Below are positions 1 to 64,000 of a stretch of DNA of 64,000 nucleotides, piece after piece. Numbering within the stretch: the stretch's first letter is position 1; each line of letters opens with the position of its first letter. The position numbers were made by a program, and so were the translations under genes. The stretch covers positions 686,757 to 750,756 of the forward strand of contig JAQGDQ010000061.1 of NCBI GenBank assembly GCA_030141605.1, read 5' to 3'. Origin of the DNA: Tubiluchus corallicola. Its lineage: Eukaryota > Priapulida > Priapulimorpha > Priapulimorphida > Tubiluchidae. The notes under the pieces were generated by a model. That model did no database searches, was not told the origin of the DNA, and was given only the letters and a program-made list of their open reading frames with translations.

Positions 1-500
1 TTGTAACTTCCTGGTACAAAAATTTTGCACTGTCAAGCATTATCAAGTCAGTTTAGCAGTTGTGAATATTAAAGCAACGGCAGTTGTAATTTTCTTAGTT
101 AACGAGTAAATTCGTGAATTCAGTCAGCTGTCACACACGAAAAGACAACTGCTTACAGTTTTTGTAATTATATTTACGAAGAACGCACATGATTTTACCT
201 TGTGACTGTTAAAGCAATGGCAGTTGTAAAAGTTGTTTTTCTTAGTTAGTGAGTACAATCGTGAAACAAAGGTTCAGTACAAACAAAATATTAAATCTTA
301 CAGACGCAGCAAGCAGCATGCATAATAATGCATTTCAGGGAGAAAAACCAAGTTTATAGTTTCTGTCTTTGCATTGTTTGGACAATTTCTACCACAAGTT
401 TTTTATCTGTGAAAGCATGTGTAAAAAGTGTGTTGCCTCTATTGTTATGACAAGATTGAAGTCTTCCCTAATAATTAAATCAGTAACAAAGCTGAATTAC
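1..500. other. Plexin intron after exon 15 (left edge), with a degenerate direct repeat
   Basis: No exon-like segment that continues IPT2 is seen here on the minus strand. The stretch holds two imperfect direct copies of about 60 bp, roughly 60-117 and 200-264. They share the cores AAAGCAAYGGCAGTTGTAA and TTTTCTTAGTTA, with GTGAA at the end. Confidence 0.6.
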
Positions 501-646
501 CTGATAACTCTGCACCCTAGTTGCTGGTCAAGTAGCACAAAGGCATTGATGGAGGAGCCAGCATTCATATGACGGCCTCTGATTGTTACTTTTGTTCCGC
601 CAGATCGAGGACCTACTTTTGGTGATATGCTCGTAATTTGTGGATC
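501..646 (-). CDS. Plexin coding exon 15: IPT/TIG domain 2, first part; last exon in window
   Basis: 146 nt, phase 0 in and phase 2 out. Acceptor TTTCACTTAG precedes 646; donor GTAATT follows 501. It encodes DPQITSISPKVGPRSGGTKV, then IRGRHMNAGSS and LDQQLGCRV, the opening strands of the second IPT domain. The reading frame continues in exons beyond the left edge, so the gene is truncated by the window and is not broken. Confidence 0.94.
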
Positions 647-3600
647 CTAAGTGAAAAATAAAAAGTGGTCATTGAATTAATTTTTGCTGACAGGCAGAGA
701 CGAGTGATGATTTAGCAAGAGGATTACTTATAAATACCAGAATGGTTTTACTAATGAAATAAACGACTATATATATATATATTATCATTTTTACAAATGA
801 TAAATGAGAGTAGACGACTTTATTTCTTGAGAAGTTACATTGACAACATATGCAACATATCAAAAAATCCTACGATACTTGTGCAAAAAAATGCTGGTTC
901 ACAAATTTATGAAAATAAAAATTAATGCACAATGCACACTCAAACACAGGTAACTGACAATTGGTAATTTTACCCAATTTTGTATCCGTATTTACAGTTG
1001 AAAAAATGCAGCAATCATTTTCTATTAACTCATGAAAGCTCTTTCAAAAAGAAGAAGTGTTGTAGTAGAAAATAAAAATACTAACCACAAATTTGAAAGG
1101 GCTAGGTGCAGAACCTTCATACCGGCTATCGCGTCGTATTACAACCTTGAAGCGACCCTTTGAACTTTTATTGGTGGCCTTAGTCTTGCAAACAATTCTA
1201 GAATATGCAAAGTACACTCAAAAATTGTAGGCAATGCCGAAAATATTTACCAGACGATAAGTGACAATGTGACACATTCTCTGCCCACAAGTGACAAAGC
1301 GACACATTCTTTCCTCACAAGTGACCACATGACTCACTCTGCTCACAAGTGACAATGTGCTAACTTCTCCAGACATAATAATACGACTTTTCTCAACATA
1401 CAAGTGATAACAAAAAAAATTCTCTGTTCGCAAGTGACAACGTGAACCATTTTCTCCTTGCAAAACAATAAATAAAAGGCATTTGATAAGTTTTACACCC
1501 AGTCGATAGTTTCAATAAAAACAGTGAAATTTTATAATGAAACAACTACGTTCGCAGCTCAAGGCAAGTTTTCTCATTTAAGTAAAAAAATAATGTAGGC
1601 ATCATTAGTTTAAACACTTACTGCCGTGTTGGGATATAGCTATGCTTGTATGGAACACATTCGTTATCAGCCACGAAAACGCCTTCTTTGATATCATCAA
1701 AAGTTAAACCCAAGTTATACCCAGATATGGTGACATCGGTTCCACCTTCATAGGGTCCAGTTTTTGGCTTTACCTGTAAAAATACACTGAGTATTATTTT
1801 CCAGGAAAATAAAATACAGATATAGTTTGTTAGAGTGGTTTGTTGATGGGCCGCTTTCTACAAATCTATACAATAAGTAACTCTAAACGCAATAGCATTC
1901 ATAACTACAATCCTTACAATCAATTTGTGACACAGTTGTTACTAAAAATTTGTACAAAGGAGTTACCGCCATTCATAATGCGCACAGTATTCAAACTTTT
2001 ACCAATAACCTATTTGGACAGACTCACCTCTTCAATTGTGGGGTTGGGGCAAATTGATTGACCGTCCAGAAAGTCATACGTCGGACAAGTCTCCTTAGTT
2101 TTGCATTTTTCTTCATCTTGACACCACGCGCAACGATATTTTGGATCAAGTGTTAAACAGAAGCCACACCGTGCTGCCATCTTCTCGCACTTATACACAG
2201 TAACTATAGTAAGAACAGAAAAAACTCAGTGATTATTACATTACCTTTGTACTATTGATTAAAGTTAAAAAGAGGATTTATATAACGAAAATCTTTATTC
2301 ATTTATAATAATGTGAAACCAGACACATGGGCCAGCGGGGAAAAAATCAAAGACACAAAAACGGCTTTAAAATTTTTTGAACTACTTCATTCAATTCAAA
2401 TAAGTGCATTTTTCACACGCCTCGTAAAAAATATACAAGGACTGCACATATTTTTTCTTATGTGAGCTCTCTCTATTTTGTGGTAATTGAGTTACATAAA
2501 CGATTCACACCTACATTCTTTTCCCTAGAATGTTTGCTGCCATGTTTTGTCATATGTATACTAGCCCACATGCAAGTTGGCTAATTCTATTGCTTCGGGC
2601 AATAATATATAACATATGTAACATTATAAACATTACATACATAGAAATTGTTTAGACAACGCTTTATGTAACCTTTTATCAGCAAACATTTTCAAACTGA
2701 AACTAGTATGCAGATTAAAAGTAAAAATTAAAAACAAAAATTTACTTTTAATATTTTTTGGATTGTCCAAGGGTCTATTGTCACTAGTGGGGCCATACAG
2801 AATAGCAAACTGCACTGGCATACTTTCCACTGGTCTGTTGTACTCAAACTGCAAAAAACAGGATACATTAATTTGAATTGAACTGAATTAAATTTATTGA
2901 CTAACTGGGATAATGAATGTTAATAATACATCACATACAATGTTATAACGAGTTAGTCCAAATTAAAAACAACATCGGTAACAAAAAGTTAAAAGATCAC
3001 ACAGATAAAAACACAGGTTCACAATGAACAAACTGATTACAACAAATCATGTTAGATGTCAAATATAACATTCAATTGAAATGAAGGAGTAACTTTGTAA
3101 GACTTATTGCAAATAACTGTAGCATCGAATGGTATAAACTGTTTACTAAATTTAAAATGAATATTGATTCAGGCAAAAATTATTCAAGCATCAGTTTTGT
3201 TACTGTTTCCTAATATTAAAATGAATATTGATTCAGGCAAAAATTATTCAAGCATGTTCTTACATAGTTTCATTATTTCGGCTACTGCATTTGTACTATC
3301 CATTACATTGTTAGAATTAAAAAAATCACATGAGAAATTAAACTTAATATTGCTGCTCTAGTTCCAAATAGCAGACTGCATGGCAGGAAGATTTGCATCA
3401 CACATAACTTTTTTGTTCCCTAGAAATATCAAAATGAATAACAAAAATCATCATTTACAGCATCCTATCTTATATGAGACTTTAACAGATGTACATAAAC
3501 AAGAGCAACATACCTTAAACCAACCACATTTTATATCAGCAGAAATGAGACCAGACTCATAAGTTGCAGGTACCGTGGTTACGCGTCCATCTACATTGTA

Positions 3601-6600
3601 CTGACATCTGAAGGGAGCAATCCTGTCATCCTGAACTATATCCTAAAGACAAAAAGGAACAACAGTAGTAATGCATGATGGAATTGGAAAATGCAGTATT
3701 TTGCAATTTTCAATACCACAAAGCATATTTACAGTAAATTTCTGCAGCTTTAACTGACCTCAACATTAATAGCTTGAACTACAACTTGGGTGTCACTCGA
3801 ACCGGACGCAATGAGGAATTCAGTAGTGGAACTGTTGATTTGGGGGCAAAAGTCGGGGCCTGGGCGATTGCTTCGACCAGGAACCTGTAATACAATCAAG
3901 AACAGTCATTAAAATATTAATTTTAATACAATACAAAATTTGCTTAACTTACATAACTTACGTAACATAACATAACATAATTTACATAACTTATTTTTCA
4001 ACCTGCGTAACTTAAAATTTCAAAAAGCTTTTACATCTTAAACTAATTCAATTTTCCAATTACTGATACTAAGATAAAATGTAGAGCAATGTTTGCAATT
4101 TTGCATACTTCAATAAATTCATAATAAATGCTTGAAAACCTCTAGATTTATACACTTACAATGAACTTTTGAAAATATCTAAAACTATGCATCTATATGG
4201 AGAAGTTGTGGTTTTTTTTAGCTATAAAGAATGAATTTTTCTGTAAAGAATAAGACATGGTTGATCAATCTTTGTCTATACAGGTTACCAATATTGGCAT
4301 ATTTGCTGAAAATAACGAGAGAGCATCCAACACTGAGTCCAGTAAGCAATAAAGAATGAATTTTTCTGTAAAGAATAAAACATGGTTGATCAATTTTTGT
4401 CTATACAGGTTACCAATATTAGCATATTTGCTGAAAATAACGAAAGAGCTACTAACACTGAGTCCAGTAATAATGTGATCGTCTCGACAGTAGGAGGCAA
4501 TATCGTGCGTGCATCTGTGTTTACTTCGGCACCAATTACAAGCAAAGCTACTGTTCGTACAAGATGTACAGCTGAAATGAAAATGCGCATTGTTATAATA
4601 CATGTAGTAAACATTTTAAATAAACATCACCAAAAAACATTTACCAGGCGATATTTAGGCATGTTGACTGTTTGCACTGTACTGTGTAATGCTCTTTTTT
4701 TCTAATGTTAATAAGATTTTTTTCTTTTTCTTGTGTGATTCTTAAGAGTTCCACAGCTGTAAGAGCTACGAAAAATGTCAATTGTCACTGTAAGTTACAT
4801 TGGTTATTAAATTGCATGTGACTGTAAGTTGCATCATATTGGTGCGTTAAAAATTATATAGATACTAATACATTACAAGTTTACGTTACTAATTTATTAA
4901 CGTGCAAACATGATTTTATTATATAAATCATATAAAATTTATCTATTATAAATTGTCGATTAATTATAAATTATATAACTCTCCCACAAATTGTTACTAG
5001 CATCACTAAATTAATTAAACTAATTATAAAGCTTATAAATAGCAGTGGCTGCAAGGTGACCATATGTCGTCTCTTGCCACCCCACCTTAATACAGCTATA
5101 CGAAATTGTGCATTGTATACTATATTATGTTATAAATGTGTTTCATTGGCAGAAATAACTAAAATCTTAATCTTAATCTTAGGCATGAATAATACAATGA
5201 AAATACATAGAAGAAAATTTGATAACATGGTTTTAGCACAGTCTGTAAAGTGAAATACAAAGCTCAACTAAAGGCGTCTCCACAAGCTTGGTTGCACATT
5301 GTAACAGCTATCAACTACAAATAAACGGTAAAGCTAAAACTATACATACGATTTGAATAGATTGCAGTCGTATAATCGGAAATCGGTCGATACAAACTCA
5401 GGACTACCGACCACTTTTACAGACAGTTTGGTTGTGTAGTATTCTAGAATAAGCAAAAAATAGCACAGCATTAATTAAATATCAATAAAAAGAATAGAAC
5501 TAATGTAGTTAGATTTTCTAGCTTAAAGAAAATGACAAGTCATTTAGCATATTGGCTTTATTTTACCGTTGTTACTTAAACTTAGAAATATACATTAAAG
5601 AAATTTGCAAAAAACTGTCTATAAAGCATAAAGTTAACTTATACTACAGTTGTACAGAAATTTTCAAGAGCGGTGGTAGCCGCCATTCACTTAAAAATGA
5701 TCATGTAACTTGTGGACTTCATGACTTTTCATAAGGGCATCAAGGGGGTTCGTAAGCGCGAGTTGCTTAAACAAATTCAAACTTCTGCACCTCAATTAAT
5801 GTTCATGCAAAAATATCATAAAAATTAGCTGTTTTTGGAAAAACTTATTAAGTTTTTGATGGAAACTGACAGTGCGCTAGTTTTCTTTAGATGAATAGAA
5901 GTTCCCAGAGAGCCTGGTCTTTCCTTTTATCCTAAACCAACTTTGTACACAGAGGTAATCACTTTGCCTATTTACAAAACCTGATTACAAAATAATGTTA
6001 AAACAAACAACAAGACACTTACGTTCGCCGTATGGTATGGGAGCCAGTTCGCTGCTAAGTGGAGTCCTGCATTTCACTCCAGCTTTTTCTTCTCCACCTT
6101 CACTCCACATAGTGCGGTTAGCAGCTGTTTGTAAGGAATCGCCAAATGCAGTGAAGACACACATGAATTGTCCAGAAAGTTTCGGAAAATGATCAATCTT
6201 AATGTCCAGCTGAAAAAAATGGGTTTGTGTAGGCAACAATGTTAATATAGGTGAAACAGTCATCCATAGGACACACTTACTTAGTTCTAAGCAAGTTATT
6301 CAACACGCCCAATCTTGACCCAGATTGGTAGAAGCATAGATAAAAATAGAAGAAGCAGCATAAACCAGGTTTGCTTATTGAGTTAGAATAACCTGGTAAA
6401 ATGATAAATCTTGATAAGCAGATGTAAACAACGAGCTTTCTCGTGAGTTATGAAAAATTATTGTATGCTCCAGCAGTTTAATTCGTTTTTCGATCTCAGA
6501 TAAGCTGCTGATTCTGGAATACATCATTTTGCAACTTCTGCCAACTAGCATTACCAAAAACGCATACAGATTCTGATGTTATGCTTAACCACATGAACCT

Positions 6601-9600
6601 TCAAATAACTTTATAATCTTTATTTTAAAGGTTCCACGTACAAAAAAATCCTTGAATCACGAGTTTAAAATAAAATCTAGTTAATCTACAAAGATTAGGA
6701 TAAGAAATTAGCACAAAAAATTGGCATTAAGGAAATTATAACGATGGCAACTTACTGTTTGTGCTAGAGTAATTTGCAGTTGATTCGGATAGACTTCAGT
6801 TATGACCGAGCATTGACCATTTCTGTACATAACCCAGTTTAAATCATCAGTGGATCCATGTAAGCATTCGGAGCTAGGACTGCATCTATAAGAGAAACAA
6901 TAAACAATGGTTAAACCAAAGCTCAATGCTGTTACAAACTAGCAAAAACATAATTTTGCTATTTGACTGAAAACGATCTTCTCAACACTTGTTGGGAAGT
7001 ATTTTATTTTCTTCAAATATTAAAAACATACATATTACAAACACCCCTTATAAATTCAAGAAACATGCTTTACATTGAAATCTTAACTGAACTTGTGTTT
7101 TAGTTTCAATAATGACAGCTAGACATGGGTCAATGATAACACAGATGGACTGATGTTCTTCACAAACAACAGTCAGAAAAGAATTAAGTGAAAAAATCAT
7201 TCAAGCATGCAGTAGAATCGTCAATAATATTGTGCAACATTATATATTATGCTATAGTATTGAGCGTCTACAGGCAATGTTCATGACTGTTCAGTTATGC
7301 TTCAATATTACTGTGTTGTGTAATATATTGCAATAAAAATATTGAAACGAAAATATTGCCCAATATCACTGACAATCACATTGTGCACGTTTATGTCCTC
7401 TTAAACAATACTTGTAATACTGGTACTTACACCAACGTTTAAAAAAGGCCCATTCAGTATATATAACTCAATGCTACATACATAGACCAAACATAAAGGG
7501 TACGGGGCTACCACATAAACAAATATTAAATATTCAAAATCATCTTTAACCCCGCACCCTAGGTGTTTTGTTCAGCATGAAGTGACGATCGAATTTGATG
7601 CATTTCCAAAAAGCATCGAATTCACGTAAAAGACTGCCTAAACAATTAACACTGACACAGCATACTGTTCTCATAAGTGAAGATCAAATGAAAGCTACAA
7701 AAATTGCTTGTTGAATTATTTATGAAGCTGTAGGCCAATTTTTAGGACACCGTAACAAAACTAATTCAAATCATATTACCAATTTGAACAATATAGTTGG
7801 CTAAAGAATAGCAAATAGAAATTTTCCTCAGCCAGCAAGTGCTACAGCAGGCTTCACAATTTACACTTTACAGCACCATTAATTAGTTTGATTGTTTTGA
7901 GTGCCAAAAGAACCATGAACAATAAGAATCCGTGAAAAATGCTTGTTGTTCATCAGTTCATTGTAGCAGCATTATTATACCGTGCAGACATAAAATTAAT
8001 TTTTTGCACATTGCTTTAAATTGTTTTGTATAATGTACGGATTATCATTGCTTACTTATTTTCTACAGAGCACCAACCACAGTATGGATCCCGAGCACCA
8101 AGGCATTCTTGACAAGTAGAATACTTGTAACAATCCCGCACCACCACTTTGCTCACCTGTAAACAACAAGTACATACCTTGATTAAAGAATCATATAAAG
8201 AAACAGACAGTAGCAATTCTTCATGCTTCTCAAATGACCAACAACACTTTTAGCATTTAACTCTTTCTGTTACTTCATAAAATGGCTTACCTGCTGCAGG
8301 TAAATGGATGATTAAAAATCATTTTCTTTAAAGCACATCATGCACTTCTAAACTGTGCATTTTAATTTTGCCTCATTGGATATTTAATTTCGTGTTCATT
8401 TACTGCACATCAATTAAACAAAAGAAACTTTTATAGGAGCAAAATGAAAAAATCGAAAAACTAGTAAAACCACAAAGAGCGCATTTATCGAGCTGCAAAA
8501 TAAACTGATAGACATTGAAAACAAAATGAGTTCCACATCTGTGTTAAAATAACACTACAGCAACTTTCAGAAAATTTACGATAAGAGCAAAAGTAGTTAT
8601 AAGGTTTCGACTTGTGTTTTGTAACAGCAGGAAGCACAAAAGCAACGTAGTTAGATGTGTGATTGTTTTTCAGAATTGCAAAGTGTCGAATGCATAAAGT
8701 AAGCTTACATATGAACCTGCCTGAACTTGCTTTTCGAAATTTACTCATTAAAATTCTGGACATTTCTAGGTAATCGAAAGTCACTCCCTTCTAGCAGATC
8801 AACTAACATTTGATCAGCACAGTATGATATAACGTGATGAAGAGGGTTCATTGGTTTTGTAAAGCAAGAATTGTCAAGTTTGTGATCAAAATAAAGCGTT
8901 CTGGTGAAAAGACAATTTTTCTTTTCTTTAATTGTATACATTGAAATGAAGTGCAAGGTTTGACTGATGCAATACCATTTTTGTATGAAACTTTAAATTA
9001 GACTGGAAGAAACCAGCTAGCGAATTGCACACTAAACTAAATACATGGTAGTCGCTAGACGTTTAAACTTTTTAAAACTTCCTTGATGTAACGATTTGTT
9101 ACCTTTCAATACTTACTTACATCATATGTTTAGGTATTTACATTGATATTACTTTGACAAACTCAAGGTAATTATGTATTAGCTAACATTAATCAAGATC
9201 TTAGAACTTGGACAATTCACTAATACAGGTTCCACAGAACTTCTTATTTTGTTTTATTTTCACAATATCTTCATTTTACCGTGTAATTTGTTTGGATTCT
9301 GTTTAAATCATTTAACATTTGTAAACCACTTTAATTAAAATGTAAGGGAAATTGCTTTACACATTATCTTTAATGTTTGCCTTTTTTCAGATGTAATGAG
9401 AACTGCATTGCACTGAACTGTCATCGCAAAAATAGGAGCTCTGTCAGACTTACACCACCAGTGTTAACTTGAAAGCTTCAATAATTGGAACAGCAAAGCT
9501 AAGAATGAACTTCTGACACCTTGAATTTTTTCAGCAAATTGCTCGAGGGATATCTCCACTCTTCACCAACACTGCAGAAAACCTGTTGGGACCTGCACAT

Positions 9601-12600
9601 GTATATCCAACGTCAGTGCAATTACATCACAATGGCTGAACCCTTTCTTCTGTCAACCTTCAAATCTGGCAAAATAACCTGGTTCTTTTGCGGAACCAAT
9701 CGGCCATGAATCATTGTCCAAACACTCGACAGGGAATCCACAATTAGCTCCAATGGCGGGTTTAATTCGCACGCCAAACAGGAATCTTTAGATTAAACAC
9801 GTTAAAGTAATTGCACCGCATGCCATAAGGGAGGGGGATCACACACATCAGGTCATTTTATGTGAAACTTATTAAATTACATGCTGGTGTAACAGAAATT
9901 TACGAAACGCTTATATTGCGATCCGGTTATGAGACGAATCAATGAAATTTTTCAGAAAACTAATAAAGCAAATATCCTTTTGTTGTGGAAATGTAGAAAA
10001 ATATTTGTCAGTCTTGCTAGACAACCAAAGGTTTGCTGCTAAAGTATGCAATATCTTCAACAGTCACGGAAAAAATTGAGGAGAGGCACGCATGAGAAGA
10101 ATGTGGTTGAAGAATTTCGGCAGTTTGGCCATTACACAACAGTGCAGAAGTACATACAAAAAACGATGTGTGTAAGTAAAAATAAAGTAATCAGTTGAGT
10201 GACTGAAAAAAATCATTTTGTGAGAGTAATAAGAGACAGAGACAAAGTCTTATGAGCAATAGAGACATGCGACGTTTTTACATAACCACACACACGCACG
10301 CAGCGCGCGCGCGTGCGCACGCACGCACACACACACATCATGCAACTCTTCCTAGAGAAAAATAGCTTGGTAGATTTGTACCACCACCTCCCTAGCACGC
10401 ATTTCTGACCTTTCTTTCATGGGACTATACTCAGCATGCAAATGTATTGATGGGTGTACATTATATAGCTGACCTGATGAGGTGTCATCGCATACACATG
10501 CTTTTCCATGAGGTCCAAGGTCATGTCTGGCAGAACCGGCTGACCAGGGTCCACTAGCAGTTCTTCGTATTCATTGGCTGAAGTGGCACTATTGACAGTG
10601 ACCTAAAAAAACAACAACATTTATTTTGTTAACAATAAACAACAAATTCAAAAAGTAAATTATAATGATTATAAATGGTAGAACAACAACGATATTCATG
10701 ATTTTATAGTATTTCTGTAACTGAAAGTCAATGAATGTAATGGCGATTAATTATACAATTAATGCACATTGTCTTGTGTGGGTTTAATAGTAAACTGAGG
10801 TCAAGCCATGCAAGTTCAGTTGCATTTTGTTTGTCATAAGAAAATTCAACATATTAAGTGTAAGGAAATCACTGTCAGCATCAGCCACGTATTGGATAAA
10901 GAAACAACACGAATATCTGTAAGGCACAACTGCCAAGTATTCATATATAACTCGATTTGTATAGATGCGCCGACTAAATTATAAAGTACGTGTACAGTAA
11001 GCTTAAAACAGGCAAAAATTGCAGCTTATGCTTATTCATCGCTATGTACATGTGGGCTTAATTTACCAATAAAAAATCTAGGTTCACTAATATCAGCATA
11101 AGGCTGCAAAAAGACGTTCCAAACCTCCTTAATCTCCATAAACAAGGCAACCAATTTATTTTAAACTACTGTTTACAACATGAATTCACGTGTCAGGTTG
11201 TCATTACCCCAAGGCACAATTTATGTGTCGCACATTACGTAAAAACAAACCTTGAGTAATAACACAATTTTCTGTGAAAATATCCAGTCCAAGCAGGTGG
11301 GATTTTGAGAAAATGAGGTTAGCCTTCCATTAGCAAACCAGTCAAGATCGAAGGGAAATGGTAGATGGAAATTATTGAATGCAGGGGAAAAGTAGTCAGC
11401 ATTAAAAGCATAACGGGTGCTCAGAGCACTGAGCTGAATCGGTTTTTTGCTGTTAGTATTTCGCCAGAAGAGAATTTTTATTAAAACCACCACGTTAGAG
11501 CGCCATTTCAAGTGGTCAAATCGCTCATGCACATATAAAATTTAGCCGAGAACGCTGACTAAATGACCCGCAATTGCCGAAAACTATTCTACTTTCAACC
11601 TTGGGAACTGCTGGGTTAAAGAGAAAGCTATACAGCACTGTATTGCTATTGTTTGATCTATTCTTAAATGACTCAGTAGGCTAAGGTAATGTTATTACTT
11701 AGGGTACTTAGGATAATGTGCACATTTGGATTTTTGCAGTGATTCACCTTGTATTTGTATTAATATTTTATAAATACTATAAAAAGCTGGTTTAGGTCAC
11801 GTGACTTAATTTGAGTGTATAAAAACTGGATGGCCGACATTAGCCGATGGTCGACATTACCCCATTATATCCTACTGGGGTATAATGGGGTAATGGACAA
11901 ACACATATATTCTAAAGAAAATAGACAAGAATTAAGCTCTTTTTCGCAACCCGAACGGGTTGGGGCATTACTCTAAGCAAAAATATATCAAATTTTGCAC
12001 CAGTAGAAACGATGCATTTAAGGTAGGATATTCTTCAAAATTCAGATATGCTTCAGAAATTGCTGCTAATCCAGCATTGTTCGATGCCGTGCTTAGCCTT
12101 CAAGCATAAAGCTCGAGGAATGGCTTTTACAGCTTTGTGAAACAAACTCTCCAGTAGACGCATATTAAGTAAACTGCATATAGGAGAACTTCAAACTACA
12201 GGTAACGTTTAGGAACTAACTTTGCAGCTGCAGCAACAACGCCATGGTACTATTAAAAACTCGAAGAAAAATCGATATGCTGCACCAAACCCAAACCCAT
12301 CGATTTTGGTTGCAAATTATTTTTCTCTTCTGTGTTAATAGAACACGACCCTCCATTGATTCCTAATACAAAGCAATTAACTTGAAGATGTGAGAAGAGG
12401 CTTTATTAATGCAGCGAACCGAGCAAATAACTTGACGCTTTTTGCAAGAAAACTCGTGTCTATTTAGCTGCACACGCGTGCCAACAGATAACATCAATGA
12501 AAAAAAGATGCTGACACTAATAATAGCATTCGACCTTCAAGACTGTTGGCCATAAAATTAATTTAAGCAAGTCGAAATCAATTGGCGTCGTGTTGTGTAG

Positions 12601-15600
12601 TACGAATTAGTCTTCCTTTCATTAAAATAAAAAAGGCTGTTGTTAAAGGAAAGCCGTGACTCTACAGTCGCGTTCATTACCAATACAAACAATACAGTGC
12701 ACTACAACACAATGCAACAGCACAGCACAGCACAATACTGTACAACAAACGTCACTCCAATCTCTATTGCCTTTCGTTACCAAACCATAAATGTTTCTAC
12801 TGGTGAATTGGTGAATTTGAACTTGTTAAGGAACAGCAACAACGTAATGATTAAGACAAAAGTGCGTGTTAAAACACTAGAGGAAATTGAAAATGGCATG
12901 CAACAACAAAAAAATTAGTATACGATACGTATTGATATTGCAGGCCTCTCAACTACAGAATGACCGAAATTTCTGTATGTAACAGTAAGCCGACAGGGGA
13001 GATAGATGCCTACACTGCTTGACGAAATCAATAGCGTTTATCCTCCCCAGTGATACTAACAGCAACATTAGCTACCAGAGGAAGCCACTTTGCACGTGAT
13101 TCTCCCAGCGTGTGACCAACCCGCGCCATACAGAGATTCTTCCTCACCAATGACTGACGCACACACCAAACTGATGATTTGGGGGTTTAATATCAACACA
13201 GTGCACGTTGATTTGTCAGCACCCCCACAGAGGTTGACGCTGGAGATAGAAATTCATTCGTAAAATAAGGCAGATAGAAACTGGGACTCACGCAGACTCT
13301 GACTGGGACTGAAACAGATACGTACTTTCAGTAACAAAATATTCGATGGCGACTTCTACTGATCCTTGTGTTCTGGTACCTCAGAAATGATGACCTTGAT
13401 ATTTTGTGAAACCAGCAATTCCCTGTTTTCCTACCTATATTGAAAGACAGCAGAATGTGGCCGTTGGTACTTTCACAATGTTTGATCGAAGTTCACTAAT
13501 AGAACTATCTTGTCCATGGCCACAATGGCGCCATCAGACGGCCTCAAAAGCAAGCAGCTTTCTCAATAAATTTGATAATCGAGTAAATGAAATTAAATTA
13601 CACAACAGACGTGATAACGCTGCACAAAACGAATTTTCTACAATCGCAACTGATGAAAGCGTCATTGTAAATAAAGGTCAACTTGGAAAGAACTTTTAAA
13701 TTGAGACAGGTCTATGTAATCAGTTCAGCAAACATTAATTCTACATCAGTACATTAGCTTACAAGTCCTCTGGAGATGGAACTGAATGAGATTACACCTA
13801 TGCAATCTGGAATTACTTGCCACCGTTTGCTGGGTTATTAAATTGCTAAGCCAGCGATTTTCCCCCAAGATTTGCAAGTTGCAATTATTCCGGGCTTAAG
13901 GAGCGATTGCTCCCCGCACCCTTAAAGCTGTAATCCCAGTGATTTGCAGTTTTGTCTTCATCTGTTGATGGCGCGTTATTAGAAGCAATGGACTGTTTTG
14001 CAGCGGATGTAAACTAATTACAGGGTCTGCTAAGAGATTTAAAAGAAAATGTGCCGATTGGAGTCTAATTAAGTACAACGTACTGTACAAACTTATTCAG
14101 CCATAGTCGCCAGAATTGTTAAAAGCCACCTTTCTAGTTTTTATTTTAGAGGAATCATTTAGGAGCACTTCAGTCTTACGAAGCTGTTAACATATGTATA
14201 GTTAGTAAACTATGGTTTCGATAAGACTAGGTATACTTTTAGTAATTTCTGAACTCAACCATTTCGTCTCAAGCCGAAACTATCCCACTGATTTAATGCT
14301 ATGAACTTTCCCAAAAGCTGCTTCTTTTCGGTGTCCGCTCTGTGATTATACGTAACTACATCAATAATTTCAACAAAAGATATCTGCACTCGGTGTTTCC
14401 AATGTGGCAGATTCACGATAGCACCTAAATAGATAATACATCTGTACACAGATGTCCCGAATCGCCAAAGTTTGTACATCTTACACACAGTACACCATAT
14501 ACTCCAGTAAAATTGAAATTCTGATCGCGCGCAGTACGTCTTTGTTTATTGCTTAACCACAGACGAATGATTAAACCTTCTTCTGACGTCGTTTATCTAC
14601 TTTAGTGGAATTTTATCGTAGCAAGAGGAATGACTTGGTGCAATTTTTAAGGCCATTAAACCGCCGATTCTGAGCGAGTCTGTTAATAAAATTGGAATAC
14701 CAATGGAAGCCGAAGCTAGAGGAGACGGTGATTCGTACAGAGAAACAATAATGTACAGCATCTCAGAAAGCTTTAATTTACATTTTAAATCTTCAAGTCC
14801 CGGGATCTATTTTTCATTAACAAAAAATATATCTAATGTACTGAAAAAAGGTAGACGCAATTAATCCCAACTTTCCAAGAACATATGTAAACGGCTCCAA
14901 GTTTTAACTTCCATAGGCTTTAATAAGAGCTTTTGCTACTGTCTCCCGTGAGATTTCGTATTTTTTTAAACTACAGGATCAGTTTTACACCCATAAGAGG
15001 ATGTGCATATCATTAATAAAAAAATCCACAATTAAGAACAAGGAATTTCTGAACATTTTAATTAATTGTCACTAAGAATTAGTAGCATAGTATTTTATAT
15101 ATAGGGATGCTTAGAGGTTTTACAATTCTACACATATCGGAAATCTGCATTCAAAAAGGCACCTTTTTATTTGACAAAGTGACTTCCAGTAGCTCTGTGT
15201 AGTATGCATAGATACAAACAGGAAATCCTACGCACCTAAAACAACACCCTCACCGGATGGTTCGGTTAGAAAAGGGTGAATTATTTTCGACAACCCTCAA
15301 TTATTTCAGACAGAGGTGTCTCGCGTGTACAATCAACTTCATCGAAGAAAGAACCTGTTGCTATCTAGTCAAATAAATTATTGTCTTTTAGTCGCACAAT
15401 GCATGGTCTGAAAAGCAGTTTCGAACAATAATAGAAGAATATCTTTAATAACTGCAGCCAGGGAGGTTACTAGGCAGACATCGATATGAATTTACTAACG
15501 CAATTTCCACCAACTCAATGAATCAGTTTTGTTAGTAATTTAAAATACGAAAGAGTTTTTTCACTAATTAATTATGACTGTGATTGCCAGACTTATTTTA

Positions 15601-16855
15601 TAAACCATTGCAGTTTATTTTGCTAATTATTACCCACTGCTGATAATTAGATGAAGAAAAGGGACGCTAGAAAATTGTTGACCAATCGGGATTTGAACCC
15701 GAGTTTTTTTTTCTGTTAATAATTTTTAAATTAATGGGTTGAAGAAAAGTTTTTGACAGAGACTGAACTACAGTCTTATTATGCTGCCTGAGCGTGTTAT
15801 CACACTCAGTAATACCCAGCCCACTTTTAGAAGTTCCAATCGGGATATATTCCTTGTCAACTTTTTCAAAGCAGTTATCCTTTCGTTACTAAAATGCTTA
15901 GGAAAAGCCAAGCCTTAGCACAAAACCCTGACGAAGGTAATATCTACACCTTATTAACCAAGAAGACTCTGTCGCAAAGCCCAGAGGTAATGACACTTGA
16001 CACCATGTGCATATGACACCTCTTATTGATCCATTGCCATCAAGAGAAGTTCACAAAGGTACAAGTAGCTCTTCGCTATGCTCATTAAAGACCATAACCC
16101 GTCTCATTAACCAAGAGCTATTACAGCTCCTAACAGGAACCACTGTCCAGTAAACAGCTGATGTGACTCATATTCCATTCTCTCTCCTCCGCGGCCACAT
16201 AATTCATCACCTAGCCATAAATAGCATACAATAATAATGATAGGACACATATAGATAGAAGTGTACAGGCTGCAGGCTATTGTGTATATTGTATACACAA
16301 CGGGCTGTGCACATTATTATAAGCTGCTGCATACAAAAGCACGAGTAAACACATTTAATATTGGAATTTTCTGAATGAATTCGACCATTCAACTCCTGCA
16401 CGGAAGCTGTTGTTGCTATGGAAGACGCAGTGCTGAGAAAAAGGTGAAAGTATTGTGTTCCACAGCAGCATCAGTGTGAGTCATACCAAGGATAATCACT
16501 TAGAAAGCTGGTCATGTACTCCTTAGTGAACGAGATACAGGGTTTCTCTACAAGGAGTCACAGGGCTTCTTTATTAGCAAAATGTGATTAAAAGCTTTGG
16601 ATGTAGGCATATCGAGCTTTTTACACTTGGCAGGTTGGGGATGTTTTCTTACGAAAAATAAAATTTCACTATGTAAAGCAGATTCTTTCCACACCACCAT
16701 CTTTTGGTTGGTCGGACAATCAGACACGTACGTATACACGTAACTTAGTCATTAGTTCCTATATTGCTGTGTAAAATGTGTAATGTAAAGAGAAAAAAGA
16801 GCAAAGAAAAAGGGGGAGAAAGAGGAGGAAAGGAGAGAGACAAAGGAGTTAGAGT

Positions 16856-16915
<60 letters not shown>

Positions 16916-19900
16916 TTCATCTGAATAATAATTTGTTTGAAATCAAAAAAGGTGACGAAAAGGGTAAGACTGTAACAATAGCTAGTCAGTCAAGAGATGA
17001 TTTTTGTCAGTTTTAAAAGGCAGCTTCTTAATATTCATGACCAGACTTAGACTACATACAAAAAATGTCCATATTGCCTTGCCTTCAATTTACCAGCAGG
17101 AAATGAAAGCTATATAGCTGCATGCAGACGAGGGTATACCCAAACAAAAGCATGAAGAAATCGATTGAGTTGGTTTACTCTGTATATTCCATACAATCTA
17201 CTACAGGAAATCAGTTTTACTCAGTAACTATTTCATTTTATAAACTCTTTGTTGAGAGGCGTGCATACATTTAACACGTTTGAAGCAATGGTTGCTACAT
17301 TATACAGAAATGTTTGCCCACCTTTAACAAAGCCTGCATTCCAGCCATTCCCACCCAGTTGTACATTAGGAGCTCTATGGTTTGTTAATCACATTCCAGA
17401 GAAGGAGTTAATCCCAGCTACTCAGAAATAAACTACTTTGGAGGAGGAGAAATAGGTAATTAGTGCACTTAACAACAGCATTGTAGTCATACGGATCTTG
17501 GCTCAGCGCGACCTTCTAAATACTTTAATATTACTTTTCATGGGTGGCGCTAGTTGAAAACACCTTGCGATGCATCTATGACTCCAATGTTGGGATAATA
17601 AATACTGCAAAGCATATAGTCTTACTATTCAAAAGAAAATGAATGCATTAGACCTTGCACAACCTTTTGTGGACATGTAGCTATACTTAATACAGCAAAC
17701 TTGTGTTAATAATGACACTAAATACGGTAAAAGTTTACAGTAATATGATAAGTAGCAATTACAGTCAAGTGAGGTGACCATGGGTTGAAATTCACCAGAT
17801 GAAATTAAGTGAAACATCATGGGATTAGTTGAGAGTTTAGCTCTACCAAACAGTTAGTGTTCACTTTCATTCAAACTGGATACATTGCCCCTCCTAAACG
17901 CTGTCCTAGCTAATCCACGGTTAGCGAACGATCAGTTCCATATCACTGCCCCACAAAAGCTTTAGGGCTCATGCAGCCCCCAGGGTCCTTGAACTAGCAG
18001 CGTTCTAATCTGACGGGTCTATAAATGTTGATAGATTTCTTGATTATGTAGTGTTAACTGCATTTTTCAGGATAAATTTGCGAGGCATTATGAGTGTCGT
18101 TCTTCCAACCAGTTGAAACTATAGCATGTGCGAAATGATTCATATGCCGTTTTACCAGTTAATTACATTCTCATGACCACTACGTTTTGTACTGGATAAC
18201 AAAGACTACCAAATTAAAGGTGCCAAAATTGAGAAAAATTTTGCCGCCAGCCTAAGATCATTAACCATCCTGCAACAAAAACTACGTAATTATAACACTC
18301 TCTGAAGCGATCAGCCACATTTTCACCCTTTCAAATTCAAACCTTTTCACAGCTCATAACAAGTTTGGGTTTTTCTAAGTATAGGCGTGGGTCAACAAAA
18401 AATGAAAGGCTCTCCGTTTTATGGACTGTAAAAATATTATGGGACCAAAAGAAGAAAATGTGAAAGTATTTTGCAAAACACACAACACCAGCAAACCGCT
18501 CAAACAACTCTTTACTAATCATGTTTAGCTTGTCTCAGGACGAATTTTCAGCACAACAAACTATGATCCAACGACAACAGACAAAGGAATTTAAGGACGG
18601 TAGTAAATTAAATTCACCGGCATAGGAATTTACCAAGATGTCATTCAATTGTTGTGAAAAGACCCTACGAACAAATGGAATTAGACTCCAGAAACAGAAG
18701 ACAACATGAAAGCCGACATCCAAGTATTATTGTACTCGTGTAACTGATCTTTAAGTAGAAAGACATCCAAATCAAATACGTAAATTAATTAATGATCTGC
18801 AATTTTTAGGGAGGAAACATGCAGACATGAGATAAAGAGCATCCAAGCATTAGTATAAGATAAATAAAACCGATTAACGATGCTACAATAAAAGACATAG
18901 CATAGCTTGTGCTTTTTAGCTCCGTTTTACAATAAAAGAATGCATGTAATTTGTAAAAAGACCATAGGCAACTTTTGTTATAGAAATTTTTGCTAATTAT
19001 TTGAGGAATGAGGATGTCAAATAGCGCTAACTTTAACTAACTAGACACACAGGCGTGGTGAGTCAATGAAGGCGCTGCGAGTAACACTTGTTCAGAGCCA
19101 ATAGAATTTTTTCATATGGACTTTCCAAGTTATCTTACAGGCCACTAGAATACAAGTCTGAGCTTTTTAAAAACTATCTGTGTCTACACAGTGTGTAAGC
19201 AGAAAGTTTAGTATAGTTTGTCCATTAAGTTTGGCCCAAGAGTGCGTCGCAGTTTCTGAAAGCTGTTGAAAGAAAGAAAAAAGATGGTTGAAACTGAAAA
19301 CATCTGGCCAACACATTAGGACCTGTACAGCTGTGCGCTACAGAAAAAACATCATTTATCAGTAAAAATATGCAGAGTTTTAAAAAGGCTAGTTTGAGCT
19401 TTTATGTGCTCCGATATGCAGGTTTTTAACATTAAGGTTAGCTTTAAATGCCCCGAACAAAACAAAAACCACTTGTGTTGACGAACACAAAAGCCACTGT
19501 GCACGAAATAATGCTGCTTCAAGTTCAACTACTGAAAGAAAACCTACTACAAGAAAAAGCAGAGGAATGCCTTTTGGAAAACTACATGTCAGAGACTATT
19601 AAATTGCAAAGTTTGCAGTTTCTTTTTGAACTAAGTATAACCTCTTTAAGAGTTTGTATTGTTTTTAGTTTTGTAATATACAGTAGTGTTTTCAATGTAC
19701 TGTACCTGTACACAGTTATGCGCAGTGATGACAAGCAAAAATAAAATTATATTCACTGTGACTGATTAAAAAAAATCAATAAATTTGTAGTTGCCGGACA
19801 ACAGCTCAGCATACTTCTGGCATGCAATCTTGATTGTATTATAGACTATAGCAGAGTGCATTATATAGTTTTCCACAAAAACTGTTTCCGTTGTGACTAT

Positions 19901-22872
19901 TGTGTCAAGAATTTGCGAATGTACTAGTAAAGCGACAAACAATAACTTAAATAACTAATGTTAAATTAGTAATACATGATTCACATAAATGCTTCAACTC
20001 GAGGATACGACGAGAAGGCCAATAGTTTAGTTACTATGATTAGGCGTGTACCTACAGTATGTGACATTCGTTTATTATGAAACTCATGCACGACCACCAC
20101 GACTATCTCTTAATGCCAAACAGCTTAATCAAACTGAATGCACGAAAATTCCACTCTGAAATATACAATAATTAAAAACCTAGTTTTAGCTTATGACAGA
20201 AGTGTTAAACTACAATAAAGCTAGTAACGTTCAAGAGGGTCACGCATTGTCCTGACCAGTATTCACGTTTTTGTCAATGGAGTTAATTTAAATTTCAAAT
20301 TCTGCACAAGAAGAACGGAACAGGAGCAGAACTAAAACCAGTTCCTCGTTTCTCACTGACGTAGTCCCAAATCTGTTAAAAGGTAGCAATTACTGCCTTC
20401 CAAAGAACTCGGGGCGACGTTCGGCTGGCTTACAAAACGAAACAAAGGATTGGTTTAGCGGATACACTCAATGCGAGATTTTTTAAGGGTATTGTTTGTA
20501 AAATGAACCCTCTGTGTCAGAGCGCAAAGTACAGCCAGGGGCTGTTACGGCACGGGCTGGCAAGGTGTGGTTTTAAACCGAGTCGACATCGCGGATACGA
20601 ATAGGTACTGTGTTTAAACTACTTCAGCGACCATTCCACGACTTATTCAAATTCTGCAGGCTTTCCGAAAACAACGTTCTGCATTGAAACGAGAAGAGGG
20701 GTAAACAAAATCAGCGAGTACGATGTTTGAATCAGGTTACACTGCTAGGCATTGATGGAGTAGCTAAGAAAACAAATTTTGTATAGGAAGTGGCAATAGT
20801 AATGACACAATGCAAATGTTTATAAACGAGCACTGAAAAATACCCGTTGAGATAATATGGGCTATTAGTGCAAAACGTGTGTAACTAAAAAAGAAACTTC
20901 TTGAAAAAGATGATTTTTGTTGATAACTTTTAGTTTTGCATGAAAACTGTGAATTAGTCACTTAATAGCTTCACAAAACCCAAATTCAAAAGAGAAATGC
21001 TCTGTCAAAGCACAAAAATGAGTCAAATAAGTAAAAAAGAGTTTTTCTGAATATCCGCTAGTTTTTCCTGTCAAATTCCCCTTTTCAGCAGTTTGGTAAA
21101 ATTGTTTAGTCCTTCCTCAAAGCAAAGCATATCCGACTCTTTTCTAATGTTATCTGTTTTTATAAAGTGCACTAAATTAGTAAAAAAATACTTGTTGCAA
21201 GAAAAGTTGTTGTTTTCTGTCTCTTTGGGGCGATTATGATACAATGCTAGGTTCTTTTTTATGTACATACACGTAATGTATTACTTATGCAAACATTATG
21301 CAATGTAAATTGCAAATAGGTTTATAAATTCTGCTGAATATTTTGCATTAATCATTTGGGTAAATTAACATTACGGATATTTTACAACTCACCTTTTTCA
21401 ACTTGCCGTCTCCTGTACCAACGAAGGCCACTGTTACACCCTGTACTTGAGTGGTGACCACAGATGTGAGTTGTGTTCTGCCATATGTCAACAATGGCTT
21501 GGCAGTGACTGGAAACTGACCATCTAGGTGAATGTTGATGTCAATGTCAATGGCACAAAAATCATCCTCAATGACTAGAGGGCTCTGAAAATGGCAGAGG
21601 AAAGAAAAAATTATAAAACATGTTCTACATGGCAACTATAAATAACTAATTTTTATAAATTTTAGTACTAAATTTGCAGTGCAATTAGACGGCTGTTAAA
21701 ATAAATGAAATGTGTAACAGTTATTTTTTACGTAGGGTGGATTTAGTTTAATTTTAAGTGGTTGTGGAAGGACTGGAACCAATCCAGTAAGAGTAAACCT
21801 TTTTAGCACGTGAACTTCAATGAGGTAAAAAATCAGATGATTACAGCGGTGAAACCATCCAAAAGCAAATTTCCTGACGGTCACCCATCCATTATTTAGA
21901 GCATGGAGTTGTTTAACTTTGGCTAAAAAGCACCGACCGCGGCCATTAAGATATTCCCCTTGCTGAACGTATTATAACAAAAAACTTATTAAAAAACCGA
22001 AAACAAATGTGGCTAACTATGTTCCCAAAACATTATCACTTATCCAGTTTTAGACCATGTCGAGCAATATCCACCACATTTGAGTTGCAGCTGTGTTACA
22101 ATGCAGATGGAAAAATGTCAAATCTGAATGATGAAAATATCAGAGAAATATTACAAAAACTCCCAGTGATAAAAGGAAAGACATGAAAGAAAAACTCTCT
22201 CTTCAAAAAGCTGTTAATGGTGTTTTGGGACTCTTTTTGGTTAACGTGTAAAGTCAGCCGGCTCGTTTATCAAATCGCATAGCTTTGTCCTTAACTTGCC
22301 TATTGATCAAACAGTAAAAACTTCCAGAGAAAAGAGCCATAGCATGCTGCAGCTGCAATACAAAGAAACTGGTGGACGGCAATTTTTAGTAATTGAAAGT
22401 CTAGTGGTTTTATGTGTGTGAGAGAGGTCACAATAAGTTGAATATGAATATGAGAAGGTGGAGGGAAAAACCTGGGGATTTTCTCTAATTTTTCGTAAGA
22501 GGAAACGCCATAAGAAGAGAAACGTGCTTTTAGTGACTTCGGACTATGGCTAATTAGAATCCAGGTAAAAAAGTCACAGGTAAAAAAGTCGCAGGACAAA
22601 AGTCACAAAAAAGAAATAATCCTAACCACAATTAAATTTAATTAATTGTGACTTTTTTTCTTAGCCAAAATTGACTCATGTGACTGTATTACAGTCACTG
22701 GGTAGCCATTATGTAACCAGTATGTCTGGCATTATTAATTAATGCCAAGTATTACTGTTTTACAATATTATATGAATTTATGCACATTATCATAGGTCAA
22801 TAAGTTTTGCTCAGTCTTAGGCATCAATTATTTTGTAATGTAGTATGAGAAACTGATAATAATAATAACAAC

Positions 22873-22911
<39 letters not shown>

Positions 22912-25900
22912 TGAATAGGAAAGTAACTAGTCTAATATGCATAAATCAATATCTATTTAAAGCGCAGAATAAAATTGTGTGTAAGATATAATACAATATA
23001 CCGTCAAGCGGGATACAATGAAATGCAATATAATGTTATGTCATGTATTTCATGCACAATATAATATACCAGATTAAGTTAATTTAATACTGGGCCTATA
23101 CATTCAAATAGTTTCAAGCAGTTTGACGCTTTGCACTACTGTATACAACCCACATTTATTTGGACCCAAAAATACAACTTGTTTATGTATTTTCATATTA
23201 TGCATAGCTGTGTAGTGTGTGATTATGTGATAAAAATTAATGCAAAATTTTCAATGAAATTCATTTAATATAACTTTATGATACATGTATTACAGTACAT
23301 TACTGCGAATATGAATTAAAAAATTCATAAATTCATCTGTCATTGACAAGATGGTTTAGTCTAGTGGTAACGCGTCAGTCCGCTTTCCGTCTGAGAGGTC
23401 GTGAGTTCGATACGACGTCCGGGAAATAGTTCTTTGAGCTAATGTTAATTGTTCATCCAAAGCCGACTTCAAATAAAGATTATTATTAAATAATAATAAT
23501 AATTATTATTATTACTAAAAAATGAAATGCAAGTCTGGTAGTGGTGACGGCATGATGGGATGTTATGGCATTTGATGACGATACAGAATCTACAACAATT
23601 AAAATTATTCCCATTACATGTCGAATAAATGATGCATCAGAGATGCTATCAATGCAAGATCAATGGACCATTTACACGCATTTTCCATTAACAAAACACA
23701 AATTTCACCACATCAGATGATAGAAATGTACTCAAATGCCACTGCCATTAAGCAAAACACCACAATAAATGCATTGTTCTGCATGTGTAATGTTTTACAG
23801 CTATTTCTCGAGGGTGTTTGGATTATAATGGATCCATTATTTTTATTACCACAAGCGACAATAAATTTAAAAATGCACAGACGACCTCCTTCATCCTCTG
23901 TATCTTGACCTAATTTTCACATGAACGGTTTTTTCGAAGGCGCCAATGGGATGCATTGCAAATCAAGTTATTTAGAACCACAGTCTACTGAATTTCACTG
24001 AGTAATATTAACTTTTAGTAGCACATTTATATCATAGGTTGGAAATTACAAACTGCATGTAACATATCTTGTATACTAATACGTTATATACACTACAGTT
24101 CTGATTATAAATTTCTACTCTCTTTTAACATTTATTAAAAAAATTGTTAAATCTATAGATACATTTTCATTTATTTTCAAGTATTCACTATTCACTTAAG
24201 CACTCGATTTAGTCAATTTTAATCTAAATTTTACTTGTAAGTGTAGTTTGAAATGAGTGGGTATAAGCAAACCTACATTAACTTCGTGAAAAACGTGAAA
24301 CTGATGCAGGAAATGTATTTAAAGTTTATATGTTCAAAATGAGTTTCGTCGAAAGTGGTGCTGACAAGCCACTGGCATAGCAGTGTCTAGTTTCTTGTTG
24401 GATTCTGCTGTTTACCTGTTTCAAGGGCAGGTTTCTTGTATTTTAGAGTTCAACCTGGCCAGTGTCTACAATAGACGTAATGGGCATATGGTGATGAAGA
24501 TGTTCAAAATGATTTACAGGGGAATTATGAATAGTAAAAATGTACATCTTTAATTTTCTACAAATAAATACACTTTTCTAAAAAGTTCGCTGTAATTATT
24601 TACCTCCTACTGGTTAAATTAAGTTCGTCATTAGTGGATTATTTGCTAAAATGGTCGTTTCCTCAGCAGACAAGTAATTCAATAGTAATTTTCATCCGTG
24701 TAGACCGTATGATCTGATACTGATTACTACTGGCGAACATAATCAGCAGGGCAGTCTTGATAACATAATGGCCAAGTTTAATCATTCCGAAATTGATGAT
24801 TACATTTTTGCAATCATTTTAGAGGCATTTGCATTGTAGACTGTACATAGATAGTGCAATCGCACGTGAAAGCGCTAATCAATGAGAGCCAAGCTACTTT
24901 CACATGTAATTGTAATTAAATACATAGATGAAAAGAAAGAGAAAACCTCAGCGGACACTTTTATGGTAACAGAAAATAAGATGGATAAGGGACATGTGCT
25001 TGCTAAGATTTAATAAACACTTATTTGGAAACGAAAGCAATTTGGCAACCAGGAGTTGCAACGCATCGCGTACTAGATAAGTAGGACCAGATAAGCTCAC
25101 TAACCTTAAATTTGCACATCTTTTTTGACCAATTGTAGCTGCGATTTTGACATGAGATAAAAGTACATCCCATCCAAAATGAAACCCAACTGTTAGCTTT
25201 CTATAAGTCAGTTAACTACCCTTTAATTTAACCAGCTACATCGATGGTAAAGCACTCGAGACCCTAGTGGAAGAGTGCGACTCAACTTATCGACAGTAAC
25301 AAGCTATATAACCTAGATTACCTAACCGAAAATCCATTTAGCGCTAGGCACTAATACAGAACTATGGCTTCACCCAAATAGCTTGCCGGAATTGAAGTTA
25401 ATCGTGTGTCTTCAATTTTCACCCAGTTGCCCGGGTCTTCGTTACAGCTGAAAACTACATTACTGACGTTTAAGTATGTCATTTCCAAGGCTTCACTGCT
25501 GATCAGCATGTCCAGTACAAGGCTCACACTGTGCTTCCCAAAGTCAGAAGTCTTGGAAGTCCTAATTTATCGACCCTTGTATAAACAACAGACACTGATA
25601 AATTAGATCCCGGTGCTGTTTAAAAGTACAAGACCTTCGTCACACGATTCGTACTAGATGAAGTTAATTCTACCCCTGCTTTTATTTTGGATGGCGGTTC
25701 CATTCTCAGACAAGCTTACATCCTTTTCCGTCTCCCCAGTTTGTACTAATCGCGAATACTGTTACAAAAACGCCTGTTACGAATGATGGTTGCATGCTAT
25801 CCGAAAATTTTTTTAGGCCTACAAATTTGTCGAGTCCGTCACACGGAAGGTTAAAAGCATCACGGGGCTGCCCCTGGTGGAAAAGTCAGTCGATTCTGGC

Positions 25901-28900
25901 ATGGCTTTCAAGCGCTTCCCACACTTTTCCGTGACGAGAATTCGACTTATTGGTAAATGAAAGCAACGTGCGTCCGGCGGTGATGTTTTCACTAATATTT
26001 CGCATACAGCATGGCTAAAGGCGGTGCGTGGTCAGCCAAAACGCGAACTGTTTATCAACCATAATTCAGTTCCACATGAGCAAGCTATTTTGGAATTTCG
26101 CAGTCGTAGGTTAAACTGCAGACAGCTAGATTGATGAATTTATTAAGTTTTTCAGACTGAAAGATCAAAGTTCACATTCTTATGGAAGACTGTATGGAAG
26201 AATGTGCGATTTGTCTTATAAATTTGACACAATCACTGGCAGCGCAATACAAACTTGGCTGAAGTGTTCATAATCTTAGCAACACGCAACCAATTAGGGA
26301 AGTGATAACCGTATTTAAGAATTTTTAAATTTGCCAGCTACTTTGCACGGGAAGTTTTTTAAGTTTTTTTCATCAAGCACTTAATTTATCTTATCAGATT
26401 TTCTTATCGAAAATCCTCGTTTTTGTTAAATTTAAATTTGTGTTCTAAATTATTTTGCTATTTTGCAGTTACTCTACACAGTATTTTACCTTTGTTATCG
26501 TACATATGATAACGTATAATATTGTTCAGTGCTCATTTTTATATGCATTAATTGTGCATATCACGACATAGATTTCATAAATTCAAAGTAAGAATTTTCA
26601 GTTAAGGATGCTAGGGCTTATTTGCTGTGAGGGTTAAACATTTTTAAATGCCTGCAGCCTAGTAATATCAACGGTATTACCAACATAATAATTTTGTTCT
26701 TACGATTTGTACATTTCATATATATATAGCCATGTTGTTTTTGTAACTTGGTCTGGCCTTACGAGTGTATAATATGCATAAATGACTAGGTTTTATCTGC
26801 ATTAAATGTGGGTCAATTTATAACAAATTAACGCACTTTATCTCTATCACTAAATAATGTCCGTACATGTTGCTAAAAGAACTTGCCAAGAAGCTAGCCA
26901 GGCACTACTTTTGTGACAGAATTTAAAACTTATCTTTACAAAGAAGCCACTTCCCTTAATGAAAAATATAACATGGACAAAGTAATGGTTTTTGAGCTGA
27001 CTTCTAGTGGTTTTTATATACACAAATATTACAATTTTAGGCTTTATCTACAACAGTTAACAGCATACAGTGTACAGAGAACGCAGGCGTGTTAACTTTA
27101 GCTGGTTTATAGGTAATGTTACCTTATAATATTTTTATATTAATTAATCTATATACTAATCCATATGTATTTGCAGGCTGCGTGTTTATTGCTTTTAATT
27201 TCTAATTCCTCGTTTGGTAATGTGTATGTATAGGCCGGCAATAAATGTGTTTATACGTTAGGATTTATGTATGTAAAATATATTTATCCATTTCAATGTT
27301 AATGCATTTTATTTTTTAAATATCTAATAATTGCTAAAATTTTGTTTAGGGAGTGGGATTAGATGGCCGACTCAAACAGTCATCCCTCTTGGTAACAGTA
27401 GATTGCACTAGGGTAACATGACAAAAAAGTAAGCTAATGCCTGGGTGAGGTTATATATTACACAAGATCATGCCACTCCTTATACACATGTGTAACACAC
27501 ATGTAGCAACATCAGACTAATAATGTATGTCACAAGTTCAAAATCAACCCAAGGCAGATCTCAAGATTTAGACAAGTTAGTCCGCTTTCTTGTGGCAAAA
27601 GGCAATTTAGTTAGTTTTGTTATGTGCAGACTAACAAGTTTTGAAAAAAGAGAACTTTTCTTTTTAAAGGTGCTAAATAAATTATTATGAGGAATGAATG
27701 TTACAAAGTCTTATCACAACACTATTAACTAGAATGAGTGAAAAATGTATACAAGTGAAAACAAATATTAAAATAGTTCTAATAGATTACATACCGATCT
27801 GTCTTTTCCACCTACTAACAGCTGCATTAAGAGACAACACAAAGTTGTTAACAATGCATAGGTGAGTTGTTTATGCAATTATAATCATAAAGCAAAGTTT
27901 AGACTATAGCGACTACTGCACTTAAAATTTCGAAAATCAATGTTAATGTTTATTATGTGAATTTGCACCAAGCTCTCATTGTATTAGTTAGGCAACTATT
28001 TGTGAAAATGAAATTGGGCTATAAATTTGAATTTGGAAGGTAAGAAAAGTGAAAGTAAGCTACAAACGAATTTTAGAACAGCAAAACTATTAATTTAGAA
28101 CTGCAAAACCCTTTTCATTTATTTCAAAATAAGTTACCAACTTTGGAGACTCCACACACATCAATCCATACCCTATATACGTCTTCACACATACACAAAA
28201 CATCGTACGAGCAAGCACATGCATGTACATTAACTCATAGGTAACATAATCAATCAAACATCAAATTAGCTTTAATAAATAAAAGGAGCAAAAGGTCTTT
28301 AAATACCAACCTTTTGGCATCTGATGGCATCACCAGGTAACCACTGAATGGCCACCCCATTTCCTTCGAAACATTCTCTAATGTTCTGTGTGAACATCAT
28401 GCGTATATATTTCAAAGGGTACACACACAAAGCCGACTGATCGGTCGGGATATCGGTATATTCCAGATCGGGGGTGCGTTGTAAACTCTTCGAGAACACC
28501 ACAAAGAGCACATCATCTTCAGCAGACATATTCAACGAGTAGAACTTGCTAAAACTCTTTGCTAGATCTACTCCTGCTCTGCCCACATAGCCAGCATTGG
28601 CAAGGTTATACTCTCCACACTGCAATGGCACTTCCGTGAAAGACCAATAATTCTTATCCCGCTCACAAATGCGCACAAGTTTTGATATAAATGGACTACT
28701 GGAATCAGGCGTGGATGACACCTTCATTCCTTGCACTGTTAGCAAATAACTAAAACCGTCAGAACTGAAACCGTATTTGTAATGTATAGGATACAACCTA
28801 CGCACGTCTTTATTGAATATGGAAAGAGATGATTTAGAAGATATACCCGTGTAAATGAGCTCAAATAATGAGTCGGGCTCAAGGGACCGACTGCTAACTT

Positions 28901-29510
28901 GTGGAACTAATTCTCGATAATCAACCTTCGGTTCAGACCCAGTTGAAGTATAACTGGTACCTACCACAAGCACCTGATTAGTTTTTTGAGGAGAAAATGT
29001 ACTTGAGGGACCAGGTGCAATAAATGCAACTGTTGACGCTGTTTTATTGTTGGCAGCGATATAGTACCATTCATCACCCTCTTTTGGGTACAGTTTTTCT
29101 GATATATTTCGTAAGCTGCGAACTTCACATACACCTTGGAATAAAGTACCACACACTAAGAGGCGATCTCTTTCCTTGTCTATCACAAGAACTTTGTTGT
29201 AGTTATCTGTGGGCACTCTAACCTTATCACACGGTCCCTTTCCAGGACACTCAGCGTTGTCAGAGTGCGGACCGGTCTCGATGGACAACCTTTTCCGCAA
29301 ATTTTCACTGAGTTCAAAAAGCCGATTCTTCGCACCAATAAACAGTCGCCCATTGGTCGTGTCTTGGGCCATGTGACTGAATTCATGGGTTTCATCCGAA
29401 AAGGAGTTCACAATTACATCGGCCTGACACTGCCGAATGAGAAACGAAAGGACAATCAGCAGTGCCATCCAGTGAAGGATTAGATAATCTTTTGTGATCA
29501 TCCTCATCAT
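501..29510 (-). CDS. Plexin (semaphorin receptor), N-terminal ectodomain half; 3' part outside window
   Basis: Plexins are single-pass membrane receptors for semaphorins, signalling through a cytoplasmic GAP domain to Rap/Ras-family GTPases and the cytoskeleton. Fifteen coding exons join in consistent phase: 28311-29510, 21393-21584, 10474-10602, 8056-8156, 6756-6885, 6023-6209, 5350-5443, 4457-4571, 3759-3884, 3514-3642, 2746-2848, 2028-2203, 1622-1773, 1086-1197, 501-646 (3,092 nt). Predicted order: signal peptide (about 1-30), sema propeller (about 31-510), PSI1 (about 515-558), linker module (about 585-670), PSI2 (about 672-715), second linker module (about 720-835), PSI3 (about 840-885), IPT1 (about 888-982), start of IPT2 (983 onward). 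This is the canonical plexin ectodomain order. All introns are GT-AG, with phases 0,0,0,2,0,1,2,0,0,0,1,0,2,0 and 2 at the last donor. The membrane segment and RasGAP-like domain are absent and expected left of position 1. Family assignment is firm. Subfamily is not: the sema-to-PSI1 stretch looks A-like, but this is a judgement by eye. Confidence 0.95.
1086..1197 (-). CDS. Plexin coding exon 14: IPT/TIG domain 1, end
   Basis: 112 nt, phase 2 in and phase 0 out. Acceptor TATTCTAG precedes 1197; donor GTTAGT follows 1086. It encodes QIVCKTKA (the IVC strand typical of IPT1) and ends SPFKFV, matching the plexin F-x-F/Y-V end of the domain. Confidence 0.92.
1258..1468. repeat. About 30-bp minisatellite in plexin intron 13
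   Basis: Five to six units begin with CAAGTGACAA (or a close variant) and contain ACATTCT-like centres. Units are mostly 30 bp with one expanded member in the middle. The array accounts for an 81-codon minus-strand open frame with repeating VTC peptide motifs, so that frame is not a gene. Confidence 0.8.
1622..1773 (-). CDS. Plexin coding exon 13: IPT/TIG domain 1, first part
   Basis: 152 nt, phase 0 in and phase 2 out. Acceptor TTTACAG precedes 1773; donor GTAAGT follows 1622. It encodes KPKTGPYEGGTDVTISGYNL followed by FDDIKEGVFV. This is the P-x-x-G-P-x-x-G-G-T-x-x-T-I-x-G-x-N-L signature of plexin IPT domains. Confidence 0.94.
2028..2203 (-). CDS. Plexin coding exon 12: PSI domain 3 and start of IPT1
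   Basis: 176 nt, phase 1 in and phase 0 out. Acceptor TTACTATAG precedes 2203; donor GTGAGT follows 2028. It encodes VYKCEKMAARCGFCLTLDP, then YRCAWC and further cysteines of PSI3, then CPNPTIEE leading into the first IPT/TIG domain. The spacing of the cysteines fits the plexin YKC-x6-CGFC/CGLC pattern. Confidence 0.94.
2746..2848 (-). CDS. Plexin coding exon 11: second linker module, end
   Basis: 103 nt, phase 0 in and phase 1 out. Acceptor TTTTTGCAG precedes 2848; donor GTAAAT follows 2746. It encodes MPVQFAILYG and LDNPKNIK. The latter matches the plexin LDNP/IDNP-x-N-I motif that immediately precedes PSI3. Confidence 0.92.
3138..3255. repeat. 64-bp tandem duplication in plexin intron 10
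   Basis: A run of about 40 bp starting TTAAAATGAATATTGATTCA occurs twice, ending at 3191 and 3255 with exactly 64-bp spacing. Upstream flanks (ACTGTTTACTAA against ACTGTTTCCTAA) also resemble each other. The 40-bp cores are identical. Confidence 0.85.
3514..3642 (-). CDS. Plexin coding exon 10: second linker module, middle
   Basis: 43 codons, phase 0 at both ends. Acceptor GTCTTTAG precedes 3642; donor GTATGT follows 3514. It encodes FRCQYNVDGRVTTVPATYES and a second cysteine in ADIKCGWFK, the disulphide-bearing strands of the module between PSI2 and PSI3. The intron between this exon and exon 9 is only 116 bp, the shortest in the gene. Confidence 0.92.
3759..3884 (-). CDS. Plexin coding exon 9: second linker module, first part
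   Basis: 42 codons, phase 0 at both ends. Acceptor GTATTACAG precedes 3884; donor GTCAGT follows 3759. It encodes VPGRSNRPGPDFCPQINSST, then a strand ending QVVVQAINVE. The CPQI motif right after PSI2 is conserved in plexins. Confidence 0.92.
4224..4470. repeat. 125-bp tandem duplication including the exon 8 splice donor
   Basis: Segment 4224-4345 recurs at 4349-4470 with a constant 125-bp offset and about 7 differences in 122 positions. The exon-proximal copy (4349-4470) holds the last 14 nt of exon 8 and its GTTAGT donor. The intronic copy has GTTGGA at the equivalent place. Confidence 0.92.
4457..4571 (-). CDS. Plexin coding exon 8: PSI domain 2
   Basis: 115 nt, phase 2 in and phase 0 out. 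Acceptor TCATTTCAG precedes 4571. It encodes CTSCTNSSFACNWCRSKHRC and CTHDIASYC, a textbook PSI core. The donor is placed at 4456 (GTTAGT) because it restores frame to the next exon; a GT two bases earlier does not. The last 14 nt of the exon and the donor lie inside a 125-bp tandem duplication whose second copy is in the intron. Confidence 0.9.
5350..5443 (-). CDS. Plexin coding exon 7: end of linker module and start of PSI2
   Basis: 94 nt, phase 1 in and phase 2 out. Acceptor TTCTAG precedes 5443; donor GTATGT follows 5350. It encodes TTKLSVKVVG, then FRLYDCNLFK, the FxxYDC motif that opens a plexin PSI domain. It was too short to appear as a standalone ORF. It was found because both flanking exons leave split codons that only this exon resolves: Gln at the 5' junction and Ser at the 3' junction. 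Confidence 0.92.
6023..6209 (-). CDS. Plexin coding exon 6: module between PSI1 and PSI2
   Basis: 187 nt, phase 0 in and phase 1 out. Acceptor TTTTTTCAG precedes 6209; donor GTAAGT follows 6023. It encodes a beta-rich segment with LSGQFMCVFTAFGD near the start and VKCRTPL near the end. These match the Y/F-x-C-x-F and I/V-x-C-x-x-P signatures of the immunoglobulin-like plexin module that follows PSI1. Confidence 0.92.
6756..6885 (-). CDS. Plexin coding exon 5: rest of PSI1 and start of linker module
   Basis: 130 nt. Acceptor CTTATAG precedes 6885; donor GTAAGT follows 6756, phase 0 at the end. It encodes CSPSSECLHG, the closing cysteines of PSI1, then a conserved Trp and QCSVITEVYPNQLQITLAQT. 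That last stretch corresponds to the plexin strand after PSI1 (C-x-x-I-x-V-x-P-x-x-x-x-V). Confidence 0.92.
8056..8156 (-). CDS. Plexin coding exon 4: PSI domain 1, first part
   Basis: 101 nt (33 codons plus 2 nt). Acceptor TTTACAG precedes 8156; donor GTAAGC follows 8056. It encodes VSKVVVRDC, then a PSI core with the C-x5-C-x2-C and YCGWC pattern (STCQECLGARDPYCGWC). The split codon is completed to Lys by the first base of the next exon. Confidence 0.95.
8157..10473 (-). other. Plexin intron 3 (2.3 kb)
   Basis: Non-coding as far as I can see. It holds an alternating CA/CG tract at 10287-10337. The minus strand has an open frame of about 55 codons between about 9790 and 9618 without recognisable homology or splice logic. 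No repeat family was recognised. Confidence 0.6.
10287..10337. repeat. Alternating purine-pyrimidine tract (CA/CG)
   Basis: About 50 bp of CA and CG dinucleotides with a central GCGCGCGCGCGTGCGC run and one phase slip. Such sequence can adopt Z-DNA under supercoiling. It lies in plexin intron 3, close to exon 3. Confidence 0.85.
10474..10602 (-). CDS. Plexin coding exon 3: end of the sema domain
   Basis: 43 codons, phase 0 at both ends. Acceptor TTTTTTAG precedes 10602; donor GTCAGC follows 10474. The peptide contains VDPGQPVLPDMTLD and HVYAMTPHQ, the last propeller strand that leads into PSI1 in plexins. The exon is isolated between introns of 10.8 kb and 2.3 kb. Confidence 0.93.
11856..11894. 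repeat. Perfect 14-bp inverted repeat (hairpin)
   Basis: ATTACCCCATTATA at 11856-11869 is followed after 11 nt by its exact reverse complement at 11881-11894. It is not followed by a T-run, so it is not a terminator-like element. It may be the core of a small foldback element. Confidence 0.8.
16793..16914. repeat. Purine-rich tract with an (AG)25 microsatellite
   Basis: The + strand is almost purely purine for about 120 nt, ending in 50 bp of uninterrupted AG at 16861-16910. Only a few pyrimidines interrupt it. It could form triplex (H-DNA) structures. Confidence 0.9.
21393..21584 (-). CDS. Plexin coding exon 2: late sema domain
   Basis: 64 codons, phase 0 at both ends. Acceptor TTTTCAG precedes 21584; donor GTGAGT follows 21393. 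The exon opens with SPLVIEDDFC and ends with the blade GVTVAFVGTGDGKLKK. These match the plexin pattern of an acidic DDFC motif followed by LTSV and a VVFAGT-like strand with a GK/GR ending, close to A-type plexins. Confidence 0.94.
22562..22611. repeat. Short tandem repeat, unit about 16 bp
   Basis: Three imperfect units of CAGGTAAAAAAGTCAC type lie in tandem. Confidence 0.75.
22855..22911. repeat. (AAT)n microsatellite
   Basis: About 57 bp of AAT/ATA repeats with two early AAC interruptions. Confidence 0.9.
23348..23515 (+). mobile_element. tRNA-derived SINE with AAT-rich tail
   Basis: An A-box-like TTTAGTCTAGTGGTAACGCG near 23355 is followed about 30 nt later by a B-box-like GTGAGTTCGATAC at 23401. 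This is the internal RNA polymerase III promoter layout of a tRNA. The acceptor-stem pairing of a true tRNA is not evident. The tRNA-like head is followed by a body ending CAAATAAAGATTATTATT and an (AAT)n/(ATT)n tail, typical of SINE insertions. It is most likely a dead or dormant copy inside the plexin intron. Confidence 0.75.
28311..29510 (-). CDS. Plexin coding exon 1: signal peptide and most of the sema domain
   Basis: Exon of 400 codons starting at tandem ATGs (first at 29510) and ending AAG before a GT donor at 28310, phase 0. Residues 1-30 form a signal peptide: a charged start, a hydrophobic core rich in L, V and I, and a likely cut after CQA. The rest has sema-propeller landmarks: FSHMAQDTTNGRLFIGAKNR near residue 43, a TGPHSDNAEC segment, the CGTLFQGVCEVRSLRNIS strand, VAFIAPGPSS, RICERDKNYWSFTEVPLQC, and AIQWLPGDAIRCQ at the end. 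NIS, NKT and NMS are possible N-glycosylation sites. A single long exon for the first part of sema also occurs in vertebrate plexin genes. The second ATG, one codon in, could equally initiate. Confidence 0.96.
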
Positions 29511-29517
29511 TGCGCAT
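29392..29517 (-). other. Out-of-frame upstream ATG overlapping the plexin start
   Basis: An ATG at 29517 lies 7 nt before the plexin ATG and opens a 41-codon frame that stops at 29392, inside the signal-peptide/sema region. If the 5' UTR acceptor is right, scanning ribosomes meet this ATG first. It could dampen translation, but its context is not obviously strong. Confidence 0.4.
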
Positions 29518-29533
29518 TTCTTAATTTTTTTAT
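29511..29533 (-). other. Probable 5' UTR segment of the first plexin coding exon, with splice acceptor
   Basis: Directly upstream of the start codon the minus strand reads a pyrimidine-rich run ending TTTTAG at 29534, then 23 nt to ATG. This suggests the coding exon begins with a short 5' UTR part, with one or more non-coding exons further right. No upstream exon can be fixed from sequence alone. Confidence 0.5.
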
Positions 29534-29865
29534 CTAAAACAAATACAGAAAATTAATAAATCATAAGTTTACATACAGTAGTACCAAGTAAATCTCGTTT
29601 GTCAGTAATTCAAATTCAGAAACAGCTACATGACATATATCTGTTATTCAAACAAAAACACAATAATAGCAGTGTTAAAGTGTCATTTCATCGCAGAAAA
29701 TTGAAATTTTGCACAACTGCATAAAATAACTGTTTTAACACAAATAATGATGGCTTTGGTTTAAAATGAAAAATTGATCTCAACTGGCTAAGCTGTTGAC
29801 AGACATGACAGTTTACTAAACTAAAGTAGGACTATTGATGTGATGACAATATTACCCACTTGTAA

Positions 29866-29883
29866 ATATATATATATATATAT
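29866..29883. repeat. Short (AT)n run
   Basis: Nine AT dinucleotides about 360 bp upstream of the plexin coding start. Confidence 0.8.
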
Positions 29884-30704
29884 GTGCACTAATAAAACTG
29901 CTATCGGATAGAAGACTTAAGTAACAAAACCAGTGACAGTCAGTGAAGATAATGCTGAGCACTTATATTCCAGATGGCTGCACAGCTTGACAAAGTCAAA
30001 GAAACGCCTCATAACATACGACTAGCTGTGGAATCGAACACACAACTGTACAGATGGAAAGCAGTGCGTCATGGATTAGATTAATCTATTCCCGGAAACA
30101 TTCTCGCGTTTTTACTGTACGTAGTGTGATTTCAACTGACGTTGCTGAAGGCAATAATATCAGATTTACAATTTTTTATTCTTTTTACTGTCAAAGTGGG
30201 TTGAGCCGAGGCAGTAAAGCTGCTTCAATCTAAACGTGCTCGCATTTTATGAGGTGCAACATCAAATACTACAAAAAGGCTCGGCCTATGCCGCTGGAAT
30301 GCGGGAAAACTTGTCTGCTTGCGAGACATTGTAAACAGATCACTCCAACGCATATCCTGTATACATGAGCATCACATGACTTAGAGCAAAAATTAATGAA
30401 TTTACAAAACATTACAGAACACTGCTGACTGTAAGGTAACAGAGAAGGAAGCTTAAAGCCGTATTTATATCTCAGACATGCTAAATAAACAAGAATAATA
30501 AAAGCGCTTTCTCTTGGTAGATTTTAGAAGTATTATATAAGCACTAAGCAGGCGTCGTTTTTATAGGGGTAGACACTAGTACAGTATAGTTTACTTCTTT
30601 TAGTAAATAAGCTGTTATAACATAGACACATACATATAATTACATACATGTATCCCTACATAAAAGTTCTCCTTTAAACAAGACAAAATCAATACTCTTA
30701 TTAT

Positions 30705-30880
30705 TGACGTTTAGGCTACAACCCATAAAGGTTCTGGGTTCGAATGCTGGATGATTAAATTTTTCAGAGCCTTCCTTCTACCTTTGACTGTTGATTATAT
30801 GTCGCTTTGGAAGCGAATCTTTGGTTGCCATTTCAGTCTCAGGAAAAACCTTTCCAGTTTTATAATTTATTTCACATTAA
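30705..30880 (+). mobile_element. SINE-like fragment with a B box
   Basis: TTCTGGGTTCGAATGC at 30732-30747 is a good tRNA B box. It is followed by a segment (GGATGATTAAATTTTTCAGA and onward) resembling the one downstream of the B box in the copy near 44.47 kb. The A box is weak. The right boundary is approximate. Confidence 0.5.
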
Positions 30881-33774
30881 TTTATAAATTGCCTAAGCCT
30901 GAGCAAGCACAATTCGAAATTAGCTGGTCTACTTCTAAATGTGCGTGACAAAACTAAGCCAACTATTGATTAGGCCTACTGATATCAGCAACAGCAAACG
31001 CGAATATCAACAGGTTTCTACGGCTAAATGTTACTACTATCTCCTCTCTCGGGAGTCGACAAGCACATCATCTGCCCACAGAAGAAATTTTATCCAATTC
31101 ACAGTGGTCAAGTTCCTCAGCTGTACACATGGCATATCCATAGGGGGCTAGCATGGGGCAGAGGAAGTGGAACACTGACAAAACCACCAGCCATACGTCT
31201 ACGCAGCAATCTGTCCACCACGAGTTCAGATCAATAATAGACATGTCTAACTGTATATACAGACCCAGATACCCAGCGCGACTCTGACCGATATCTGTCA
31301 AACCAAACTGGCGGCTCTCAAAAAGAAAACCCTCACTCAAACACTTCAACATGCCAAGCAAAAATATACAAAACAGGCAAATTCGTAGCCAAACATCATG
31401 GCCGATTCGGTTCTTTCCATTCCACACTTGGTGGAGACTAGAGCACCAATTTTGTCAAGATTGCAAGCAGCAAGTATGTGCATAACAAAATTATGAGGTC
31501 AACCAATTGTAACCAGACAAAACTTTCCTCCACAATTTTTATTTTCAAATTACGGATGCCATAGTAAATACAAATGATGGATGACAGGCACTGATCTGTT
31601 TGAGGATTTAGTTCCTTGCTGTCATTAATGGCACACAGTGGTAGGCACAACCTTCGTATTAATCAAAGCTATATAATTTTACTGTTTACATTTACTCACG
31701 CATAAAATGTATATATTTATTTTTGTACCTAATAAATATTAATAATAATAATAAATCTACTAACCAATCTAGGTATTATAATCGTATAACGATTATTATG
31801 AGGCATTATTATGTAGCAACGTTCCACCACTCACAACTGAACACATGAAAATTAACCTAGAAAAATTACCCAAAATTGGAATATTTGCCCCCGCGTAGAA
31901 GGCAAAGGAGAAAGACAGTGATTTGTAACCTGCCACCCACAGTAAGTTCAAAGTAAACTCCAATGCATTCTCAAACCATTATCACCTATGTGCGACCGAT
32001 TATGCTGTGTACTTTTTTGCAGATTTGCATGCTAAATTATTACCCTTTCGCGGAACTAATCTTCGCATTTTCATGGAGGAATATAAATTGAGACACCACG
32101 TCGACAAAATTGGTATGTTTCAAAAAAGAGAATCGACTTTTGATGAAAAGAAGAACCGGTCTTATATGGCAAAATTGCCACAAATTGCCATACAGTGAAC
32201 TAACAATTACTGGGCTATACAGTGCCAACTGCCAAGCCGGTCATGGAATGCCAAAGGATGAAACCGAATCACCGAAAACGTCATTTCAGCCACTGATTTC
32301 CACCCCGCGTTGATTTATGAGCAAGTCGAATTGGCTCAAATAAAGGATTACAGTTTTAATAACAGTGAGAATAAAATTGATAGCGTTATCAAACTCTCAA
32401 GGTCGCTAAAATTACTGGTTTGAACAAGCAGAAAAATTCGGACAAAGAACTTATATGTGGGTCACCCTTCTCTCTTTTTTGTGGAAAACTGAAAATACAC
32501 ATGTTTTGGTAATCTGAAATATATGCAAGGATTGATTTAAGCCAGAGGACATTAATTATAGCCCACTGTTGGTTATTACTGGATTTACATAGAAGCAAAG
32601 TCAGTTTTACAGCGCTCCATTATAATGCATTTAAATACAGTTATTCAAATTTAACACTATAATCTTCGGAAAAAAACTGGGGTCAGGGGCTACAGCAAAT
32701 ACCAACGCCGTGATAATATGAAACAGCTCGAAACTGAAATTACTCAAGACTGACTCAAGTCAAGAAAGTAGGACAGGTATTTTACACTCTAGTAGCTTTT
32801 AAATGGTAAGCACTAAGCACCGGCCAGTACATCCGTGTGATCACACTACACGCAAACGTGACATTGATAAACTGAAACAAATCATGATTGATATTTCATG
32901 TGATTTAATTAAAGTACAATTACGTCCATCATACACATTTTGTAACAGTAACAATAAAAGTACTAATTTCTAAAGCATAAACACTATGCAGGACATACTT
33001 GTATAGTGTCATCTATTCCCCGTTTCAGCTATGAACCAAAAAATGCATATGAAATGCAGAAAAATGCACAACTTTGGCATTCTTTTTACTGAAGCAGTGT
33101 TCTTGTCAATTTTGTGGAATGTAATCGACAAGCAAAATTTATTTCATGTCCGCGTTTATAACATACAAAACAGTAGATTTGAAGCTAACATTTCCGACAA
33201 TACACTAAATCAATATTAGCCCAAGAATAAATAGATAAAATGCACCCACACAATTTTAAACACTACTGTACCCAAAATTGGTTAATTATATATATGGCTA
33301 CACAAGTTAACGAATAATGACACCGTGTTAACCAGCTAGAAAGTTAAGAAGTAGAATACAAAATAACTTCTGTAAAATAAATTGTGCTTCCATCCAATCA
33401 AACAACATGGACAACATTGAATAAAGAATTAATTTGCTCAGTTTGTTTTTATTTAATCTGGAAATAGATTTAATCAGTTCTAGACTTATAATCTCTCGAA
33501 GTACGAATGAACTCATAATCTTAAAAAAAGGAACTAAATATCTGTGCACACACATGAACATGAAAATTTCGCCATGAAATACGGTAAACAAAATTTTGTA
33601 ACTAAGTCAGTGCAGTGTACCTCTAATCAGCAAAATGTAAACATACTAACCACACCTTTATACATCCATATTTAGCCTACGAACAATGTCTTATTTGGTA
33701 AAACACGCCAATTTTTACTTTTAATATCAGAAACTCATTCACAACACAAATGAAATGTCTTCACGTATCAACTT

Positions 33775-33975
33775 GAATGAGCGCACTAATAAACCACTCG
33801 GTTAAGCGAGCAGTAGCACGATAGAATGCGTAGGGGCAGCGCAACGCCGCAACCGGTTTGTACATGGTATTGTAGCCTCAACATCAGCTGCATTACCAAC
33901 ATGTGTAGAGGGGCTCTGGAGGTTTCACCCAGTTTCCGACGCGACGGCTGACGTCACGAGAAACGGAGGCTTTCA
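33775..33975. promoter_or_regulatory. CpG-rich patch with a palindromic CRE; candidate promoter
   Basis: About 18 CpG dinucleotides fall in 200 bp, far above the CpG-poor surroundings. A perfect TGACGTCA (cAMP-response-element/bZIP site) lies at 33949-33956, in a GC-richer block. It is about 4.3 kb upstream of the plexin coding exon, where a promoter feeding a non-coding first exon could sit. Placement as the plexin promoter is inference. Confidence 0.35.
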
Positions 33976-35640
33976 ACTTGAATTTGTTAATCTTCACCGA
34001 AGCTTTAGGATAACCCAAAAAAGACTAACTTTAGGAAATAATTTTAGATTGTCATGTTTTTTGAAATAACCAATTAACGAATGTTTTCGTTACAGTATCT
34101 TTATGAGCAAATTGGTCAAACGGTTTAGATTGCTTGTATCAGATTACTTACTCTCGTACTCGTGATAATTATTATAATCGTTTAACCCACACTGACGGTC
34201 TTTTAGCAAATAGAAATACTTAAAAGTGTTTTTTAGTGTTGTTCAAAGATTTCAATATCAAAATAAAGTTATTTTTCTTAATAACATGACTTATAAACAC
34301 TTTAGCGGACAGTTTATAGATGCTGCACTGCAATGGAACTTAAGACTGCTTTCATGCCATGAATAATAAAAGTGTCTATAAAGCAGTAAAATGCCTGCTA
34401 TGCGATTTCAACTTTCAAAACGACTTGAAGTGAGGTATCTCAGTGCGATAAATTAATCAAACTAGACTACCCCGCCAATATAAAAAATATGACAGAAAGT
34501 TGCTGCCAAGTTTTATAATGGCAAACACGCGAAATAGGCTTGTATGTCAAACATGTCAAACATTAGTAAGTCACCAGTGAGCCACTACATAACTTGACAT
34601 TCCAGACTGAATGGCTGTTGCAATACTATTGCATAAACTGTGGCTGAGTTATTGCAACGTAAGGCTTAATTGTTTGAGCGACAAACTTGTCAAATTAATC
34701 ACTGAAGCAGTGCATTTATTAACATCTCTAGCAATACAAAAATTATTATAGCATAAATCAGTTTTTTAAGATGTTCGACAACGGTTGTTCAATAATACGC
34801 AAATTAGCGTGGCTGAGACTATTTTTCAGTACTTTTGAATTTGATAAGAATGAACGGGAAAACAGGTATCTTGTTGCCTTAGCAGATGTACATCTGAGAA
34901 AAACGTTTTTAGCACCTACACTGTTGCTACCTTGCTTACTCAAATTTGAATGGTTTACACTTGTGAAAAAAACGTTTATAGGACCTATACTGTTGCTACC
35001 TTGATTACTCATATTTGAATGGTTTACTATCTCCATTTATTCTCGGCAGGATAACCGTGAATCAAAATGTGAAAAATTGACACAGACATCGTCGAAGAAA
35101 ATGCAATTCCAATTTTCCATTCAATTCCTTTGTGCAAGCGATTTAAGCAACGATCTTAATCTTGAAGTCCATAGAACAAGTTCGCTGATGTAAAAATTAT
35201 GCATGCACGGCATGTAATCGCCACGGATTCGCAAGCTTACAGCAGCAACTAAATCGAGTTTTGTAAATTTCATACGAGGAATCATGATTTATGAATTTTT
35301 CGTCCGTGAACAAGCTGCAACGTGCAGACCGGGAAATGAGGATTTGCAACTGCCAGGAATCCGCTTATTGTGTTTCTATACTCAGTGGTTAAGAAGAGCA
35401 TTTGTTAAAAATTTGCAGTTTTTTCGTCAACAATCAGCGAGTGAGTGCATATCCAACTCATAGTAGATTCAAAGGAGTGAACACATCAGAAAAGAATTAA
35501 ATTTTCAGTCTAAAGGTAGTAGACTTAACAATACGTACACGGTCCCTCGCAACGCTTTCTGCGGGTTCTGCAGCGTGTTATTAACACAACCTTTCCTTAT
35601 GTTCGAAACTGGTGTGAGGAAATAAACTACTGTCTAGTTA
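33976..35640. other. Gene-free stretch
   Basis: Apart from the 69-bp doublet at 34.9-35.0 kb I see no gene, RNA or recognised element. Confidence 0.5.
34899..35036. repeat. 69-bp tandem duplication
   Basis: Two adjacent copies begin AAAAACGTTT, contain TACTGTTGCTACCTTG or a close variant, and end TTTGAATGGTTTAC, offset by 69 bp. This explains the repeated peptides in the open frames on both strands here. Confidence 0.85.
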
Positions 35641-36170
35641 TGCCTATATACCTATGTTTGTCTATGGCTTGGTCTATGCCCATGTCCATGAACACCTCCA
35701 GTAAATTTACGTCTATGCCAAGTCGAAGTCTATACTATGTCTACGTCCATGTCTAAGCAAAAATTTACGTCTATGTCTATATCTATATCTAAGTTTGTGC
35801 TCTAGGTCTACGTCTGTGTCTTTGTATGTATGTACATAAATTCCTATGCTATGTCCATGTACACGTAAAGCCTAAGTTTACGTATATGCCCATATCTAAG
35901 TCAGTGTTATGTCTGTGTCTATGTCTATGTCTTTGTATGTATGTATACAGATTCCTATGCTATGTCCATGTACACGTAAAGCCTAAGTTTACGTATATGC
36001 CCATATCTAACTCAGTGTTATGTCTGTGTCTATGTCTATGTCTTTGTATGTATGTACATAGATTCCTATGCTATGTCCATGTACACGTTAAGCCTAAGTT
36101 CACGTATATACCCATATCTAAGTCAGTGCTTTATGTCAATGTTTATGTCTACGTCTGTATCTAGCTCAGG
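35641..36170. repeat. Higher-order minisatellite: hexamer-like units inside a 111-bp repeat
   Basis: Degenerate TGTCTA/TATGTC hexamers run from about 35641. From 35840 the array resolves into three near-identical 111-bp units starting ATTCCTATGCTATGTCCATG at 35840, 35951 and 36062. Because 111 is divisible by 3, the + strand stays open for 112 codons with a repeating 37-residue peptide (MYVHRFLCYVHVHVKPKF-like). I regard this as a by-product of the repeat. Confidence 0.9.
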
Positions 36171-39100
36171 CTGCTGATCAAAAGTAATGAATCATTTATA
36201 ACTCGCTTTGCATCACAAATGGGTTAATTACATTGGCTTGAATGATTATAAGAGTTAATATGCTGCGTGTTTTGGCCACATAAATATATCACAGTATGTA
36301 GGTATACAGGACGGTTTTATATGATATTAGATTAAATTTTACAGAATACAAATGTAGAACAATTATAATGAAAGCAATTTTTAAACTGAAACTGTTATGC
36401 AGGAGGCAGGAGCCGCAAGCGATCAAGAGACCAAAGGTTCTAGTGGTCAAGATATTCAACCTGTGGTGTCTTCAAATGGTGTGCCCGAAGTTCATTAAGC
36501 CAAAGTCTGCTTTCGAAAAAGTAATAATTGTGGATTACTTCCGATTTCCAAGACCGTGCGTGGTGCAAATAAATTTTAATTTTATGTAAAAATTGAGCCA
36601 ACAAGGATAATACGTAGCTCCTTGAATCTAAAAAAAACTGATGACAAGTAACACTCTAAACTTTCTTTTTTTGCTCGAGGCTATTATAGATCACTAATAC
36701 AAACTCCCATGGAGAGACTTCACGCAAGAAATTTATGTCTGTCGTGTTAAGATAAACGTGTCGTGAAGATAGAATAATAAAGACCAACCACTGATTATGA
36801 TCAATACAATACACAGCTAGACACCCAGGGGTGGGATTAATGGATAATTGCAGTCGCGAATATATCCTTGAAGAAAGATGTGTGCCGGAATAATGATCTA
36901 ACCGCTTTATACTTCAACAGGCTGCTGAGGGGCAAGCACTGAAGTAGTATATCATTCCCTCTGTAACACTGAACTCGTGTAAATTGGTGTGAGCTCCACA
37001 TAATGATGACTATAGTCAAAAGTAAAAACAAGTGTTTGCGCTTCAAAATTTTATATACCGGTGTTGCAACAGTCCAATTCGACTATTAGCTAACAAACAC
37101 AGCTGCAAAAGTCACGTCACTTTGTGGGGTCCATCTGTACTGAAGAAATTTGAGAAACTTGCGTGTGGCCTTCAGATTAGTACAATCTGCCCAAACTATT
37201 AAAAACTTACAAAAACAATATACACACAATAAATCTTTCCAAAAACCAATATTTCACACAAGAATTGACAGTAACATATCGATGGACAAGATTAAATTTC
37301 TTTTTTTATACAGTTAGGCATACAACAAAATGGAATTCAACGCTAAATAACAAGGTTTACTTAACGTTAGGTGGTAGCGGCAGGACCAGAGTCTAGTCCA
37401 TTTTCAAGAATAATCACCTGAGATGGGACACTGAACCAGCAAAGGAGTTTCACTTACGTTCGGTTGCTAAGCCGACACTGTAACCACTCGACTATTCCTC
37501 GTTGGTTTGGAAGTTGGCCTCGACGTGCAGTTTTTCTGCAAATGTCGTTAAAGGATTCGCACGAAAGCCAAATATAGCAGCTGCGCGAATTCAGCGGTTA
37601 CACTTGTAAAACAGCTGATCTCTAATTGAACTATTAAGACACAAAAATGCATAGTTAATGAACATAGAAGTGAATATGCATAGTTTATGAATATACGACA
37701 CCGGAACACCACTAAAGATAAATAGTTCCTTGCGCGTGCTCTCGAATGTCTTTCTTTCAAACTATGCAGGCTAACCCTCGTGCCTTATTGCATAAGCCTC
37801 GGCTCGGGAAGATAAGGAGCTAAACAAATTGACAAAGAGGCGGTCAATTCGCCAATTGTTTGCAGAGATGAGTGAAGAGATACTAAACTGACAAATTCAC
37901 TTCACGAGAGTCTCTAAAACAAAGATCGCTGGCAAACGAAGATTTAGACTGAATCAAAGAAGTCAGAAAGAGGGCGGATCTAGAAACGCGGGGGAACCAT
38001 TTTACTTGTATGCAAGTACGACACCGATTCTTAACGTTTTTTACTCCATGTACCATTTAATGCACGTCCTAACATTATTTCCTCACCATATCTCTTTCCA
38101 ATACTCCAATATTTCGAATATTTAATACACTGCTCCTACACCCTTCCTGCCCTGTCAGAAATAAATATCATCCCTCTTTACCAAGGTTGTATAATTCTAT
38201 ATTGCGTAGTACATTCTATATTTACTTGGATTTATTTATAAAGATACAGGGAATATTTACAAATTTAATGGCAATATAGAATATATGCTGACGAAATCTA
38301 AAACTTAAATAGAACTCGGTTTTAATTATGATTTGTGACCTTCAAAAATGCCCTGTACGTTATGCAGCAGGACATTATGTTACATCCATAATACTTTAGA
38401 AGGTGATCTAGGAGTAGAACAAATAAAAGACACTTTCTGAATGAATGCAACTGCTTCCCTTTTCCAACTGGAACGAGTAACTGAGCATTTTTCCATCTCT
38501 AATTTATAGCAATGGGTAATAAATAACGCCTAACCACTCACAACTGCCACACGCAATTGTTACTGTGATATCAGAAAACCTCGCCCCAATTTCACGGACA
38601 GTTTAGCGGCTTTGTGGTTTCACACAGAAAAAGCAATTAACTGTGCAGCTTCCGACAAACAGCTTCATATTACTGCGCCGTGAAATTCTAATTACTGCAT
38701 CTGTGTCGCCTACAGCAAAATTAATCAATCTCCAATCTAGATAAATACGTTAATGATAGATAAGATTGCTTCCTGGGATGCCAGCAGCCAAATGCAAGTA
38801 GGCAATACACAATCAAACCGCAAACCATTAGACTCCACCGGCTGTTTTCACCTATAAAGCAAGACATCGAACATTTGCCTATTATCGTCCATTCGTCCAT
38901 GTTTAGCTTTTGTTTGAAATCTCTAACAATACAGTCTCTATCTACTCGACATTTTTAATAGTTTGTGCAAAATCTTAAATAAGTTCAAGAATTGAGAACG
39001 AACTATCTAACAATGAAGTGAACGCAATTACAAAATTTTCTTCACTGAGCCCTGACTAAAAAGAGACGAAATGTAAAAAGTAGAAAATGATCCCGATTTT

Positions 39101-42100
39101 GAACAAGAAAGTCTTTTGCAGCGCTATGGTTACTAGACAGCAAAGCTCTCCTGCACTAAATAATATCAATAATTATTAGTTTAGTATTTAAAACCCGTTC
39201 ATGCATACAGTCGATCATATGAATGTTGAAAACAGGACTTTAATTCTGTCAACTAAATTTACTTTTGTGACAAGAAGCTATACCTAGATGGCATTGTTAT
39301 ATATTTAATAGCGGGTCAACCCGTACATAAGTATAGGCGTCCTTGTGGTTTAATCATTTACACAAAAAACGATCTAACAATTTTAATAGATACGCAGGTG
39401 GGTAGATGGTTTCACCACGTTTAGCAAGCGTACAACTTGACATAACTAGTATACCCCACATATACGCTGTATACTACATCTATGGATAGGTTAACTTATT
39501 CCGCTTCAAACAGCAACCATTAACATCTCAAATTCATCAAGTAACTCATATTTTATAATCGTACATTACATATGATTCAATATCCCAAGTATGCTTGCTA
39601 TATGGTCAGTACTCAGCTAAATTAGAGGGATTGGGAATCAGTGTGATGAACTCTGCATACTTGACGGCAGGCTACACTTTCACATCTGTGTCCAATAAGA
39701 AGATTAGCACAAGCCTTTGTATAGGTCACCGAAAACAAGAGTGTGACAAGAACATCCGAGAACTCATGAACAGAACAAAAACTTTCCTAGAATTTCGCAT
39801 TAGCAATGAAAACCAACTAATTTAGCTGAATGAGTTCTTCCAGTTTTGTTATGAACCTTAATTAACTTTCCCGATAACTTTGTTAGTCCTCACAAGTCTT
39901 TCGTTTTGTCCACACACAAATGGATCTCTGTCTGATATGAAGCACAAAAGCGTCTTAATTACACGAAATCCACACAAAGCCAGCGTTAAAACCCAAGTGT
40001 CACAATGCGCTATCAACGTCTCTCCACACATGCGGAACTGAAGCCAATGAAGGAAGGTTGCCAGGGAAGCCAAGCTGCAATGCCTGAAAGCACAACGCCT
40101 GAAGTAAGTATTTGATAGGCGTCTGCATTGAGAAAATCACTGGATGCATAACAGACACGAATGAACGAGTAACGCGGGCACTGGCCTTTTCAAAATGTTC
40201 AACACGGCTTACTGTGAAGCACATTGTTTTTTCGAAAATAAAGCTCTGAGGCAGGTCCTTGCGAATTTCGAGGGTGCAAGTAATACTAGGGTAGCTCAAT
40301 CTTAAACCATGCATGATCAACTGAACTATATACTGTACCCACACGACTGTCCTGCATAACGTTTGATTATTCGTTGGGACAGACCAGAAGCTGAAGTGTT
40401 CAAATCACACGTCGATAAAATGTTGTGATGTACCCTGTTATTGTCGTCGTTGTTGGTGTGACGCCTGTTTTTAATTTTGTTTAAAAAGGAACAGACGCGC
40501 CACACTAAAACGAATGCAGCGATCTCTGGGTTTACTTATTCATTTTCATCATCATCACCATATGCCAGTTATGTCGATTGTATACATTGGCCAGGAAGAA
40601 CTCTAAAATAAAAGAAATATGCCCTCAAGGTAAACACAGCAGTTAATCCAGCTAAAAAACTAGACACCGCTATGCCAGTGGATTGTCAGCACCACTTGCA
40701 ATAGTGGAAATCTCATTCACAAGTTGGAAAGAAGCCGCCTAGGCTGTAGTGCATCATACAAGCACTGCGTGCAAGCTGTATGAGCACTTACAAGAAGCCG
40801 ACACTGGTACTTGACAACGTAGAATTAACATTGGTACGTTGAAAAAACAAAGGTAACCTATTCATCAACCTAGAATCGCATAATTACATAAGATAATGCA
40901 TAGCCTAATAGTAGTAGGCTAGATATGACAATTATAGGAAGACAAAATCTATTTTTTGTGGTTTTACCTCAGCTATATCAAGTAGCCGACAAGTAAATAG
41001 CTTTCAATTGAAATAAAAAAGTATAAAGTCAAAAACAACTCTCTGAAGTCACGGAGTTCTGGTGAAAGATAATTACCGATATCTGACAAGGCAAACAACC
41101 ATGCAAGCACAATAGAAGTGTTGAGGGAAGGTTCTGCTGAATTCCAAGATTTATAATTTAAAAAGCTTTGAGGACGAAGATTTACGAAGTTTTGGGTATT
41201 TAGGTCTGGTGAAAGATAATTGTCTATATTGTCAACTAGGCCACAGATGATTGATGCAAATTTTACACGCAAATAGACAAGACTGCTAAACGCCCTCTTA
41301 GTGTACTTTTTGGTGTCTGGCTTCGTACCACTGTAATGGTTTATCAAGGCCTCTATTTTTGTTAAACATCGCGAGTGGTTACAACAGACTAAATCGCTCC
41401 TTATCCTCTAGAAAAATGTAACCATTCCACCCTGGTGATGCCAAACTGGATGTGTGTTTACAAAAAGATGATGGAAACTGTCTTCCAGACCAGAACGTGA
41501 AGAGGAAATACAGCTAAATATTGTGGGCGAGGCTGGGCTTATTAAATGGAGCTGTTTACTTAAAAAATAAAACAATTACACGCCAGTTGAAGATACCTAA
41601 AATGGCAAAAGTGTCGGTCGGTGAGCAGCAAATGTGGCAATGAGAGGGACGAATGAAAGAGGAAAAGAGAAAACCAGAGAAGCTGTGTCGATGTATTGGC
41701 ACCAACGCCTTCGTCGTCACCGTTGATTTTGCAGCAGCAGTTTTCACATCGACACACTCTGGCGCCCTTTTCACTCATCTTCCCTATTTCTTTTTTTTCA
41801 ATTTCTTCTTTCTCAAGCGGTTGCATTGTCATTTTTAGGTCGGCTTTAATACACGCAATTATAATTGAGTTACAGTGTTAAGTATAATTCCATGTATTAA
41901 AGCTGCTTAGTTGAGGGCTTTTAAAAAGGTCACACAGTTTAGGCCCCACCAGCCACACAGCTCAAATAAAAGCTTTAACCCCAGTATTATCACATTATGT
42001 TTCAGAGGGGCTGCAATTCTAGAATTACCCAAATGTGGAAAGAAATTTTCCCATCTCACGGTAGTGCAGTAGCACCATTAGGTATAGTGTAAAAGCCACA

Positions 42101-44424
42101 CTCAGGAACATATACGAGATAAGATCCATTCAGTGGCACAAAAATCTATCTCAAATCTGATATCGAATTAACTTTACTCCCAGTAAACGAGCTCTTACGA
42201 AAATGCCAACAAGAGGTGAAGTATTTTTGCCCACTCTGCAAAACCACCAACTCTGCCATGCAGCTTGCGTATATATCTTACCAAATGTGATTTGATTATC
42301 TTCAGCTACCGACGTCTCTCCTGTCAAATCCAGACACATCGACTTTTAAACGGCTCAAGTAGTTTGTGTATATTTCTCTCAAAAACATGGAAAAAGACGG
42401 CTTGCAACAAGCAAAACAATTTCTGCCCAAAATCTGACGTCTTTACAGTCGCCATTTTTCACTCAATCCGTTTAGGCTCTGGAATGATGAACGGCCGTCC
42501 ATGTAAAATATTACAGGTTTGTCGGAAAAAGTGACGTAATTGAAATTTATGGTAGCGCCAAATTGATAAATTGGAAAATCATTTTGCAGCAGCAGAACCT
42601 TTCTAAATTTCACACAAGCACAAATGGTAAGACTAAATCCCCGGGCTGAAATTATGAATGTGGAATGGTTAATTATTAGCACTTTCACATTATGATATTC
42701 AAGATACTGTCGAATATAGTCGGCAACGTATTCTTTGATTATTTCGAATATCCGTCTCAGGCATTTTAATACATATTCTTGTAATAATGATGATTCTGAT
42801 GAATCTTAATTTTTAGTACTATTTATACGCACAATTTAGAACATGTATATTGTCTCTGATGAAACAAAGGCAGTACAATAACAAAAATTATTCAGTTGTG
42901 CTACTTAATTACTTCCTACTAGTATCACTTGGAGTCCAGCTTCAAAGTTCCAAACCTCCTACTGGGCCACAAGTTCAAATCAAAGCACCACGTCTTCAGT
43001 TATTTTCAAATTTGCAAAAACGTTAAGAGATCAATTCATAAAACTCTAAACACAAAAATGAAAAATGTCGACAAAACGAAAAAAATTAAAAAAGATAAAC
43101 GTAAGTAATGTGTCTGTCTAGTGATTACTTAGGCCAGTCAGTCAGCCAGCCATCATCTAAGACGACTATCCACAATGGTTTAACAAAAACGGGATAATGC
43201 ACTCAAAGTACATTTTACAGTCATGAAATGGAAGCAATGAATAATTAATAGACTTCGCCACATCAGAGGCTGGGCACCCCTGATTCCGCCAGCGACGGCA
43301 TAGTTTTAATCAAAGTTTAATGGAGAAAATTTTACGAATATTAAAGATAACAGTCTATAAACTGATTCAATGATTAGCTGAAGCCTATCAATGTTTTTGC
43401 CTATAGTACTTGTATAGTTTAGTTTTTGCCTACAAAAGCAATTTGTCAAACGTTAAAAGTTAAAATCAGTTGTAAATCTTTCGTATTACTTTTGGATTGA
43501 TAAAAATTATCACATTATCACTTGTCTGATACATTTCAAAATCGCAATCCAGTAGGCGTGTACAAATTACAAGTTTCGTGACAGACTATTCATTATCAAA
43601 GTCTCAGAAATCAGAGCTTTAACATTACTTGATTGTTACACAAAAAGACTATCAAAATGTTAGTAAGTGATCAAGAATAGTTTCCAGAACAGACTAAAAC
43701 ATACCTGGTTGTACGCCTTTAGTTCTTTACATCCGGTTATAGGACGCACATTTGAAGGTGAATTCGAATAACTCACGCTGCGATCAACTAATATTTATCT
43801 AATGAAATTTAACGCAATTCACCATTAATAGCAATACTAAAATGAACAATATGGTGATGGCTTGCCATTAACTTATAAGTTACCGATGGGTTGGTTGGAA
43901 TATTATTTCATACACCCCTTCCTGGACTACCTCTTTTGCAAACTTGTATAACCGGAACAGGTTATAATAATTCCTCCTGCAGACAGATGTGATCGACCTT
44001 TGACTGCTAGTATTAAACAGGTGGATTGACTCTTTAGAAAAACAGTTTTAAGTTATATACGTGCCTGTCTAAAAGCTAACAGAAATTAAAACACATACAG
44101 ATAACGCTAGCAGCTCAGCTAAAGATCATATGTAAACGAAGGCATCTCTAGTTCTGGTGAGGATGTGGATGGATGATAGCAAACTATTTTGGCTTTACTT
44201 AATTTTTTACTGCCTTAGACTGGTAAATCCTATTTGGACCGACAGCAGACTCGGTATTATGTAATAGTTAATAAATATAGACGTAGACACGGTCCAAATT
44301 TGTTCCCTAGCCAGTGTAACAGTGTACTAACAAGACTCGACGTTTATACATGAACATGTTTTGAATACCGAAGTACACCTAACAGAACAAGCAAAATCAA
44401 AACCTTATGATTAAAAAAAAACTT
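36171..44424. other. Gene-free stretch, apart from one SINE
   Basis: No exon with a recognisable domain. Open frames of 114 codons (40000-40344, minus) and 124 codons (40973-41347, minus) are the longest and show no family signature. The second contains a self-similar segment: GGTGAAAGATAATT occurs at about 41062 and 41208. Confidence 0.5.
37360..37505 (-). mobile_element. tRNA-derived SINE-like element, minus strand
   Basis: On the minus strand TAGTCGAGTGGTTACAGTG (37494 to 37476) is a good A box, and GCTGGTTCAGTGTCCC (37440 to 37425) a B box at tRNA-like spacing. The stem pairing of a functional tRNA is lacking. Boundaries are approximate. Confidence 0.55.
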
Positions 44425-44710
44425 GCGAAATATGCAAGTGGTACGTTGGCTGCCAATCTAGGGATTGTGGGTTCGAATTCCTAGTACGTCTGGATTTTTC
44501 GAGCCATTTGTTATTCGAACAAGAGTCTCTGGCCGCTGTCTAGGCCTACTCAGCCATGAGTACCAGGAAAGAAAAAAGGAGGTAAATAACAACCTGTCCT
44601 CCTTGTGTTCGGAGGTTTCGAAAATGGATGCTGCAACTTTTCATCCCAATGCTACACGTCTGGCATGGAGCCATTCTTTCTTTAAAGCCAAGCTGAATAA
44701 AAATGACTTT
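44425..44710 (+). mobile_element. tRNA-derived SINE
   Basis: A B box GTGGGTTCGAATTCC at 44467 is preceded by a tRNA-like GTGGTACGTTGGCTGCCAAT and followed by CTACTCAGCCATGAGTACC. The latter resembles a conserved SINE core I know from marine invertebrate repeats. The 3' end AAAGCCAAGCTGAATAAAAA is LINE-tail-like and resembles the end of the SINE at 23.3 kb. An open frame of 103 codons over this element is therefore not a gene. Confidence 0.65.
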
Positions 44711-44868
44711 TCAGTAGAAAAATATTCTCATTTGGATCGAGTTAGCCAAAGCAAACAGTATAGTCCTATTCACTGAGATTTTATCAACACCAATCCATCC
44801 ACCAGGATGGTTTGCACTTCACCACGTGGAATTCCTTGGAATTTCCGCTGCACCACTTCCGCCTAACG

Positions 44869-44880
44869 CCCCCCCCCCCC
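44869..44880. repeat. Poly-C run (12)
   Basis: Twelve consecutive C residues shortly downstream of the SINE. A possible sequencing-length uncertainty. Confidence 0.8.
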
Positions 44881-47800
44881 AAATACCACATTAAAACCAG
44901 CAGGGACTGTCGAACATCTGCTCCTCTTTAATTCCAGAATGTTAACGAGTTCTGATTTGAAGCCAGAAAGAGTTGCCAACTAGTCTAAATTAGAGCATTG
45001 AGGAAGTCCATTGGTGTCCCTTGCAAACAAGGAGCAATTACAGCTTCTGATTTAAAGGAAGTGATAACGAGGTAGTATAATTATTATAAGGAATATTGGT
45101 GTGGTATGCATTATAAAACGATCATAATACATGTAAATTACACTGTTTTTGTTTAAATTATATATATGTAGTATATGTATCAAAATTCCACTATATTATG
45201 TATGAGATCCTTAACTTCAAGATCAAGATAATCAAGAATTTATAATCATATTATAAAACAACTGGAAAAGCTCTTCCAGAGCCCACTAGTGATGCAAAAA
45301 GATGGCTATAAATTAAAATTGCGTATAAACAAAACTGACATTAGATGAGGCGTTACATGAAAAGTCGATCACAGTTTATGCGCGTTTTATGCTAAGAACA
45401 CAATTCAGATGCATAAGATACCATGAATATGTATAATGTGTATGTCTTGTACATTACATGTTATATAAACCAGTATGGCTGTACACCTTGTATATTTACT
45501 ATTATACCATGCGTGCAATTAAGTCAAAATCTCCATTAGAAGTCCATTAATCTAATTAGGACATTAGTGTTCATCGCTATGCTATCGTCATTTTCAAGTT
45601 GAATTAACACGTTTAATGGAGTTATGACACTCAGCGCGTCCTCGATGATTCACCTTTGACGTTGCGTGAAAATTTTTTACATATTTACAGCTGCTGTAGG
45701 TCAAATAACAAATGCATTTTTAGAATTTCTGTAAATTTGTATTTAGTACGAAACGATTTCTATATTCTGCAAAAAATCCATTTCTATATTCTATACGCAC
45801 AGAAACAAAGACAATTTGTCAAAAGTGATCACTGTTGACAGAGCAACGTTGGACTTGATTAGTAAATAGATGGGTGACTGTTGGAGAACACCTATTCGGC
45901 TATCGATTCATTAAAAGAGGATGTAAAATTTTGCAAACGCATCCGAATGTGGCGAAGATGCATCTCCCGGTTGAATATCACTTTTCAAAGGATTACCCTT
46001 AATAATGGACTATATTCCGGTCCTACCGCAACACCAAAACAAAAGGTATGCACTGCCAATAAGACCGAGTGAAGAAATTCCTCATAAAACTTTCAAGAAT
46101 ATAACGAAGAAAAGACGAATAAACAGCCGAGCAGAAAACGAACAAACAAACAAGCAGACAAACAAGCACATACAAACGCGATAACTTGAAATAGTTATAG
46201 ACTTACAGAATTTATATAAATCACACACACACATTTTATAATTCATCTAAAACGACAAAAGTGCGAGAACAAAACGTGAAACAAATAGAAAAAGCATTGG
46301 CAATGTAAAAAACGGCCATTTACTGACAAAAACAAAGCACTGCTCTTGCTAGCATGTACTTTGCGGAATGGCACACACTAGCACAATCCATTGACAATGA
46401 TTACCGGACACACATTACCCAAGTTTGCATTCAACTTGAACTCTACAATCTGCATTGCAATACAGCTAGGTAGGTAAACCCATTCGACACAGTGGCAAAC
46501 AGTGGCTAAGAGAAATTATTAGTAATAAAATGGTGTAATTTATGCAGCTATGCCAGCATGCAACTGTGACTGTCTTTTTCTCTGATCGTTACTCAATGAT
46601 AAGGAAAAACTGTCCTCAGGAGGGAGAACAAGTAAAGGCACCTTGACTAATAACAGGTGTGCAAAATGCACACGCCAATAAATTTAATGAACAAAGAAAA
46701 ATATTCGCTTAGGGTTAAGAATTACATTTGCACAAGGAGCTGCAGGAGGCCAGCACCACTAATTATTTAAATCTTCTCTTATTTGATTTTAAATGTAAAA
46801 AACATTCACCTGGCTAGTACGTAATGGGCATTACACGCTGGGTAATGCGTATTTAATCATTTTCCAGGATTCTATAACTTACAATGGCCAAGTTTTGCTA
46901 ATTCAAAATGATAAGTTGGAAGGATATTAATCAGTTAATGTTATAATAACTAATATCAATCAATAATAATAATTATTATAAGTTCGGTATAAATTGATTA
47001 GGTGGACATAGAAATTCCTTTACGTACACTCGTTTTTGTAAAGTGTGTAAATTTTATGTGTGACTGGCTTCTTCTATTTCTTTTAATATGCACATGTTGT
47101 CTATTGAAACAAACAAGAATTTAATGGAACCATATTTCAAGTGAACAGACACTAGTTCTTCCGCCGAACTCTGCTGTCGCTTATTATACATCTATGTAAG
47201 CACAGGTTGTAGTGGTTTTCATAATAATTTTGAACCGGTATGTAAAATGTCATTTAAGATATAACACCATGGGTTCAAAATTATATTGTGAACGAGTAAT
47301 CTGAGCAATAAAGTAGATTAAGATTATAGCCGCACAGAAAAACAACTGTAGTAGCCGATGCAATAACATACAGAGCTGCATTGTTCTGTAAAGTTATTTC
47401 CTCAGTCATTATCCCTTAGTTGCATAATAGTATGATATAATATTCTAACTGCACAAGCAGAGAATTCTATTATCCAATACATTCATCAAGTCGTCTCTAT
47501 ATCCCATTAGCGATGATGGTAATGTTCCATAATGTGCTTTACTACTCGTATATTGAACTCTGAAGGCTCGTTAAAATACAAAAAAGCGTCAATCCACATG
47601 AATGAGGTATATAATTCTGCAAAACAAATAATTAGAGATTTTGCTGCAAATGGATTTTATACGCAGTAGGAAAACACCAAGGTGAATTCTAGAATCACAA
47701 ACTCATCAATTTAAAAAAAAGGTGCACTAGAACCATGCTGATGTGGATATACTGGATTGTATAAAAACCAAATTAATGTCGGACAAAAATTGGAGCTACG

Positions 47801-47910
47801 GAATTATAATTTATAATACTAGTTTTACGTCATTATGATATCATAATGAACACACGTCGAACCCAATTTTTAAAAACCTATGCTTACTTAAACTGCAGCA
47901 TGTTGTAACT
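44881..47910. other. Gene-free stretch
   Basis: AT-rich, with short A-rich tandem motifs around 46.13-46.17 kb. No gene or element recognised. Confidence 0.5.
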
Positions 47911-48540
47911 ATGAGACAATTAAAATTTTATTTTGACTCATGTAATTATTTACTCCCTACTTACTTCTACTCTATACCTGTTGCTAGAGGTGTAGATCTC
48001 CACTCGTATAATACTCGTTATAAAGATGACATACGTCCACCTGTTCACGAACATGTTTTTGCTGAAAGAACCCTTAAGGATATTATTTATGCACAAAGGT
48101 CCAATACTCCACAGTGGTTTATTAGTAAGGTTTTTACTAATTCTCACAAAGGATTAAAAAAAGTATAACAAAAATTTCTTTTTGGACACATATTCCTTCT
48201 CTTGTAATATTAGTGATTGTTATGTGTGTGAACTATACTCTTGAAATATAATAATTGTGATTAGTTTTTAGCTCAGTAATCATTTTTTGTAATAGACATA
48301 ATTGACGTGTTTTTTCTTTGCATAATAATGCATGTAAGATTGCCATGGTCTCACATTTCATTATTATCTATACTTATTACAGAACTCTGCAATGGGTCAC
48401 TTTACTTTGGGTACACGTTATGCGGTGGTCTTTTGAAGTTTTCACCTTTTACAGGTCTCCTTGGTCAATTTATTGTGTTGTGTCTTTTCTTATTACTGTG
48501 TTAATTTGTTATGACTAAAATAAATACATAAATATCAAAA
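47911..48540 (+). mobile_element. Probable LINE 3' end (reverse-transcriptase C-terminal remnant)
   Basis: An 85-codon frame contains VDLHSYNTRYKDDIRPPVHE and ends KVFTNSHKGLKKV. The HxYNTR-x-K-D motif is typical of the region just after the reverse-transcriptase domain in several non-LTR retrotransposon clades. It is followed by about 370 bp of 3' UTR-like sequence ending AAATAAATACATAAATATCA, as expected for a 5'-truncated insertion. The clade cannot be assigned. Confidence 0.45.
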
Positions 48541-50054
48541 AATGAAGAAGTCCAATTCACTTTAAGCGACAAAGACGACATTTATGTACCGTCGCTCATT
48601 TAACAGACAACATTAACACTAACAGCTATTTAACAACTTACACAACAATAGTCACAATGATGCAACATACAAATATAACGAACACCATATAGGGTATATG
48701 CCTAGCATTGGCAGTCGCTAGTCCCGAACTCAAGATTACGTGGTTGCAGTCCGAATCTAGGCTACTCGCTCATCCAATCCAAGGAAAACAAAATAAAGTG
48801 TCGTAAAAAGCACCGAAACTGTGAACTTGAGCGAGTTTTTCATAATATGCAGTCTCTGCTGTAATTTCTGTTTGTAATTTGTAAGTTAATGACGTACACT
48901 TCCGGCAGTTGTAGTAGTACAATCTCATGCTATATGACTTAACACTCAATCACATTTTATTGTGATTTAATCGGTATATTTCAAAATATCAAACATATTG
49001 CTATACTGCGCTGTTTCTTCTGGAACACCCTATACAATAAAAAACTAAGTACATCATAGTATTACGTAATTTGTTTTTATTATCCAAAATATGGACTACC
49101 CAAGTGTGCCTGTTACATCTTGAAAAGAAAAGCACAAATTTCATACAAATATGCCTTGACAATTATACAGATAAATACAAGTCTTATATGTAAAATAATT
49201 CTTGAACCAATCCACTGCACGAATTAAGGCCTTTTAGAATGTTTAGAAGATTGCTTGAATAACTGAATTTTGTAGCTCCGCTGTAAAATCTTAACAGGCT
49301 CCATGCATCATTTTTTATATCAGATTATTTAGATTGACAGGCAACGTTTCACACGAACCTTAGCTTCTTGTGGGTCTGTGTACAGGAAGAGGCGGTTTCG
49401 TCAACGAATAACATGCTGTGGTCATGCTTTTATAAAAAACTCCATTCTCCACCCAGAAACCTCAAAACATGCAGCAGAACACGACGAACAAGTCACAGAT
49501 CATTAACAGAACGTTAAAACGTTCATAAACATTCCATGTTATCCTTTCATCTTTAGGTTTCGATCCGCACGCCTAAAGAATATTTGTTTTGCCATTTTCA
49601 TTTAGCCAACTGTAGAGCATTGGCAATACCCGGAACGCAATGGAGCAAGGGCTTTCTAATTCCACTGCACCAATTGTTGTTTTCCTACGTTTGACAGGAA
49701 GCAATAACAGTGTCATTTTCCATTGATTCATGGCAACAGCCACTTTTGCAGCCAGTCTCGGGTGAAAATATCGTCGACAGGCAGCATTATTGATGATAAT
49801 GTAGCCTAAAGTAAAGGTCTGCATTTCGTATGAATGTTCTTCAAAAAGTTGTAAGCCATGCATTAAGAATTTAAGCACTTCTGTATTGTCTGTGATGTAT
49901 AAAGATTCGCGCACAATGTATATGATATTTTGAAACTCAATTATCTTGTACGGCAAATGAATTTAATGCACTGTTCTGGTTCCTGTTGCTCAAAATAATT
50001 GATTTAAAAGATCAAAAATCAAATGCTATAGAAATATATGGAGTAAAATATAAC
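48541..50054. other. Stretch without a recognised gene
   Basis: It contains a SINE-like GTGGTTGCAGTCCGAATCTA near 48740 and a 127-codon minus-strand frame (49573-49956) without recognised domains. A GGGTGTTCCAGAAGAAACAG-like minus-strand motif near 49015-49033 resembles mariner-type ends. I could not find a matching second end. Confidence 0.4.
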
Positions 50055-50225
50055 AAATACCTACTGGTAACTACTTAATTAGTGCATAATAGGCTCTGCA
50101 TATATAAACTGGTTGTATGTTTGTAAATTTGCCACTCATGATGACAGCAGTAGTCTGTCGAAACGTTTGGCATGATTTTAACTATGTAAAGTAAAAGTGT
50201 TAATAAAGTTGTATTGTTTTAACTA
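50055..50225 (+). repeat. Repeat family copy A (direct)
   Basis: It shares CTACTTAATTAGTGCA, TTGTATGTTTGTAAATTT, GTCGAAACGTTTGGCATGA and TAATAAAGTTGT with the copies at 52.8 and 53.1 kb. A perfect 5-bp stem GACAG/CTGTC (50143-50147 with 50155-50159) sits just before GAAAC. Confidence 0.8.
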
Positions 50226-52740
50226 CAAATAAATACCTTTCATGCAGAAAAGAGAAGTGGGCTTAAGAAACCGTTTTTGAAGAAGAGACTGAAGACTATA
50301 AATTTGAGGACATCGAATATAATTGCATGAGTTAAGGTCTCCAAGAATGATTGCTGTTATAGAATGCCTAGTAGTGGAATTTATAGCTTCGTTGTAAAAT
50401 ATGTACGAAGGCCTATGTACCATTTTGTTTTGATATCAGATACACGCAACAACAGCAAAAAACTGTTGGAATTAATATAGATTGCCATGTACATCCTCAG
50501 CAATATGAGGATTATGATGTTTTGCTTGCACGTTTTTGAAAAATATTTTCAACACGTAGTGTTGGTGTAAGCTAACAATCAAAAAGCCCTTTAACTAAAT
50601 ACGATTACACGTGAAATTTCCTCTACACGTGAATATGACAACCTTGCTAACAAATATGAGCACGATATACATATCACAGAACTTCTGAAAATTTATTGCT
50701 TGAGATTTCATCTCCGTCCCCGTATGTTATTTTGGCTCAGCCATAAAAAACAGACGGTGGTGTTACCCATCCCAGATATTCCTCTAAAGAAGTCATAAAA
50801 ATCATGAGCACCAAAAAACGTGTTCTCAAAGGAATGAACTGCAGCACAAAATGCCATCACCACCAACAAGAAACAGCTTGAAATAGTGGCTAGTTTCGCT
50901 TCAATTAATTTATTTGAACCTGCCTAAAGGTAAATGTTTCTCTGTACAGATATTGGGCACTCACAACCCAAGACCTTCTTGTACTTAACGAGGAAGTGGA
51001 TATTGTTCCTTAGTCCATACGAACGTCCTCCACTCCTGAAAGGCCATCACTTCCGTCTCACTGTGTTACGAAGCAGCAAACTTCAAACATCTGAGCAATT
51101 CCAAAAACCGAATAACGAACTGGAAGCACGTCACAAAACTTGACCTACGATCCCAGTGGCCCAATTTGGCACCCAAACCCTGACATATCACCAGTACAGT
51201 GGCCTATCATGACACTGTCAGAATGTTTGCCTCATCGATACCAAAAGTAACATGCTCACACCGCTCCACTTTAATGCAGTTGTGCTTTCAACACAAAAAT
51301 TGCAAGTTATCATCTTTAAAAAGGGTACATCGGTTAATATGGCCTTTTAAACATAAACAGTTGCAAACAGCACAAATTAGAGATCCAATTAAGCGTGACC
51401 CACTGACCCATGTGCAAATAGATGTCCACTGTGCACTTACTCTGGCTTCTCTCCTGTACAGCTCTAATGAAAAGCCCTAATAAGTCAGTAACCTAAGTGT
51501 ACAGTGGGACTAGCAATGGTCCAGTAACCTAAGTATTGCGTGTGCGTGTAGTGTGTACGCATGAAATGCACCCACTTTTATTTGTGTTACTTAAAACCGT
51601 GATTGTTTGGATTCGTGCCCGCTAAATAAACTGCCTAATGTTTTGCTACATATCACAATTCCGCAGCATAAACAGCTGAACTACAGTGGGATTAATACAT
51701 TTTTAATGACCGACAGACAGCCTTGTTGTGTCTTCTGGAGTGCTTGGCAGATGATATTAAAGTGGAATTTTATCGATTCACAGGCTTCCAGGAAGTTCCG
51801 CTTGGCTGACAACAGCATAAACAGGGACGGACGGGATGAGAAGTTCGTCAAAGTACAACATGGAACCATTTTAGGAATAAAACATTTCTCATTATTACAA
51901 CCAGGAGATTATATTGTCTTATATTACTCAGGAGAAATCCCTACTATTTGTTTTCAGTCCTCAACCTATTGTGTATAGTGTCACAAACTTTGTGAATTAA
52001 ATTTCTCTACTTTAAAATAGACAGGCTATTAGACCTACATAAAGTATACAGTTTCTTGCCTCGAGCATAAGAGCTTATGCGTATAAGTGTAAACGTACAT
52101 TTCACCTTTTTTAAATACAATACGCAGGCAACTCATTGAATGTAAACCAATGCTGGGCCAGTTAAAATATTCAGAGAGACATACAGAAATAAAACTGTGA
52201 CATTTAAAAGATCACTTTTGTTGATTTAAACACGACTGCCAAACGCTCATTATCATGCAGTATTTTCAGCATCATTTGCTAAGGGAAATGACGTAATTCT
52301 AAACATGCAACTACATGTATGTATCAAAAAAGTACTTCTAAAATTAGTACTTATACTAAGCATATCTATGAAACAAAATTTTGTTAAGTGCCACCAGCTG
52401 GACCTGACTCCAAGACCTCCCAAGTTCACGTTTCCAATTGACCTCATTAACTGCAGTAACTTGGTTATTCGCAAGCCATTAGCACTGTCCACTGCACTGA
52501 ACTGCAGCTAATGACAGCCAGACATAACTTGTCAAGAGTTAAATGTGCTAAAAGCGAATGGTATGCTTGGAATGCGTTGCACGGAAGGGGAATGAAAGCA
52601 CGAAGAGGATTTTCTCTAGAATAAGGTTTTCTGAATACTAACAATGTCGATGATAATGATAGTCTTGGTAAAGAAGATGATTCGATTATAACATAAATCC
52701 AAGCCATTTTTATTACAGGCACATAAAAATATTTATAATT
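50226..52740. other. Stretch without a recognised gene
   Basis: It contains open frames of 93 codons (51199-51480) and 123 codons (51607-51978) on the + strand with no recognisable domain, and a short direct repeat CAGTAACCTAAGT near 51.5 kb. I do not call a gene. Confidence 0.45.
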
Positions 52741-52930
52741 GAAAACAACACAACTTTATTAAAAGCTTTTACATTAAAAAGTTATAAGTTAAAAACATGT
52801 TTAACGATTCGATTAAGCTGCTGCTGTCATTGTCAGTGGCAAATTTACAAACATACAACCAGTTTATATGAGCAGAGCGTATTATGCGCTAATTAAGTAG
52901 TTAACAGAAGCCAAATAGGTAACGAATAAG
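52741..52930 (-). repeat. Repeat family copy B (inverted)
   Basis: Reverse complement of the same family: minus-strand order ATTCGTTACCTATTTGGCTT, then the ACTACTTAATTAG core, then AATAAAGTTGTGTTGTTTT. It is more diverged in the GATGACAGCAG...TCGAAACG centre. With copy C it forms an inverted pair about 120 bp apart. Confidence 0.8.
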
Positions 52931-53052
52931 CACTTAACTATTTGTTACTATAACAATTTCTTTTCTTGAGGTCTGCTTAATCACTACCTATTTGAATTTT
53001 GTAAATATATAATTAGTGTTTAAGTTGCTGTATCAATTTCTTTACAGGTCTG

Positions 53053-53225
53053 TTTATTCATTACCTATTTGGCTTCTATTAACTACTTAATTAGTGCACA
53101 ATAGGCTGTGACTATATATAGTGATTGTATGTTTGTAAATTTACCACTGATGATGACAGCAGCAGCTTAGTCGAAACGTTTGGCATGATTTTAACTTTTT
53201 AATAAAGTTGTGTTGTTTTTAACTA
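53053..53225 (+). repeat. Repeat family copy C (direct)
   Basis: The best-conserved centre: CTGATGATGACAGCAGCAGC followed by TTAGTCGAAACGTTTGGC, ending AATAAAGTTGTGTTG. The CTGATGA...GAAAC arrangement resembles a hammerhead ribozyme core (see findings). Confidence 0.8.
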
Positions 53226-54089
53226 TATTATTACATGAATCATTAACAAATTTACACACAAATTTGAACATGCTCCTCGTTTCCGTTTGACACAGCAAAG
53301 GCAATGTGACAGGCTGACAGAGCCATCAATTGTTTAAGAAATGACTCAATCTCTTCAAGGCAAAATCAAGTGAGTCACAAAATAAAATATTGGCTGTGTC
53401 CATACTCCACAGTTATCAGGATTATAACGCTTGCGCACAAAGCAAATATCAATGATGATCTTGCTAATCACTCTTGATCGACCAATAAAGAATACAAAAT
53501 GAACGGGTTTGTTCGGGAAAAGTCCATAATGAATATCACCAATGGGAAAACGTGACTCACGTTTAGTAAACTGACACAAATAGCTTACCCCTGGGTAAAC
53601 AGTCTTCCCCCAGTACACTGATCAATCTATTTACAGGTGTATACGAACTTTATTAGACTTATGCATACAATAATATTATTTGGATGAAGAAGATTTGCCA
53701 AGTACTGCGGCCAAGACCAAAGTCCATATTTTGATGCATAAAATTTGGTAAAGTGGTACCGTATCACGTCGGTATGCGAACCTCTCTACTAAAACATGTT
53801 GAACTCCATGTTATACCACCCATCAACATTCATCTTTAAAACCATAGGCCTGCCTTTAGCAAAAATTGCTGTAGGCTATAATACAAAATGGGAATTAATA
53901 TCATAAAACAGCAAATCGTCAAAAAGCAGTAATGCAGTCTTGGCTACGTCTTGGAACAGTATGAATCTCTCTCGTACAATACTTAGACATACTACTAACA
54001 TTCTAAATTACGAACAGTAACATGCCGGAACATTTTGCTCTAAAAAGATTCATGGTGAAGGAAACTCTAAAAAAGTCTGACTTATATTT
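53226..54089. other. Gene-free stretch
   Basis: It holds an 87-codon minus-strand frame (53355-53618) without a recognised domain. Nothing else seen. Confidence 0.4.
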
Positions 54090-54640
54090 ATTGGACAATT
54101 GACTGATTGTGAATGACAGCCTAAATTAGCAGTCTGTCGATCAGTCGGACTAACTACTTAACTGATGACAGGTTGATTAGGTAACTGATTGCCTGCTTCA
54201 TTGTCATATTGGTGGTCTGACTACCTGACGTTCTTCTGGCTGGCTGGCTGCGTACTGTGATCAGTAATTAGGTCTACCAATTGGCACTTGTCCGAGTCTT
54301 TTGTCATTATTTAACGTTGCTTTAATTAAGAATTGCACGTCATTTTTTAAAAATTTTCTAACGAGATATGTTGCAATTGATTGGTTGGTCGTTTGGTCAC
54401 TGACTAGTATCAATATTTTGTTGTTCATACCGGTTGATTTTTCAATACAAACCCTCCGAGAAGCAGCCAACCAACAGTACGTGCTTATAATCAAGTTAGC
54501 TGAGGCGGGTCAGTCAGAGATAGTCACTCATTCAGAAAGTCATAATAAAAAACAAAATTGCTTTTCTAAAACTTTTACTATGTAAGTTGTTCATTGATTA
54601 GATTGTAGATTAATTGATCAGTCACAGTGACCAACCACAG
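54090..54640. repeat. Degenerate GACTGATT/TCAGTCAG-rich region
   Basis: Words such as GACTGATTG, ATCAGTCGGACT, TTGATTGGTTGG, GGTCACTGACTAG and GTCAGTCAGAGA recur irregularly on both strands over about 550 bp. It looks like an old short-unit satellite. Period and boundaries are not clean. Confidence 0.4.
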
Positions 54641-55564
54641 CGCTTTTAGTGTTAATACACTTGATTAAAAAACATTAAAATTTAATGTAATTTGCTGTGC
54701 ATGAATGGTTAGTACATTAAAAAACTCATTTAAAAGAACTTCGCAGCACGTAAACGGTAACTGAAATCGATGCACAGTGTGATTCCAATATTGGCAAAAA
54801 TTACTTGCAGCAAAGTTGCTCTTAGTAAGTTTTCCCTCACAGCAACATGCTTAGTAGTTTTGTAATCACATCACAGACTTGGAGAAACTATATCCGCTCA
54901 CGTAGTTTATAACACATGCTTGTTGTAGAAAAAATGACAGCTGAAGCCCAACTTCAACATGGGGAGTATCTGATGTCGAGTGTGCTTCATTGACTGCTGA
55001 ATCTTGCTATTTATCTGAGTTGATGGCGTTTCACGCTAAACACGAAATCCATAGCTTTACGACTATGTTTGTAAAATGAAATAAATAACAAAAAAATGGT
55101 AGTTGGAAACTACGCGAAGGAGGTTCAACTGAAGAAAGTTCTTGTTCAGTCTAAACTTTAAACTGTAAAGTGTGAAAGATACACAATTCACATTCAAATG
55201 TCTTACGCACATACCTCAACTAGACTCATACGATTTACTTAAACTCACTTTAAACTGAAATTACTAGACCCAAGTCGTTTGTTGAGTTACTGATACCCGT
55301 TTGAAAGTAAAGCCACACATTATGCATTACTTTTAAAAACGAATTTCATATGGTTTACTGGTTTGAAACTAGACTCAAGACTAACCCCAGAAGACATTTC
55401 TCAAAATGGCTTGAAGCTAGACAAGCTAGTTTAATCATGCAGTTAGTACGTTTAAAATTGAAGTTTATATATGACATGGTTAGACTGAGAGAAAGCGCTT
55501 ATCAAATAAGATATGATAACATTTGACTAGTCCAAGAGTATGCATGGAATTGTATATAAAAGTG

Positions 55565-56125
55565 TCTTCGATATTCAGCTCCAATGATGTGGAATGAACT
55601 GCCCACTCATTTGCGTATATCTACTAACTATAATGAGTTCTTCAGGTAAATTAATAAATGGAGCGGGGACACAAGTAGGTGCTCCGCTTGTGCTACCTAA
55701 TCTATGTCAATTATTTATCAGTACTCTGCATCCTCGATTAATTTTTAGAGAATTATCGTGAATAATTTAAACTGAATTTAGTGAATAAATTTTAGTACCT
55801 GATATTTTTATCTTTGTACAGTATGATTTTTTGCAGAAGCTTACATTTTTAATACATGCCTATTCCTCAAATTTTGCGACTGTCTTGTTTTTATACTTGC
55901 ACGTATGATTTTATATACTCTTGCATTTTGCATAATACATCATTTCTTTGTATTTTGATTTTATTTCCAAATTTGAATATTTATATGCATTGTAACAATT
56001 CCATTAATCCAGTTTAGTAGTATTTTTAGAATCATGTATTTTAGTAGTTATGAATTATATCCCATTTGTCAATGTTGTTGATTTGCACACTCGACTTTAA
56101 ATAAAGTTTATGTATGTGTATGTAG
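55565..56125 (+). mobile_element. Decayed LINE 3' end
   Basis: A broken frame reads LRYSAPMMWNELPTHLR followed by STNYNEFFR, a stop, then KWSGDTSRCSACAT and another stop. The RYSAP-x-x-WN-x-LP-x-x-x-R motif is the hallmark C-terminus of reverse-transcriptase proteins from several LINE clades. About 430 bp of 3' UTR follow, ending TTTAAATAAAGTTTATGTAT, with a short repeating tail. In-frame stops show it is dead. Confidence 0.7.
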
Positions 56126-59100
56126 GAATTATTCATAAAGTAAACCTAAGTTATACAGCTGAGTTGCTGGCCAAATCACGTCCGCACAAGTCAAATATAA
56201 GAACGTACACATTAGATACACAAAAAACGCAAACCATCATCAAGAACTGCAACTCATTCAAGAACTATTCTACCTAAGTGGAGTAGTTGGAAAAGACTCA
56301 ACCTAAACCGCTTCGGTGTTGATCTGGTATAGAAGTATTCCGAATAAGAACCTTTGAACTCGAACACGTAATTCACGAGTCCTTCGTAACAATACTCAGT
56401 AACTCAGAACAGTTCAGAGCTCGAAGTAAAAATCAGCAAGGCTGTGAATAACAAAAGCTTGAAATGAATGATTGAAAACAGACCAATGATTAGAACGCTT
56501 ATACTGAATTTTTTTAAAAAGGGGGAATACAACGGGACGTTGGGAGTCGAGAACGCAGTTAATCCAAAAAAACCTAGAGATGTTCATACAATTTACTAAT
56601 CTTCTTTCTTAAACCAAGAAACCAGATTGTCAATAGTGACAGCACACAAACTGATAAGTCTCAAATCAGATCAACACGATCAAAACCCTGAATACAATAC
56701 TAACTGGCTTAAAAAGCTTTCGGAGAATCCGTCAATCCGCCGCATACTTATATAAAGTCTGACAGTTTGCTCACTGCTTTGACCCCAACACGGCAGTCAT
56801 TTGGGACGTGCACAATCGCTGGTAATTTCAGCTTGAACTGCGGATGATCTAAATTGAATTTGGATGCAGACCTGCACGCTATGAGTCAGACCAAGTTGAT
56901 AGATGTAATTGTTTTATTCACCACGGACAACAGATGAAAGGGCTATCATGCTGCCTAAACTATAGCTGTCAAGAAAATGTTGATGACGAGTATTATGGCA
57001 ACCTAACTGGAACACAATGTTCTTCTTTGGTAGGCCTGGTACGTCTTTGAAACAGGGGTATTAATTATGAACTCCATGCGGTATTGTACGCTTTATGACT
57101 CATGGTCACTATGCAAGCATCGCAAATGCCACTGAAGACAGAAGAGTTAAGAGTATGAAATATCAAAAGAGGGCACATAAATTAAGTTATATTTAGTATT
57201 TCACTTCAACGATGAGAAAAGTTAAAAATATTTTCAGAATTCGCATCACTATGGAATAACGAGTATTACTCACAAGCATTTAAGGGTTCCTACAGAATAC
57301 AACAGCGACATGGGCTCTTTTGTACTATATTTCTATAATTCTATAATAGATTAATTACTCAAGTTACTCAACATGGATGCTTCACTTGGGCAACAACGTT
57401 AAATCAGCATTATATAAACTTTTCAATTCCTTAAGACAAAAATTTTCCTGGTGTTAATTTTTCAAATTATTCTCATAGGAAGGGCTCAAGGGAACTGTAA
57501 ACTTATGAAGCGTTGATAGCACTTTGGCATCTATAACGCCACACATCCATGGTATACTAGTGAACATGCATGGAGACAAGTATGCATGTATAGTGACCAA
57601 TCTCAGCAAGGCAGCTACATGACAGTTTATTTTCAAACAAAAAAACTCGATCAAACTATTCGCGGGCATTTTTTCATGATTCATGATAAAGCTAAGCCAG
57701 CTAAGCTTAATAAGATTACACTGAGGTACCCTATTTATTATATAAATTATTAAGATGTCGGTCATGAGTGTTCCTACTGTCCTTCAAATTCAGGGTTAGG
57801 GCGAACTTTTTTATCCACCCTTTACTATGGCTTACATTATCGTGGAATAGTTAACATTTTATTGTATAATAGTTTCAGGTAAATTTTCTCGTGGAAACCT
57901 ACATTACTGCTATACGTCTGATAAGGCTCAAGTTTCTAATTTGTCATGCTTTTCAATTTTATGACACTGGCTGCATTAGACGTCTTGCTTGAATTCTAAT
58001 TTAGACATTCAAACACTGAACAAAAAATGAACTGCATACAAATATTCAGGTAATCTACGCAGTTTTGAATACATTATTATTAACCTATTTGTTTCAATTA
58101 ACCTTGGCTTGTATAGTTAAAGAAAACCAAGGCGCCAGCTTTCACCACCCTTCACAGATTACGTAGTCTTCTCAGTACCACGCAACAGCCGGAGGTGTTA
58201 CTATGACCACTTATATAATGTTAGTTACACAAAGTCATAGAGCCAGTCTTGAGCTCATAATTTTCACACACGTCATGATAGCAGACAGAAAACAAGTTCC
58301 TAACGCGCCGCAAAATTCCGTTTAACCACAGCAGACTGCAAAAAGGCAACGTTGTCTTTTTCTAAAAACTGGCAAAGCTTGAGACGAACTAAAATGATTT
58401 AAATGCCAAACAGGTGACTTCGCTGCTAAGAGTCTTAGATCAGCTACTTGCTATATCAACCAGTGTGACCCGTACAAAAGTACTGCTTGCCCGATAACCT
58501 TTCGGTAAGGGCAGTTGGTTCGCAGTCAGTGATATCCAGGGGAACTACTACATATGGCATTTCAGGGGTGCGGAAAATCAGATTATGGTGGTTCATGTCT
58601 TCAGTAGTTTTACTAGCTACTAGAATTGTTGCTTTGCAACTCAACAGCCTGTGAGACTGATTGACTGACGCACAGACAAAATGGCCAATCGGACGCTCGA
58701 TCAAACGCTTTCTATTCTTCGGCAACGTCTCAAATTTACTCATATCACCGAAAAAAAGAGAATTATTCTGAAATTGTTTTATGGACCCTTCATGTTCCAT
58801 TGGCGGTCTGACGTCCTGTGATTTGTAGATATTTCGGAGGGTGAACAGCAACCTGTTGCTAAGTAACGGGAAGCTGTCAACAAAAATGCCCAACTAGTGA
58901 ACAAAATATTACATAATAAAGAGGCGACCGCACTGTAATAAATACTAAACTGGGAAGCAACAAAATACTCAAGCTAATAAAAATCCTGTTGTAATTATTA
59001 TTCTCAGTTTAGGTAAGTCATAAACTTGGCAGTGGTGAAACTGGATAGGTAGGAGTGCCATGGTTAAAAGGAGTCTGATAGCAAGTTATGTCTTAAAGTT

Positions 59101-60976
59101 ATAGAAGCGTAACTTAGTGTAAATCAACAACAGTTGGCACACAAAGAAGCAGGCGACAGAAGTTGATTAGTGGGAAAGCTAAATTCAAACTCACACTACG
59201 TGGATAGGTGCGCAACATTGAGGTTACTCGAGGAGAGTTTACCACGTTAGACACAACGTGGGAAGTTACCACGAAATGTAAAATATGTATGTTTGTTAAC
59301 GTTAAAATTTAGCTTTTAAGTTTGCGTAATAAAAACATACTGACTTTCGTGATGTTTCTTTTGAATTATCAACAAAGAACTTTTCAATTCACTTTTATTA
59401 CTTATCACAAATTTCATGTTCACTCACAAACAGATATCTAGTAATTGGTTTAATTTACAATTAAAAAAATATTGCATGATCCATTTTAAAACGTGTTTGT
59501 GTTAAGCAAAGCACTAAATCACGAGCAGCTTCTAAAGGTTTTCTTGAATATTTGTTGTAACCTTCTTAATAGTACCGTTAGTAATTCTCACACCAGACAT
59601 TCAAATACCTGTTACTTCCAGCACTTTGTGACAGTTGCTTACATATTTTGAACTGCTTAGTGCGTTGCAGTTGTACCATGTGGATCTTAGCATCAGTAAC
59701 CCTTTATACCAAACATTCTGGTACCGGCCTCGTTCTAGTAAAGATTTGCTAAACCGATAGCTCTATTTGTTTGTTCGAGTTCTAGAAATTAGAACCATCA
59801 GTATGGAGCTAATCATTCAGTAGGAAGCATAAGTGCTACAAACAGTTGCTATTAAAGGATAAAAGTTAGAAGCCGGGAAGCTTTATCCAGGATATCTTTA
59901 ATGCAGTTGCTTATCCCAGTTTCCGCTTTGGCTTCAGAAGGCTTCGAGATCATATCAGCATGTCACTCCCAAATCAGTTAAGCCCGCCCAGTCATTCATT
60001 TTCTCTTTGTAATAGTTCTTGTGTTCAGTGTAATCCCGCCTGTACTTTGTGGTCCAATTTAATAATAATAAATATGTAAGTTACAAAACTTTCATTAAAA
60101 TTAGACCTACTTTCCTTGTTTTCACGTTCATAAAATCTGCTCCATAAATGTGCAAATTTTCCACATAAGTTGCAGTAAATCCACTTTAATGGCTGTACTA
60201 GTACAGAAAAATTGTTTTACCTTATTTTTGTAACTTGTTGCGCATTGTAAGCTAATATCCAACATTAAACGACAGCCTACATTAAACTAATGGTTGAGCT
60301 AGGATCAAAACCTACCGCAATATCAAGGGTAAGCCTGGGGAGATGACATATTGAGGCTTTTAGGCACGTTCAGACGTATGTACAGGCAGTGGGACAGGTT
60401 GGAGTGGACAGGACAGGTTGGAGGCAGAATGACACGTGAAAAATCCCAGCAGTGGCCACCCATTCGTTTTAACAACCAGTGTTGCTTAACTTCAGCTTCT
60501 AGGCAAGCACCATGAACATTCAGCTACTTTCCTAAGCAAACAGTTTATGCAAATCGTGACAATGAGAGATACAGAATAATTCGAAAATATTTTTGTACCT
60601 AGAAACATTTATGATATTCGTAAAGCGGTTATGATTACTCTAAAGGGGTTATGATTATTGTTACTTTACGGGCCTCACCTGGTTACAGTCAAAGGCACTG
60701 CGACCGGTTCACCATTCACCTGCATTCACTTTAGATGCAACACGACACCTGAAAAAGAAAGAATGTGATTCAAATTCAAAATAGGTACCAAAAAATTCGA
60801 CTTCAAAAGGCATCGCACCTGCAACTATAAAACCACCATTAATTAACGCCACAAGTAACACATTAAGAGGAAGTTTGCCTCTAAAACAGAAATCGTCGAA
60901 CATCTTCGTGGTGTTCCGCAAACTGAAGATAACCACTTTTTAGTACAAATTCTTCGGAAGTTAAGAAACTAAACAC
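56126..60976. other. Gene-free stretch
   Basis: The longest frame is 145 codons (58456-58893, minus) with no signature I know. A 75-codon minus-strand frame at 60709-60936 has a hydrophobic N-terminal segment. A 22-bp tandem doublet (AAAGSGGTTATGATTA-like) lies near 60.62-60.66 kb. A TTTAATAATAATAAATATG tail-like motif near 60.06 kb may end an old retroposon. Confidence 0.45.
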
Positions 60977-61982
60977 CATTCTCACATAGCACTGTGAACT
61001 ATTTTGACTTTACAAACTCGCATATACGTTCAATGAGTTGTGCAATTACAGGGATGGTGAATGTGATACATCATTCTAGTAACAGTAATAACATGTACTA
61101 TTTGGGCACAACGGACAAACTACGGAAAATCAGACCACAGATAAAAACGAAATTGCTGCCCACCTTTGCACAAACTGCACAGGTATGTGTGATGTGCGAA
61201 CACCCAAGTAATATCCTATATAAGATATTAAGGGCATACTATAGACATTATGTATATTTCAGGTAGCATCTGCACAGGAACTGAATAAATACAGTGCAGT
61301 TCTACATCTCCTCCTCCAACCACAACCTTACTGATTCCACCATCATGGTTACAAAACTCTTCAGAGAATCTATGAAATATTACTTTAGATTAATAAATAA
61401 TAGCTCCCTCTATGGCAGTACAAACATCGACACGTTATTCCTTTTAACAGCCAGTGTCTCCAGACCTACGAAGGACACGCGAGTCTGCATGACAAACGCT
61501 CTCAAACCTCTTTCTCACAGAAATGCAGACTGGTAGCGTGAATCACAACTCCCCGACTAACCGTTTTTGATGTAGAGTAAGCTAGTATTTACATGCACTA
61601 AAAAGATGAAACCGGAAACGGTACAAATTCGGGCAGGTTTTTCATGTAGTGACTTTGGGGATCGACTTTGCACAAATCAGTCGAATGCTCTTCCTTTATC
61701 GAGGCATGTACAATATATAAATGGTTTGCTCAGACTATGGTCTAAACGTTTGGCTTCGATTATGCGCTTACTTCTTAAACCTGTAATGTTCATACGTGAT
61801 AGAGTTTGAAGCTTGCAAACCTATAGAGTTTAATAGTGCCTAATAAGTCATTTGATCCCATCTTAGTGCATATACTTATCTCATATAATTAACACGCATT
61901 AATTTTATGTACGTGAAGCTTTTCTGCCTGTGATAAATTTTATACGACACCGCTGTGATGCTTGAATTACCGAATAATGTGC
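60977..61982 (+). repeat. Left arm of a 1,006-bp perfect inverted repeat
   Basis: Every position x in this arm pairs with position 124,960 minus x in the right arm. I compared the two arms line by line and saw no mismatch. Pairing stops abruptly outside 60977 and 61982. Open frames of 90, 80 and 67 codons here recur identically in the right arm and match no family I recognise. Confidence 0.95.
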
Positions 61983-62977
61983 AAATAGATTCGTTGACTG
62001 GCTACCTCATTTTGCATATCAAGAATTCCTGTCTTGCTGGTGTGCTTTGCTACTATATATTTGTATAAGTTGTGTTGACAGAACTTGATATAAAAGTGCA
62101 TTAAAGGACTGGAAAGTTGTAGAAACATACGACCTTACATGCGAATTAAAGCAAATTAGTCGGCATTAGGACTTAATGTCATGGTTAACAGTTTCCAGTA
62201 TAAACGAAGCTGTTTTAGTTATTTGAAGGGTCAGCCTACTTAAAACTTAGTTTTGATCCTTGCCTAAAGTTCCATATTTCAGCATTTTATTATGGACTGA
62301 ACCTTTGCACTATGTAGACCATTACACAAAGTCTTCAATTTTCTGAAAATTCACGTTTATCCACGTTGCACTTAATTATTTGACGTAACTAATGTGTGTA
62401 AAACGAATCGATTAGACTGCATACATGTACTATTGTCTTAAAACACATGTAAATAGTATAGCCATCTAACCATCTATAAAAAGATGTATTTTGCTGATAC
62501 TAATTAAAGTCTTTCAATGTTTGTAGAACTTGTATACACTGAGCATCTTTTTCGACAAGGTACCTTTTATGACGTTTTATGGCCCATCTATTATCCAAAG
62601 GTCCTTATTTAAAGTACACAGAGCATTGTACTTGCCGGGTTTTCACAATATAAGTCGCTGGCTGTATTTTACTTCATTGTTTAGATTTGTACGATTAGTG
62701 GTGGAGCATTTAATTTTGATTATTTAGAGAGTGCCATTAGTAAGTTAAAATCAACAGTCAACGTAAGGACCTACATGAAAATGATTCTTCTTTGACACTG
62801 TATTATCACAACTGTAGTATTTGTCATTTCCAGTTCAGTTAATCACACAGTTTTCTACTGGCTGCATTACTGTGTTGAAGTGGCTATTATTAATATATCT
62901 CTTGCAGAAAATTTATCATCAATATCAAGTAAAAACGTGGAGCAATTACATTAAAACGCGGGCAGCTAATCCCAATC
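61983..62977. other. Unique spacer of the inverted repeat
   Basis: 995 bp between the two arms, not self-complementary as a whole. The longest frame is 65 codons (62530-62727). No transposase, RNA gene or recognised repeat is seen. Confidence 0.85.
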
Positions 62978-63983
62978 GCACATTATTCGGTAATTCAAGC
63001 ATCACAGCGGTGTCGTATAAAATTTATCACAGGCAGAAAAGCTTCACGTACATAAAATTAATGCGTGTTAATTATATGAGATAAGTATATGCACTAAGAT
63101 GGGATCAAATGACTTATTAGGCACTATTAAACTCTATAGGTTTGCAAGCTTCAAACTCTATCACGTATGAACATTACAGGTTTAAGAAGTAAGCGCATAA
63201 TCGAAGCCAAACGTTTAGACCATAGTCTGAGCAAACCATTTATATATTGTACATGCCTCGATAAAGGAAGAGCATTCGACTGATTTGTGCAAAGTCGATC
63301 CCCAAAGTCACTACATGAAAAACCTGCCCGAATTTGTACCGTTTCCGGTTTCATCTTTTTAGTGCATGTAAATACTAGCTTACTCTACATCAAAAACGGT
63401 TAGTCGGGGAGTTGTGATTCACGCTACCAGTCTGCATTTCTGTGAGAAAGAGGTTTGAGAGCGTTTGTCATGCAGACTCGCGTGTCCTTCGTAGGTCTGG
63501 AGACACTGGCTGTTAAAAGGAATAACGTGTCGATGTTTGTACTGCCATAGAGGGAGCTATTATTTATTAATCTAAAGTAATATTTCATAGATTCTCTGAA
63601 GAGTTTTGTAACCATGATGGTGGAATCAGTAAGGTTGTGGTTGGAGGAGGAGATGTAGAACTGCACTGTATTTATTCAGTTCCTGTGCAGATGCTACCTG
63701 AAATATACATAATGTCTATAGTATGCCCTTAATATCTTATATAGGATATTACTTGGGTGTTCGCACATCACACATACCTGTGCAGTTTGTGCAAAGGTGG
63801 GCAGCAATTTCGTTTTTATCTGTGGTCTGATTTTCCGTAGTTTGTCCGTTGTGCCCAAATAGTACATGTTATTACTGTTACTAGAATGATGTATCACATT
63901 CACCATCCCTGTAATTGCACAACTCATTGAACGTATATGCGAGTTTGTAAAGTCAAAATAGTTCACAGTGCTATGTGAGAATG
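62978..63983 (-). repeat. Right arm of the 1,006-bp perfect inverted repeat
   Basis: Exact reverse complement of 60977-61982 as read by eye. The arm ends 17 bp before the window edge, against a CA microsatellite. Confidence 0.95.
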
Positions 63984-63987
63984 TGCG

Positions 63988-64000
63988 ACACACACACACA
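63988..64000. repeat. (CA)n microsatellite at the right edge
   Basis: CA repeats run to the end of the window immediately beyond the right arm. Full length unknown. Confidence 0.8.

Follow-up and report, generated by a model that had tools for sequence, protein, structure and literature searches.

The window analyzed here is a stretch of 64,000 nucleotides that corresponds to positions 686757–750756 of contig C1882, and because this contig comprises 750,756 bases the last base of the window (64000) is also the contig terminus. Close to this terminus lie two arms of 1,006 bp (60977–61982 and 62978–63983) that are reverse complements of each other without a single mismatch and that are separated by a spacer of 995 bp (61983–62977). 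A first-pass annotation had given these coordinates and lengths as well as the perfect identity of the arms, and exact matching across the window reproduced them to the base. The second-longest exact inverted match in the 64 kb (seed 25) is merely 35 bp, which rules out a chance origin of the 1,006-bp pair. Positions 1–60000 contain three inverted matches of at least 150 bp, the longest of which is a self-palindromic match of 533 bp with 69% identity, and an inverted pair of ~180 bp with 81% identity and an exact 35-bp core is located at 50061–50231 and 52730–52910. No noncoding RNA family from Rfam was found at the gathering threshold in positions 57000–64000. Elsewhere in the window, an open frame of 417 aa on the minus strand (28302–29552) matches plexin ectodomains (Sema domain), with the Pfam Sema model falling just under the cut-off; the best PDB match of this frame is the 6fkm chain named Plexin A, isoform A (E 3.7e-75), which we take to be from Drosophila. 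The genome is accordingly likely to be that of an animal, perhaps an arthropod; COX1 was not found in the assembly.

We compared the inverted repeat and its flank with the whole assembly (343,548,820 bases in 2,344 contigs) using a search that skips very common words and reads withheld stretches as N. The arm together with 77 bp of flank was found in three places, namely the two arms in C1882 and C741:207231–208312 on the minus strand, and the spacer was found in two, the C1882 copy and C741:206234–207230 on the plus strand; the other dispersed copies for which the first-pass annotation had asked that arm and spacer be searched did not appear, C1882 and C741 being the only contigs recovered. 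The flank at 58000–60976 matches C741:208237–211225 (minus strand) at 94%. When the minus strand of C741 is numbered from the contig end at 211513, positions 57711–61982 of the window are collinear with positions 1–4283, and positions 61975–63982 align backwards, on the other strand, to 5288–3279. The order in C741 is flank, arm, reverse complement of the spacer, and further sequence, whereas the order in C1882 is flank, arm, spacer, and reverse complement of the arm. C741:207001–211513 contains no inverted match of at least 150 bp. The features of the region are listed here in window coordinates.

57711–60976, plus strand: flank, collinear with the end of C741 (minus strand) in an allele-like overlap, with 96 substitutions (59 transitions) and indels of at most 42 bp over 3,266 bp
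60977–61982, plus strand: arm 1, 1,006 bp, collinear with C741, with 19 substitutions relative to C741 and 0 mismatches relative to arm 2
61975–61982, plus strand: microhomology at the putative foldback junction, TGTGC exact; TAATGTGC versus TAGTGTGC (C741 allele) with one mismatch
61983–62977, minus strand: spacer, 995 bp, in the orientation opposite to C741, with 16 substitutions and one 2-bp gap relative to C741
62978–63983, minus strand: arm 2, reverse complement of arm 1; the arm is single-copy in C741
63984–64000, plus strand: terminal 17 bp, TGCGACACACACACACA, to the contig end, matching neither the reverse complement of the flank nor what follows the spacer in C741

Substitutions between C1882 and C741 amount to about 2–3% (~3% in the flank), and judged from the alignments the differences look allelic. 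The 19 arm substitutions relative to the C741 allele are the same in both C1882 arms, which is what copies of a single molecule would show. C741 is a different allele, and the absence of the inverted repeat is accordingly demonstrated for the other haplotype and not for that of C1882 itself. The comparison also suggests that C1882 runs on into the minus strand of C741 and that the two contigs are probably neighbors. Past the spacer, a ~240-bp stretch of C741 (about 203689–203930) is a dispersed repeat that occurs in at least 39 further places at 90–92% identity.

Arm 2 finishes 17 bp short of the C1882 terminus, and the 17-bp tail ends in a CA run. A 10-mer from this tail (TGCGACACAC) is absent from both strands of C741:197001–211513; the tail was sought in this region and in the window, since chance matches to a CA run would be expected genome-wide. 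A simple foldback would be expected to continue from arm 2 into the reverse complement of the flank, and the sequence found there is different. This counts against a foldback artifact, which would have to be supplemented by another switch or by a faulty read end.

At the junction between arm 1 and the spacer (61982/61983) the two alignments of C1882 to C741 overlap by 8 bp (61975–61982). The end of the arm and the end of the C741 sequence before the spacer agree at 5 bp exactly (TGTGC) and at 8 bp with one mismatch, the reference for this comparison being the other allele. A run of five matching bases has a probability of about 0.0014 per position at the base composition of the window, and short complementarity at the switch point, as measured against the other allele, is suggestive. 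The locus in this way has what characterizes an inverted chimera, namely a second segment in inverted orientation that is reached by skipping a nearby intervening stretch, as seen from the order in C741 versus that in C1882, and short complementarity at the point of the apparent switch.

We also surveyed other contig ends, taking 4 kb each from 20 contig starts, 18 contig ends, and 19 contig middles, with contig numbers chosen at even steps of about 120. C741 and C1882 were included among the starts and the end of C741 was added, resulting in a set of 39 ends; the end of C1882 was left out of the count. The C290 start is all N, and the C1840 end and the C1600 middle are partly N. The C2250 and C1120 samples were extended to 7 and 6 kb, respectively, and all others were left at 4 kb. 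Three of the contigs, C290, C410, and C880, are exactly 45000, 17500, and 47500 long, which suggests that contigs were cut to multiples of 2500 during scaffolding or correction.

With a cut-off of at least 500 bp and at least 95% identity, which was chosen after the list was seen, inverted repeats are present at 5 of the 39 ends (the starts of C1120, C2130, and C2250 and the ends of C530 and C1600), at none of the 19 middles, and nowhere in positions 1–60000 of the window. Those of C1120, C2130, C1600, and C530 touch the outermost base of the contig (four of the five), and that of C2250 starts 1,137 bp in. Comparing 5 of 38 ends with 0 of 19 middles gives a Fisher p of 0.12, and comparing 5 of 39 with 0 of 34, where the window is taken as 15 extra tiles, gives 0.04; the enrichment of inverted repeats at contig ends is therefore weak. 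Under a looser criterion that accepts any inverted match of at least 150 bp, including imperfect self-palindromes, 16 of the 39 ends and 4 of the 19 interiors are positive. Pairs below the cut-off include 501 bp at 76% and 346 bp at 87% in two interiors and about 300–390 bp at 80–92% in four ends. The arms of C1120 and part of the C530 pair fall within families of high copy number, and internal repeats occur in the arms of C1600. The C530 repeat consists of two blocks (418399–419923 and 421404–422839) with about 98% identity and extends to the final contig base; 465 bp of its spacer have a match in another contig, C1139, which stops near the arm border.

One of the 39 ends, that of C2250, is by sequence comparison a close parallel to C1882, and one, that of C2130, is a partial parallel. 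Bases 1–2515 of C2250 match C4:228470–230984 at 99.96%, and bases 2498–4836 match C4 backwards at 99.87%, so that C4 reads flank, arm, and reverse complement of the spacer and C2250 reads flank, arm, spacer, and reverse complement of the arm, which is the geometry of C1882. The two alignments to C4 overlap by 18 bp, and because this overlap holds gaps and mismatches the homology at the C2250 switch is imperfect. Past its second arm C2250 continues with sequence not found on C4 and then with high-copy repeats; as in C1882, there is no continuation into the reverse complement of the flank. The region C2250:4837–7784 holds high-copy, tandem-like repeats and more pieces with 99% identity in both orientations, and several rearranged fragments are present at this contig start. 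In C2130, positions 3053–3905 recur in inverted orientation, at 98% identity, as the terminal 847 bp. C1267 matches C2130 at positions 841–2566 with 100% identity and diverges at the arm border, the two having 1,726 bp of spacer in common; the motif CATAGTA is common to both at that border, and 6 bp of it (ATAGTA) also occur at the inner end of arm 2. Because C1267 departs from C2130 at position 2566 as well and so differs on both sides, it is not a plain unrearranged copy. The near-equal size of arm and spacer in C1882 looks like a coincidence given arm and spacer lengths of 1379 and 942 bp in C2250 and of about 850 and 2205 bp in C2130.

From these comparisons we consider it probable, at roughly 0.8, that the inverted repeat is a technical foldback at the end of C1882, that is, an inverted chimera with an intervening deletion, rather than a genetic element. 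The true order in the genome would then most likely be flank, arm, and reverse complement of the spacer, followed by sequence as in C741. A 3' end that had copied the flank and the arm would have moved ~1 kb ahead to the opposite strand and primed again at a short stretch of complementarity, and copying would have returned through the spacer and the arm, leaving a single spacer and two like arms; the arms would be identical because both come from one molecule. Such a chimera would arise in a DNA molecule or in the library, and the assembler would have left it at the end of C1882. The observations that speak for an artifact are the geometry itself, the position of the repeat 17 bp from the contig end, the C741 allele with its one arm and reversed spacer, the microhomology at the junction, the lack of any divergence between the arms, the long near-identical inverted repeats at 5 of the 39 other sampled ends (four of which reach the outermost base), and the close and the partial parallel among them. 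We infer from them that the origin was in vitro rather than in the animal, and that the chemistry was MDA-like strand switching or a long-read foldback. We also considered whether a hairpin adapter had been missed and had given rise to a full mirror palindrome. This does not fit, since there is one copy of the spacer and arm 2 is not followed by the reverse complement of the flank. Among the three readings offered by the first-pass annotation, an artifact (palindromic read or chimera) has the strongest support, given the contig terminus and the C741 sequence without an inverted repeat; a dispersed foldback element finds no support, and gene conversion between the arms is not needed.

Several points weigh against the artifact: C741 is another allele, the enrichment at contig ends is weak, high-copy families or internal repeats are involved in C1120, C530, and C1600, and the parallel in C2130 is a partial one. 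The contig-end position alone, moreover, cannot separate cause from effect, because a real inverted repeat can also halt an assembler. This bears on the alternative that survives best, a real and recent heterozygous inverted duplication that arose in vivo by replication template switching (fold-back and microhomology-mediated). It would be carried by the haplotype of C1882, would be lacking in the C741 haplotype, and would halt the contig. In vivo template switching can leave such geometry and microhomology, with which the locus is also compatible, and C741, which as a different allele shows about 3% substitutions over the flank, leaves room for a heterozygous duplication on the C1882 haplotype. 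We nevertheless regard this alternative as unlikely in view of the zero divergence between the arms, the location within 17 bp of a contig end, the long near-identical inverted repeats near 5 of 39 other sampled ends versus 0 of 19 interiors, and the unrearranged 99.9% identical copy of C2250 on C4. In this last pair both arrangements are present in the assembly at 99.9% identity, which is above the similarity of the C741 and C1882 alleles, and this appears to weigh against real inverted repeats stopping the assembler, although it is a single case, and the same picture would be expected of a recent real duplication. Also improbable would be a very recent germline fold-back duplication on one haplotype, via microhomology-mediated template switching, in a genome that undergoes such events repeatedly and whose assembly they break. 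A real repeat at this place would represent a young fold-back inverted duplication whose arms had not yet begun to diverge.

If the spacer had undergone a small polymorphic inversion whose staggered breaks left the arm duplicated at each end, this would account for a spacer that is inverted relative to C741 and for the inverted copies of the adjoining 1 kb on either side of it. This model predicts the C741 post-spacer sequence after arm 2, and the outer right flank shows no match to that sequence over the 17 bp compared; we rejected it as very improbable, within the limits that so short a tail sets. A foldback or inverted-repeat transposable element, suggested by long perfect arms around a spacer, is the least credible candidate and was rejected: a dispersed element is unlikely because arm and spacer were found (by a search that skips very common words) only on C1882 and C741, in three and two places; the arm start is no insertion boundary, flank and arm being continuous in C741; two arm ORFs and one flank ORF gave no Pfam match at E 0.001; and, in agreement with the first-pass annotation, which had seen no target-site duplication, the bases beside the two outer ends differ by eye (...AACAC on the left versus TGCGA... 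on the right). With a technical foldback as the preferred reading, caution is advised in annotating this assembly: a perfect inverted repeat at a contig end should be called an element or a palindrome only if reads support it.

A literature search on inverted duplications at contig ends found none, and the comparison with known systems concerns related structures. In vivo fold-back inverted duplications produced by replication template switching resemble C1882 in their inverted copies and short homology at the switch; unlike them, C1882 has a contig-end position and counterparts near other contig ends that point to a technical origin.

Among technical systems, Heinz, Meyerson and Li (2026, PMC12870357) put foldbacks in ONT genomic reads at about 0.55–0.6%, which we count for the artifact reading, and describe virtually none in PacBio HiFi, a near-absence that we count against it. 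The long-read foldbacks described there turn back onto the opposite strand at the same locus, as C1882 does, with a gap of about 2 kb between segments in one example; they are defined by a second segment that lies no more than 200 bp away and, once a filter is applied, by a turn near the read midpoint, whereas C1882 is compared as a contig. AC repeats are given there as being among the commonest non-mapping 21-mers, located between segments in K562 samples, to which the CA run after arm 2 in C1882 bears a loose resemblance. For nanopore ligation libraries, another study reports 0.18–7.33% inverted repeats (PMC13141652). According to Lasken and Stockwell (2007, PMC1855051), inverted chimeras with an intervening deletion make up >85% of 475 MDA chimeras, and >70% of the chimera junctions were primed at complementarity of 2–21 nt. 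As described there, these came from a single E. coli cell whose DNA had been amplified and were found in individual reads, unlike the structure in C1882, which is in a contig, but they have in common with it an inverted nearby second segment (about 1 kb), a skipped stretch, and short complementarity at the switch.
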